A DNA stretch of 43,455 nucleotides, from NCBI GenBank assembly GCA_017478085.1, contig JAFVEE010000050.1, positions 1 through 43,455 of the forward strand. The letters are read 5' to 3'. The notes below the pieces were generated by a model. It worked only from the letters and a program-made list of their open reading frames with translations. It was not told the DNA's origin and made no database searches. Of this stretch, positions 1 through 43,455 are shown one piece after another. Numbering within the stretch: position 1 is the stretch's first letter; the number at the start of each line of letters is the position of its first letter. The translations under genes were made by a program, and so were the position numbers. The DNA is from Prevotella sp. (lineage in GTDB: Bacteria; Bacteroidota; Bacteroidia; Bacteroidales; Bacteroidaceae).

Positions 1-124
1 AGGGCAAAAGCGCACCTACCGTCTTGATGCTTTTGCCCTTACAGGGCGTAAGCTGCGCACCACATTTACCCAGGGCGATGCCCTGGGCTGGGGGCTTTCT
101 GGCCTTTCAGGCCGTCTTTGCGGA
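1..124. repeat. Cluster of short intergenic palindromes
   Basis: Three hairpin-forming sequences lie in a row: 11-bp arms at 1-11 and 29-39 (agggcaaaagc / gcttttgccct), an 8-bp-arm palindrome at 69-87 (cccagggc / gccctggg), and ggcc-tttca-ggcc at 101-113. No ORF with coding character covers them. They look like interspersed palindromic repeats of a Bacteroidales genome; any terminator role for a gene upstream of the window cannot be judged. Confidence 0.6.
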
Positions 125-180
125 GCTTGCGAAAGTTGAATAAACTATCCATAATACTACTATAAAAAAATGATTGATTA

Positions 181-351
181 TTAACTGAAAATAGATCCGA
201 TTCCGCAGAGAATCATTGCGAAGAACATAAATATGAAGATGCCTATGAAATAAGCCAGGATAGTTGACCCGATAAATCCTAAGAAGCTATCAGAATGATA
301 GATTTCCTCACCTCTCTTGTTAACCATTGTGTAACGAGTTTTTGTTTCCAT
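181..351 (-). CDS. Small single-pass membrane protein, 56 aa, unknown function
   Basis: Complete small ORF with an ATG at 351 and TAA at 181-183. The N-terminal half is hydrophilic (METKTRYTMVNKRGEEIYHS) and the C-terminal half is one strongly hydrophobic helix at about residues 23-52, rich in Ile, Phe and Gly. A plausible promoter lies upstream at 484-513. The charged head and single helix suggest a small inner-membrane protein, but I do not recognise the family. Its neighbours are repeats and a truncated toxin-like ORF, so it may belong to a degraded accessory region. Confidence rests on the clean start, stop and membrane-protein composition, not on homology. Confidence 0.55.
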   Translation of the reverse strand: METKTRYTMVNKRGEEIYHSDSFLGFIGSTILAYFIGIFIFMFFAMILCGIGSIFS

Positions 352-483
352 AACGTTGAAATTTTAAATTGTTATTAATGTTTGTTTCTACCCTTTATGA
401 CAAAAACTCTTGAAAGGTTAACAACTTATTGAAAAAAAATGCGCTACAGACAATTCTATGACTAATACCAGCAAAAGTATTAT

Positions 484-513
484 CAAAAGTAGGAAAAACA
501 GAATCAAAACAAA
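484..513 (-). promoter_or_regulatory. Bacteroidales-type promoter for the 56-aa membrane protein
   Basis: On the minus strand, -7 element TACTTTTG (484-491) lies 18 nt from a TTTG -33 element (510-513). A second TACTTTTG copy is at 472-479. The predicted transcript leads into the small gene starting at 351. Confidence 0.45.
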
Positions 514-529
514 CATTTTCTCCAATTAA

Positions 530-561
530 TTTGGATTATTGGAGAAAATTACCTACCTTTG
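530..561 (+). promoter_or_regulatory. Strong plus-strand promoter with no sense gene downstream
   Basis: TTTG (530-533), 20-nt spacer, TACCTTTG (554-561) followed by CATCG matches the best promoters in this window. No convincing plus-strand ORF follows before virE, which has its own promoter at 1341. The transcript would contain the hairpin at 593-624 and run antisense to the ORF at 633-899. Confidence 0.55.
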
Positions 562-592
562 CATCGCTCATCTGTAAGCAGAAGGAGTTTCG

Positions 593-624
593 GGGCTCGG
601 TATATCATGACATATATCGAGCCC
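593..624 (+). other. Hairpin in the leader of an orphan transcript
   Basis: Arms gggctcg (593-599) and cgagccc (618-624), with further pairing between tatat and atata inside. No U-tract follows on either strand, so a simple intrinsic terminator is unlikely. It begins about 25 nt after the predicted start site of the 530-561 promoter. Confidence 0.4.
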
Positions 625-632
625 TGCGTATG

Positions 633-899
633 CTATAATATCTCATCCATCTTCGACACCAACTTCTTCTTTATCTGCTTTTCTCCATATTCCTTATTAA
701 GATAGTAAGCAGTTAATAGATAGTAAGCTTCACCATTACGAGTCTGTGGTTCCAAGACAATAACATACTTTCGTGTCTTATTGTAAATGTATGTCCTTAC
801 CACATTCATTCGCTTACGCTGGTTACGCTCACTGACACTAAAAATCACGATGTCGCTGTCAGTCACTTTCTCTTCAACGTGCGGTTTTATCCAATGCAA
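633..899 (-). CDS. Probable 5'-truncated nuclease-toxin-like protein
   Basis: The frame reads 88 aa from a TTG at 899. Residues around 'RTYIYNKTRKYVIVLE' and 'AYYLLTAYYLNKEYGEKQI' resemble the small phage/polymorphic-toxin RNase fold of the PBECR (Barnase-EndoU-ColicinE5-RelE-like) group; this is from memory of the pattern and tentative. Coding character continues upstream of the TTG (reading ...YDRYRSER-LHWIKPH) until a TAG at 942-944, with no ATG in that stretch. The gene therefore probably lost its N-terminal part and may be a remnant. No immunity gene is adjacent. The plus-strand promoter at 530-561 would make antisense RNA to it. Confidence 0.4.
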   Translation of the reverse strand: MHWIKPHVEEKVTDSDIVIFSVSERNQRKRMNVVRTYIYNKTRKYVIVLEPQTRNGEAYYLLTAYYLNKEYGEKQIKKKLVSKMDEIL

Positions 900-944
900 A
901 CGTTCAGAACGGTATCGGTCATAGATGGAGCAATCGCGATACTA

Positions 945-1340
945 AGCTTCTATTTAAAAGTTTCGGGTTGCAAAATGCACTTTCTAATTTTAGAAGTTTT
1001 TTGAATACAGATTTAGCTTCCACTTCCACAAAGAGCACCAGAATGCTTGTATTTATCAACATTTTAAGTAGTGGAAGATATTTGTTTCGCTTCCACGCAT
1101 ACTGTTTTGGTTCCAGAGAGAATGACGGGTTCGTGAACTGACGCTCTAATAAGGCATCGATTGCATTCTAATATAGGCTGGATTCCAATGGAATATAGGC
1201 TGGATTCCAATGGAAAAGAGGCTGGATTGTGGGTGGAAGTGGGGTGGATGCGAAATATTGCGGTTCCACTTCTGAAATAACGATATATGCAATAGGTTTT
1301 GGAAATTTAGTGGAAGCGGAAGCGAATTGCTGAAAAAAGA
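945..1340. other. AT-rich intergenic region with reiterated TTCCA/TGGAA motifs
   Basis: No gene is visible on either strand. The sequence carries many TTCCAC or GTGGAA motifs in both orientations (for example near 1019-1027, 1069-1075, 1091-1096, 1231-1236, 1264-1269 and 1310-1316), plus the tandem repeats at 1171-1236. It lies just upstream of the virE promoter. Clustered motifs of this kind can be protein-binding sites or an origin, but nothing here proves either. Confidence 0.4.
1171..1236. repeat. 22-bp tandem repeat, two perfect copies plus a degenerate third
   Basis: The units at 1171-1192 and 1193-1214 are identical; their core is ggctggattccaatgga. A third, diverged copy follows from 1215 (aaagaggctggattgtggg). 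The 22-bp period is about two helical turns, so the copies would present the same DNA face. The array ends about 105 bp before the virE promoter. Confidence 0.7.
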
Positions 1341-1372
1341 TTTGGAGTGGTAGGGAAAATTTTGTATCTTTG
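1341..1372 (+). promoter_or_regulatory. virE-family gene promoter
   Basis: TTTG (1341-1344), 20-nt spacer, TATCTTTG (1365-1372), then the ATG at 1404. A purine-rich stretch, aaagggagacgaaagg, precedes the start codon. Confidence 0.7.
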
Positions 1373-1403
1373 CACTTGAAAAACTATAAAGGGAGACGAA
1401 AGG

Positions 1404-3461
1404 ATGATTACAAAAGTGACTTTGATACGCAAGAGACGGGACGGCGCTGAGACCTACGTGCGCGTTCCGATAGAGGAGGTGATCGGGATGATTCGCTCGG
1501 GACGGCTGCGCGACGGGCGCGAGATGACGGCGGTGGACGACAGGCCGCTGGTGTGCTTCGCCTCGGAAATCAGGAAGACGGGGGGACAGCTGGTGGAGAC
1601 GGGAATCAACGGACTGGTGCTACTGGAGGTGAACAACCTGCCCGACCGCGAGACGGCCTGCCAGCTGAGGCGGGAGGCGGCGGGCGTGCCCTTCACGATG
1701 CTGGCCTTCGTGGGGGCCAGCGGGCGCAGCGTGAAGATTGTGTGCCAGACCGACGAGCCCACCGACTGGCGCAACCCCGAGGGCTATGACCGCGAGGAGC
1801 TGGAGCGCTTCCAGCTGAACGCCTACGCCAAGCTGCACTATGTGTACTCCACACAGCTGGCCGTGCGCGTGGACAACATCGCCCCGACGCTGCGCACGGC
1901 CTGCCGGCTGAGCCACGATGCCGACCTGTACTACAACGAGTGGTCGGAGCATATTGTGGCCTCGCCCTACGAGCAGTCGGCTGAGCGGCTGTCGCGCACG
2001 GCCCGCAAGGCCGGGCCGATGGGCGATGACGGCAAGACCATACCCGGCCTGTCGGCGATGGCCTCGATGCTGCGCGAGTATCAGGCCTGCAAGCAGGACG
2101 CGCTGGAGCAGTGCCGACTGGACGAGGAGGCCGACTTCGTGCCCCACCTGCTTGAGGTGCTGGCCTACAACTGCCACGAGAGCGGGCTGCAGGAGGGCTT
2201 CGCCGTGAAGCAGACGCTCTTCGACCCAAGGCTGAACGGCGACCGCGACCTGGTGCAGACGGTGTTTGACTCGCAGTACAGCAAGACGCTGAAGCGCCTG
2301 TGGCCGCTGAAGCACGTGAAGCCCTCGCAGCTGCTCACGTTCAAGACCGAGGCCTTCCTGCACTCGCGCTACGAGCTGCGCAAGAACGTGATGACGGGCG
2401 TGGCCCAGTACCGTGAGAACGACGGCTACGACTACCGCTTCCGCGACCTGACGCGCGAGGTGATGAACACCATGTCGATACAGGCACTGAAGGCGGGGCT
2501 GGACTCGTGGGACAAGGACATCAAGCGCTACATCGAGTCGACGATGATACCCGAGTTTGACCCCGTGAACGACTGGCTGGAGCGGCTGCCCCGCTGGGAT
2601 GGCTGCGACCGAGTGGGCGAGCTGGCGGGCCGCGTGAAGACCGACAACGCGTACTGGGCGGGCGACTTCCGCATCTGGATGCGCTCGATGGTGGCCCACT
2701 GGATGGGCAAGGACCGCGACCACGGCAATGCCATCGTGCCGCTGCTCATAGGGCCGCAGGGCTGCGGCAAGTCGACCTTCTGCGGCATGCTGCTGCCGCC
2801 CGAGCTGCGCGAGTACTACAACGACAAGATAGACTTCAAGAACGACACGGCGGTGAACCTGGGTCTCTCGTCGTTCGCACTGATCAACATCGACGAGTTC
2901 GACGCGCTGAGCCGCAGTCAGCAGCCGCTGCTGAAGCATCTCGTCTCGAAGTCGGACGTGAAGATGCGCCCGCCCTACGGCAAGGCCTACGAGCAGCGTC
3001 GCCGCTATGCCTCGTTCATCGCCACGACCAACAACGCCCAGCCGCTGCCCGACGACAAGACGGGCTCGCGCCGCTTTGTGTGCACGGTGGTCAGGGGTAC
3101 GATCGACACGCTGACGCCCATAGACTACCCCCAGCTGTACGCCCAGCTGAAGGCCGAGATAGACCGGGGCGACCGCTACTGGATGGACGATGCCGACAAC
3201 AGCCGCATCATTGAGCAGAACCGCCAGTTCGAGCCGGTGGTGAGCTTCGAGCAGATGATCAGTCAGACGTTCTGCCCTTCGGCCAATGGCGAAGAGCTGT
3301 CGGTGGCCGACATCGTGAAGGTGCTGAACGAGCGCTACGCCCACTTCCACATCAGCAAGCGCACCAACTCTGACGTTGGGCGGGCACTGAACGCGCTGGG
3401 CTACCGGCCCCGCAAGACCAACACCTGCCAGATGTACGGGCTGGCCATCAACCCTCGCTAA
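1404..3461 (+). CDS. VirE-family protein (BT4734-like N-terminus plus SF3-type P-loop NTPase)
   Basis: A 685-aa primase/helicase-like protein typical of Bacteroidales accessory DNA. Residues about 45-190 match the BT4734-like N-terminal module (pattern 'FVGASGRSVKIV' near 103-114). The VirE P-loop domain spans about 385-600: Walker A GPQGCGKST near 449, Walker B 'ALINIDEFD' near 493, and a sensor-like 'ATTNN' near 540. The C-terminal 75 residues fit the small winged-helix-like DUF3874 module. Such proteins are thought to act in replication of mobile elements; the exact reaction is not established. It stands alone with its own promoter, between AT-rich repeats and a long palindrome. Where I expect an acidic DxD-like motif the sequence has 'LLEVNNLPD', so the primase-like site may be altered. 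Confidence 0.85.
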   Translation: MITKVTLIRKRRDGAETYVRVPIEEVIGMIRSGRLRDGREMTAVDDRPLVCFASEIRKTGGQLVETGINGLVLLEVNNLPDRETACQLRREAAGVPFTMLAFVGASGRSVKIVCQTDEPTDWRNPEGYDREELERFQLNAYAKLHYVYSTQLAVRVDNIAPTLRTACRLSHDADLYYNEWSEHIVASPYEQSAERLSRTARKAGPMGDDGKTIPGLSAMASMLREYQACKQDALEQCRLDEEADFVPHLLEVLAYNCHESGLQEGFAVKQTLFDPRLNGDRDLVQTVFDSQYSKTLKRLWPLKHVKPSQLLTFKTEAFLHSRYELRKNVMTGVAQYRENDGYDYRFRDLTREVMNTMSIQALKAGLDSWDKDIKRYIESTMIPEFDPVNDWLERLPRWDGCDRVGELAGRVKTDNAYWAGDFRIWMRSMVAHWMGKDRDHGNAIVPLLIGPQGCGKSTFCGMLLPPELREYYNDKIDFKNDTAVNLGLSSFALINIDEFDALSRSQQPLLKHLVSKSDVKMRPPYGKAYEQRRRYASFIATTNNAQPLPDDKTGSRRFVCTVVRGTIDTLTPIDYPQLYAQLKAEIDRGDRYWMDDADNSRIIEQNRQFEPVVSFEQMISQTFCPSANGEELSVADIVKVLNERYAHFHISKRTNSDVGRALNALGYRPRKTNTCQMYGLAINPR

Positions 3462-3500
3462 AGTTTACCACCCTTTGCACAGCCGATGCCGTAGGCATCT

Positions 3501-3700
3501 GATAGGGGTAGCCAGTCATGCAGCCGTGCCGTAGGTACGGCGAAATGGCTGGTAAACAGGCGGCGGTAGCCTGCGTGCCTTTAGGTACGCGACAGAGGCA
3601 GAGGGTTATCGCGTACCTAAAGGCACGCTTCCCTATGCCATCTTTGCACCAGCCATTTCGCCGTACCTACGGCACGGCTGCATGGCTGGCTACCCCTATC
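3501..3700. repeat. Long nested palindrome (200 bp), copy 1
   Basis: Outer arms 3501-3553 and 3648-3700 are inverted complements over 53 bp with one mismatch. Inside them sit perfect 20-bp arms at 3573-3592 and 3609-3628 (gcgtgcctttaggtacgcga and its complement). A closely related sequence occurs in the opposite orientation at 43323-43455. It fills the gap between virE and the convergent phosphodiesterase gene. It could fold into a very long hairpin in RNA or a cruciform in DNA and could stop transcription from both sides. It encodes no transposase; a MITE-like or REP-like element is the best description. Confidence 0.85.
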
Positions 3701-3766
3701 AAGCCCTTACTGGTCATGCTTTCGCCGTAGTTTATGAAGGCGGGAAAGTTCAGAATCCTCAGTTCT

Positions 3767-5821
3767 CTATTTCTTCAGCTCCGGGTAGCTGATGCGGGTG
3801 TGGTAGATGGTCTTCAGCTTCTCGATGAGGACGGTCTTGGCGTAGGCAATGTCGCGGAAGGTGATGGGACACTCGCGGAAGTAGCCGTCGGCCAGCATGC
3901 CGTCGATAATGCGGTTGACCAGCTGGCGGATGGTCTGCTCGGTGTAGTCGGGCAGCGAGCGCGAGGCGGCCTCTACGGCATCGGCCATCATGAGGATGGC
4001 CTGCTCCTTGGTGAAGGGGTTGGGGCCGGGGTAGGTGAAGAGCAGCTCGTCGATCTGCTCGTCGGGGTGCTCGTTCTTCCACTTCACGAAGAAATACTTG
4101 GCCTTGCCCAGGCCGTGGTGGGTGGATATGAAGTCGCGTATGACGCCGGGCAGGTTGTACTTGTCGGCCAGCTTCAGGCCCTCGGTCACGTGGCTGATGA
4201 TCATCTGCGCGCTCTCGATGCACGACAGCTGCTCGTGGGGGTTGATGCCGCCCGACTGGTTCTCGGTGAAGTAGATGGGGTTGACCGTCTTGCCAATGTC
4301 GTGGTAGAGGGCGCCCGTGCGCACCAGCTGGGCCTTGGCCCCTATCTTGCGGGCTATCTCGGCGGCCAGGTTGCCCACCTGTATGCTGTGCTGGAAGGTG
4401 CCGGGGGCCACCTCGCTCATGCGGCGCAGCAGCTCCTTGTTCATATCGCTGAGCTCAATGAGCGTGATGTTAGACGTGTAGCCGAAGGCCTTCTCCAGAA
4501 TGTAGAGCAGGGGGTAGCAGCAGAACAGGATGAGGCCGCAGGCCAGCAGGTAGTAGTACTCGTAGCGGTCAATCTGGCTCCAGCTGCTGGTGCTGATGAG
4601 GTTCAGGGCCAGGTTCATAAGGCAGCTGGCGGCGGTGACGATGGCAGCCGTCCAGAACAGCTGCGAGCGGCTGCTCAGGTCGCGCAGCGAGAGGATGGCG
4701 GCAAGGCCGGCCGTGAGCTCTACGGCGATGAAGTCGAGCGGGTAGTGCAGCGTGCAGGCGCAGGTGAGCACCAGCACGACATGGGCCATGAAGGCGGTGC
4801 GCGAGTCCATGAACACACGGATGAAGATGGGCACCATGGCAAAGGGGATGATGAACACGTGGAGCAGGCTGTGGCCCACGAGCAGCGAGGTGAGCACCGA
4901 GAAGATGATGATGAGCGAATAGAGCAGGCCCAGGGAGCGCAGCTTGTCGAAGTAGTCGGCGCGGAAGATGCTGATGAAGAGGGTGAAGCCGGTGATGAGC
5001 AGCAGCACGTAGAGCACCTCGCCCAGCACGGTGGTGCTGAGCTGCGAGCGCTCCTGGTGGCGCTTGTCGCTCTCGCGCAGGAACGACTGCAGGACGAGGT
5101 ACTTCTGCTCGTCGACGATGGTGCCGCGGTCGATGATCTTCTCGCCGCGCTGCACCCGTCCGCTGGCGCGGGGCACGCTGGCCAGCAGCTCCTGGCGGCT
5201 CATCTCGCTGCGCTCGCGGTCGTAGATGAGGTTTGGCTCGATATAGTCGTTCAGATTCAGCGACTGCACGGCCTCGCGGTGCTTCACCAGGGCGGGGTCG
5301 CCCACCAGCTGCTCGTAGGCCTGCACGGCGGTGAGCGTCTTGTAGGCCCGGATGCTCACGGCGGTCTTCTCGTCGACCACCCGCAGCATGCGGGTGGTGT
5401 CGGTCTCGCTGCCCAGGGGCTCCTTCGTGTCGACGATGCCCTGGTGGTAGAGCGAGCGCAGGCGGTTGGCAATGATGCTCTTATAGTCGGCCGAGAGCAG
5501 GGGCAGGCCGCTGGCATAGTCCTGCAGGAAGCGGCGCACGTTGGTGGCGTCCTTGCCTTTGTCGATGGTGTAGTAGGGCTGGTAGTCGCGCATCACGCTG
5601 TCCATCTCGGCCTGCACCACCTGGTCGCTCTTGTAGACGGTGAAGTCGAAGGGTGCCGTAATGTCGGCATAGCGCCAGGGGGTGTTTTTCTCGAACTTCA
5701 GCGTGAGGTGCGTGTCGCGCGGCATGACCCACACAATGATGGCCACGGTGGCCAGGATGATGGCCGTGCGATTCAGAATATCGCGCCACGTAAGGTCTAT
5801 TTTCAGGTTGAAACTGCTCAT
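3767..5821 (-). CDS. 7TM-HD (PgpH-type) membrane phosphodiesterase, probably c-di-AMP
   Basis: 684 aa with the architecture of PgpH/7TMR-HDED proteins: an N-terminal membrane anchor (about 17-33), an extracytoplasmic region (about 45-270), several membrane helices (about 285-460), and a cytoplasmic HD domain. HD metal ligands are visible as 'FQHSIQVGNLA' near 476, 'YHDIGK' near 507, and 'THHGLGKAKYFF' near 568. Known PgpH proteins hydrolyse cyclic di-AMP, so this gene probably sets c-di-AMP levels; the substrate is inferred. It is divergent from gltX and has its own promoter at 5850-5881. Its 3' end abuts the long palindrome, which may terminate it. Confidence 0.88.
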   Translation of the reverse strand: MSSFNLKIDLTWRDILNRTAIILATVAIIVWVMPRDTHLTLKFEKNTPWRYADITAPFDFTVYKSDQVVQAEMDSVMRDYQPYYTIDKGKDATNVRRFLQDYASGLPLLSADYKSIIANRLRSLYHQGIVDTKEPLGSETDTTRMLRVVDEKTAVSIRAYKTLTAVQAYEQLVGDPALVKHREAVQSLNLNDYIEPNLIYDRERSEMSRQELLASVPRASGRVQRGEKIIDRGTIVDEQKYLVLQSFLRESDKRHQERSQLSTTVLGEVLYVLLLITGFTLFISIFRADYFDKLRSLGLLYSLIIIFSVLTSLLVGHSLLHVFIIPFAMVPIFIRVFMDSRTAFMAHVVLVLTCACTLHYPLDFIAVELTAGLAAILSLRDLSSRSQLFWTAAIVTAASCLMNLALNLISTSSWSQIDRYEYYYLLACGLILFCCYPLLYILEKAFGYTSNITLIELSDMNKELLRRMSEVAPGTFQHSIQVGNLAAEIARKIGAKAQLVRTGALYHDIGKTVNPIYFTENQSGGINPHEQLSCIESAQMIISHVTEGLKLADKYNLPGVIRDFISTHHGLGKAKYFFVKWKNEHPDEQIDELLFTYPGPNPFTKEQAILMMADAVEAASRSLPDYTEQTIRQLVNRIIDGMLADGYFRECPITFRDIAYAKTVLIEKLKTIYHTRISYPELKK

Positions 5822-5849
5822 CTTGGTGCCTTGTTTGTACTTTTGATGG

Positions 5850-5881
5850 CAAAATTAGTGATTATTTTGCAGAAAGCCAAC
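5850..5881 (-). promoter_or_regulatory. Promoter of the 7TM-HD phosphodiesterase gene
   Basis: On the minus strand, TAATTTTG (5850-5857) lies 20 nt from a TTG -33 core (5878-5880). It is divergent from the gltX promoter. Confidence 0.55.
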
Positions 5882-5901
5882 GGTTCTTAGTAAAAATTTC
5901 G

Positions 5902-5909
5902 TATCTTTG
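5902..5909 (+). promoter_or_regulatory. gltX -7 promoter element
   Basis: TATCTTTG followed by CACG, 26 nt before the gltX start codon. No good TTTG is found at the usual distance upstream, so only the -7 element is well supported. Confidence 0.5.
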
Positions 5910-5934
5910 CACGCAAAATTGAACAAAACATATC

Positions 5935-7464
5935 ATGACAGAGAGAAAAGTGAGGGTGCGCTTTGCACCCAGTCCCACGGGACCGTTGCATATTGGCGGC
6001 GTGCGCACCGCCCTGTATAACTACCTGTTTGCCCGCCAGCACGGCGGCGACCTGGTGTTCCGCATCGAGGACACCGACACCACCCGCTTCGTGCCCCAGG
6101 CCGAGGCCTACATCATCGAGGCCTTCAAGTGGTTAGGCATCAAGTTCGACGAGGGCGTGTCGTTCGGTGGCCAGTATGGCCCCTATCGGCAGAGCGAGCG
6201 CCGCGACATATATAAGAGGTACGTGAAGCAGCTGCTCGACGACGGCAAGGCCTACATAGCCTTCGACACGCCGCAGGAGCTGGAGCAGAAGCGGCAGGAG
6301 ATAGAGAACTTCCAGTACGACAACAAGACGCGCCAGCAGATGCGCAACTCGCTCACCCTGCCCAAGGAGGAGGTGCAGCAGCTCATCAGCGAGGGCCATC
6401 AGTACGTGGTGCGCTTCAAGATAGATGCCGGACAGGAGGTGCTGGTCGACGATATGATTCGCGGCGAGGTGCGCGTGAAGAGCGACATCCTCGACGACAA
6501 GGTGCTCTACAAGAGTGCCGACGAGCTGCCCACCTACCACCTGGCCAACATCGTGGACGACCACCTGATGGAGATCACCCACGTGATTCGTGGCGAGGAG
6601 TGGCTGCCTTCGGCCCCGCTCCACGTGCTGCTCTACCAGGCCTTCGGCTGGCAGGACACCATGCCCCGCTTTGCCCACCTGCCGCTGCTGCTGAAGCCCG
6701 ACGGCAAGGGCAAGCTGAGCAAGCGCGACGGCGACCGCCTGGGCTTCCCCGTGTTTCCGCTCGACTGGCACGGCACCGACAAGAAGACGGGCGAGCCCGT
6801 GTTCTGCAGCGGCTATCGCGAGCAGGGCTACTTCCCCGAGGCGGTGGTCAACTTCCTGGCCCTCCTGGGCTGGAACCCCGGCACGGAGCAGGAGCTCTTC
6901 ACGCTCGACGAGCTGGTGCCCGTGTTCGACATTACGAAGTGCTCGAAGGCCGGTGCCAAGTTTGCCTATGAGAAGGGCATCTGGTTCAACCACGAGTATA
7001 TCCTGAAGAAGAGCGCCGAGGAGATTGCGGCCATCTGGGAGCCCGAGTGCCGCGAGCACGGCGTGAAGGACTCGCTGGAGCGCATCACGCAGGTGGTGGC
7101 TATGATGAAGGATCGCGTCAGCTTCGTCAAGGAGCTGTGGTCCCTGTGCTCGTTCTTCTTCGAGGCCCCCACGCAGTACGACGAGAAGACGGCCAAGAAG
7201 CGCTGGAAGGAAGACTCGGCCAGCGTGCTCAGCGAGCTGTGCACCGTGCTGGAAGGCATCGACGACTTCTCCTTGGAGAACCAGGAGCAGATTGTGCACC
7301 AGTGGATAGAGAGCAAGGAGCTGAAGCTGGGCAACGTGATGAACGCCTGGCGCCTGGCTCTCGTGGGCGAGGGCAAGGGCCCCGGCATGTTCGACATCTC
7401 GGCCTTCTTAGGCAAGGAGGAGACGATACGCCGCACCCGCAAGGCCTGCGAGGTTTTGGGGTAA
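5935..7464 (+). CDS. gltX: Glutamyl-tRNA synthetase
   Basis: 509-aa class I synthetase that charges tRNA(Glu) with glutamate in the cytoplasm. The HIGH-type signature is at '[11 protein letters not shown]' (residues 12-22), 'FRIEDTD' follows near 42-48, and the KMSKS-type loop '[10 protein letters not shown]' is near 258-267. Length and motif spacing are normal for bacterial GluRS; the C-terminal 150 residues form the anticodon-binding part. It is probably co-transcribed with waaA, which starts 67 nt downstream after a short-period repeat. Confidence 0.97.
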
Positions 7465-7531
7465 GGCCCATTAGACCCATAAGACCTATAGGCCCTATAA
7501 GACAAATAAGCCCAATAAGACCCATTACCTG
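7465..7531 (+). repeat. Short-period degenerate repeat between gltX and waaA
   Basis: The whole spacer is built from variants of 'cccataagac' (for example acccataagacc, ccctataagac, gcccaataagaccc). It begins at the gltX stop and runs to the waaA start. It carries no ORF and no clear ribosome-binding site; variable copy number between strains would be expected. Confidence 0.6.
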
Positions 7532-8794
7532 ATGTACAACCTGATCATTTACCTTTACCTGATAGGGGTGGCGGTGTACAGCCGCTTCAACGAGAAGGTG
7601 CGGAAGATGTGGCGCGGCGAGCGCGACGCCTTCCGCGTGCTTCGCGAACAGGTAGACCCACAGGCACGCTACGTGTGGTTCCATGCCGCCTCGCTGGGCG
7701 AGTTCGAGCAGGGCCGCCCGCTCATGGAGGAGCTGCGGCGACGGCACCCCGAGCTGAAGATTCTGCTCACGTTCTTCTCGCCCTCGGGCTACGAAGTGCG
7801 CAAGAACTACGAGGGGGCCGACATCATCTGCTACCTGCCGCTGGACACCATCACCAACGCCCGCCGCTTCCTGAGGCTCATACGGCCCGAGATGGCGTTC
7901 TTCATCAAGTATGAGTTCTGGTACAACTACCTGCACATCCTGAAGCACCGGGGCGTGCCCGTCTACAGCGTGAGCAGCATCTTCCGCGAGGGGCAGGTGT
8001 TCTTCCGCTGGTATGGGCGCCAGTATGGCCACGTGCTGAACTGCTTCAGCCACTTCTACGTGCAGAACGAAATGAGCAAGCAACTGCTGGCCAGCATCGG
8101 CCTGACGAACGTGACGATTACTGGCGACACCCGCTTCGACCGCGTGCTGCAAATCAAGGGGCAGGCCAAGCAGTTGCCCGTGGTAGAGGCATTCGTAGGG
8201 AACGGGGCGAAGGTATTCATAGCAGGTAGCAGCTGGCTGCCCGACGAGGAAATCTTCATTCGCTATTTTAACAAGCATCCGGAGTGGAAGCTCATCATTG
8301 CCCCGCACGTCATTGGCGAAGACCACCTGCGGCAGATAGAGAAGCTGCTGGAAGGCCGCAAAGTGGTGCGCTACACGCAGGTGGAGCAACCACTCCCCTC
8401 TCACCCCTCCCCTCTCACCTCTCCTCTCTCACCCCTCCCCTCTCAAGATGCCCTTATCATCGACTGCTTCGGCCTGCTGAGCAGCATCTACCGCTATGCT
8501 CGGGTGACCTACGTGGGCGGTGGCTTCGGCGTGGGCATACACAATGTGCTGGAGGCTGCCGTATGGGACGTGCCCGTGGTCATTGGCCCCAACAACCAGA
8601 AGTTCCAGGAGGCACAAGAGCTGATGGCCGCCGGTGGCTGCTTCGAGATTAAGAGCTATGAGGACTTCGAACGGCTGATGGACCGCTTCGACACCGATGC
8701 CGCCTATACGAAAGATGCCGGCACGAAGGCCGGCAACTATGTGAAGGGCAAGGCGGGAGCCACCCGCAAGATTCTTGATACGGTGGCCCTCTAA
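7532..8794 (+). CDS. waaA: 3-deoxy-D-manno-octulosonic acid (Kdo) transferase
   Basis: 420-aa membrane-associated glycosyltransferase that attaches Kdo to lipid A precursors during LPS assembly. Residues 1-16 are a hydrophobic anchor. 'VWFHAASLGEFEQGRPL' (about 48-64) holds the conserved HAAS(L/V)GE motif, and 'FFIKYEFWYNYL' and 'GDTRFDRV' are also typical. The C-terminal donor-binding half includes 'CFGLLSSIYRYA' and 'GGGFGVGIHNVLEAA'. At about residues 286-305 a Pro/Ser/Leu-rich insert, encoded by a pyrimidine-only tandem repeat, interrupts the interdomain region in frame. The 3' end overlaps bcp tail-to-tail by 4 nt. Confidence 0.93.
   Translation: MYNLIIYLYLIGVAVYSRFNEKVRKMWRGERDAFRVLREQVDPQARYVWFHAASLGEFEQGRPLMEELRRRHPELKILLTFFSPSGYEVRKNYEGADIICYLPLDTITNARRFLRLIRPEMAFFIKYEFWYNYLHILKHRGVPVYSVSSIFREGQVFFRWYGRQYGHVLNCFSHFYVQNEMSKQLLASIGLTNVTITGDTRFDRVLQIKGQAKQLPVVEAFVGNGAKVFIAGSSWLPDEEIFIRYFNKHPEWKLIIAPHVIGEDHLRQIEKLLEGRKVVRYTQVEQPLPSHPSPLTSPLSPLPSQDALIIDCFGLLSSIYRYARVTYVGGGFGVGIHNVLEAAVWDVPVVIGPNNQKFQEAQELMAAGGCFEIKSYEDFERLMDRFDTDAAYTKDAGTKAGNYVKGKAGATRKILDTVAL
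8391..8445 (+). repeat. In-frame pyrimidine tandem repeat inside waaA
   Basis: The coding strand is almost only C and T (repeats of cccctctcac) and encodes about 18 residues rich in Pro, Ser, Leu and Thr between 'YTQVEQP' and 'DALIID'. Its composition is unlike the rest of waaA. It probably arose from an intergenic-type repeat invading the gene without breaking the frame. Confidence 0.7.
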
Positions 8795-9240
8795 CCCAGT
8801 ATTTGGTCGGCGTGAATCTTGGTCTTGATCTGCTTCGGACCGAAAATCTGCTCTATCACACCCTCCTCATTGATGATGAAGGTGGTGCGCACGGTGCCCA
8901 TATACTTGCGACCGTACATAGACTTCTCCTGCCACACGCCAAACTGCTGCACAAGCTGCTTGTCGACATCGGCTATGAGGGGGAAGTTCAGCTCGTGCTT
9001 CTCCTTGAACTTCTGGTGCTTCTGCGCGTCGTCTACACTCACGCCCACCACCTCGTAGCCAGCCTGCTGCAGCTCGGCCTGGTGGTCGCGAAAGCTGCAA
9101 GCCTCGGCGGTGCAGCCGCTCGTCAGGTCCTTCGGGTAGAAGTACAGCACCAGTTTCTTGCCCCGGAAGTCGCTCAGGCGGATCTCCCGTCCGTTCTCGT
9201 CCTTGCCCAGAATTTCGGGCGCTCTGTCTCCAATATTCAT
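8791..9240 (-). CDS. bcp: Thioredoxin-dependent thiol peroxidase (peroxiredoxin Q)
   Basis: 149-aa atypical 2-Cys peroxiredoxin that reduces hydrogen and alkyl peroxides in the cytoplasm, recycled by thioredoxin. 'YPKDLTSGCTAEAC' places the peroxidatic Cys at 43 and the resolving Cys at 48, the usual Bcp spacing. 'RTTFIINEEG' near the C-terminus is also typical. The start is an ATG at 9240. Its promoter at 9275-9306 overlaps the divergent promoter of the metallophosphoesterase gene. Confidence 0.95.
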   Translation of the reverse strand: MNIGDRAPEILGKDENGREIRLSDFRGKKLVLYFYPKDLTSGCTAEACSFRDHQAELQQAGYEVVGVSVDDAQKHQKFKEKHELNFPLIADVDKQLVQQFGVWQEKSMYGRKYMGTVRTTFIINEEGVIEQIFGPKQIKTKIHADQILG

Positions 9241-9274
9241 CGCTCTGTAAGTTTAAAATTGTTAGTTGATGTTG

Positions 9275-9306
9275 CAAAGTTACAACTTTTTTTGCAATTT
9301 ATCAAA
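9275..9306 (-). promoter_or_regulatory. bcp promoter
   Basis: Minus-strand TAACTTTG (9275-9282), 20-nt spacer, TTTG (9303-9306). It interlocks with the plus-strand promoter at 9291-9321. Confidence 0.65.
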
Positions 9307-9321
9307 TAACTTGTAACTTTG
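9291..9321 (+). promoter_or_regulatory. Promoter of the metallophosphoesterase/FMN-binding operon
   Basis: TTTG (9291-9294), 19-nt spacer, TAACTTTG (9314-9321), 24 nt before the ATG at 9346. It shares DNA with the bcp promoter, so the two directions probably compete. Confidence 0.65.
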
Positions 9322-9345
9322 TAGCCGATTATTGTAAAAACTTAT

Positions 9346-10458
9346 ATGAGAACTATGTGGATGTTTGCATTTCTGGTGCTGCCCTTGCTTGGCATCGCCT
9401 ACATCAGTTGGCACCTCTGGACGCTTATTCCGCTTCCTGCCGCTTGGCGATGGACGATTATCGGGCTGCTCATCGGCTCGTTCCTACTGATGTTCTGCAA
9501 CCTGGGGCGCGTCATCGACCAGATGCCCTTGCCGCTGGCACGGCTCTGCTACGACGTGGGCAACAGCAGCATCTTCATTATGCTCTATCTGGTCATCTTC
9601 TTCCTTGTGTGCGACCTGGGGCGACTGGTGCGCTTAGTGCCGCGCGAATGGCTCTACCAGAACTACTACACCACGTCGGCACTGGCCGTGGCCCTCTTCC
9701 TGGTGTTCCTCTATGGCAACATACATTATTATAATAAGGCGCGCGAGGAGCTGACGCTGGAGACCAGCAAGCCGCTGGCCCGCCCCCTGAAGCTGGTGCT
9801 GGCGAGCGACCTGCACCTGGGCTACCACAACCCGCGCAAGGAGCTGGCTCGCTGGGTCGATATGATCAACGGCGAGCATCCCGACCTGGTGCTCATAGCG
9901 GGCGATGTAATCGACATGAGCATGCGCCCGCTCATCGAGGAGCGGATGGCCGAGGAGTTCCAGCGCATAGAGGCTCCCGTCTATGCCTGCCTGGGCAACC
10001 ACGAGTACTACAGCGGCGAGCCGCAGGCGCAGCAGTTCTTCCGCGAGGCAAGGATCAACCTGCTGCGAGACACGTCGGTGGTGGTGGGCGACCTGTGCAT
10101 CATTGGCCGCGACGACCGCACCAACATGCGGCGCAAGCCGGTGGCGCAGCTGGTGCAGGAGAGTGCCCTGCCGAAGGAAAGCGGCCTCTACTCCATCCTG
10201 CTCGACCATCAGCCCTACAACTTAGAGAAGACCGAGGAGGCGGGCATCGACTTCCAGTTCAGCGGCCATACGCACTACGGACAGGTATGGCCCATCTCCT
10301 GGATTACCGATGCCATCTACGAGTGTGCCTTCGGCCCCCATCAGCGTGGCAACACCCGCTACTACGTGTCGTCGGGGCTGGGCATCTGGGGCGGCAAGTT
10401 CCGCATAGGCACCCGGTCTGAATATGTGGTGGCAACTATCAAGAACAAAGACAAATAA
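9346..10458 (+). CDS. Membrane-anchored calcineurin-like metallophosphoesterase
   Basis: 370 aa with four predicted N-terminal membrane helices (about 3-22, 35-54, 70-92, 107-125) and a C-terminal phosphoesterase domain (about 150-365). The metal-binding motifs are in order: 'ASDLHLGYH' near 155, 'AGDVID' near 186, 'LGNHEYY' near 216, and 'FSGHTHYGQVWP' near 305. This is the YkuE/YaeI-like branch, some of whose relatives act on lipid or nucleotide-sugar diphosphates, but the substrate here cannot be read from sequence. It forms a two-gene unit with the FMN-binding protein 15 nt downstream. Confidence 0.85.
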   Translation: MRTMWMFAFLVLPLLGIAYISWHLWTLIPLPAAWRWTIIGLLIGSFLLMFCNLGRVIDQMPLPLARLCYDVGNSSIFIMLYLVIFFLVCDLGRLVRLVPREWLYQNYYTTSALAVALFLVFLYGNIHYYNKAREELTLETSKPLARPLKLVLASDLHLGYHNPRKELARWVDMINGEHPDLVLIAGDVIDMSMRPLIEERMAEEFQRIEAPVYACLGNHEYYSGEPQAQQFFREARINLLRDTSVVVGDLCIIGRDDRTNMRRKPVAQLVQESALPKESGLYSILLDHQPYNLEKTEEAGIDFQFSGHTHYGQVWPISWITDAIYECAFGPHQRGNTRYYVSSGLGIWGGKFRIGTRSEYVVATIKNKDK

Positions 10459-10473
10459 ATAAAAAAAGATTGT

Positions 10474-10872
10474 ATGATGATGAAAAAGATTCTAACCCTG
10501 GCGCTGACGGCTGGCGTGGCCGCAGCACTGACGAGTGCCGACAAAGGCCCGCAGACGATGACGAAGGAGAAAGGCACCTACATCGTGAACACTACCAACA
10601 TTGCCAACGACGTGATAGGCTACGAGGGCCCTACCCCACTGAAGGTCTATATCAAGAAGAACAAGATTGAAAAGGTGGAGTTCCTGCCCAACCAGGAGAC
10701 ACCCAAGTACTGGAACGCCGTGAAGAAGCACTTCCAGGAGGTGTGGAACGGCAAGACCGTGAAGGAGGCCAAGACGATGCAGGTAGACGGTCGCACTGGG
10801 GCCACCTTCTCGAGCGATGCCGTGAAGGAGAACGTGAAGCGTGCCCTTGACTACTACGAGAAAAACAAATAA
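10474..10872 (+). CDS. Secreted FMN-binding domain protein
   Basis: 132 aa with an N-terminal signal peptide (about 1-22, hydrophobic core LTLALTAGVAAALT) and one small FMN-binding domain of the RnfG/NqrC type. The motif 'DGRTGATFSSDAVKE' (about 105-119) matches the SGAT-xTS segment at which a threonine can carry covalent FMN. It probably works in the periplasm as a small electron-transfer or flavin-carrier protein; the partner is unknown. Three ATG codons in a row (10474, 10477, 10480) make the exact start uncertain by two residues. It is co-transcribed with the upstream phosphoesterase. Confidence 0.8.
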   Translation: MMMKKILTLALTAGVAAALTSADKGPQTMTKEKGTYIVNTTNIANDVIGYEGPTPLKVYIKKNKIEKVEFLPNQETPKYWNAVKKHFQEVWNGKTVKEAKTMQVDGRTGATFSSDAVKENVKRALDYYEKNK

Positions 10873-10889
10873 TCGGGTACTCTCAGTTT

Positions 10890-11399
10890 TCAGTTGTCAG
10901 AGAGATAGTCTTTCGAGTATGCCACGTAGTGGGCGGCGTAGGCCTCGGCCATGCCGGGCTTGGCCATCTTGATGAACTTGGCAGGCACGCCACCCCACAG
11001 CTCGTGAGGACCCACCTTTGTATTTTGCAACACCAGGGCGCCACCAGCAATGATGGCGCCTTCGCCTATCTCGGCATTGTCGAGAATGGTGCTGTTCATA
11101 CCGATGAGGGCTCCGTCGTGAATGGTGCAGGCGTGCACACAGGCACAGTGGCCTATGGTCACGTCGTTGCCAATATGGGTGGGGCCTGTGGTGTTGGTCA
11201 CGTGTACCACGGCTCCGTCCTGCACATTAGAGCGGTTGCCTATGGTGATGGGGGCCACGTCGCCACGCACCACGGCATTGAACCAGATGCTGCACTCGTC
11301 GCCCATCGTCACATCGCCCACAATCGTTGCGTTCTCGCTGAAGTAGCAGTCCTTGCCCCATTTGGGCGCAAGGCCCTTGTATGACTTAATCAGTGCCAT
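10890..11399 (-). CDS. Gamma-carbonic-anhydrase-family hexapeptide protein
   Basis: 169 aa forming a left-handed beta-helix from hexapeptide repeats (for example IVGDVT, IGNDVT, IGEGAI), ending in a short C-terminal helix. Metal-ligand histidines are visible at about 66 (AVVHV), 84 (IGHCAC) and 89 (CVHAC), with the family's 5-residue spacing. Close relatives (YrdA/CaiE group) are trimeric zinc or iron proteins, not all with carbonic anhydrase activity. It is the last gene of the Rpn-hpt-adk operon, 46 nt after adk. The C-terminal codons overlap a 'tcagttttcagttgtcag' repeat tract. Confidence 0.88.
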   Translation of the reverse strand: MALIKSYKGLAPKWGKDCYFSENATIVGDVTMGDECSIWFNAVVRGDVAPITIGNRSNVQDGAVVHVTNTTGPTHIGNDVTIGHCACVHACTIHDGALIGMNSTILDNAEIGEGAIIAGGALVLQNTKVGPHELWGGVPAKFIKMAKPGMAEAYAAHYVAYSKDYLSDN

Positions 11400-11445
11400 A
11401 TCGTACTCTTTCCGTATTTTCTTTCTCTACTCCCGTGGCACCGGC

Positions 11446-12018
11446 CTACAGGGCATCGACCACCTGACAAATATCGGCGAAGATGCGATCCAGCTCGCCC
11501 AGACCGTCAATGTGGTGGTGCACACCCTCCTGCCTGTACCACTCAATGAGGGGCTGCGTCTGCGAGTGGTAGACCACCAGGCGCTTCTTGATGGTCTCCT
11601 CATTGTCATCGGCACGGCCACTCTGCTGGCCACGCAGCAGCAGACGCTTCATCAGCTCGTCCTCGGGCACGTCGAGCTCCAGCATAGCGGCCACCTTGTC
11701 GCCGCGCTCGCTGAGCATCTGCTTCAGGGCCTCGGCCTGCGGGATGGTGCGGGGGAAGCCGTCGAAGATGACGCCCCGGTGCTCACGGCCAAACGAGTCG
11801 TAGACCGAAGCCAGAATCGAGACCATCAGCTCGTCGGGAATGAGCTGTCCCTGGTCAATGAACTGCTGGGCCGTCTTGCCCAGTTCGCTGCCTTTCTTAA
11901 TCTCGGCGCGCAGCACGTCGCCGGTCGAAATGTGCTCCAAGCCGTACTTCTCGATCAGCTTGTCGCTCTGCGTGCCCTTGCCACTGCCAGGGGCACCGAA
12001 AATCACAATATTCTTCAT
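11446..12018 (-). CDS. adk: Adenylate kinase
   Basis: 190-aa short-form enzyme interconverting ATP + AMP and 2 ADP in the cytoplasm. The P-loop is GAPGSGKGT (residues 8-16), and 'FDGFPRT' near 85-91 and 'GRADDNEET' near 133-141 are conserved. The LID is the short type without a four-Cys zinc site. It lies 11 nt downstream of hpt, so the purine salvage and nucleotide-balance genes share a transcript. Confidence 0.97.
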   Translation of the reverse strand: MKNIVIFGAPGSGKGTQSDKLIEKYGLEHISTGDVLRAEIKKGSELGKTAQQFIDQGQLIPDELMVSILASVYDSFGREHRGVIFDGFPRTIPQAEALKQMLSERGDKVAAMLELDVPEDELMKRLLLRGQQSGRADDNEETIKKRLVVYHSQTQPLIEWYRQEGVHHHIDGLGELDRIFADICQVVDAL

Positions 12019-12029
12019 GCTTTTTTGCT

Positions 12030-12566
12030 TTATTCTACTAACGTATAAAGATCCTTCAGCCCACGGCCCTGCTGGTCGTAGTCAAGGCCATAGCCCAGGA
12101 TGAAGTCGTTGGGTATCTGGAAGGCCACATAGTCCAGATGCAGGTCGGTCTGCAGCCGCTCGGGCTTGAAGAAGAGGGTGCAGATGTGGACCGACTGGGG
12201 GTTGCGGGTGCCCAGCGACTCGATCATCTGCTTGATGGTCTGCCCCGTCTCTACGATGTCCTCCAGGATGATGACGGTGCGCCCGCTCAGGTCCTCATTG
12301 ATGCCGATGACCTCGTGCACCTTGCCCGTAGAGGTAGTGCCCTGATAGGAGGCCAGCTTCACAAACGAGATTTCGCACGGTATGGTCATCTCGCGCATCA
12401 GGTCGGCGGCAAAGATAAACGATCCGTTCAGCACGGCCAGGAACAGCGGGTTGCGGCCCTCCATATCCTTCGAAATCTGCTGCGCCAGTTCCTTCACGCG
12501 CCACTTAATCTGCGCCTCAGGCATCGACACCTGAAACGTCTTGTCCTTAATGGTGATTGTATTCAT
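12030..12566 (-). CDS. hpt: Hypoxanthine phosphoribosyltransferase
   Basis: 178-aa type I phosphoribosyltransferase converting hypoxanthine or guanine with PRPP to IMP or GMP. The PRPP loop 'VIILEDIVETGQT' spans about residues 97-109; 'VLNGSFIFAADL' near 44-55 and 'LGYGLDYDQ' near the C-terminus are typical. Its ATG overlaps the stop codon of the upstream Rpn-like gene (ATGA), so its translation is probably coupled to that gene. Confidence 0.95.
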   Translation of the reverse strand: MNTITIKDKTFQVSMPEAQIKWRVKELAQQISKDMEGRNPLFLAVLNGSFIFAADLMREMTIPCEISFVKLASYQGTTSTGKVHEVIGINEDLSGRTVIILEDIVETGQTIKQMIESLGTRNPQSVHICTLFFKPERLQTDLHLDYVAFQIPNDFILGYGLDYDQQGRGLKDLYTLVE

Positions 12567-13513
12567 TGTTTTTCTAATTGTGCTATCTCTTCTACCGTGA
12601 GACCCGTAGATTCGGAAATAATGTCGATGGGTATGCCTTTCGCTTTCAGACTGCGGGCAATGGCAACGGCTTTTTTCTGCCCGCCCAATTGCTCTCCCTG
12701 CTGAAGACCCTGCTGGAGGCCTTGCTGAAGACCCTGCTGAATGCCTTGCTGAAGCCCCTGCTGAATACCTTGCTGAAGTCCCTCGGCACGGCCTTTCTTG
12801 TAGCCCCCTTCTATGAGCACACGCTCGTTGACAACAGCATACCAGAACTGCTCGTAGGTATAGAGCTGGGCCTCGGTGTAGGCCGACTTCTCCAGTATGT
12901 GCAGGGCACGGCTGGTGTCGGGGTTCTCCAGCAGCTCGGCAGGCGCCTCAGCCGTGTGCTCGTCGATCTCCGTGAGGAATCGCAGCCACAACACGGCCAT
13001 CTTCCTTTCCATAATGCTCTGGGGCTTGAACTTCTTCAACTCCACGAATACGAAGCGCAGTCCCTCTAAGTGGCGGTCGGTATCGGCCACATCGACCAGC
13101 GCATAGTCGTGGTAGAAACGGTCGGTCTCGGTGTCGAAGCCGAGGTCGTTGATGAAGTTGAGCGAGTAGACGGGCTTGATAAGAGTGTAGTCCTCGCCCT
13201 TGTCGAGCTGCTTCACCACTGCCTTGGCCGCATTCAGGATGACGCGGTTCTTGAACTCGTTGTTCCAGTTGAGCTGCATCTCGACGATAAACTCGCGACC
13301 GCCGGTCTCGTGGCAGCGCACGTCCACCACGCTGTTCTTCTTCATCGGGTTTTCGGGCACCAGCTCCGTGGGAATGAACTCCAGGTGTTCTATCTGCTTC
13401 CCTTCATCCAGCGGCAGCAGGGCATTGAGCAGGCTCAGGGTCAGCTGCTCATGCTCGCCGAACACTTTCTTGAAGGTCAGGTCGGCCTTGGGGTTAAGGT
13501 ATTTTCCTTTCAT
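12563..13513 (-). CDS. Rpn/PD-(D/E)XK nuclease-family (transposase-like) protein
   Basis: 316 aa. The N-terminus 'LNPKADLTFKKVFGEHE' and the catalytic-type segment 'VVDVRC...REFIVEMQ' are hallmarks of the Rpn/PDDEXK_2 family, whose members promote DNA recombination or act in phage defence. Near the C-terminus (about 250-285) lies a run of QQG(I/L/E) tetrapeptides encoded by a 12-bp-scale DNA repeat, then a short helix-turn-helix-like tail 'ISESTGLTVEEIAQLEK'. I chose the ATG at 13513 because the promoter at 13542-13573 excludes the upstream in-frame ATG at 13576. It leads an operon with hpt, adk and a gamma-CA-like gene, which is an unusual host context. Confidence 0.85.
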   Translation of the reverse strand: MKGKYLNPKADLTFKKVFGEHEQLTLSLLNALLPLDEGKQIEHLEFIPTELVPENPMKKNSVVDVRCHETGGREFIVEMQLNWNNEFKNRVILNAAKAVVKQLDKGEDYTLIKPVYSLNFINDLGFDTETDRFYHDYALVDVADTDRHLEGLRFVFVELKKFKPQSIMERKMAVLWLRFLTEIDEHTAEAPAELLENPDTSRALHILEKSAYTEAQLYTYEQFWYAVVNERVLIEGGYKKGRAEGLQQGIQQGLQQGIQQGLQQGLQQGLQQGEQLGGQKKAVAIARSLKAKGIPIDIISESTGLTVEEIAQLEKQ

Positions 13514-13541
13514 AGCTCGTCGTCGTTCAGAATCTACGCCG

Positions 13542-13573
13542 CAAAGGTAAGCATTATTCCGCAAACCGCCAAA
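13542..13573 (-). promoter_or_regulatory. Promoter of the Rpn-hpt-adk operon
   Basis: Minus-strand TACCTTTG (13542-13549), 20-nt spacer, TTTG (13570-13573). Its position fixes the Rpn gene start at 13513. Confidence 0.65.
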
Positions 13574-13710
13574 CAATCGCGGTGAAATATTGTGTCACAG
13601 AGCGCTACAACCATGCAATCAGGGCGAGGAAAAAACGTTGAAAAATCACGATTTTGCACATTTTCAGTGAATAAAAATGCCTCAATGGCGGTGCTTACGT
13701 TTTTTTTTCT

Positions 13711-13718
13711 TAATTTTG
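13711..13718 (+). promoter_or_regulatory. nnr -7 promoter element
   Basis: TAATTTTG followed by CAGCG, 24 nt before the nnr ATG. The -33 element is not clear. Confidence 0.45.
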
Positions 13719-13742
13719 CAGCGATTATAATCAGTAATAGCA

Positions 13743-15257
13743 ATGAAGATTTTTACAAGCACACAGATAAAGGAACTTGACAACTACACAATAGAGCACG
13801 AGCCCATCAAGTCGGTCGACCTGATGGAGCGGGCTGCACGGGCACTGACGCAGGCCATCGCCGAGCGATGGAGCAAGGAGGTGCCCGTGGTCATTTTTGC
13901 CGGTCCCGGCAACAACGGCGGCGACGCGCTGGCCGTGGCCAGGATGCTCGTGGAGCGCGACTATCAGGTGCAGACGTTCCTGTTTAACATTACCGGCCAC
14001 TTGTCGGCCGACTGCACGGAGAACAAGAAGCGACTGGTAGACCGCAAGGGACGCTCGCTGCTGACGGAGGTGACGCAGGAGTTCGACCCGCCCCGACTGG
14101 AGGAGGGCATGCTGGTGGTCGACGGGCTGTTCGGCTCGGGGCTGAACAAGCCGCTGGCCGGTGGCTTTGCCTCGTTGGTGAAGTACATCAACGCCTCGAA
14201 GGCCGAGGTGGTGAGCATCGACATGCCGTCGGGACTGATGACGGAGGACAACACCTACAACGTGAGTGCCAACATCGTGCGCGCCACGCTCACCCTGACC
14301 CTCCAGCACAAGAAGCTGTCGTTCCTCTTTGCCGAGAACCAGCCCTACATAGGCGAGCTACAGATACTGGACATAGGACTGAGCCAGGAGGGCATTGAGA
14401 AGACCGAGGCCAACTACACCATCATCGAGAAGGAGCAGATGCGGCAGATGCTGCTCCCCCGCGAGGCTTTTGCCCACAAGGGCATGATGGGGCACGCGCT
14501 CATCATAGCCGGAAGCTACGGCATGGCCGGGGCCGCCATCCTGGCCACGAAGGCCTGTCTGCGGGCTGGCGTAGGCAAGGTGACCACCCATACGCCTAAG
14601 CGCAATGTGGCCATCATGCAGACGGCGGTGCCCGAGGCGGTGATACAGATAGACCGCGAAGAGACCACCTTCACCGAGGGCGTGGCCACCGAGGAGTTTC
14701 AGGCTATGGGCATAGGCCCGGGACTGGGCACAACGGAGCAGACGGCCATCACGCTCATAGCCCAGCTGCGGCGGGCCAGCTGCCCCACCGTGGTCGATGC
14801 CGACGCTCTGAACATTCTGGCCAACCGCAGGGCGTGGCTGCAGCAGCTGCCCAAGGGCATCATCCTGACGCCCCACCCCAAGGAGCTGGACCGCATTGAG
14901 GGACAGAGCATTGACAGCTACGAACGGCTGACGAAAGCACGCGACCTGGCCGAACGGCTGCAGGGCTACGTCGTGCTGAAAGGACGCTTCACGGCTATCT
15001 GCATGCCCGACGGCCACATCGCCTTCAACCCCACGGGCAACGCCGGTATGGCCACGGCAGGCAGTGGCGACGTGCTCACGGGCATACTGACCGCCCTTCT
15101 GGCCCGTGGCTACGACCGTCGCGAGGCCTGCCTCTTAGGCACCTACCTGCACGGCCTGGCCGGCGACCTGGCTGCCCAGGAACTGGGCGAGGAGAGCCTG
15201 ATAGCCAGCGACATCATCAGCTTTTTACCAAAGGCATTTGCGGCACTGCGTGCCTAA
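13743..15257 (+). CDS. nnr: Bifunctional NAD(P)HX epimerase/dehydratase
   Basis: 504-aa metabolite-repair enzyme that epimerises and then dehydrates damaged, hydrated NAD(P)H. The N-terminal YjeF_N epimerase domain (about 1-215) shows 'AGPGNNGGDALAVARML' near 55-71 and 'VVDGLFGSGLNKPL' near 122-135. The C-terminal ribokinase-like dehydratase domain (about 225-500) shows 'GIGPGLGTTEQ' and 'GNAGMATAGSGDVLTGIL' near 430-447. Its TAA stop (15255-15257) lies inside the left inverted repeat of the downstream four-helix-bundle element, so the insertion reaches the very end of the gene. Confidence 0.95.
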   Translation: MKIFTSTQIKELDNYTIEHEPIKSVDLMERAARALTQAIAERWSKEVPVVIFAGPGNNGGDALAVARMLVERDYQVQTFLFNITGHLSADCTENKKRLVDRKGRSLLTEVTQEFDPPRLEEGMLVVDGLFGSGLNKPLAGGFASLVKYINASKAEVVSIDMPSGLMTEDNTYNVSANIVRATLTLTLQHKKLSFLFAENQPYIGELQILDIGLSQEGIEKTEANYTIIEKEQMRQMLLPREAFAHKGMMGHALIIAGSYGMAGAAILATKACLRAGVGKVTTHTPKRNVAIMQTAVPEAVIQIDREETTFTEGVATEEFQAMGIGPGLGTTEQTAITLIAQLRRASCPTVVDADALNILANRRAWLQQLPKGIILTPHPKELDRIEGQSIDSYERLTKARDLAERLQGYVVLKGRFTAICMPDGHIAFNPTGNAGMATAGSGDVLTGILTALLARGYDRREACLLGTYLHGLAGDLAAQELGEESLIASDIISFLPKAFAALRA

Positions 15258-15286
15258 CGAATAGTGAATAGTGAAAAGTGAATAGT
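15254..15286. repeat. Left 33-bp inverted repeat around the four-helix-bundle gene
   Basis: Begins ctaacgaatagtgaatagtg and continues with another gtgaatagt unit. It matches the reverse complement of 15711-15743 at 29 of 33 positions. It contains the nnr stop codon. Confidence 0.8.
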
Positions 15287-15319
15287 ATCGGCAATAATAA
15301 ACATTTAAAATAATAGAGT

Positions 15320-15670
15320 ATGGCGAAAAGTGTTTTGGCAGAGAAGTCCCTGCAATTTGCCATTCGGGTGGTAAACTGTGTAAAATATCTGCAAGGAGAA
15401 AGAAAAGAATATGTTATGTCGAAACAGATGCTGAGAAGCGGCACAAGCATTGGTGCAAATATACACGAAGCAATTTATGCGCAAAGCAAGGCAGATTTTT
15501 CCAGCAAACTTAGCATTTCGTTAAAGGAGGCCAGCGAGACCTCCTACTGGCTTACAATTCTAAAAGAGACCGAGTATCTCTCGGTGGAAGCCTACCACTC
15601 TATGAAAACTGATGTCGATGAGATTATCAGAATCATTATAGCATCACTGAAAACAACAAGAAAAGAATGA
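15320..15670 (+). CDS. Four-helix-bundle protein (S23/IVP-like, Avd-related fold)
   Basis: 116-aa, all-helical basic protein of the family first seen in 23S rRNA intervening sequences. Conserved features are 'MLRSGTSIGANIHEA' (about 39-53) and 'LKEASETSYWL' (about 68-78). Its role is unknown; relatives bind nucleic acid or, as Avd, partner a reverse transcriptase, but no reverse transcriptase or variable repeat is seen here. The GC content is clearly lower than in nnr and the DUF4831 gene, suggesting transfer. Inverted repeats (15254-15286 and 15711-15743) enclose it. Its TGA overlaps the next start codon (ATGATGA). Confidence 0.85.
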   Translation: MAKSVLAEKSLQFAIRVVNCVKYLQGERKEYVMSKQMLRSGTSIGANIHEAIYAQSKADFSSKLSISLKEASETSYWLTILKETEYLSVEAYHSMKTDVDEIIRIIIASLKTTRKE

Positions 15671-16770
15671 TGAAAAAGAAATCGAGAAGAAGATGGATGG
15701 CGGCGGCAGCGTTATTCACTCTTAACTATTCACTATTCGTTAGCCCCGCAGGGGCGCAGACCGCCGTGAGCGACTACCTGCCGGGGGTGACGCCCGAGGG
15801 CTTTGTGTACTTCCTGCCCAAGACGGCCATACGGGTGAGCGTGCTGGTGGAGAAGACCACCTACCAGCCGGGCGAGTTCAGCAAGTATGCCCAGCGCAAC
15901 CTGCGACTGAACAACGTAGGACAGGAGCCAGCAGAGAGCTACCGCGTGATCAGCGTGAAACAGCAGCCCGTGGGTGTGCCCGACTCGCTGAAGGCCTTCT
16001 CGGTGAAGCTGAACAGCAAGACGGCAGCTACTAACGTGGCACTGAGCGAAGAGGGACTGCTGCTGGCCATCAATGCCGACCCGCGCCCCATAGACCAGCC
16101 GAAGCCCTTTGAGCCTGCTCCAAAGCCCGCCGTTGTCGACGGTCACCAGTTTATGAACGAGGAGATCCTGAGCGCCGGCAGCACGGCGAAGATGGCCGAG
16201 CTGACCGCCCGTGAGATATACGACCTGCGCGAGAACCGCAGTCTGCTCATCAAGGGGCAGGCCGACTTCATGCCCAAGGACGGAGCGCAGATGCAGCTGA
16301 TGCTGAACCAGCTGGACATGCAGGAGCGGGCGCTGTCGCAGCTGTTCAGCGGCGTGACCATCTGCGACACCACCGAGACCATCATCACCGTGGCCCCCGA
16401 CGGCCCGCTGCCCAAGCAGGTGCTGTTCCGCCTGTCGCAGAAGCTGGGCATGGTCGATGCCGACGACCTGTCGGGCGAGCCCTACTACATCTGTACTGAA
16501 GACCTGAGCGCCGTGGGCCCCACCGACGAGGAGGCCAAGAGCAAGCGCAAGCAGCCTGAGAACGGGCTCTACGTGAACGTGGCCGGGAAGATGCGCAGCA
16601 CCATCTACCGGGGCAAGGAGAAGTTCTCGACGATGGAGTTCCCCTGTGCCCAGTTTGGCAACGTAGAGCTGCTGAGCGGCGACCTCTTCAACAAGCGCTT
16701 CGGCACCCACCTCTGGCTAAACCCCATCACCGGCACCGTAGACCGCATAGAGGCCGAACAGCCTAAATAA
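15667..16770 (+). CDS. DUF4831-family exported protein
   Basis: 367 aa with an N-terminal signal peptide (about 1-31, cleavage near AGAQ-TA) and a long exported domain typical of DUF4831 proteins of Bacteroidales, whose function is unknown. 'GVTPEGFVYFLPKTAIRV' near 40-57 and 'NGLYVNVAGKMRSTIYRG' near 298-315 are conserved-looking blocks. The start (ATG 15667, or 15670) lies inside the preceding four-helix-bundle gene. Part of the signal peptide ('LFTLNYSLFV') is encoded by the right inverted repeat at 15711-15743. The present N-terminus was therefore probably supplied by the inserted element. Confidence 0.8.
   Translation: MMKKKSRRRWMAAAALFTLNYSLFVSPAGAQTAVSDYLPGVTPEGFVYFLPKTAIRVSVLVEKTTYQPGEFSKYAQRNLRLNNVGQEPAESYRVISVKQQPVGVPDSLKAFSVKLNSKTAATNVALSEEGLLLAINADPRPIDQPKPFEPAPKPAVVDGHQFMNEEILSAGSTAKMAELTAREIYDLRENRSLLIKGQADFMPKDGAQMQLMLNQLDMQERALSQLFSGVTICDTTETIITVAPDGPLPKQVLFRLSQKLGMVDADDLSGEPYYICTEDLSAVGPTDEEAKSKRKQPENGLYVNVAGKMRSTIYRGKEKFSTMEFPCAQFGNVELLSGDLFNKRFGTHLWLNPITGTVDRIEAEQPK
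15711..15743. repeat. Right 33-bp inverted repeat, within the DUF4831 signal-peptide codons
   Basis: Ends with aactattcactattcgttag and is the inverted partner of 15254-15286 (29 of 33 match). If the repeat is trimmed to its TAACG...CGTTA ends, both flanks read GCC, which may be a 3-bp target duplication. Confidence 0.8.
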
Positions 16771-16791
16771 CCCCGGTCTTCACTGAACATC

Positions 16792-16894
16792 AACGGAGGC
16801 TCCGTTAACACTCAACGGGGCCTCCGTTGATGCTTAACGAAGCCTCCATTAACATACAACGGGGCCTCCATTGACGTTCAATGGAGGCCCCGTT
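16792..16894. repeat. Array of five 15-bp palindromic units at an exact 22-bp period
   Basis: Variants of aacggggcctccgtt start at 16792, 16814, 16836, 16858 and 16880, separated by 7-bp variable spacers. The last two units pair to form the hairpin at 16857-16895. A second array of the same family is at 42927-43030. It sits between the convergent DUF4831 gene and the Sus operon. Confidence 0.8.
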
Positions 16895-16895
16895 G
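16857..16895. terminator. Bidirectional hairpin between DUF4831 gene and Sus operon
   Basis: A perfect 18-bp stem (caacggggcctccattga and its complement) with a 3-nt loop, located where the two convergent transcription units end. There is no long U-tract, so terminator function is inferred from position and stability. Confidence 0.55.
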
Positions 16896-16915
16896 TATGT
16901 TAGTATGCTTACTGC

Positions 16916-18826
16916 TTAGTTGAAAGGCAGATACATCGTCGTCTCGCTCCAGCCCTTGCTGCCCAGCTTGCTGCGCAGCCACTGGTAGCCATAGGAGGCA
17001 CCGTAGGCAGCGGGCGAGCCGTTGTTCTTGTGGCGGGCCAGACGCATCAGGTCGCTGTAGCGGTTGCCCTCGAAGGCGGTCTCGAGTGCATACTCGTCGC
17101 AGATGATGTCCTCAAGGGCATTGATGGTGTCCTGCTTGGTGGTACCCACGGCCAGGCCCTGGGCTGCTGCCAGCTCCTGCATCTTCTTGCCCACTATGCG
17201 GTCCAGCTTGTAGGGCGAGGTGCCCTTGAGGTAGTTGCTCTGCGCCATATCGCTGGTGGCCTTGCCCGCACCATGACTGTGAATGCCACAAGCCTTGCCA
17301 AGGGGGAAGCGGTCGATGAACGAGTCCTTGAGCAGCGGATACTCGTTCTGCAGCTTCAGCTTCGACTCTTCGGTCATGTAGAGCGTTGAGTTGGCCTGGT
17401 CGGCAGGACGGATGAGGGCCTCGCTGATGCCGTCCTTCAGGATGGCAAAGGCAGCGTCGCACATGCCCAAGCGGTTGAAGGCCTCGGCCAGACGCAGCAG
17501 CACGGTGCTGTTGCGATAGAGCACGATGTTGGCAAAGTCGTACTTCGTGATCCAGCGCAAGGCCGGTGCCGTCTCGTCATCGGCATTCTGATTGTAGGAA
17601 GCCAGCACGCTACGCAGGCGCATATCGCCTATGTTGGCAATGCTGATGCTGTCGTAATCGGAGAGACCGCCCTGGGCGTAGTAGTAATACTCGGTAGAGT
17701 CAGACAGCTGGGTGAGCACATTGGAGGGCACCAGCTGGACGTTCTCTACGAGGGGAAGGGCCCAGTTCCAGGAGGTGCCACCTGCCACGTCGACGCACCG
17801 ATTGCGCGTGGTAATGGTGCCAAGGCCCGAAGAGGCATAGTAGTCGGCACCGAAGGCCAGGGGCACCGTGGTAGTGGGGCCATTCTGAGCGGTTGAAGCC
17901 ATCGGGATGTAGCTGATGATGTCGGCAGTAGCGTTGCGGCCGAAGATGCTCCTCCACGTCGTCAGTTCCAGTAGCATTTTCAACAGATGTATGTCGATGG
18001 CGCCGTCGGCCTTGCTACGGTCGGGCGTATAGGCTGCCGTGTAAGGGCTGCTGGGGTCGGTGGACACCTTCGTGAGGTAGGTCACGTAGTGGCGGGCTGC
18101 CCTGTCGTAGTTGCCCACCTCCAGATAGAGGTCGCCCAGGATCACGTCGACGGGAATGTAGCACAGGCTGGGCACGAACGTCTTCTTGGTGCTCTCCCAG
18201 TAGGGAGCCTCCACAGGGTGCGAGGCAACGCCTGCCGTGGGAACGGGCGAGCCGCTATAGGGCTCCAGGTCTTGCGTCAGCACAGTGACCATCTGGTCGA
18301 GGTCGTACCAAGGGAAGGTGTTGTCGTCGATCTGCGAGATAGAGGTGAGCGGCTCGGTGAAGAAGGGCACGCGCTCGTAGTTGCGCACCAGCTGCAAGTA
18401 GGCCCAGGCACGGATGGCCTTCACGGCGGCATACTCGTTGATCACCACGTTGATGGCACCCGTGTAGAGGGTGGTGTCGCGGTGGGCAATGTAGTAGTTG
18501 CAGTTGTTGATGACACGGTAGTAGACGTAGGCGCTGTCGTAGCGGTTGGCCGCAGTGGCCTGGAACGTAGCCAGCTGGGTGAGCATGCTGTCGGTGTACT
18601 GAGTGGTGGCCACCAGGTCGCCGCGCAGCTCGCCCTGGTAGACATACTGGTCGGCCAGCTGCTGCATGGCCTGCATAATGCCATAGGAGTAGCTCAGCGA
18701 GTCGGTCTTGGCACTCAGCTCGGGGTCGATGTTCTGTCGGGTACTCTCCGTGTCCAGGAGGTCAGAGCAACTGAACGAACCGCAGATAGCGCAGACAACG
18801 CAGATAATTGAAAATATTTTCTTCAT
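16916..18826 (-). CDS. SusD/RagB-family surface lipoprotein (distal pair)
   Basis: 636 aa. The signal peptide ends in a lipobox with the lipidated Cys at 20 (GSFSCSDLLDTE); the following acidic residues fit a surface-export signal. SusD proteins are helical lids that bind ligand over a SusC TonB-dependent channel. 'AVKAIRAWAYLQLVRNYERVPFF' near 135 carries the usual SusD helix and 'RNYxxVP' block. The ATG at 18826 is preferred over an in-frame TTG at 18835, which lies in an 'aattcgcaattcgtaatt' repeat. It is the last gene of the seven-gene operon and follows its SusC partner closely. Confidence 0.92.
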   Translation of the reverse strand: MKKIFSIICVVCAICGSFSCSDLLDTESTRQNIDPELSAKTDSLSYSYGIMQAMQQLADQYVYQGELRGDLVATTQYTDSMLTQLATFQATAANRYDSAYVYYRVINNCNYYIAHRDTTLYTGAINVVINEYAAVKAIRAWAYLQLVRNYERVPFFTEPLTSISQIDDNTFPWYDLDQMVTVLTQDLEPYSGSPVPTAGVASHPVEAPYWESTKKTFVPSLCYIPVDVILGDLYLEVGNYDRAARHYVTYLTKVSTDPSSPYTAAYTPDRSKADGAIDIHLLKMLLELTTWRSIFGRNATADIISYIPMASTAQNGPTTTVPLAFGADYYASSGLGTITTRNRCVDVAGGTSWNWALPLVENVQLVPSNVLTQLSDSTEYYYYAQGGLSDYDSISIANIGDMRLRSVLASYNQNADDETAPALRWITKYDFANIVLYRNSTVLLRLAEAFNRLGMCDAAFAILKDGISEALIRPADQANSTLYMTEESKLKLQNEYPLLKDSFIDRFPLGKACGIHSHGAGKATSDMAQSNYLKGTSPYKLDRIVGKKMQELAAAQGLAVGTTKQDTINALEDIICDEYALETAFEGNRYSDLMRLARHKNNGSPAAYGASYGYQWLRSKLGSKGWSETTMYLPFN

Positions 18827-18842
18827 AATTCGCAATTCGTAA

Positions 18843-21800
18843 TTAAAGGTTAATCTTAAGTCCTAAGGTCACAGAACGGCTCTGGGCCAGATTGCCCGTG
18901 TCGATGCCCTGATAGAGCACGCCATAGCCGGCCGAGAATTCGGGATCGCTGCCCAGATACTTGGTGAGCGTGAAGAGGTTCTGAGCCTCGGCCCAGACGG
19001 AGAGTCCCTGCAGCCAGTCCCACGTTCCGGGAATGGGCACGCGGTAGGTCAGCTTCAGGGTCTTCAGGCGCAGGTAGCTGCCGTCCTCTATCCAGCGGTC
19101 GCTGAAGCGATTGTTGCCCATGGGGTCGCCATAGACGGCACGGGGCAGGTCGGTCTGCTGACCCTCGTTGCGCCAGCGATTCACCTCGGACACCTGCTGG
19201 TTGAAGAAGTTGCTACCCGAGTTGAGCACAGAGCGCTGATAGTTGTAGACATCGTTGCCCAGCGAGTAGTTGAAGCCGATGTTGAGCGTGAGGTTCTTCC
19301 AGGTGACCATAGCGAAGATGTTGCCATAGATGTCGGGGTTGGGGTCGCCAATGATGGTCTTGTCCTTCTCGTCGATCTTGCCATCGCCGTTCAGGTCCTT
19401 GAAGTGCACGTCGCCAGCCTCGAAGTTATGGGCAATCTTGGCATCGTCTTCCATATAGAGATAGGTACCGTTGCCGGCAGCACGGGCTTCGGCATCGTCG
19501 CTGAACACGCCTTCGGTCTGGTAGCCGTAGAACAGGCCCACGGGGTTGCCCACGATGGTGGCCAGGTTCTCATTGCCATATACCGAAGAGGCGTAGCCCT
19601 GGGCCGACTTCTGTCCGCCCACCCAGAGGGTGCTGTTGTCGGGCAGTTCGACCACCTTGTTCTTATAGTGGCCTACCGAGGCTCCCACCTCAACGTTCCA
19701 GTCCTTGCTGACCACGGGCTTGAAGGTGACGGTGGTCTCGAAGCCCTCGTTCTGCAGCTTGCCACCATTGCTCCAGTAGCGGTTGATGCCGCCAATAGGA
19801 GTGGTGAAGCTCTTCAGCGTGAGCAGGTTGTCGGTCTTGTGCAGGAAGTAGTCCAGCTTCACGCCGATGCGGTTGTTCACGAAGTAGCCTTCCATACCCA
19901 CGTTCAGCTTCTTGGTGCTCTCCCACTGAATCTTGTCGTTACCGATGTTGGTGAGCTGCGAGCCGATGGCATCGTAGTTGAAGCGCACGCTGTTGTAGCT
20001 GGTGCGGGCGGCATAGTTGCTGATGCCGTCGTTGCCGCTGATGTCGAAGCCGGCGTTCAGGCGCAGGTAGTTGATGCCTGCCTGCTTGGGGAACCAGCAC
20101 TCGTTGGTGAGCACCCAGCCCAGCTGCACGCTGGGGAACAGGGCCCACTGGGTGCCGAACATCTTCAGGCCGTCGGCGTTCTCGCCGAAGCGGCTGTTGG
20201 CCTCGGCCAGCAGCGACAGGGTGGCGAAGTAGCGGTTCATGTAGTTATAGTCTACATTGCCGTACCACTGTATCTGGTTCCACTCGTCGTTGGCACCGGT
20301 CACGCTCTTCGGACCTGTCCAGCCCAGGCTGGGCTCCTTGTCGCTGGTCTTACCCGTGGCCTGCACCGACACGTCGTTGCTGTCGAAGCTGAACACATTG
20401 ATGCGACCGCCCAGGAAGGCTGCCCACGAGTGCTTGCCAAACTGGCGAGCCCAGTCGAGCTGCACCTTGCCCACGAAGTTGTTCTCCTTGGCAAACATGG
20501 ACTGGTTCTTGGCATAGACGCTGCCCAGACCGGCAATGTTGAAGGGAGGAACGCTGGTGTAGGGGCGGAAGTAGCGCTGCGAGTTGCGGTTCAGGGTATA
20601 GCTGAACATGCCCGTCAGGCTGAAGCCCTTGCCCATCTCGTAGACCGGCTCTACATGCACGTTGAAGTAGGTGGTCTCAGCGCGGTTCTTGCTGTTGCCC
20701 TCGCCATAGTCGAGAATGGTCGTGGGGTTGGCCAGTGCGCTGTTGTAGCCATACTCCTTGTCGAGCTGGGCGAAGATGTCGTCGTAGTCAGAGTAGAGCG
20801 ACGAGGGGTTGCCGAACTGGTCGCGCTGGTAGGGCGACACGATGGGCGACTTGATGAGTGCCAACACCGTGGGCGACACGACCGAGCTGGCCGAGAAGTC
20901 GGCGGGCATGCCGTTGTCGAACAGATTGCTATTAGCACGCGAGATGGAGATGTCGAACTTGGTCTTCAGGTTCCACAGGATGCTGATGTCGGTATTGAAG
21001 CGCACGTTCATACGGTCGAACGAGTTCTGACGGGCAGCATAATCGGCATTGACATAGCCCACGGAGAGGTTGTACATACCCACATCGTCGCCACCCTGCA
21101 CGTTGATGCTGTAGTTCTGGGTCACGGCCTTGTGGTAGACCTCGTCGGCCCAGTCGGTGTTGTTGTCGTAGGTATGGATCTTGTTCCACTGACGGGTGGG
21201 ATCGGTATTCAGGAAGCGGAACTCCAGGTTCTTGGTCGCGATGCCATCGATGGTGCCCAGCAGAGCGGCTGCATAGGAGCGATACTGGTCGCCGTTCATC
21301 ATCGTGGGCAGCGAGGGCACGAAGGTCACGCCTGCCGACACGTTGGCATCGATACGGGTGGCCATAGAGTGGCCGCGCTTGGTCTCGATGAGCACCACGC
21401 CATTGGCACCACGGGCACCATAGAGGGCGGTGGCGTTCTTGAGCACCGTGACCTTCTCGATGTCGTCGGGAGCAATGTTGGCCAGAATATTGTTGAACTG
21501 ACCATCGTGCAGCGAGTAGCGGTCGCGCTGCATGTCCTGCTCAATGCCATCGATCACCACGAGGGGCTGGGCATCGGCCGTGATGCTGTTCAGACCACGG
21601 ATGAACATAGAGGCACCGGCATCGACGGCAGCCGAGTGCATCACGGTGCGCATGTCGCCACCCAGACGCTCGCTGATTTCCTTGTCGACCGTGACGCCGA
21701 AGTTGCTCACCTGAGCCTCGCTGCGGGCCGTATAGTTAGTACCCGTGCCGTACATGGGGCGGAACTTGTCCTTCAGCATACGGATGCCGATGGCCTGGGC

Positions 21801-22193
21801 CGTGTCGGCGGCATTGACAGCCACCTGCTGCGACATATATTCCGGGGCATGCACATAGAGTGCAGTGGCAAAGTCGGGCACCTTGATGCTGAACGAGCCG
21901 TCCTCATCGGTCATGGCCGTATAGCGCACATAGCCCAGTGCCTGCAGCTGAATACCCGACAGGGGCTTGCCAGTGGCCAGATCGGTAACGATGCCATGCA
22001 GGGTCACGGTGGGGTAGTTCACCTGCACTGCCTTGCGCACAGGCTGCTTGATGGCGGTCTCTACTTCGTCTTCGTCATCGTCGTCGCTCTGTGCCAGGGC
22101 GGGCAGGGTGCAGAAGCCGAATGCCAGCGTGCAGAAGACGAGTCTCCGACCCGCATCCTGCCAAAGATTTAATATCGTGCTCTTCATTTTCAT
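18843..22193 (-). CDS. SusC/RagA-family TonB-linked outer-membrane protein (distal pair)
   Basis: 1116 aa. Signal peptide about 1-35, then an unusual acidic stretch (SDDDDEDEVE, 36-45), a carboxypeptidase-like regulatory beta-sandwich (about 62-140), a plug domain (about 160-290, with 'LVVIDGIEQDMQRDRYSL' and 'LYGARGANGVVLIETK') and a 22-strand-type barrel. It transports large ligands across the outer membrane with its SusD lid and TonB energy. Its ATG overlaps the stop codon of the upstream FAS1 gene (ATGA), implying translational coupling. The ligand cannot be assigned. Confidence 0.93.
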   Translation of the reverse strand: MKMKSTILNLWQDAGRRLVFCTLAFGFCTLPALAQSDDDDEDEVETAIKQPVRKAVQVNYPTVTLHGIVTDLATGKPLSGIQLQALGYVRYTAMTDEDGSFSIKVPDFATALYVHAPEYMSQQVAVNAADTAQAIGIRMLKDKFRPMYGTGTNYTARSEAQVSNFGVTVDKEISERLGGDMRTVMHSAAVDAGASMFIRGLNSITADAQPLVVIDGIEQDMQRDRYSLHDGQFNNILANIAPDDIEKVTVLKNATALYGARGANGVVLIETKRGHSMATRIDANVSAGVTFVPSLPTMMNGDQYRSYAAALLGTIDGIATKNLEFRFLNTDPTRQWNKIHTYDNNTDWADEVYHKAVTQNYSINVQGGDDVGMYNLSVGYVNADYAARQNSFDRMNVRFNTDISILWNLKTKFDISISRANSNLFDNGMPADFSASSVVSPTVLALIKSPIVSPYQRDQFGNPSSLYSDYDDIFAQLDKEYGYNSALANPTTILDYGEGNSKNRAETTYFNVHVEPVYEMGKGFSLTGMFSYTLNRNSQRYFRPYTSVPPFNIAGLGSVYAKNQSMFAKENNFVGKVQLDWARQFGKHSWAAFLGGRINVFSFDSNDVSVQATGKTSDKEPSLGWTGPKSVTGANDEWNQIQWYGNVDYNYMNRYFATLSLLAEANSRFGENADGLKMFGTQWALFPSVQLGWVLTNECWFPKQAGINYLRLNAGFDISGNDGISNYAARTSYNSVRFNYDAIGSQLTNIGNDKIQWESTKKLNVGMEGYFVNNRIGVKLDYFLHKTDNLLTLKSFTTPIGGINRYWSNGGKLQNEGFETTVTFKPVVSKDWNVEVGASVGHYKNKVVELPDNSTLWVGGQKSAQGYASSVYGNENLATIVGNPVGLFYGYQTEGVFSDDAEARAAGNGTYLYMEDDAKIAHNFEAGDVHFKDLNGDGKIDEKDKTIIGDPNPDIYGNIFAMVTWKNLTLNIGFNYSLGNDVYNYQRSVLNSGSNFFNQQVSEVNRWRNEGQQTDLPRAVYGDPMGNNRFSDRWIEDGSYLRLKTLKLTYRVPIPGTWDWLQGLSVWAEAQNLFTLTKYLGSDPEFSAGYGVLYQGIDTGNLAQSRSVTLGLKINL

Positions 22194-23992
22194 TTGTTAT
22201 TTGCTTCAAATTCGTCCAACTCGACCGGCTTCAGGATGATGGCATAGATACGGAACTCGCGAGAGTACTGTGCCACCTGTGCCGGCGTGTACACATTGAC
22301 GGGTGATGAAATGTAAAGACTGGGGCAGTAGCCGTCGCCCAGGCCACGATAGTTCACGGGGAAGGTGAACTCGCCCAGGTCCAGCGTGTCGACCTTCAGG
22401 GGGTCGGGCAGGAAGGCGGTGGTCAGCGAGAACGACGAGGGGTTGGCCGAAGCACCTGTGGTGAAGTGATAGTTGGCCAGCTTGCCATTGGTGCCGCAAT
22501 AGCTCAGGTCGAAGTTCATGGGCGTGGTGCGGGGAATGGTGTCGCCATAGTCGGCATTCTTCTCGCCAATCTCCCAGGGCAGCACCACCACGTAGATGTG
22601 GTAAGTGGTCGACTGCACATTGGGCAGATGGATGAAGAAGTCGGGCTTGTTGCGGCCAGAGGGGCGAATGAGGGTGTAGTTGAACTCCTCGTAGCCGGGG
22701 CCGCGCAGCTGCTCGGCCATCTCGGGCCATTCCACGCGCACGTTGCGGGTCACACAAGTGAAGGAGCGGCCCAGGTTGCGCGAAGGCGTGGCAACGATCT
22801 GGGGGCAGTAGGCCTCCCAGGGGTAAAAGGCCAGGCTGTCGACGATGCGGCCAAAGCCATTGCTCATCTCGATAGGCTCGCCCACCTGATGGTCTTCGAA
22901 GATCTCACCGGGATTGGAGAGCAGGTTGCGCGTAGTCGTGAAAACGGAGTCACGGTACTGGCCTTCGACGATGGTGCGGATGGCCGGGCGCTCGTTGATG
23001 AACTTGTTGTAGGCATTGGTGTTGCTATACACCAGGTGGCTGGCAATGAGGCGGCGTGTGAGCGAGTCCTGCAGATAGGCAGCATTGACGCTTACCGACT
23101 TGTTGAAGCCATTGCGGGTGTTGTCGCCAGAGGTGCTGGTGGCGTTGGCCTTGTCCAGTTTCTCAATGTCCTGCACCAGCGTGGTGCCAATGAAGTTGTA
23201 GCAGCTCTTCACGCGGTTGTACATTTCCATATAAGCCTCGTTGGTGGGCATCAGGAAAGTGTAGGAGCTGTCTTCGTTCTCCACATTGGCGTTCAGGCCA
23301 TTGCGACCGAAGAGCGAGTTGGTGGTCACCATCACCGAGTCTACGTAGGTCTGCATACCGTCGACCATGGGGCCCTTCTCACTGTTCTCCAGGTCGAGCG
23401 TGGTCTGCTCGTAGCGCTTCACGTAGTTCACCAGCGAGTCGATGCCGTCGTCGGTGCTCTGTCCGAAGAACTCGTACAGGTTGGGATAGAAGCGGTTGGC
23501 ACCGTTGATGACGTGGAGAATACCATTGGAGCTGGCCACATTGGCCTGGCTGACGGTGTTCTTGCCGAAGGTGTACTGGCCATTGCCCGCGAAGGCAAAC
23601 GACTTGCCGCTGAGCATGTGAACGGGGTCGCTGCCATCGAGGCTGCCCGAAGCCACATAGTTGAAATCGGCCACGTGGTTCTTCACAAACTGGTTGAGCA
23701 GCGTGGTGTTGTCAAGCTGCTGGTAGGCAGCATAGTCGAACTGGTCGTTAGCAGGGGCCCACACGGTGTAGGCACGGGGCTCCTGCAGATAGCTGTCGAA
23801 GCCCGTGCGCTCGACGAGCGAGGCAAACTGCGAAAGCTGGGCGTTGGCCTTGATGTTCTGCCACAGCGTGTTCTCGGCCGAGGGCTGGCTCGATACAGGC
23901 TCCTCGTTATAGTCGCTGAAGTCGGAGCATGATGCGGCAGTCAGCACGCCGGCTGCCAGCATCAAGAGTCCTATTGATTTATTTTGTTTCAT
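22190..23992 (-). CDS. Fasciclin (FAS1)-domain lipoprotein, 600 aa
   Basis: Lipoprotein signal with Cys at 22 (TAASCSDFSDYNEE), acidic just after it, consistent with surface display. FAS1 motifs appear as 'YTVWAPANDQFD' (75-86) and 'NGILHVINGANRF' (about 155-167), with a second module at 'YTFLMPTNEAYMEM' near 243. FAS1 domains usually mediate cell adhesion or protein binding. The C-terminal about 200 residues hold a beta-rich part without a family I recognise. It lies between a second FAS1 gene (39 nt upstream) and the distal SusC (4-nt overlap), so it is probably an accessory ligand-binding subunit of that complex. Confidence 0.85.
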   Translation of the reverse strand: MKQNKSIGLLMLAAGVLTAASCSDFSDYNEEPVSSQPSAENTLWQNIKANAQLSQFASLVERTGFDSYLQEPRAYTVWAPANDQFDYAAYQQLDNTTLLNQFVKNHVADFNYVASGSLDGSDPVHMLSGKSFAFAGNGQYTFGKNTVSQANVASSNGILHVINGANRFYPNLYEFFGQSTDDGIDSLVNYVKRYEQTTLDLENSEKGPMVDGMQTYVDSVMVTTNSLFGRNGLNANVENEDSSYTFLMPTNEAYMEMYNRVKSCYNFIGTTLVQDIEKLDKANATSTSGDNTRNGFNKSVSVNAAYLQDSLTRRLIASHLVYSNTNAYNKFINERPAIRTIVEGQYRDSVFTTTRNLLSNPGEIFEDHQVGEPIEMSNGFGRIVDSLAFYPWEAYCPQIVATPSRNLGRSFTCVTRNVRVEWPEMAEQLRGPGYEEFNYTLIRPSGRNKPDFFIHLPNVQSTTYHIYVVVLPWEIGEKNADYGDTIPRTTPMNFDLSYCGTNGKLANYHFTTGASANPSSFSLTTAFLPDPLKVDTLDLGEFTFPVNYRGLGDGYCPSLYISSPVNVYTPAQVAQYSREFRIYAIILKPVELDEFEANNK

Positions 23993-24031
23993 AAATGCTT
24001 CAATTTTCAGTTTTTCAATTCTTCAATTCGT

Positions 24032-26227
24032 TTAGAACCAGTCCTCAGAATAGGTAGTGTTGCCCACCACATCGAGCGGAACGAACTCGATATAGTCGAA
24101 CTGCCACTTCAGGTCGGTCTCGTCGGGAATCACGTTCTTGATGCGGAACCACTTCTCGCCGCTCTGCTTCACCTCGAGGCTGCGGCTCATAATCTTGCGC
24201 AGAGAGGTATTGCGCTGGTTGCTGCGCTGGTTCAGGCTGGTCTTGGTGTCGGCATGGTCGACGGCCTCGCGGTCCACGTGGTCCTTGTAGCTGTAGAGGC
24301 CGCGCATGAAGCCACGGTTGCGCATGGCAGCGTCGGTGGCAATGCCCATATCCTCCTCGTCATAATAATAGGTGGAGCCAATGCGGGGATCGTCCTCGGC
24401 AATACGCACGTCGAGAGGAATGTCGAGGGGCACCATGCTCGAGAGCTTCTTCGAGTCGCCCATATAGAACATCATCATGCCGCCGTGAGACATAGGCGTG
24501 TAGAAGATGCGGAACTCGTAGACACCCGTGGGCAGGGGCGGCATCTTGATGGCCAGGTCGTAGTTGCCCCAGCCCTGGAAGGTATCGCCCTGCCAGGCGT
24601 TGTAGGCACCCTTCACGTTGTAGCGGAACTGGTTCTCGTCGGTGTAGCTCACCACACCATCGAAGAAGTTGAGCGGGAAAGCCACACGGGCACCGTGCTT
24701 GTCCTTACTGAGTGCTGCAATCTCGGTACTGGTAGCCATACGTATGCCGTTGTTGATGAACTCGGGCAGGAAGGTGGTCGAGTCGAAGCGCATGCGCTCG
24801 TGGAGCACACCCTGGGGCACCAGGCGGTCGTAGATGAGCAGGCGGCCATCATCGGGCAGCAAGGCATGGATGTAGCCATTGAAGGCGCTGATGTTGGTCT
24901 GGTAGCTGTCAGTGCTGGTGCGCACCACACGCATGCCCTGACGAATCACGGGGTGCATTGCTGCACTGCCCATACCGTCGATGCCCAGCTCGCCCAGCTG
25001 GTCGGTGAGCGTGTTATTCATCACATAGCGGTTGATGTAGGTGGTCGTGTTCCTCCACACGGGCTGCCAGATTTTCAGCAGGGTGTGGGGCAGCATGGTC
25101 TCGTAGTAGTCGAAGGGGCCACAGCCGTTCACGTAGTTCCACGTGCCCGTCCAGCGGTTGCCCTGCTGCTCCCACACCAGCTCGGTGACGGGCATGCCGG
25201 CATAGAGAATGTGGTAGGCCACGAACATGTTGAGCGTGTTGAAGCGGTTGGTGTAGTCATCGCCGGTGCTGGGGGTGATGTCCATCTCCTCCAGGTAGTC
25301 GTACCAGTCGCGGGCATCTGCATAAATGCTCTTGGCATAGCCGATAAGACCGTTGATGTCGGGCGTAAAGCCTGCTTTCTCCAGGGCGGGCTTCATCACC
25401 TCGTCGGGCTCGGCAAAGATGGTGTACTTAATCTGGCACTCATCGGGCCAGTAGCAGCGCTTGCCGGCGTTCGAGCCGTTATCCTCGGAGTTCTTGTCGG
25501 TCAGGGAGTAGGTGGCATTCTTCTTTGTGGCAGTCAGCGAGTCGATCAGACCGGTGAGCTTCAGTGCCTCGATGAAGATGCCGTACTCGCTGTGACGCTC
25601 AATCTCGTCGGAGAGCGTGCGGTTGCTGCGCGGAATGACACGGTTGATCACGTGCACCACACCATTGCTCACCAGGCTGTCGGGCTCGATGATGGCAGCT
25701 CCCTCCTCGAGGGCCACCAGACCCTTGAAGCGGTCGCTCATGCCGGCATTGATGGTACGGCCCAGCATCATGCGGATGGAGGTGCCGGAGCCCATGTCGA
25801 CCGACGTGGTGATGCCGTTGGCCAGATGATACTTGGCAATGTCGTTGCACAGGCTGTCGGAATACTCGTTATTGGGGTCGAGAATGCCTTGCAGCGAGTT
25901 CTCCGAGAGTCCGTTATGAGGAATGGCGGCCACCTCGTCGTTGTAGAGGCTGTCGAGATAGAGGTCTATTGCCTCGTTGGTGGGCACGAAGCAGGTGTAC
26001 TCGCCGTAGGCCGAGAGGTTGCGGTTCAGGCCCACCTTGGTCAGGATGGCATTGAACGACGTAAGCTCTGGCTTGCGGCTGATGAAATCTTCGGCCGTCT
26101 CCTGCACCGATGTGTACATATCGGACTCATCGGGCTCGGGGTTACAAGCCACAAGGGCGTTCATGCCCACGAAGAGCATACCAACGGCGCACACCCGCCC
26201 CATCTTGTAGAATAGTTTCTTGTTCAT
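24032..26227 (-). CDS. Fasciclin (FAS1)-domain lipoprotein, 731 aa
   Basis: Lipobox with Cys at 28 (NALVACNPEPDESD), followed by acidic residues. The canonical FAS1 pair is 'YTCFVPTNEAIDLYL' near 78-92 and 'NGVVHVINRVI' near 190-200; a second, more diverged FAS1-like module follows ('SEYGIFIEALKLTGLID'). The start is set at 26227 because an aaggagga Shine-Dalgarno lies about 8 nt before that ATG, whereas the ATG at 26245 directly abuts the SusD stop with no such site. It is the middle of three FAS1 lipoproteins in the operon. A surface role in binding host or microbial protein is inferred. Confidence 0.85.
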   Translation of the reverse strand: MNKKLFYKMGRVCAVGMLFVGMNALVACNPEPDESDMYTSVQETAEDFISRKPELTSFNAILTKVGLNRNLSAYGEYTCFVPTNEAIDLYLDSLYNDEVAAIPHNGLSENSLQGILDPNNEYSDSLCNDIAKYHLANGITTSVDMGSGTSIRMMLGRTINAGMSDRFKGLVALEEGAAIIEPDSLVSNGVVHVINRVIPRSNRTLSDEIERHSEYGIFIEALKLTGLIDSLTATKKNATYSLTDKNSEDNGSNAGKRCYWPDECQIKYTIFAEPDEVMKPALEKAGFTPDINGLIGYAKSIYADARDWYDYLEEMDITPSTGDDYTNRFNTLNMFVAYHILYAGMPVTELVWEQQGNRWTGTWNYVNGCGPFDYYETMLPHTLLKIWQPVWRNTTTYINRYVMNNTLTDQLGELGIDGMGSAAMHPVIRQGMRVVRTSTDSYQTNISAFNGYIHALLPDDGRLLIYDRLVPQGVLHERMRFDSTTFLPEFINNGIRMATSTEIAALSKDKHGARVAFPLNFFDGVVSYTDENQFRYNVKGAYNAWQGDTFQGWGNYDLAIKMPPLPTGVYEFRIFYTPMSHGGMMMFYMGDSKKLSSMVPLDIPLDVRIAEDDPRIGSTYYYDEEDMGIATDAAMRNRGFMRGLYSYKDHVDREAVDHADTKTSLNQRSNQRNTSLRKIMSRSLEVKQSGEKWFRIKNVIPDETDLKWQFDYIEFVPLDVVGNTTYSEDWF

Positions 26228-26245
26228 ATTGTTGTCCTCCTTCAT

Positions 26246-28039
26246 TTATTGTCTTTCAAACTGGTTGGAACTTCCGTATGCAGGATTCTGCTTCATCAGC
26301 GGCGACAGGATGAGGTCGCTGTTGGGGATGGGCAGGTAGAGGTAGGCCTCGTTGCGCACCTTGGCCTTCAGACCGTTGGCCATCTTGGTGCGGCCACGGG
26401 TCATAATGGCCAGCATATCGTCGAAGTTGGCGGGCAGCGACTCTAAGTCGGCACCGCAGATCAGCTGGTCGTAACGGGCATCGTCAATGTGGCGGTAGTT
26501 GAAGCGCAGCAGGTCGTACCAGCGCTTGCCCTCGAAGCAGAGCTCACGCAGGCGCTCCTCCATGACGAGCAGCTCCATGCCGTCCTTACCCGTACGCTTC
26601 ATCGTGGTCAGGTTGCTCCACTTGATCGAGTCGCCCAGATTGGCATCGAGCAATGCACGGGTGTTCACGGCCTGCACAAGATTGAAAGCCTGACGCAGCC
26701 CCAGGTCTACCTGTGCCTGCTTGGCAGCACGGTCCTCGTCGCTCAGTCCGGCCATGGCCGTGTCGACCAGCTGCACCATAGCCTCGGCCTTCATCAGCAT
26801 CACGTCGCTCAGACGGTAGATGATGTAGTTCTGGTCGATGTCGGCATAGTCGCGGCTGACGAAGCCACGGGCCTCGGTGGTAAGCACTTCTCTGCTATTG
26901 TTAGAGATCAGCTTTCGGATGTTGAACGACTCAGCGCCCGATACGGGGGTGAACACCGTCCAGTAGTAGCGAATGTCGTTGGCTGGATAGACCTTCTCGC
27001 CCACGGCACCGGTTATGTTGGTCGTGGCGGCATCGAGCGTGAAGATGATCGAGCCCTTCAAGTAGCCTTCGCTCGAGGTGTTGCTGCCATACTTGTAGAG
27101 GTACTTGCACATAGCGGGGTTCTTGGGCACCTGCAGCTCGAAGATGCTCTCCTCGGCATTCTGCGTAACGAAGATGTCCTCATACGACTTGCGGGCATCG
27201 GCCAGGGGATATTCCTTCTCCACGGTCTCTGTGCGTCCCTTCACGTGCATGGACTTCTTCGAGTCGATGACCTGGTCGCAGCAGTCGATGGCCTTCTGAT
27301 AGTCGGCATTGCTATGCAGCACCGAGGCACGCCACAGGTAGACATCGGCCAGCAGGGCGTTGATGGCATCCTTCGTAAACCAGCCCACGCGACGCCAGTC
27401 GGTGCTGGCATAGCCACGGGCCTGGATGGCGTTCTTGGCAGCCTCCTCCAGGTCGTCGATGCAGTGCTGCAGCACCACGGTGGGAGCCACCTGCTCGAAG
27501 CTGCGCTCCTTGCTGCTGCTCATATAAGCCTCGCCCACATAGGGCACGTCGCGGAAGTTGCGCACCAGATAGAAGTAGCACAGGGCGCGCAGGGCCAGCA
27601 TCTGCGAGCGGTCGGTCAGGTAGTCGCCCTCGGTATAGTTGGGGTCGGCATCCATCACGCTGGCAGCCTTCTCAAGCACGATGTTGCACTTGTTGATCAC
27701 GCTATAGAAGTCAGACCAGGTGGCATAGCGGTTGGTCACCTGCGTGCTGGCCTGCTCCAGCTCTTTCAGTGCCTCGGGGATGGTACCCTCGAGCGAACCG
27801 TCGGCCATGGCAGCCACCTCGTCGGTGCGGAAGTCGCCCCACACGATGAGACGCTCCATCACGTTCTCGACGGTCATTCCGTTGTAGGCCTCGTTCACCA
27901 TCAGGGCTACGTCGCTCTTCCTCTGCCAGAAGTCCTCGCCCACGGTGATGTTGTCGGGCAGGATGACCGTGTCGAGGCACGAGGTCACGGTGAAGGTGGC
28001 ACAGGCGACACACATTATTTTATATATCTTGTTAATCAT
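26246..28039 (-). CDS. SusD/RagB-family surface lipoprotein (proximal pair)
   Basis: 597 aa with lipobox Cys at 21 (TVTSCLDTVILPD). SusD features include 'ALRALCYFYLVRNFRDVPYVGE' (about 150-171), 'DAINALLADVYLWRA' (about 225-239), and the C-terminal domain with 'EERLRELCFEGKRWYDLLRF'. It pairs with the SusC gene 49 nt upstream. Its TAA is directly adjacent to the next FAS1 gene's upstream ATG, so the genes are tightly packed and co-transcribed. Confidence 0.94.
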   Translation of the reverse strand: MINKIYKIMCVACATFTVTSCLDTVILPDNITVGEDFWQRKSDVALMVNEAYNGMTVENVMERLIVWGDFRTDEVAAMADGSLEGTIPEALKELEQASTQVTNRYATWSDFYSVINKCNIVLEKAASVMDADPNYTEGDYLTDRSQMLALRALCYFYLVRNFRDVPYVGEAYMSSSKERSFEQVAPTVVLQHCIDDLEEAAKNAIQARGYASTDWRRVGWFTKDAINALLADVYLWRASVLHSNADYQKAIDCCDQVIDSKKSMHVKGRTETVEKEYPLADARKSYEDIFVTQNAEESIFELQVPKNPAMCKYLYKYGSNTSSEGYLKGSIIFTLDAATTNITGAVGEKVYPANDIRYYWTVFTPVSGAESFNIRKLISNNSREVLTTEARGFVSRDYADIDQNYIIYRLSDVMLMKAEAMVQLVDTAMAGLSDEDRAAKQAQVDLGLRQAFNLVQAVNTRALLDANLGDSIKWSNLTTMKRTGKDGMELLVMEERLRELCFEGKRWYDLLRFNYRHIDDARYDQLICGADLESLPANFDDMLAIMTRGRTKMANGLKAKVRNEAYLYLPIPNSDLILSPLMKQNPAYGSSNQFERQ

Positions 28040-28088
28040 AATTGATGCAATTAATCATTATTCGTTATTCATTAGACCATAGGTCGCC

Positions 28089-31000
28089 TTAGAATCCTAC
28101 ATTCAGCGTCAGGGTGAACTGCTTCGAGCGCGGGGTCTTCGACTGGTCGCGAGCGGGGAAGTAGCCAGTGGCCGACACCTCGGGGTCGATGCCGCTGTAC
28201 TTGGTCCACACATAGAGGTTGTTCATCGAACCGTAGACCTGCAGGTTGCTCAGTCCGAGCGACTTCACCAGCTTCTTGTCGAACTGGTACGACAGCTGCA
28301 GGTTCTGGAAGCGCACGAAGCCACCGTCCTCTACGTAGCGGTCGCTGCCCTGGTAGTTGTAGGGCGAGCTGTTACCCGACACATACACGGCACGCGGCAT
28401 GGGCGTCACGTCGCCGTCCTGACGCCAACGGTAGTTGGTGGTTGCGCTCTGGTTGTTGGTGCCCGACATAGACTCCAGGTTCATACGGGCCAGATTGATG
28501 ATCTTGTTGCCGAAGCGGTAGTTGAAACGTCCCGTCACCTTCCAGGGGCCGTAGCGCAGGGTCAGGTTGAAGCCACCGTTCACCTTGGGCAGCGAGTTGC
28601 CTAAGTAGACCACGTCGAGGGCGTTGATCTGACCGTCGTGGTTGATGTCCTCATAAATCAGGTCACCACCCTGGAAGCGGTAGGTAGTGGTTCCACCAGC
28701 GCCGTCCGACACATAGTTGTAGACCATGCGCTGGGGCTCGCCGTTGCTGGTCATGATGACCTTGCCGTCTTCGCCCACGGCCACAGGGGCCGTATTGCCG
28801 CTGGCCAGGAAGTCGTTGATCCACTGCTCATACTCGGCGGTGCTCAGGTTGTGCTCCTTGCGGTAGTTCTGCAGATAGTCGAAGCCATACTGGAACACGC
28901 CGTGCGAGCGGAAGCCGTAGATAGAGCCCAGCGAGTTGTTCAGCTGCACGCGGATGGGGTAGCCCTGCTGCTCGCTGGTGTTGCTGCTCACGTAGTTACC
29001 ACGCACGGTGGCACTCCAGGTGTTGCCGTTGATGGCATCGAGCACGCTCTGATCCATCTCCTTCAGCAGGTTGCTGTTCTGAGCAATGTTGAAGCCGAAG
29101 TCGGCCGAGAACTTGCCAATCTTGATAAACTTCTTGGCGTTGAAGTTCATTTCCCAACCATCGTTGGTCATGCGGCCCACGTTGGCATACGACAGCGAGC
29201 CAAAACCCGTCATCGAGGGGATGCTCAGGCCCTGCAGCATGTCGGTGGTGTTCTTGTGGTAGTAGTCGAAGTCAATCTCAATCTTGTCATCGAACAGGCC
29301 CAGGTTGAAGCCCAGGTTGTAAGAGGTGGTCTTCTCCCAGCGCAGGTCGTCGAGCTTCAGACGCTCCAAGATGGCCGTGGCCTCGGTGTCGCGGCCCTTG
29401 CCGTAGGTGCTGTAGGAGGTGTTGTAGGCTTCGAAGAAGAGGTAGTCCTTATCCGGAGCGCGACCTACGATACCCCACGAAGCACGCAGACCCAGCATCG
29501 ACATAAACTTGCGGCTCCACTTCATAAAAGGCTCGTCGCTGATGTTATAGCGCAGCGACACGCCGGGGAAGTAGGCCCACTTGTTGTCGGGACCGAACTT
29601 CGAGTCGCCATCGGCACGCAGCGAGAAGTCCAGGATGTAGCGCTCCTTATAAGAGGTGACGCCGTGGAACAGCACGTTCTGCGAGTTGCTGCGCGAGTTG
29701 CCGCTCGAAGGACTGGTCGAGAGGTAAGCCTCGACCGTGGGCGAGGTGATGCCGTTGGGCAGGTGACTGGTGTTCACCTGCTGGGTGCTGCTGTTCTGCG
29801 TGTTCATCTCATAGCGGATGAGGGCCTGGGCCATCCAGTCCTGGTTGCGCAGGTAGGGACGGAACACCAGTTCGGCGCGGCCACCAATCTTCATACGGTT
29901 GTACTCGTAGTTGGTGCTCACGTTGTAGTCGGCCGTCGTCCAGTCGTTGGTGCTCAGCGAGGCAGGCCAGTAGGTGGGCTTGCTCTCGGCAAAGATATCG
30001 AAGTCAACACGACCATTGAACGTCAGTCGGCTCTTCTCGGCATCGGTGCCCAGGATCTCGTACTTGATGGTGAAGTCTGGCGTCAGGCGGTAGGTGCGGT
30101 CCTGCACCCAGGCCTCGTGGGCAATGGCAATGGGGTTGCCCATAGCCTGAATGCCACGCATGGCATACGACGAATAGGCACCGGCGTAAGGCGTGTAGTA
30201 GACGCCGCTACGGCCGGGCACACCCACCACGGGGTTCATCAGGTAGTACTCATTGGTGTCCTGACCATCGGGGGTCTGGCGGTAGATGCTCATATTAGGA
30301 GCAATGTTCTGGGCAATAGCCAGCAGCGACGAGTGATTGGTGCCGTTAATCTTGCCCTCGTAGTTCTTGTCGTTGTTGGTATAGGTCAGGGCGAAGTTGG
30401 TCAGGAAGCGAATGCGGTCTGACACGTTATAGTCCAGGGCCATACGGGTGGTGAACTGCTGGAACTTCTGCTCGATGATAGAACCCGTCTGGTGCTTGTA
30501 GCCGCCCGAGATGCGGAAGGTGGCCTTCTGGCCGCCACCCGTCAGGTTGACGTTGAAGTCGTGCATGGCACCAAACTGCTTCACGGCATCGACCCAGTCG
30601 GTGTTGTTGTTCCAGTTCTCATACTCGCCCCAGGTCTTGTCGTAGTTCAGCTCGGCCACCGTACTGGTGCTCGTAGAGCTCTGCGTGGCACGGTAGAACT
30701 CGTCCTTCAGCAGCATGGTGTAGTCGTCACCATTCAGCAGGTTGTAGCCATCGGGCTGCCAGGTTCCCGTGAACTTATAGGAGAAGTTCACGCGGGGTTT
30801 GCCACGGCTACCACGCTTGGTGGTAATCTCGATCACACCGTTGGCACCCTTCGAGCCCCACACGGCGGTGGCGGCGGCATCCTTCAGCACCTTGATGCTG
30901 GCAATATCCTCCACGTTCACCGAGAGCAGCGAGGAGTACTGTTCCTCGTCGGCATTGGCATAGTCGAAGTCCTCATCGGGATTGTCGAAAATCTTGTCGT

Positions 31001-31580
31001 CGACCACAATCAGGGGGTTGGCATTGGCGCTCAGGGTGGTCACACCACGCAGGCGCATCTGTGTGCCGGCACCCAGGTTACCAGAGTTCGACACGATGTC
31101 GAGACCGGCAATCTCACCCTGCAGGGCCTCGTCGGCCGAGGTGAAGGCCAGACCTTCCACCGATTCCATGTTCATCGTCTGCGTGGCCACGGCAATCTCC
31201 TTCTTGGCCAGCTGCAGGCCGCCCGAGCCGGCGCGGCGTCCCTTCACGGTGACTTCCTTCAGCACGGTGTTCTCGGCCTCAAGGGTAATCTTGAACGATG
31301 TCTGCGAGCCAATGTTCACGACCTTGGTCTTGTCGCCCACGTATGAGAACTTCAGCTTGTTCTTGGTACTCTTCACCTGCATGGAGAAGTTACCGTTGAA
31401 GTCGGTCTGCGTGGCCGACACGATACGGTTGTTGGCATCGACTTCCACGACGTTACCCATCATAATGGGGCCTTCGGCGTCGCTCAGCGTACCCGATATG
31501 CGCACTCCCTGCGCCACTGCCATCTGGCAGAGTACGCAAAGCAATGCGGTGGATAATGTTTTCTTGATATTCATATACAT
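28089..31580 (-). CDS. SusC/RagA-family TonB-linked outer-membrane protein (proximal pair)
   Basis: 1163 aa. Signal peptide about 1-24 (QMAVA-QG), a carboxypeptidase-like regulatory domain (about 25-100), 'LKEVTVKGRRAG' leading to the plug (about 110-260, with 'RLRGVTTLSANANPLIVVDD' and 'AVWGSKGANGVIEITTKRG'), then the beta-barrel ending in aromatic 'TLTLNVGF'. It forms the channel partner of the SusD gene at 26246-28039. The start could also be the ATG at 31574. It is second in the operon, 37 nt after the largest FAS1 gene. Confidence 0.95.
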   Translation of the reverse strand: MYMNIKKTLSTALLCVLCQMAVAQGVRISGTLSDAEGPIMMGNVVEVDANNRIVSATQTDFNGNFSMQVKSTKNKLKFSYVGDKTKVVNIGSQTSFKITLEAENTVLKEVTVKGRRAGSGGLQLAKKEIAVATQTMNMESVEGLAFTSADEALQGEIAGLDIVSNSGNLGAGTQMRLRGVTTLSANANPLIVVDDKIFDNPDEDFDYANADEEQYSSLLSVNVEDIASIKVLKDAAATAVWGSKGANGVIEITTKRGSRGKPRVNFSYKFTGTWQPDGYNLLNGDDYTMLLKDEFYRATQSSTSTSTVAELNYDKTWGEYENWNNNTDWVDAVKQFGAMHDFNVNLTGGGQKATFRISGGYKHQTGSIIEQKFQQFTTRMALDYNVSDRIRFLTNFALTYTNNDKNYEGKINGTNHSSLLAIAQNIAPNMSIYRQTPDGQDTNEYYLMNPVVGVPGRSGVYYTPYAGAYSSYAMRGIQAMGNPIAIAHEAWVQDRTYRLTPDFTIKYEILGTDAEKSRLTFNGRVDFDIFAESKPTYWPASLSTNDWTTADYNVSTNYEYNRMKIGGRAELVFRPYLRNQDWMAQALIRYEMNTQNSSTQQVNTSHLPNGITSPTVEAYLSTSPSSGNSRSNSQNVLFHGVTSYKERYILDFSLRADGDSKFGPDNKWAYFPGVSLRYNISDEPFMKWSRKFMSMLGLRASWGIVGRAPDKDYLFFEAYNTSYSTYGKGRDTEATAILERLKLDDLRWEKTTSYNLGFNLGLFDDKIEIDFDYYHKNTTDMLQGLSIPSMTGFGSLSYANVGRMTNDGWEMNFNAKKFIKIGKFSADFGFNIAQNSNLLKEMDQSVLDAINGNTWSATVRGNYVSSNTSEQQGYPIRVQLNNSLGSIYGFRSHGVFQYGFDYLQNYRKEHNLSTAEYEQWINDFLASGNTAPVAVGEDGKVIMTSNGEPQRMVYNYVSDGAGGTTTYRFQGGDLIYEDINHDGQINALDVVYLGNSLPKVNGGFNLTLRYGPWKVTGRFNYRFGNKIINLARMNLESMSGTNNQSATTNYRWRQDGDVTPMPRAVYVSGNSSPYNYQGSDRYVEDGGFVRFQNLQLSYQFDKKLVKSLGLSNLQVYGSMNNLYVWTKYSGIDPEVSATGYFPARDQSKTPRSKQFTLTLNVGF

Positions 31581-31617
31581 TCTGTATCTTTAGCGTTCAA
31601 AGGTTAGCTTAGAATGG

Positions 31618-34557
31618 TTATTTACGCTTGCGCGAGAAGTACCTGCCGGTCGACTTGCTCAGCGGCTGCGAGATCTGGTGCACCACGCAGAACGACGAGG
31701 TGGTCACCGAGCTGGCATTGCGTGCCGCAGTGTTGTACCAGTAGTCGCGGGTCATCTTGTTGCTCAGCTTCGAGCCGTCGTTGGCATCAATGGTCACGGT
31801 CTTTCCCGAACCGTCGAGCACGTTCATCACGTTGGCACCGCCAGTGACGCGCAGCTCCAGGGCCACGCCCATCTCGTCGCTGGTCATGGTCTTGCAGCGG
31901 GGCGAGGTCAGGTCGATCACATTGTCGGCATAGACCGAACCGGTCACGAAGTGGTAGCGCACGAAGTCGCGGATGGCGTTGATCATGGCCTTGGCCTCAT
32001 CGCGGGCATCCTGCTCGGCAGGGCTTATCTCGTCGCTGCCCTCAGCATCGTCATCCTCCTGACCCACAAACTGCTGGTACAGGGCGCTCACGTCGCTCCA
32101 TCGGGGCAGTCCGTTGGCGTAGGCCAGCTCCATAGCCTCATTGTCGGGGGCGAAGAGGGTGTAATTATAGGTGTTGAACATCTTCACGTTGCGGTCCAGG
32201 CAAGACTCTTTCACGACAGTCGACCCCACACGATAGTCGCTGGTGAAGATGACGTAGGCATCCTGCTGGTTGGGGCCGTCCTGGTTGGTGCCACTGCGCA
32301 CGCTGGAGATTCCGGCCCAGTCGAGCAGGTCTTCACTGTCGAAGCCCGTGCACAGGTCGAGGAACTCCGAGAACTGCGAATTGCTGTTCAGCACGTTGTA
32401 GACACTGACCACGGGGGGCTGAACGACGCGGCTCAGGCGATAGGCATTACCGTTCTTCTCGTTGTAGATCTGGGTAATCTCGGGAGCGGGGAAGATGTCC
32501 TGCTGGTCAATCTGCGGACCCGACATCACCTTACCATTGATCAGGTGACCGTCGACCTTCACCTCGCCGCCATGCTTGGTCTTATAGAAATGGTTGCCGC
32601 TGGTGCTGATGGTAGGCAGGTCGCTGCCCGAACGCTCCGACGAGAGCACCACGGTGTGGTAGTTCAGAATGTCGACCAGCTGCCAGCGCACGTTGCGAAT
32701 CTCCTCCGAGCGAGCATCGCCCTCAATCTGGCCAGTCTCCATGTTGAAGTAGTAGCGCTCGCACTTCAAGGGCGGCTGCGTCTTCGATGCGGGGTCATAG
32801 TAGAAGTGGAGCACGTCGGGCAGGATGCGGCCCTGCACCTGGTTGTTCTCGCGGTGGCCCAGCGTGGCGGGGTCCAGATAGTACAGGTCGAAGGCGCTGT
32901 CGTCGGGAATGAAGAAAGCGTAGTTCGAGCTCATAGACAGCAGGTAGAACTTATAGTCGGCGTCCAGGTGGTAGGGAGCATCGGTGCTGCTGCCACGGTC
33001 TTGCACGGCCCAGTTCATCACACGCATGTCGGGATAGACCGATGCGGGAGCCAGTACGGCGTTGTACTCGTCGGGGGCGATGAGCTCCTTCAGCACATAG
33101 ACGGCACCGTTGTTGGCAAAGGTGATGTCGTACTTGTTGTCACTGGTCTTCTCAATCAGGTCTACGGTGAGGCCCATGTTTTCCGAGGCATCGTTCAGCA
33201 CGGTCTCGAACTTGCTGGGCACCGAGGCCACGAACGAGGCCTTCATCAGGTTGTTGATGAATGCCGTGAGCACCTGCGGGTTCTTCGAGTGCAGCGAGTC
33301 CAGGTTCTCCATCAGGTGGGCCTCGTTGTTCTCGTTGTCCTTGTAGTTGCCATAAATATCAAAGAGGTAGGCACCGGGACCCTTGTCGGTGGCGCTGCGC
33401 TGGGTGAAGTAGTTCACCATAGCCTCGTTGCTGGGCACGAACATGGCACCCATGTCCATGATGCTGTAGTCAATGCCGCTCGAAGCGTTGGCGGGGCTGG
33501 GATAGTAGGAGTTCCAGCCCGGGTCGAAGTTCAGCACATTCGAGATGTTCTGGCCATTGATACGGGTCAGGGGGCCTATCGTGCTGTTCTCAGCGTCGGC
33601 CGAGCGGTTGCTGATGTAGCGCAGGGCGTAGAGCGTCTTGTCGGGCAGTGCGGGGCTCTGCTGGCGGGCCCACTCATTGTAGTTGTTGGTCCAAGTGGGC
33701 ACGGCGATGGGCACTGCAAAATAGTCAAGTATGCGGCTGAAGTAGCTGGTGTTGCTCTTACGGCGCAGCACCTGGGCCATGTTGCCGGGAGGCACCACCA
33801 CCTCGCTCATCTGGTGTATATAGCCGTTCTGGCAGGTCACGTCGGGCACCTCCACGCGGTCGTTGAAGATGTAGGCCGTCTTGGCATCCTCAGGATAGGG
33901 CGTGCCCGTCAGAATCTCGAAGTCGCTGCCGTCGCCCGTGTTGGTGATGCCGTTGTTCACCATAAACTCGCGGGTCAAGTGAATCATCATAGGCTGTGTG
34001 GCGTCGCTCACCACGTCGATGCCCGTGTCGTAGAACTGCTCCCAGTAGGCGTTGTTGGCCGGCATGCCGTCCTTGCCGCCGATGTGCTGCACGGTGTCGA
34101 TGACACTTACGTTGGTAGAGTGCTTCAGGGCCTGACCGTTCAGGGGCTCAGCAGTACCGTTGCTCACGTTGGGCAGCAGCTGCAGCAGCAGCGGGTTGTC
34201 GAGCATCGAGGAGTAGAGCAGCAGTTTCTTCTGACCGGTCGACAGCTCTTCATAGCTGCTCACGCCCCAGTCGTTGTTGGCGAAGAACCGGCCGAAGGCC
34301 TCGTCGTTGGCGGGGAACACCGTCTTCGATCCCGTGCGGCTCAGGGTCTCGTCCTCGCCGAGATCCTTGATCAGCCGCAGGTAGGTCGAGAAGGTGCCTT
34401 GCAGGCCCGACGCTGCGCTCGGATTCTCCAGTTCCGCATAGATGCTTGAGCCCAGCCATTCGGGCTTGCTTTCCGCATCTACCTCTTCGTACTTGTCTAC
34501 GCAAGAGGTCATCAATCCCGTCATAGCGAGAGAGACACAGAAAAAGATTTTCTTCAT
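31618..34557 (-). CDS. Large fasciclin (FAS1)-domain lipoprotein, 979 aa
   Basis: First gene of the Sus/FAS1 operon. Lipobox Cys at 19 (LMTSCVDKYEEVDAE) with a KYEE acidic export-type motif. At least four FAS1-type motifs are visible: 'TVFPANDEAFGRFF' near 79, 'MFVPSNEAMVNYF' near 371, 'FFIPDDSAFDLYYLD' near 550 and 'YTLFAPDNEAMELAY' near 803, with 'NGYIHQMSEVVVPP' and 'NGAVYVLKELIAP' as partner motifs. I chose the ATG at 34557 because the predicted transcription start (about 34624) lies too close to the in-frame ATG at 34626. The several modules suggest an extended adhesive surface protein. Confidence 0.86.
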   Translation of the reverse strand: MKKIFFCVSLAMTGLMTSCVDKYEEVDAESKPEWLGSSIYAELENPSAASGLQGTFSTYLRLIKDLGEDETLSRTGSKTVFPANDEAFGRFFANNDWGVSSYEELSTGQKKLLLYSSMLDNPLLLQLLPNVSNGTAEPLNGQALKHSTNVSVIDTVQHIGGKDGMPANNAYWEQFYDTGIDVVSDATQPMMIHLTREFMVNNGITNTGDGSDFEILTGTPYPEDAKTAYIFNDRVEVPDVTCQNGYIHQMSEVVVPPGNMAQVLRRKSNTSYFSRILDYFAVPIAVPTWTNNYNEWARQQSPALPDKTLYALRYISNRSADAENSTIGPLTRINGQNISNVLNFDPGWNSYYPSPANASSGIDYSIMDMGAMFVPSNEAMVNYFTQRSATDKGPGAYLFDIYGNYKDNENNEAHLMENLDSLHSKNPQVLTAFINNLMKASFVASVPSKFETVLNDASENMGLTVDLIEKTSDNKYDITFANNGAVYVLKELIAPDEYNAVLAPASVYPDMRVMNWAVQDRGSSTDAPYHLDADYKFYLLSMSSNYAFFIPDDSAFDLYYLDPATLGHRENNQVQGRILPDVLHFYYDPASKTQPPLKCERYYFNMETGQIEGDARSEEIRNVRWQLVDILNYHTVVLSSERSGSDLPTISTSGNHFYKTKHGGEVKVDGHLINGKVMSGPQIDQQDIFPAPEITQIYNEKNGNAYRLSRVVQPPVVSVYNVLNSNSQFSEFLDLCTGFDSEDLLDWAGISSVRSGTNQDGPNQQDAYVIFTSDYRVGSTVVKESCLDRNVKMFNTYNYTLFAPDNEAMELAYANGLPRWSDVSALYQQFVGQEDDDAEGSDEISPAEQDARDEAKAMINAIRDFVRYHFVTGSVYADNVIDLTSPRCKTMTSDEMGVALELRVTGGANVMNVLDGSGKTVTIDANDGSKLSNKMTRDYWYNTAARNASSVTTSSFCVVHQISQPLSKSTGRYFSRKRK

Positions 34558-34630
34558 AAATTTGTTTTTATTAGCTAATATAATTTGTTTTGTATTTCGC
34601 GAAATGTCAGTAGTTGTTTGGTTCAAAGTG

Positions 34631-34662
34631 CAAAATAACTAAAAAAAAATGAATCAGCCAAA
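34631..34662 (-). promoter_or_regulatory. Promoter of the seven-gene FAS1/Sus operon
   Basis: Minus-strand TTATTTTG (34631-34638), 20-nt spacer, TTTG (34659-34662). The -7 box differs from TAnnTTTG by one base. It leaves a leader of about 67 nt before the ATG at 34557. Confidence 0.5.
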
Positions 34663-34710
34663 AAATCCATCCACAATTATTGACATTTCCCTACAATTTT
34701 TGTAAATCGG

Positions 34711-35667
34711 TTATTTTGAAAAACGCACCACTTCACTCGGTTCGATACCAAGCCGTTTTGCAATGTCCTCGTCGGTCACCCCCATTTCCTGTAGCACTTG
34801 TATCGACAAACGTAATGCGTTGTCCTTCTCCTGCAATTGTGCCTGCTGGTCGTCCAACTTCGCCTTCTGTTGCTTCAGTTGGGCGTTTTGTTCGGCTATT
34901 TTTTTTGCATTTAGCATAATCTCAGTATCCCGTTTCTCAAGGACCGAGCAGTACAATTCTTCAGCATCCATATCCTGCTGGATAGCAGCATCGCTGGCAG
35001 CCATCAGCAGCCGGTGCAGAATGGGCTGCATCTCGTCATCGTTCTGGTAGAGGGTGTCATCGATGTTCAGGAAGTGCTCACTGCGCCTGTCTGAACGGGT
35101 CTGGTCAAAGACACTAAGCACCTTCTCCAGCCTGTTGTTGACCTGTCCGCGCAACCGTGGTATCTGTACAATGATGCTATCGTGGGTCAGACTATCTACA
35201 AAGGGATTGGGCAGCCCTTTGGTCACACGGTTCTCATTGTAGTCGTACGCATCATGGCGCACATAAATAACGGGCTCTTCTATGTCGCCCACCTTGTGTC
35301 CCAGAATGTAGACGGCCACCATAGGTATGGCATAGCCCTCCTTGCTGTTCTCTATAAGGTTTTCCTTACGTTGATACTGCACTCCCAGATATTGGCGGAA
35401 GCGCAGCGTCTCGGTCTCCAGCCACGTCTTCTGCACCTCTATCAGGACGATGTGTTCACTGCCGTCGGCCTCACGGACGGTGGCCGAGAAGTCTATACGG
35501 AACATCGACAACGTGTCTCGCATGCTGTTACTATACTCGTGAGGGCGCACCTTCACACTCACCACATCCATCTTTGTCAGGGCCGACAGGATGGTCTTCG
35601 CTACGCGAGTGTCTTCCATCAGGAACTTGAACACCGAATCGTAGATGGGGTTGGCTATGGTCATCAT
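34711..35667 (-). CDS. Second Rpn/PD-(D/E)XK nuclease-family protein
   Basis: 318 aa. The N-terminus 'NPIYDSVFKFLMEDTRVAK' and the catalytic-type segment 'RIDFSATV...EHIVLIEVQKTW' (about 53-77) fit the PD-(D/E)XK family often annotated as a transposase or Rpn nuclease. Residues about 240-290 form a Gln/Lys-rich coiled coil ('QNAQLKQQKAKLDDQQ'), and the C-terminus has a helix-turn-helix-like 'MGVTDEDIAKRLGIEPSEV'. It is a different subfamily from the gene at 12563-13513 but has the same overall plan. It has its own promoter at 35698-35729. Confidence 0.82.
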   Translation of the reverse strand: MMTIANPIYDSVFKFLMEDTRVAKTILSALTKMDVVSVKVRPHEYSNSMRDTLSMFRIDFSATVREADGSEHIVLIEVQKTWLETETLRFRQYLGVQYQRKENLIENSKEGYAIPMVAVYILGHKVGDIEEPVIYVRHDAYDYNENRVTKGLPNPFVDSLTHDSIIVQIPRLRGQVNNRLEKVLSVFDQTRSDRRSEHFLNIDDTLYQNDDEMQPILHRLLMAASDAAIQQDMDAEELYCSVLEKRDTEIMLNAKKIAEQNAQLKQQKAKLDDQQAQLQEKDNALRLSIQVLQEMGVTDEDIAKRLGIEPSEVVRFSK

Positions 35668-35697
35668 TGCTTCTTATATGTTTTTAGGCGTTGGCTG

Positions 35698-35729
35698 CAA
35701 AGATACGAAGTTTTTGCCGAACAGCCAAA
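35698..35729 (-). promoter_or_regulatory. Promoter of the second Rpn-like gene
   Basis: Minus-strand TATCTTTG (35698-35705), 20-nt spacer, TTTG (35726-35729), 31 nt before the ATG at 35667. Confidence 0.65.
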
Positions 35730-35740
35730 TGTTGTGTAAT

Positions 35741-35773
35741 AAAAAATCGGGGGCGCCTGTCTGGCGTCCCCGA
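35741..35773 (-). terminator. Intrinsic terminator after the minus-strand secreted paralogue
   Basis: Hairpin 35747-35773 with 11-bp arms (tcgggggcgcc / ggcgtccccga, one G-T pair) and a short loop. On the minus strand it is followed by a T-run (35741-35746). Confidence 0.75.
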
Positions 35774-35807
35774 AATTACAAATACAAATATATGCGTGTG
35801 CGATGCG

Positions 35808-38678
35808 TTACTTCGCCATGTACTTCTTGCCGTTCATGATGTAGAGGCCCTTGGCAGGCTTGCTGTTCAGGCGCACACCCATCAGGTTGTAGATGGCGTT
35901 GTCGGCCTTCTCGGCAGCCACGGTGGCGATGCCTACATTCTGGTCGATGCCAGCAGCCGAAGACTTGTACTTCACAATCTTCAGGTTGTCGAACCAGCTG
36001 CGACGGCCAGTGTTATCGTAGTTCGAGCTGATCACGAACTTAGCAATCTTGTTGTCCTCGAGCGTGTTGTTCAGAGCCACGCGGCCACCGTTCTTCATAC
36101 CCTTCGGGCTCACGGGCAGCAGTGCCTGAGCAGTGTTGGCCTTGTAGTCGATGATGAGGTCGAACGACCACTTATACTTGTCGCTCAGGATCACGGCATT
36201 TTCATCCTTGCCCGTGCTCACGCCGCAAGAAGGAATGTTCAGACCCTCGCCAGCAGCATTGTCGAAGTCGTTGTAGCTGGTAGAGCCACCATAGAGGCTA
36301 TAGTCGAAGCCTGCCACACGCTGGCCGGCAGCATTCTGCAACTCAATGACAACCGAGCGGTTGATAAGAGCACCGAACCAAGCATCGAAAGTAGTGCGAA
36401 TCACGTCCTCGTCAGTGGGAATGTCGCCCTCAGCCAGGTTCACGGTAGCCGTGCCCTTACCAATGCGCAGCACGTCGCCGTTCACGACCTCGGCACCGCC
36501 GCAACCCAGTGCGAACGTGGTCTGGTCATTAGCGAACGTTCCATCCTCATTGGCATACACGCTGGCCACAGTGAAGTTCATCTGGTTCACGGCACCCTTG
36601 ATGGCATAGCCAGTAATCGTCTCCTCAAAGCCATTCTCCTCGTCGCCAACCATTTCCTTGATGGGTTCGAAGCCGTTAGAGAAATCGATGTCAACAATAG
36701 GAGTCAGCACGGGCACGCTTGCGATGAAAGCATCCTCGGCAGCCTTCAGCGTCTCGACGGCAGCCAGCACGGCAGCCTCGTCGGCCTCGCGGGTGGCATC
36801 GGTGCTGTTGGCCTTGGTGTTGTCGAGCAGCGTCTGGGCAGCATCGATGGCAGCCTTGAAGGTATTCTTGTCGCCCAGCTGGTTCAAGTCGTCGTTCAGC
36901 TTCTGGGTAGCCTTGTCAATTTCGGTTGCCAGGTCGGCCAGAGGCTGGTTCTGAGCCTTCACATAGTTGGTGGCGTTCTGATAGCCGCGCGACAGCTGGA
37001 ACTTCAGCATGTTGCCCTCTTCGTCGAACATCTGCACGCCATGGTAGTCGGCCCAGTCTTTCAGCTCATCGATGGTAGCCACACGGGTGTCGCTGCCGTC
37101 CTCGGCCACCCAGCCCTTGGCCATGATGGCGTTGTAGTAGGGATCCCACTGGTCCAGGGCACGCTGTAGCGAGTCCTTCTCCCATGGATAGTTGTTGTCG
37201 CTCTGCATGGCAATCAGGTTCTTGCGGGCGCTCACCACAGCGTTGTACTGTGTAATGAAGGTAGCCCACGCTGCGGCACGCTCGGCCTCGGCGGCCACGT
37301 TGCCGAAGGCACGGCACTCGAAGTTATAGATGTGGAAGCCCGAACCGGCGTTGTGGCCTTCCCACCTGAAGCCAGCCTCGAAGGTTTCACCCTCCTTCAG
37401 CTCGCCCACCATATAGAACTTGGTGAAGTCCTCGCCTACGATGGTACCGCAGTCTACGGTGTCGGTGCCCACGAAGGCCTTCACGTTCTTCTCCATCGAG
37501 TAGGTGTAGTTGTAGTTGTTGTCCATATAGCCGTTGCGCATCTCGGCAGCGATGTAGTACTTGCCGGCAGGCAGCGTGGTGTTGTAGAGGGCCACTGAAG
37601 CACCAGGGTTGTTGTAGCTGCCTTGGATGGCGCACTGCACGTAGACACCGCCCTGGCCGTGCTGCCAGTTGGTCTCGCCACCAGTGGCCACACCGTCCTG
37701 GCGGAACATGAAGCCGCCCTGCGTCTGGTTGCCCTTGATACTCTTTCGGTTCAGCTTAGGCATAGCCGTGAGGTCGGTCACATACTTGAAGTTGGCCTCA
37801 GTAGCCATATTGTCGGACGAAGCATCCATAAAGGCAGCCAGGCCCTCGTCGAAGGCTGTCATCAGGTTGTCGGCTTCCGATTCGTCTTCAAGACCGACAG
37901 CCAGATCTTCCTGCAAAGCCTGGTGCACATACATAAACTCTTCCTTGGCAGCCTGAGCCTGCTCGGTGTTGAAGTTCTCGTCGGCCAGGATCTTGTTGGC
38001 CCATTCCAGCTTGCGCAGGGCAATGCGGTCGTCGAACACCGGAGTAGCCTTGTGAATCTCGAAGTTGGTAATCTGTGTGCCCGTCTTCAGTTTCTCGAAG
38101 TGCATCACCAGCATCTGACCCTCGTCGGGAGTGAACACGAACGACACGTTCGTCCATCCCTCATTGAAGGCCGTGGCCGTAGCCACATTCACCACAGGAG
38201 CATCGTCGGTGCTCTTGGCGTGAGTCAGCGAACCGTCGCTGTTCAGGAAGAAGTCGGCGCAGTTGTTGGAGATGACCTTTGTGCCTTTCGAGTTGTAAGT
38301 AGTGATCGTGGTCGACTCATAGCCTGAGGTGCTCTTGATGTCGAACGACACAATGTAGGTCTGGCCACCCTCGAAGTTTCCCCAGATGTTGCCCAGTACC
38401 TCGTCGGCAGTAGCGCCCTGCGACTCAATACCTGCTTCGCCATTGGGGCCGATGCCATCCATTACCTTCCATACGTCAGGACTCACCTGGCCATCAACGG
38501 CCATACTCGTCCAACCACCTACAGCCAGACCCTCGGCAAAGGTTCCGTTCTGCACGAGGTTCTCACCAGCGATTTTCACTCTCTGCGTCTTGGTGTAGGC
38601 ATACTGGCCCACCTCGTAGGCCTGGGCACCCATCACACCAAACATTGCAAGAGCAGCAAGAAGTAGTTTTTTCTTCAT
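35808..38678 (-). CDS. Secreted modular protein with CBM4/9-like N-terminus (paralogue A)
   Basis: 956 aa. Signal peptide about 1-20 (GVMGAQA-YE). Residues about 38-205 resemble a galactose-binding-like CBM4/9 fold ('ENLVQNGTFAEGLAVGGW', 'YIVSFDIKS'). A second beta module lies about 335-460 and a helical region about 465-690 ('NAVVSARKNLIAMQSDNNYPWEKD'). A C-terminal beta domain follows, then the tail 'YNLMGVRLNSKPAKGLYIMN', which resembles type IX-secretion or surface-sorting tails. No catalytic signature is seen, so a binding or adhesin role is inferred. It is closely related along its whole length to the divergent gene at 39989-42856. The recombinase-linked site lies 79 bp before the ATG. 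Confidence 0.8.
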   Translation of the reverse strand: MKKKLLLAALAMFGVMGAQAYEVGQYAYTKTQRVKIAGENLVQNGTFAEGLAVGGWTSMAVDGQVSPDVWKVMDGIGPNGEAGIESQGATADEVLGNIWGNFEGGQTYIVSFDIKSTSGYESTTITTYNSKGTKVISNNCADFFLNSDGSLTHAKSTDDAPVVNVATATAFNEGWTNVSFVFTPDEGQMLVMHFEKLKTGTQITNFEIHKATPVFDDRIALRKLEWANKILADENFNTEQAQAAKEEFMYVHQALQEDLAVGLEDESEADNLMTAFDEGLAAFMDASSDNMATEANFKYVTDLTAMPKLNRKSIKGNQTQGGFMFRQDGVATGGETNWQHGQGGVYVQCAIQGSYNNPGASVALYNTTLPAGKYYIAAEMRNGYMDNNYNYTYSMEKNVKAFVGTDTVDCGTIVGEDFTKFYMVGELKEGETFEAGFRWEGHNAGSGFHIYNFECRAFGNVAAEAERAAAWATFITQYNAVVSARKNLIAMQSDNNYPWEKDSLQRALDQWDPYYNAIMAKGWVAEDGSDTRVATIDELKDWADYHGVQMFDEEGNMLKFQLSRGYQNATNYVKAQNQPLADLATEIDKATQKLNDDLNQLGDKNTFKAAIDAAQTLLDNTKANSTDATREADEAAVLAAVETLKAAEDAFIASVPVLTPIVDIDFSNGFEPIKEMVGDEENGFEETITGYAIKGAVNQMNFTVASVYANEDGTFANDQTTFALGCGGAEVVNGDVLRIGKGTATVNLAEGDIPTDEDVIRTTFDAWFGALINRSVVIELQNAAGQRVAGFDYSLYGGSTSYNDFDNAAGEGLNIPSCGVSTGKDENAVILSDKYKWSFDLIIDYKANTAQALLPVSPKGMKNGGRVALNNTLEDNKIAKFVISSNYDNTGRRSWFDNLKIVKYKSSAAGIDQNVGIATVAAEKADNAIYNLMGVRLNSKPAKGLYIMNGKKYMAK

Positions 38679-38757
38679 AATACTGTTTTAGTTTGTTAAT
38701 TGAATAATAAATGAATAATATATCGATTCTTAGCTTCGTTGTTCTTAGTAGTGGCGT

Positions 38758-38784
38758 GTGCAGTGTTGGCGGGCAACACTGCAC
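38758..38784 (+). repeat. Left 27-bp recombinase-type site
   Basis: Perfect 11-bp inverted arms (gtgcagtgttg 38758-38768; caacactgcac 38774-38784) around an asymmetric 5-bp core GCGGG. The reverse complement of 39881-39907 matches it at 25 of 27 positions. This is the size and form of a tyrosine-recombinase core site. Confidence 0.75.
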
Positions 38785-38811
38785 TATATGGTATAGTATT
38801 CTGATACCGAT

Positions 38812-38819
38812 GCAAAAAT
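38812..38819 (-). promoter_or_regulatory. Candidate outward -7 element inside the segment, facing paralogue A
   Basis: Minus-strand TATTTTTG followed by CATCGG, the same extension seen at other promoters in the window. It lies 28 bp inside the left site and would transcribe across that site into the gene starting at 38678. No TTTG is found at the usual distance, so support is partial. Confidence 0.4.
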
Positions 38820-38886
38820 AGCCTATTTTTACGAGATGGCATCGTGTTTTTTGCTTTTTCTACTATGTTTTTTTGATTATTTAACC

Positions 38887-39816
38887 TTATTCAGCGGATT
38901 GCATAAGGAACTTGCCGAAGTGCTCCATATCGCGCGAAAGCTTCTGGAGCGTTATTTTGGCGTAGATTTGCGTGGTGGTGATATTGGTGTGGCCCAGCAC
39001 GCGGCTGACGCTCTCGATGGGTAGGCCCGCATTCAGCGCGATGACGGCGAACGTGTGGCGGGCACAGTGGAAGGTGATGTGCTTCTGGATGCCACAGGCC
39101 TGCATGATGAGTGGTATGTACTTGGCCACCGTGCGATAGGTCAGCGGCCCGAAGAGCGGCCCCTCGTCGTGGCGGTGGTGTCGTAGAATAGTGAGCGCGG
39201 GCTACAGCAGCTTCACGTAGAAGGTGGTCTGCGTCTTGTGGCGGCGGGCCTGAATCCAGGGCTCGCCGTTAATGTCGCGAATGTCTTCCGAGCGTAGGTG
39301 GCAGATGTCGATGAAGGCCATTCCCGTGAGGGCCGAGAACACGAACACGTCGCGATAGAAGGCGTGCCGCTCGTTGTCGAAGGCGTGGTCCATGAGCTGT
39401 TTCAGCTCCCGCTCCGTGAGGTACTCGCGCTCGCGTATGTTCTTGCTAATGTGGAAGTTATAGAACGGGTTACTCTGGATGACGCCCCGCTGACAGGCCT
39501 GCGCCACCACCCCCTTCAGGTGTTGGCAGGCCAGCCACACCGTGCCTCCGCGCAGGCGGCGGCGCGTGCTCAGGAAGGTGGCAAAATCGCTGATGAAGCT
39601 GGGCGTCAGCTCGTCGAGCCCGATGTCGGGCCGTTGCAGTTGGTTGGTCAGAAAGTCTACCATGTGTCGGCGCAGCAACCGCCGACGCTTCAGCGTGCTC
39701 GCTGCCCGGTCGATGCCCACACGCAGCTGCAACTGCTGCAAGTCGTGATCATAGCTTTCAAGCAGGGTAGGCATCGCCCCTGCATTGACAGTGGTGTACA
39801 TAGTTGTTTTCATCAT
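38887..39816 (-). pseudogene. Tyrosine recombinase interrupted by one in-frame TAG
   Basis: The frame is continuous from ATG 39816 to TAA 38887-38889 (309 codons) apart from a single TAG at 39202-39204. Residues 1-204 contain the arm and SAM-like domains and 'ALTGMAFIDICHLR', the Bacteroidetes variant that lacks the usual first Arg. After the TAG come the catalytic 'FHCARHTF' (HxxR), 'LGHTNI' (His) and 'QIYAKI' (Tyr nucleophile). The truncated 204-residue product therefore cannot be active. The local reading 'KLL-stop-PAL' suggests CAG changed to TAG. A complete enzyme would be made only by readthrough, reversion or suppression. It lies between two inverted 27-bp sites. Confidence 0.85.
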
Positions 39817-39825
39817 AATAAATAA

Positions 39826-39843
39826 TAATGTACGCGTACATTA
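39826..39843. promoter_or_regulatory. 18-bp perfect palindrome before the recombinase gene
   Basis: taatgtacgcgtacatta reads the same on both strands and ends 10 bp upstream of the recombinase ATG. It is a good shape for a dimeric repressor operator, possibly autoregulatory, though no regulator can be named. Confidence 0.5.
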
Positions 39844-39871
39844 ATTTTAGTTTGATTGGTTAGTGTAAGTT

Positions 39872-39879
39872 TAGTTTTG
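39872..39879 (+). promoter_or_regulatory. Candidate outward -7 element inside the segment, facing paralogue B
   Basis: TAGTTTTG immediately before the right site, with a TTTG at 39851-39854 and a 17-nt spacer, shorter than the usual 19-20. A second -7-like TAAATTTG (39920-39927) lies outside the segment with no -33 box. Which, if either, drives the gene at 39989 is uncertain. Confidence 0.35.
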
Positions 39880-39880
39880 T

Positions 39881-39907
39881 GTGCAGTGTTGCCCGCCAAC
39901 TATGCAC
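39881..39907 (-). repeat. Right 27-bp recombinase-type site, inverted relative to the left
   Basis: Arms gtgcagtgttg (39881-39891) and caactatgcac (39897-39907) around the core CCCGC, the reverse complement of the left core. The two mismatches to the left site are both in the outer arm; the inner arms are identical. Confidence 0.75.
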
Positions 39908-39988
39908 GGTGAAAGCTACTAAATTTGACGAGACAAGCAACAAAACGTTTAATTCACTTACTTTACTAATCCAAAAAAACTAAAATTT

Positions 39989-42856
39989 ATGAAGAAAAGA
40001 CTACTTTTTGCAGCTTTTGCGATGGTAGGTGCGCTCAATGCCTCGGCTTTCGAGGTGGGCGACTACGTCTACACCACTTCGCAAAGACTGAAGATTACGG
40101 GCGACAACCTCGTACAGAATGGGAACTTCGCCGCCGGCCTTGGCGAGGGCGGCTGGGTGAGCAGCGCTGCCGATGGTAGCGTGAACCCCGACGTGTGGGG
40201 CATTGTCAATGGCGAAGGCCCCAACGGCGAGGATGCCCTGCAGAGCAAGGCTGCCACCGAGGGTGAGTCGCTCTGCAACGTGTGGAGCACCCTGACCGGC
40301 GGTACCACCTACATCGTGTCGTTCGACATCAAGGCCGAGGCCGACGGCAACTCGAGCAGCGTGGGCGAGACCATTGGTACCAACTACGTGGGCTTCTTCC
40401 TGAACGGCGACGGCAACCTGACCCAGGTGGCTACGGCCGATGACGCCCCCGTAGCGGGCGTGGCTACGTCGTTCCTCATCAAGAGCGAGTGGCAGACCAC
40501 TTCGTTCGTCTTCACGCCCGACGAGGGCCAGCAGCTGGTCATGCACTTAGAGCGCCTGGCCACGGGCACGCTCATCACCAACATCTCGATTCACCCCGTC
40601 GACATCGTGTTCGACGACCGCATTGCCCTGAACAAGCTGGCCTTTGCCGACAAGCTGCTGAACGATCCCAACTTCAACACCGAGCAGGCTCAGGCCGCCA
40701 AGGAGGAGTTCGTGGGCAGCGTGTATGCCGCTCTGCAGGAAATGGTGAACACCCCCGGTGCCCTGGACGATCCTTCGGAGGGTGAGGGCGTCATCGAGGC
40801 CTTCGACCAGATGCTGGGCGACTACCTCGACGCTTCGAGCCGCCGTATGAACGACCAGCTGGCCGGTACCGACAACGTGGAGAGCCTGGCCGTGGTAGGC
40901 CGTGGTGCCAACCGTCCGGCCACCTACGCCAACCTGGACCTCTGGGGTGGCAACTGGGGCCACGTCAGCGGTGCAGACTACCTGCAGTCGTCTATCCAGA
41001 ACGGCTATGCCCACTCGGCTACCTACAACGTGTTCAACAAATACTTCCCCGCTGGCAAGTACTACTTCACCGCCGAGATTCGCAATGCCAACACGGGCAA
41101 GGACTCGTGGCCTACCACTCCGACCTTCAACCTGGAGACGGTGTGTAAGATCTTCGTAGGCAGCGACACCCTGAACACCGACACCATCGCAGGCGAGGCT
41201 TTCCAGAAGTTCTACATCGTGGGCGAGATTACCGAGGAAGGTGCCTTCCGCGCTGGCGTGGAGTGGCCCGGCGTGAGCAGCGGTGGCTCGTTCTTCATCA
41301 AGAACGTTGAGGTGCGCGCCTTTGGCGATGCCGACGAGATCATTGCCAAGATAGAGCACTCGCAGGCCTTCGAGACCTACACCACGCAGTACAACGCTGC
41401 CGTGAGCGCCTACGAGGCTGTGCGCACGAAGGTAGACAACGGCAACTATCCTTGGGACCAGCAGGTGCTGCGCGATGCCAAGGCTAAGTACGACCCCATC
41501 TTCGACGCTCACCGTGCCAAGGGCTGGATTGATGCCGACGGCAATGACACTGGCGTGGCTTCGACCGAGGAGCTGAACGACTGGGCTCTGTATCAGGACG
41601 TTGAGGAGTATAGCACGAGCGTCGATGCCGAGACGGGCGTTGAGACGCAGACCCGACTGGAGTACCAGATTGTGCGCGGCTATCAGGCTGCCAGCAACAC
41701 CGTGATTGCCACCAACCAGGTGATTACCGACCTGGCCAACGCCATCGACGCTGCCAAGGCTACCCGCAACCTGGGTGCATACGCCACGGGCGACCGCGAG
41801 ACCTATAAGGCTGCCATCCTGAAGGCTATCGAGAGCATCACCACCATCCGCTCGAACACTACCGACGCTACCCGCGTGGCCGACTCTACCAGCCTGCGCG
41901 CCGCTCAGGACGAGCTGGCCGCTGCCACCGAGGCCTTCCTGGCATCGGTATCGCTGAAGCCCTTCGCCGACATCGACTTCTCGAAGGGTGTGACCGTCGA
42001 GACCGACCCCGAAAGCGGTGCTGACAAGTACGTGGCATACGGCGAGGCCGGAAGCATTGTACTGGGCAACTACGAAGATACCGCAGCTGGCACCAACGGC
42101 ACCAGCTTTGCACTGGGCCGCTACGAGAACGATGCCGTTTCGCTGCCCGACGTGCTGCGCATAGGCAATGGCACCGCCACGGTGACCGTGCCTGAGGACC
42201 TGATTCCCGGCGACGAGTCGACCTTCCGTGCTACCTTCGACATCTGGTTCGGCAACCTCTCTGGCAAAAACACCTACGTAGAACTGCGCAATGCCGCCGG
42301 CGAGCGCGTGGCTGGCTTCAGCCTGAACCGCTACAACGGTTCGCTTGCCTACAACGACTTCAACGACGTGCTTTCCAATGGCGGTACGGGCATGAACGTG
42401 CTGCAGTATGCCACGGGCGTGGGTTCGAGCAGTGCCAGCAATACGGCCATCTGCGTCGACAACAACCGCACTTCGTTCGACCTGACCATCAACTACGCCA
42501 ATGGCACCGTGCAGGGCACGATGGTGAACCCGCAGCGTGGTACCAACGAGGGTGCTGAGCAGCCCCTCAACGCCGCGCTGACCGACAACAAGGTGACTCA
42601 GTTCGTGGTAGGCTCGAACTACAACAATGGCGACCGCCGCTGCTGGTTCGACAACCTGAAGCTCTACAGCTTCGTGGGTGGCAACCTGGAGGAGGACATC
42701 ATGCAGAGCCCGTGGGCCGAGGTGAGCGGCATCGCCACCGTGAACGCTGCCCAGCAGTTCAATGGTGCCATCTACTCGCTGCAGGGTGTGCGTCTGAACG
42801 CCAAGCCCAACAAGGGTATCTACATCATGAACGGTAAGAAGTATGTGGTGAAGTAA
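39989..42856 (+). CDS. Secreted modular protein with CBM4/9-like N-terminus (paralogue B)
   Basis: 955 aa, with the same plan as paralogue A: signal peptide about 1-20 (GALNASA-FE), CBM4/9-like module ('DNLVQNGNFAAGLGEGGW', 'YIVSFDIKA'), second beta module (about 320-455), helical region (about 460-655), and a C-terminal beta domain ending in 'RCWFDNLKLYSF' and the tail 'YSLQGVRLNAKPNKGIYIMN'. Signal peptides and tails are nearly the same as in A, while the module at about 290-350 differs strongly (A has 'GGFMFRQDGVATGGETNWQ' there). It may bind a glycan or protein ligand different from that of A. The ATG is 81 bp from the right 27-bp site, mirroring the 79 bp of A. A terminator follows at 42882-42916. 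Confidence 0.8.
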   Translation: MKKRLLFAAFAMVGALNASAFEVGDYVYTTSQRLKITGDNLVQNGNFAAGLGEGGWVSSAADGSVNPDVWGIVNGEGPNGEDALQSKAATEGESLCNVWSTLTGGTTYIVSFDIKAEADGNSSSVGETIGTNYVGFFLNGDGNLTQVATADDAPVAGVATSFLIKSEWQTTSFVFTPDEGQQLVMHLERLATGTLITNISIHPVDIVFDDRIALNKLAFADKLLNDPNFNTEQAQAAKEEFVGSVYAALQEMVNTPGALDDPSEGEGVIEAFDQMLGDYLDASSRRMNDQLAGTDNVESLAVVGRGANRPATYANLDLWGGNWGHVSGADYLQSSIQNGYAHSATYNVFNKYFPAGKYYFTAEIRNANTGKDSWPTTPTFNLETVCKIFVGSDTLNTDTIAGEAFQKFYIVGEITEEGAFRAGVEWPGVSSGGSFFIKNVEVRAFGDADEIIAKIEHSQAFETYTTQYNAAVSAYEAVRTKVDNGNYPWDQQVLRDAKAKYDPIFDAHRAKGWIDADGNDTGVASTEELNDWALYQDVEEYSTSVDAETGVETQTRLEYQIVRGYQAASNTVIATNQVITDLANAIDAAKATRNLGAYATGDRETYKAAILKAIESITTIRSNTTDATRVADSTSLRAAQDELAAATEAFLASVSLKPFADIDFSKGVTVETDPESGADKYVAYGEAGSIVLGNYEDTAAGTNGTSFALGRYENDAVSLPDVLRIGNGTATVTVPEDLIPGDESTFRATFDIWFGNLSGKNTYVELRNAAGERVAGFSLNRYNGSLAYNDFNDVLSNGGTGMNVLQYATGVGSSSASNTAICVDNNRTSFDLTINYANGTVQGTMVNPQRGTNEGAEQPLNAALTDNKVTQFVVGSNYNNGDRRCWFDNLKLYSFVGGNLEEDIMQSPWAEVSGIATVNAAQQFNGAIYSLQGVRLNAKPNKGIYIMNGKKYVVK

Positions 42857-42881
42857 TCCTTCCCCCTACCCTATTTTCCTC

Positions 42882-42916
42882 AGCGAGGGAGCGCCCCAGA
42901 CGGGTGTTCCCTCGCT
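42882..42916 (+). terminator. Intrinsic terminator after paralogue B
   Basis: Hairpin with 9-bp arms agcgaggga / tccctcgct plus inner pairing, followed by tcgtttt. It lies 25 nt after the stop codon. Confidence 0.7.
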
Positions 42917-42926
42917 TCGTTTTCCA

Positions 42927-43030
42927 ACCGACCGCTCCGTTCTGTTGCAACGGAGCCTCCGTTGTCAGCAAACGGAGCGCTCCATTGATTCGTAACGGGG
43001 CCTCCATTGCTCCCCAACGGAGCCCCTTTT
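42927..43030. repeat. Second array of AACGGnGCCTCCnTT palindromic units
   Basis: Units start at about 42927 (degenerate), 42949, 42971, 42994 and 43016 with a 22-23-bp period, the same family and spacing as the array at 16792-16894. No ORF is present. Confidence 0.75.
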
Positions 43031-43152
43031 CACTAATCGAGATAAATGAGCCTTTTCACTAATCAAGATAAATGGGCTTTTTCACTAATTGGGACAAATG
43101 GCTTTTCACTAATTGTGAGAAATATAATTCACTAATTGAGAGAAATATAATT
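43031..43152. repeat. Tandem array of five CACTAAT-type units
   Basis: cactaat begins at 43031, 43057, 43083, 43107 and 43130 (periods 26, 26, 24, 23). The typical unit is cactaattgagagaaat plus a variable tail. AT-rich and non-coding. Confidence 0.75.
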
Positions 43153-43171
43153 CTCTGAACTTTCCCACCCT

Positions 43172-43319
43172 AAAGAAAGCCCTGTAGGGTAAGTGTAGAT
43201 GCCTGGGGAGGCGGCATACCCTTATGAAAAGCAGTAAAAGAAAGCCCTGTAGGGTAAGTGTAGATGCCTGGGGAGGCGGCATACCCTTATGAAAAGCAGT
43301 AAAAGAAAGCCCTGTAGGG
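43172..43319. repeat. 65-bp tandem repeat, two full copies plus a partial third
   Basis: Units 43172-43236 and 43237-43301 appear identical; a third begins at 43302 (aaagaaagccctgtaggg) and then passes into the long-palindrome element. Open frames across it are by-products of the repeat. Confidence 0.8.
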
Positions 43320-43322
43320 GCT

Positions 43323-43455
43323 TAATAGGGGTAGCCAGCCATACAGCCGTGCCGTAGGTACGGCGAAATGGCTGGTTAAAAGATGGCATAGGGAAGCGTG
43401 CCTTTAGGTACGCGATAACCCGCTGCTTCAGTCGCGTACCTAAAGGCACGCAGGC
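43323..43455. repeat. Long nested palindrome, copy 2, cut by the window end
   Basis: The sequence is nearly the reverse complement of 3568-3702. It contains an outer arm (ataggggtagccagccatac...) and both inner arms (gcgtgcctttaggtacgcga and its complement). The second outer arm would lie past the window end. Orientation is opposite to copy 1. Confidence 0.8.

Follow-up and report, generated by a model that had tools for sequence, protein, structure and literature searches.

The window, meaning the whole stretch of 43,455 nucleotides of Prevotella DNA that was analysed, belongs to a MAG of 3.13 Mb that is 76.6% complete. Within it, two genes, A and B, were found to diverge from a segment bounded by two inverted sites, S1 and S2, and carrying a gene for a tyrosine recombinase (Table 1). 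An earlier reading made from the letters alone (hereafter the sequence-only reading) had described A and B as full-length paralogues, and the comparison of the two proteins agrees, with 47% identity, and 43.7% by BLASTP over 981 columns. Its label of CBM-like fared less well: CBM_4_9 does match both proteins, at scores of 22.9 and 22.0, but each score lies under the Pfam cut-off of 25.9. Protein A has a signal peptide, as judged by eye, and a C-terminal stretch common to other proteins of the MAG; when protein B was compared by sequence profile with solved chains, only 43 C-terminal residues matched, to an arabinanase. In a tree of A, B and their homologues across genomes (best two candidates at most scored per genome), A joined L151, L160, L149 and L147 (92/100), and B joined L142 B', L143 to L146, L148, L150 and L157 (90/98), with neither group reaching the star of the tree tool. 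This placement suggests that A and B represent two old lineages and not a recent duplicate.

Table 1. Features of the locus, in window coordinates
Feature	Position	Strand	Remarks
SusC-like receptor gene	28089-31580	-	neighbour, counted outside the putative switch
Fasciclin-domain protein gene	31618-34626	-	neighbour, counted outside the putative switch
Gene A	35808..38678	-	956-aa surface protein; weak CBM_4_9; faced by the candidate promoter in the present assembly
Site S1	38758..38784	-	forward reading GTGCAGTGTTG GCGGG CAACACTGCAC; gene-sense GTGCAGTGTTG-CCCGC-CAACACTGCAC; gene A leader; presumed recombination site
Segment between S1 and S2	38785..39880	.	presumably invertible
Promoter -7 word TATTTTTGC (TAnnTTTGC)	38812..38820	-	inside the segment, towards gene A, 142 nt from its ATG
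Tyrosine recombinase gene	38887..39816	-	PF13102 and PF00589; in-frame TAG at 39202-39204
16-bp perfect palindrome AATGTACGCGTACATT	39827..39842	.	directly ahead of the recombinase start codon
Weak promoter-like word TAGTTTTGT	39872..39880	+	abuts S2, towards gene B
Site S2	39881..39907	+	GTGCAGTGTTG-CCCGC-CAACTATGCAC; inverted copy of S1; gene B leader; presumed recombination site
TAAATTTG	39920-39927		outside S2, in the gene B leader; caveat to a one-sided promoter
Gene B	39989..42856	+	955-aa paralogue of A; leader without TAnnTTTGC word in the present orientation
Terminator-like hairpin	42882..42916	+	3' of gene B; weak evidence

The hairpin beyond gene B counts as weak evidence because the scan that found it gave fewer such sites than its shuffles. 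Past gene B, near the contig end (43025-43455), five direct repeats of ~25 bp were observed, together with a hairpin of 20-bp arms and a 65-bp direct repeat of which two copies are complete and a third has only its start. On the other side of the locus, a 318-aa ORF without a Pfam match (34711-35667) recurs near A/B genes at 70-71% identity (L142:2366-3388; L156:12719-13573) and is possibly mobile. A search of Rfam with positions 34000-43455 gave no match at E <= 0.1.

Inverted sites, an interrupted recombinase gene and a one-sided promoter word

The sequence-only reading had S1 and S2 as 27-bp inverted sites matching at 25 of 27 positions and lying 79 and 81 bp from the two start codons; both the match and the distances were reproduced. 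With random bases, a match of 25/27 over 400 x 400 placements has a chance of ~3e-8. Each site is a near-palindrome, its arms pairing at 11/11 positions in S1 and 9/11 in S2, so that only the 5-bp core and two letters of the arms give a site its direction. With up to three mismatches allowed, S1 and S2 were the only places in the MAG (76.6% complete) to fit the palindrome, and the same search found it in none of 59 other relatives. Flipped junctions of the segment were sought in the MAG assembly, and none was found.

A tyrosine recombinase is indeed encoded in the 1.15-kb segment, as the sequence-only reading had it, but the ORF is not intact, an in-frame TAG having been overlooked; the frame runs from 39816 to 39202, meets the TAG there, and is then open in the same frame to 38887. 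PF13102 was recognized in the N-terminal piece (1.4e-11) and PF00589 in the C-terminal piece (1.2e-14), the homologue at L142 matching PF00589 at 1.2e-21, and the best solved relative in a profile search was XerA (6e-14). The protein thus has both the catalytic domain and the SAM-like core-binding domain of the tyrosine recombinases (PF00589). With the catalytic positions assigned from what we take to be the motifs of this family, H-x-x-R, H and Y are present in the window copy as HCAR, GHTN and QIYA, and are kept in the rows shown of the short clade described below, except in L203, which is truncated there by a contig end. The first catalytic arginine, presumably the one that follows the TG motif, is replaced by A or S in all 17 alignment rows shown; IntDOT likewise lacks the first catalytic arginine. 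The other 12 rows at >=302 bits carry no internal stop. In view of the TAG, a switch in the window may be locked with its promoter towards gene A; the TAG may, however, be an assembly error, be suppressed, or be bypassed by a recombinase acting in trans. The palindrome AATGTACGCGTACATT ahead of the recombinase start codon is a possible operator for that gene.

The word TAnnTTTG[CT], which we take to be the Bacteroidales -7 promoter element, was found within 200 nt of the ATG in 19/19 relatives of A and B that have no adjoining recombinase of the family, within the stretches examined. In the window, the strong word TATTTTTGC points towards A, and the words on the side of B are weak (TAGTTTTGT) or outside the site (TAAATTTG), from which A is predicted to be on and B off or weak. 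By shuffling, the chance of a TAnnTTTG[CT] word in the gene B leader was 0.053. The locus thus has the form of an inverton, with inverted sites around a segment that holds an outward promoter, as recognized by its consensus word. The same one-sidedness recurs in relatives: the word lies inside the site on the 3' side of the recombinase at all ten loci counted (nine paralogue loci and L198), and on the 5' side at one of the ten, the window itself, as the weak TAGTTTTGT. Excluded from this count was L196, which has words on both sides and SusC-like copies 99.5% identical; at L194, where no divergent paralogue was found, three promoter words stand on the 5' side of the recombinase. A sigma-70 scan of 35600-43455 found no promoter of the E. 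coli type.

Relatives of the fasciclin and SusC genes of the window adjoin all four loci with its class of site. Control of this cluster by the putative switch was considered: of 11 gaps preceding the fasciclin gene, seven contain a TAnnTTTG[CT] word, in four cases no more than 100 nt from the coordinate taken for that gene, which makes separate fasciclin-SusC promoters likely in some relatives. No such word was present in the corresponding gap of the window, L145, L146 or L148.

Recurrence and orientation of the segment in relatives

The genus was searched with the intact recombinase of L142 in 398 genomes, those of the window and of the query included, with at most the five best candidates scored per genome. 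Matches at E <= 1e-70 were obtained in 61 of the 398. Thirteen of them form a distinct set scoring >=302 bits, their frames measuring 296 to 355 aa, and a fourteenth, L203, is truncated where its contig ends; given the number of candidates scored, the clade comprises at least 14 loci. In a tree of 30 rows (the 14 of the short clade and 16 longer relatives), the 14 grouped together (100/99), and the four loci with the site of the window (the window, L142, L192 and L199) formed one subgroup (100/99). Among 294 other genomes of the order, with at most the seven best candidates scored per genome, four matches were found at E <= 1e-82, each a longer form (frame of 413 to 453 aa).

The flanking genes were compared under the rule that two ORFs within five on each side face away and align by BLASTP over at least 100 residues. 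Divergent paralogues were found by this rule at 11/14 clade loci (the window, L142, L093, L192, L193, L196, L197, L198, L199, L200 and L201) versus 1/33 loci of longer relatives, the controls being 33 of 38 such loci, with ORFs on both sides in 25 of the 33 and several from the same genome. The one control that satisfied the rule, L097, aligned over 119 residues at 29%, and with at most three ORFs on each side no control (0/33) remained. The clade loci at which no divergent paralogue was found are L194, L195 and L203, the last having no ORF on one side, at a contig edge. The flanking proteins belong to unlike families. Nine are SusC-like, with a TonB-receptor Plug domain (L093, L193, L194, L196, L197, both at L198, L200 and L201), and at L093, L193, L197, L198, L200 and L201 the next genes are paralogous on both sides as well; from their place and length, these second pairs were taken for SusD. 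Proteins of the A/B type flank the segment at the window and L142, and a distant form does so at L192 (24 and 26% to A and B); at L199, the flanks are a 577/598-aa pair, lipoproteins by eye, without a BLASTP match to A or L192.

Some segments hold further genes: one for an AAA-ATPase_like/PDDEXK_9 protein at L142 (7488-9071), one for a DUF6169 protein at L192 (10583-11080), and three further ORFs on the reverse strand of L198 (10608-14867). L196 (G451:C20) is a whole contig of 9.4 kb in which SusC-like copies 99.5% identical flank the recombinase. Promoter words occur to either side of it, and no site was recognized; an assembly artefact and a recent gene conversion are possible readings of these near-identical copies.

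In gene sense, the site of the window class reads GTTG-SCCGC-CAAC with longer degenerate arms, which pair at 7 to 11 of 11 positions. A census of the 398 genus genomes with a pattern built from the known sites returned 14 places in 10 genomes, against 1 for the reversed pattern. Eight of these places are the sites of the window, L142, L192 and L199, in four inverted pairs, which were expected because the pattern was built on them; one is the leader of an A-like gene in G345 (L149), and five lie inside unrelated coding sequences. No further inverted pair of this class was found elsewhere in the 398 genomes. The core is identical within each pair (CCCGC in the window and L192, GCCGC in L142 and L199), though at L192 and L199 this identity may reflect recent copying, so that only the window and L142 are informative on the core. 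At the SusC-type loci L093, L193, L197, L198, L200 and L201, another word, ATACTTAAGT or ATACTTAACGGTTAAGTAT, was found near both start codons; it occurs once in L195 and is absent from L194. The sequence-only reading had held that loci where the recombinase is kept and the sites are missing would tell against a switch, and this was observed in part: the recombinase of L194 stands beside a SusC-like gene with neither site word, and L195 has only one word. Sites of the window class without a nearby recombinase were also observed: a complete one in L149, a degenerate one in L151 and, as judged by eye, a remnant in L147; these are either relics of lost switches or an older feature of the leaders. 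Between promoter and site, the leaders of L093, L197, L198 and L200 share a conserved stretch around CCATTGCGGGTCC.AGGGGCTTGGC.TGGAAGG; L193 and L195 have different leaders, in which a tiny ORF occurs.

If a segment is present once between two copies of a gene, similarity outside the site should stop at the site. At eight loci, each end was read in the sense of its gene and compared with the other, over 80 nt on the inner side of the site and at most 80 nt on the outer side, coding bases included. In six of them (L192, L199, L093, L193, L197 and L200), homology between the gene copies stopped at the site, with outer z values of 13 to 21 and inner values of -0.8 to 2.1. The window and L142, with outer z of 3.4 and 3.3 and inner z of 1.7 and 1.6, were uninformative because their gene copies have diverged.

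Comparison of L093 with L198, loci from a pair of species, bears on orientation. Of two SusC-like genes at L093, one is faced by the leader with the promoter and the second stands on the promoterless side; the closest match of this second gene at L198 (79%) stands on the promoter side there, and its leader gave a local score of 169 with the promoter leader of L093 versus 19.5 with the promoterless one. The orthologous SusC-like gene thus appears to face opposite ends of the segment at the two loci, although the partner genes are only ~45% identical and a larger rearrangement is possible. L193 and L201 have the same orientation. Two further comparisons were rejected as proof of inversion: the window and L142 are opposite relative to the fasciclin-SusC cluster but the same relative to gene B, and of L194 and L195, the former lacks the site word and the latter has only one.

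A candidate promoter-inversion switch and its alternatives

Taken together, these observations make it very probable that the locus is a self-contained, cis-encoded promoter-inversion switch that selects either A or B, with A on in the present case and the switch perhaps locked. The tyrosine recombinase encoded within the segment would act on S1 and S2, recombining them at their 5-bp core and thereby flipping the DNA between them. A single promoter, which lies immediately within the site near the 3' end of the recombinase gene and at whose word transcription presumably starts, would then drive either gene A or gene B, and each cell would make one of two alternative surface proteins. An invertible switch with its promoter swapped between two paralogous genes had been proposed by the sequence-only reading, and the proposal gained support both as an architecture and by comparison, from the recurrence of the clade, the one-sided promoter, the break in homology and the orientation of L093 and L198. 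Counted against it were the interrupted recombinase, the replaced first arginine, the failure to find a flipped junction in the MAG, the recombinase-free sites, the loci L194, L195 and L203 where no divergent paralogue was found, the promoter words of L194 on the 5' side of the recombinase, L196, the shared orientation of the window and L142 relative to gene B, the divergence of the gene copies at these two loci, which hides any break in homology, and the words that B has of its own.

The strongest alternative, which we rate as possible at somewhat below even chances, is that the window holds a relic, that is, a former switch with a dead recombinase, its promoter fixed towards A and B silent or weakly expressed. 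The in-frame TAG is consistent with this, as is the search of the MAG (76.6% complete) for a substitute enzyme, in which neither the N-terminal part of the window protein (E <= 1e-20) nor the L142 enzyme (E <= 1e-70) gave another match among the candidates scored. Against decay, however, the frame past the TAG is open and aligned to its end with H-x-x-R, H and Y kept, and gene B retains a full-length frame; the TAG may also be an error of assembly, or another gene may provide the enzyme in trans.

The notion that the palindromes are a common operator or an mRNA hairpin in regulatory leaders, with the recombinase there by chance, was tested by arm pairing, gene family and census and appears improbable. 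It would account for the sites in the leaders of those A-group genes that lack a neighbouring recombinase (L149, L151 and L147) and for the complete pairing of the S1 arms, but the pairing is not conserved across the class, inverted site pairs were found in the 398 genomes only around one recombinase subclade and around unlike genes, and the promoter was not duplicated along with the leaders, homology stopping at the site. That the segment is a small mobile element, its recombinase bounded by terminal repeats, which entered between duplicated genes, is slightly less probable still: the nearest longer relatives of the recombinase are integrase-like proteins of ~410 aa, and the segments of L142, L192 and L198 carry extra genes, but the ends are inverted near-palindromes, the segment stands between divergent paralogues in 11/14 loci and holds the promoter word of one, and among the viral matches listed (at least 80 loci) none exceeded 39% identity over most of the protein.

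Returning to the promoter-inversion switch, a broader proposal seems to us rather more probable than its denial. Prevotella would hold a lineage of portable toggle cassettes, each with a recombinase, its own sites and one promoter, set between alternative alleles of different surface-gene families (SusC/SusD, CBM-like and lipoprotein) and enforcing either-or expression. A and B of the window would be two old lineages brought together and not the products of a recent duplication, and the type of site would follow the recombinase subclade and not the gene family.

Relation to known systems

Promoter inversion is well known in Bacteroides. Tsr0667 of Bacteroides fragilis is a tyrosine-class recombinase, and shufflons of its type have more than two sites and several silent cassettes. 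The locus in the window resembles that system in combining a site-specific recombinase, DNA inversion (here presumed) and alternative outer-membrane proteins in the Bacteroidales, and differs from it in having one recombinase gene inside one segment with two sites; with up to three mismatches allowed, two sites were found in the MAG (76.6% complete), fewer than a shufflon has. As described in passages of PMC4747536, Tsr0667 is a master invertase responsible for multiple inversions of the shufflon type at three SusC/SusD clusters and nine other regions; the source cited for this SusC/SusD shufflon is Nakayama-Imaohji 2009, which appears in the reference list of PMC12632263. Passages of PMC4747536 also describe Tsr19 (BF2766) of B. 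fragilis, which has two promoters as its targets, one local and one distant, and whose gene lies near the local one. Like the enzyme presumed to act in the window, Tsr19 is a tyrosine recombinase that flips a promoter for surface products; unlike it, Tsr19 exerts on/off control and does not choose between two divergent paralogues.

The Hin switch of Salmonella likewise has its recombinase gene inside the invertible segment, Hin being a serine recombinase whereas the enzyme of the window is of the tyrosine class. A passage of PMC5903667 notes that recombinases are occasionally found inside the invertible segment and names Hin as an example. More generally, serine and tyrosine invertases, SusC/SusD shufflons and invertible promoters of Bacteroides are treated in portions of PMC12632263, PMC11892184, PMC4747536, PMC12548429, PMC10939037, PMC8138268 and PMC5903667. 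An arrangement such as that described here was not found for Prevotella in the titles or abstract openings among the matches listed, a scope that leaves out most subscription journals. In the present case, a recombinase gene is found within the segment and one promoter apparently chooses between two surface proteins, in relatives of rumen Prevotella. If inversion is confirmed, these loci would amount to a compact collection of recombinases with their sites, and would offer an explanation, open to test, for the maintenance of two surface-protein versions in such populations beside one SusC-type cluster.

In the sap switch of Campylobacter fetus, two paralogous surface-protein genes diverge from an invertible segment that carries a single promoter. 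The locus in the window appears to share this plan; the sap switch is larger and is RecA-dependent.
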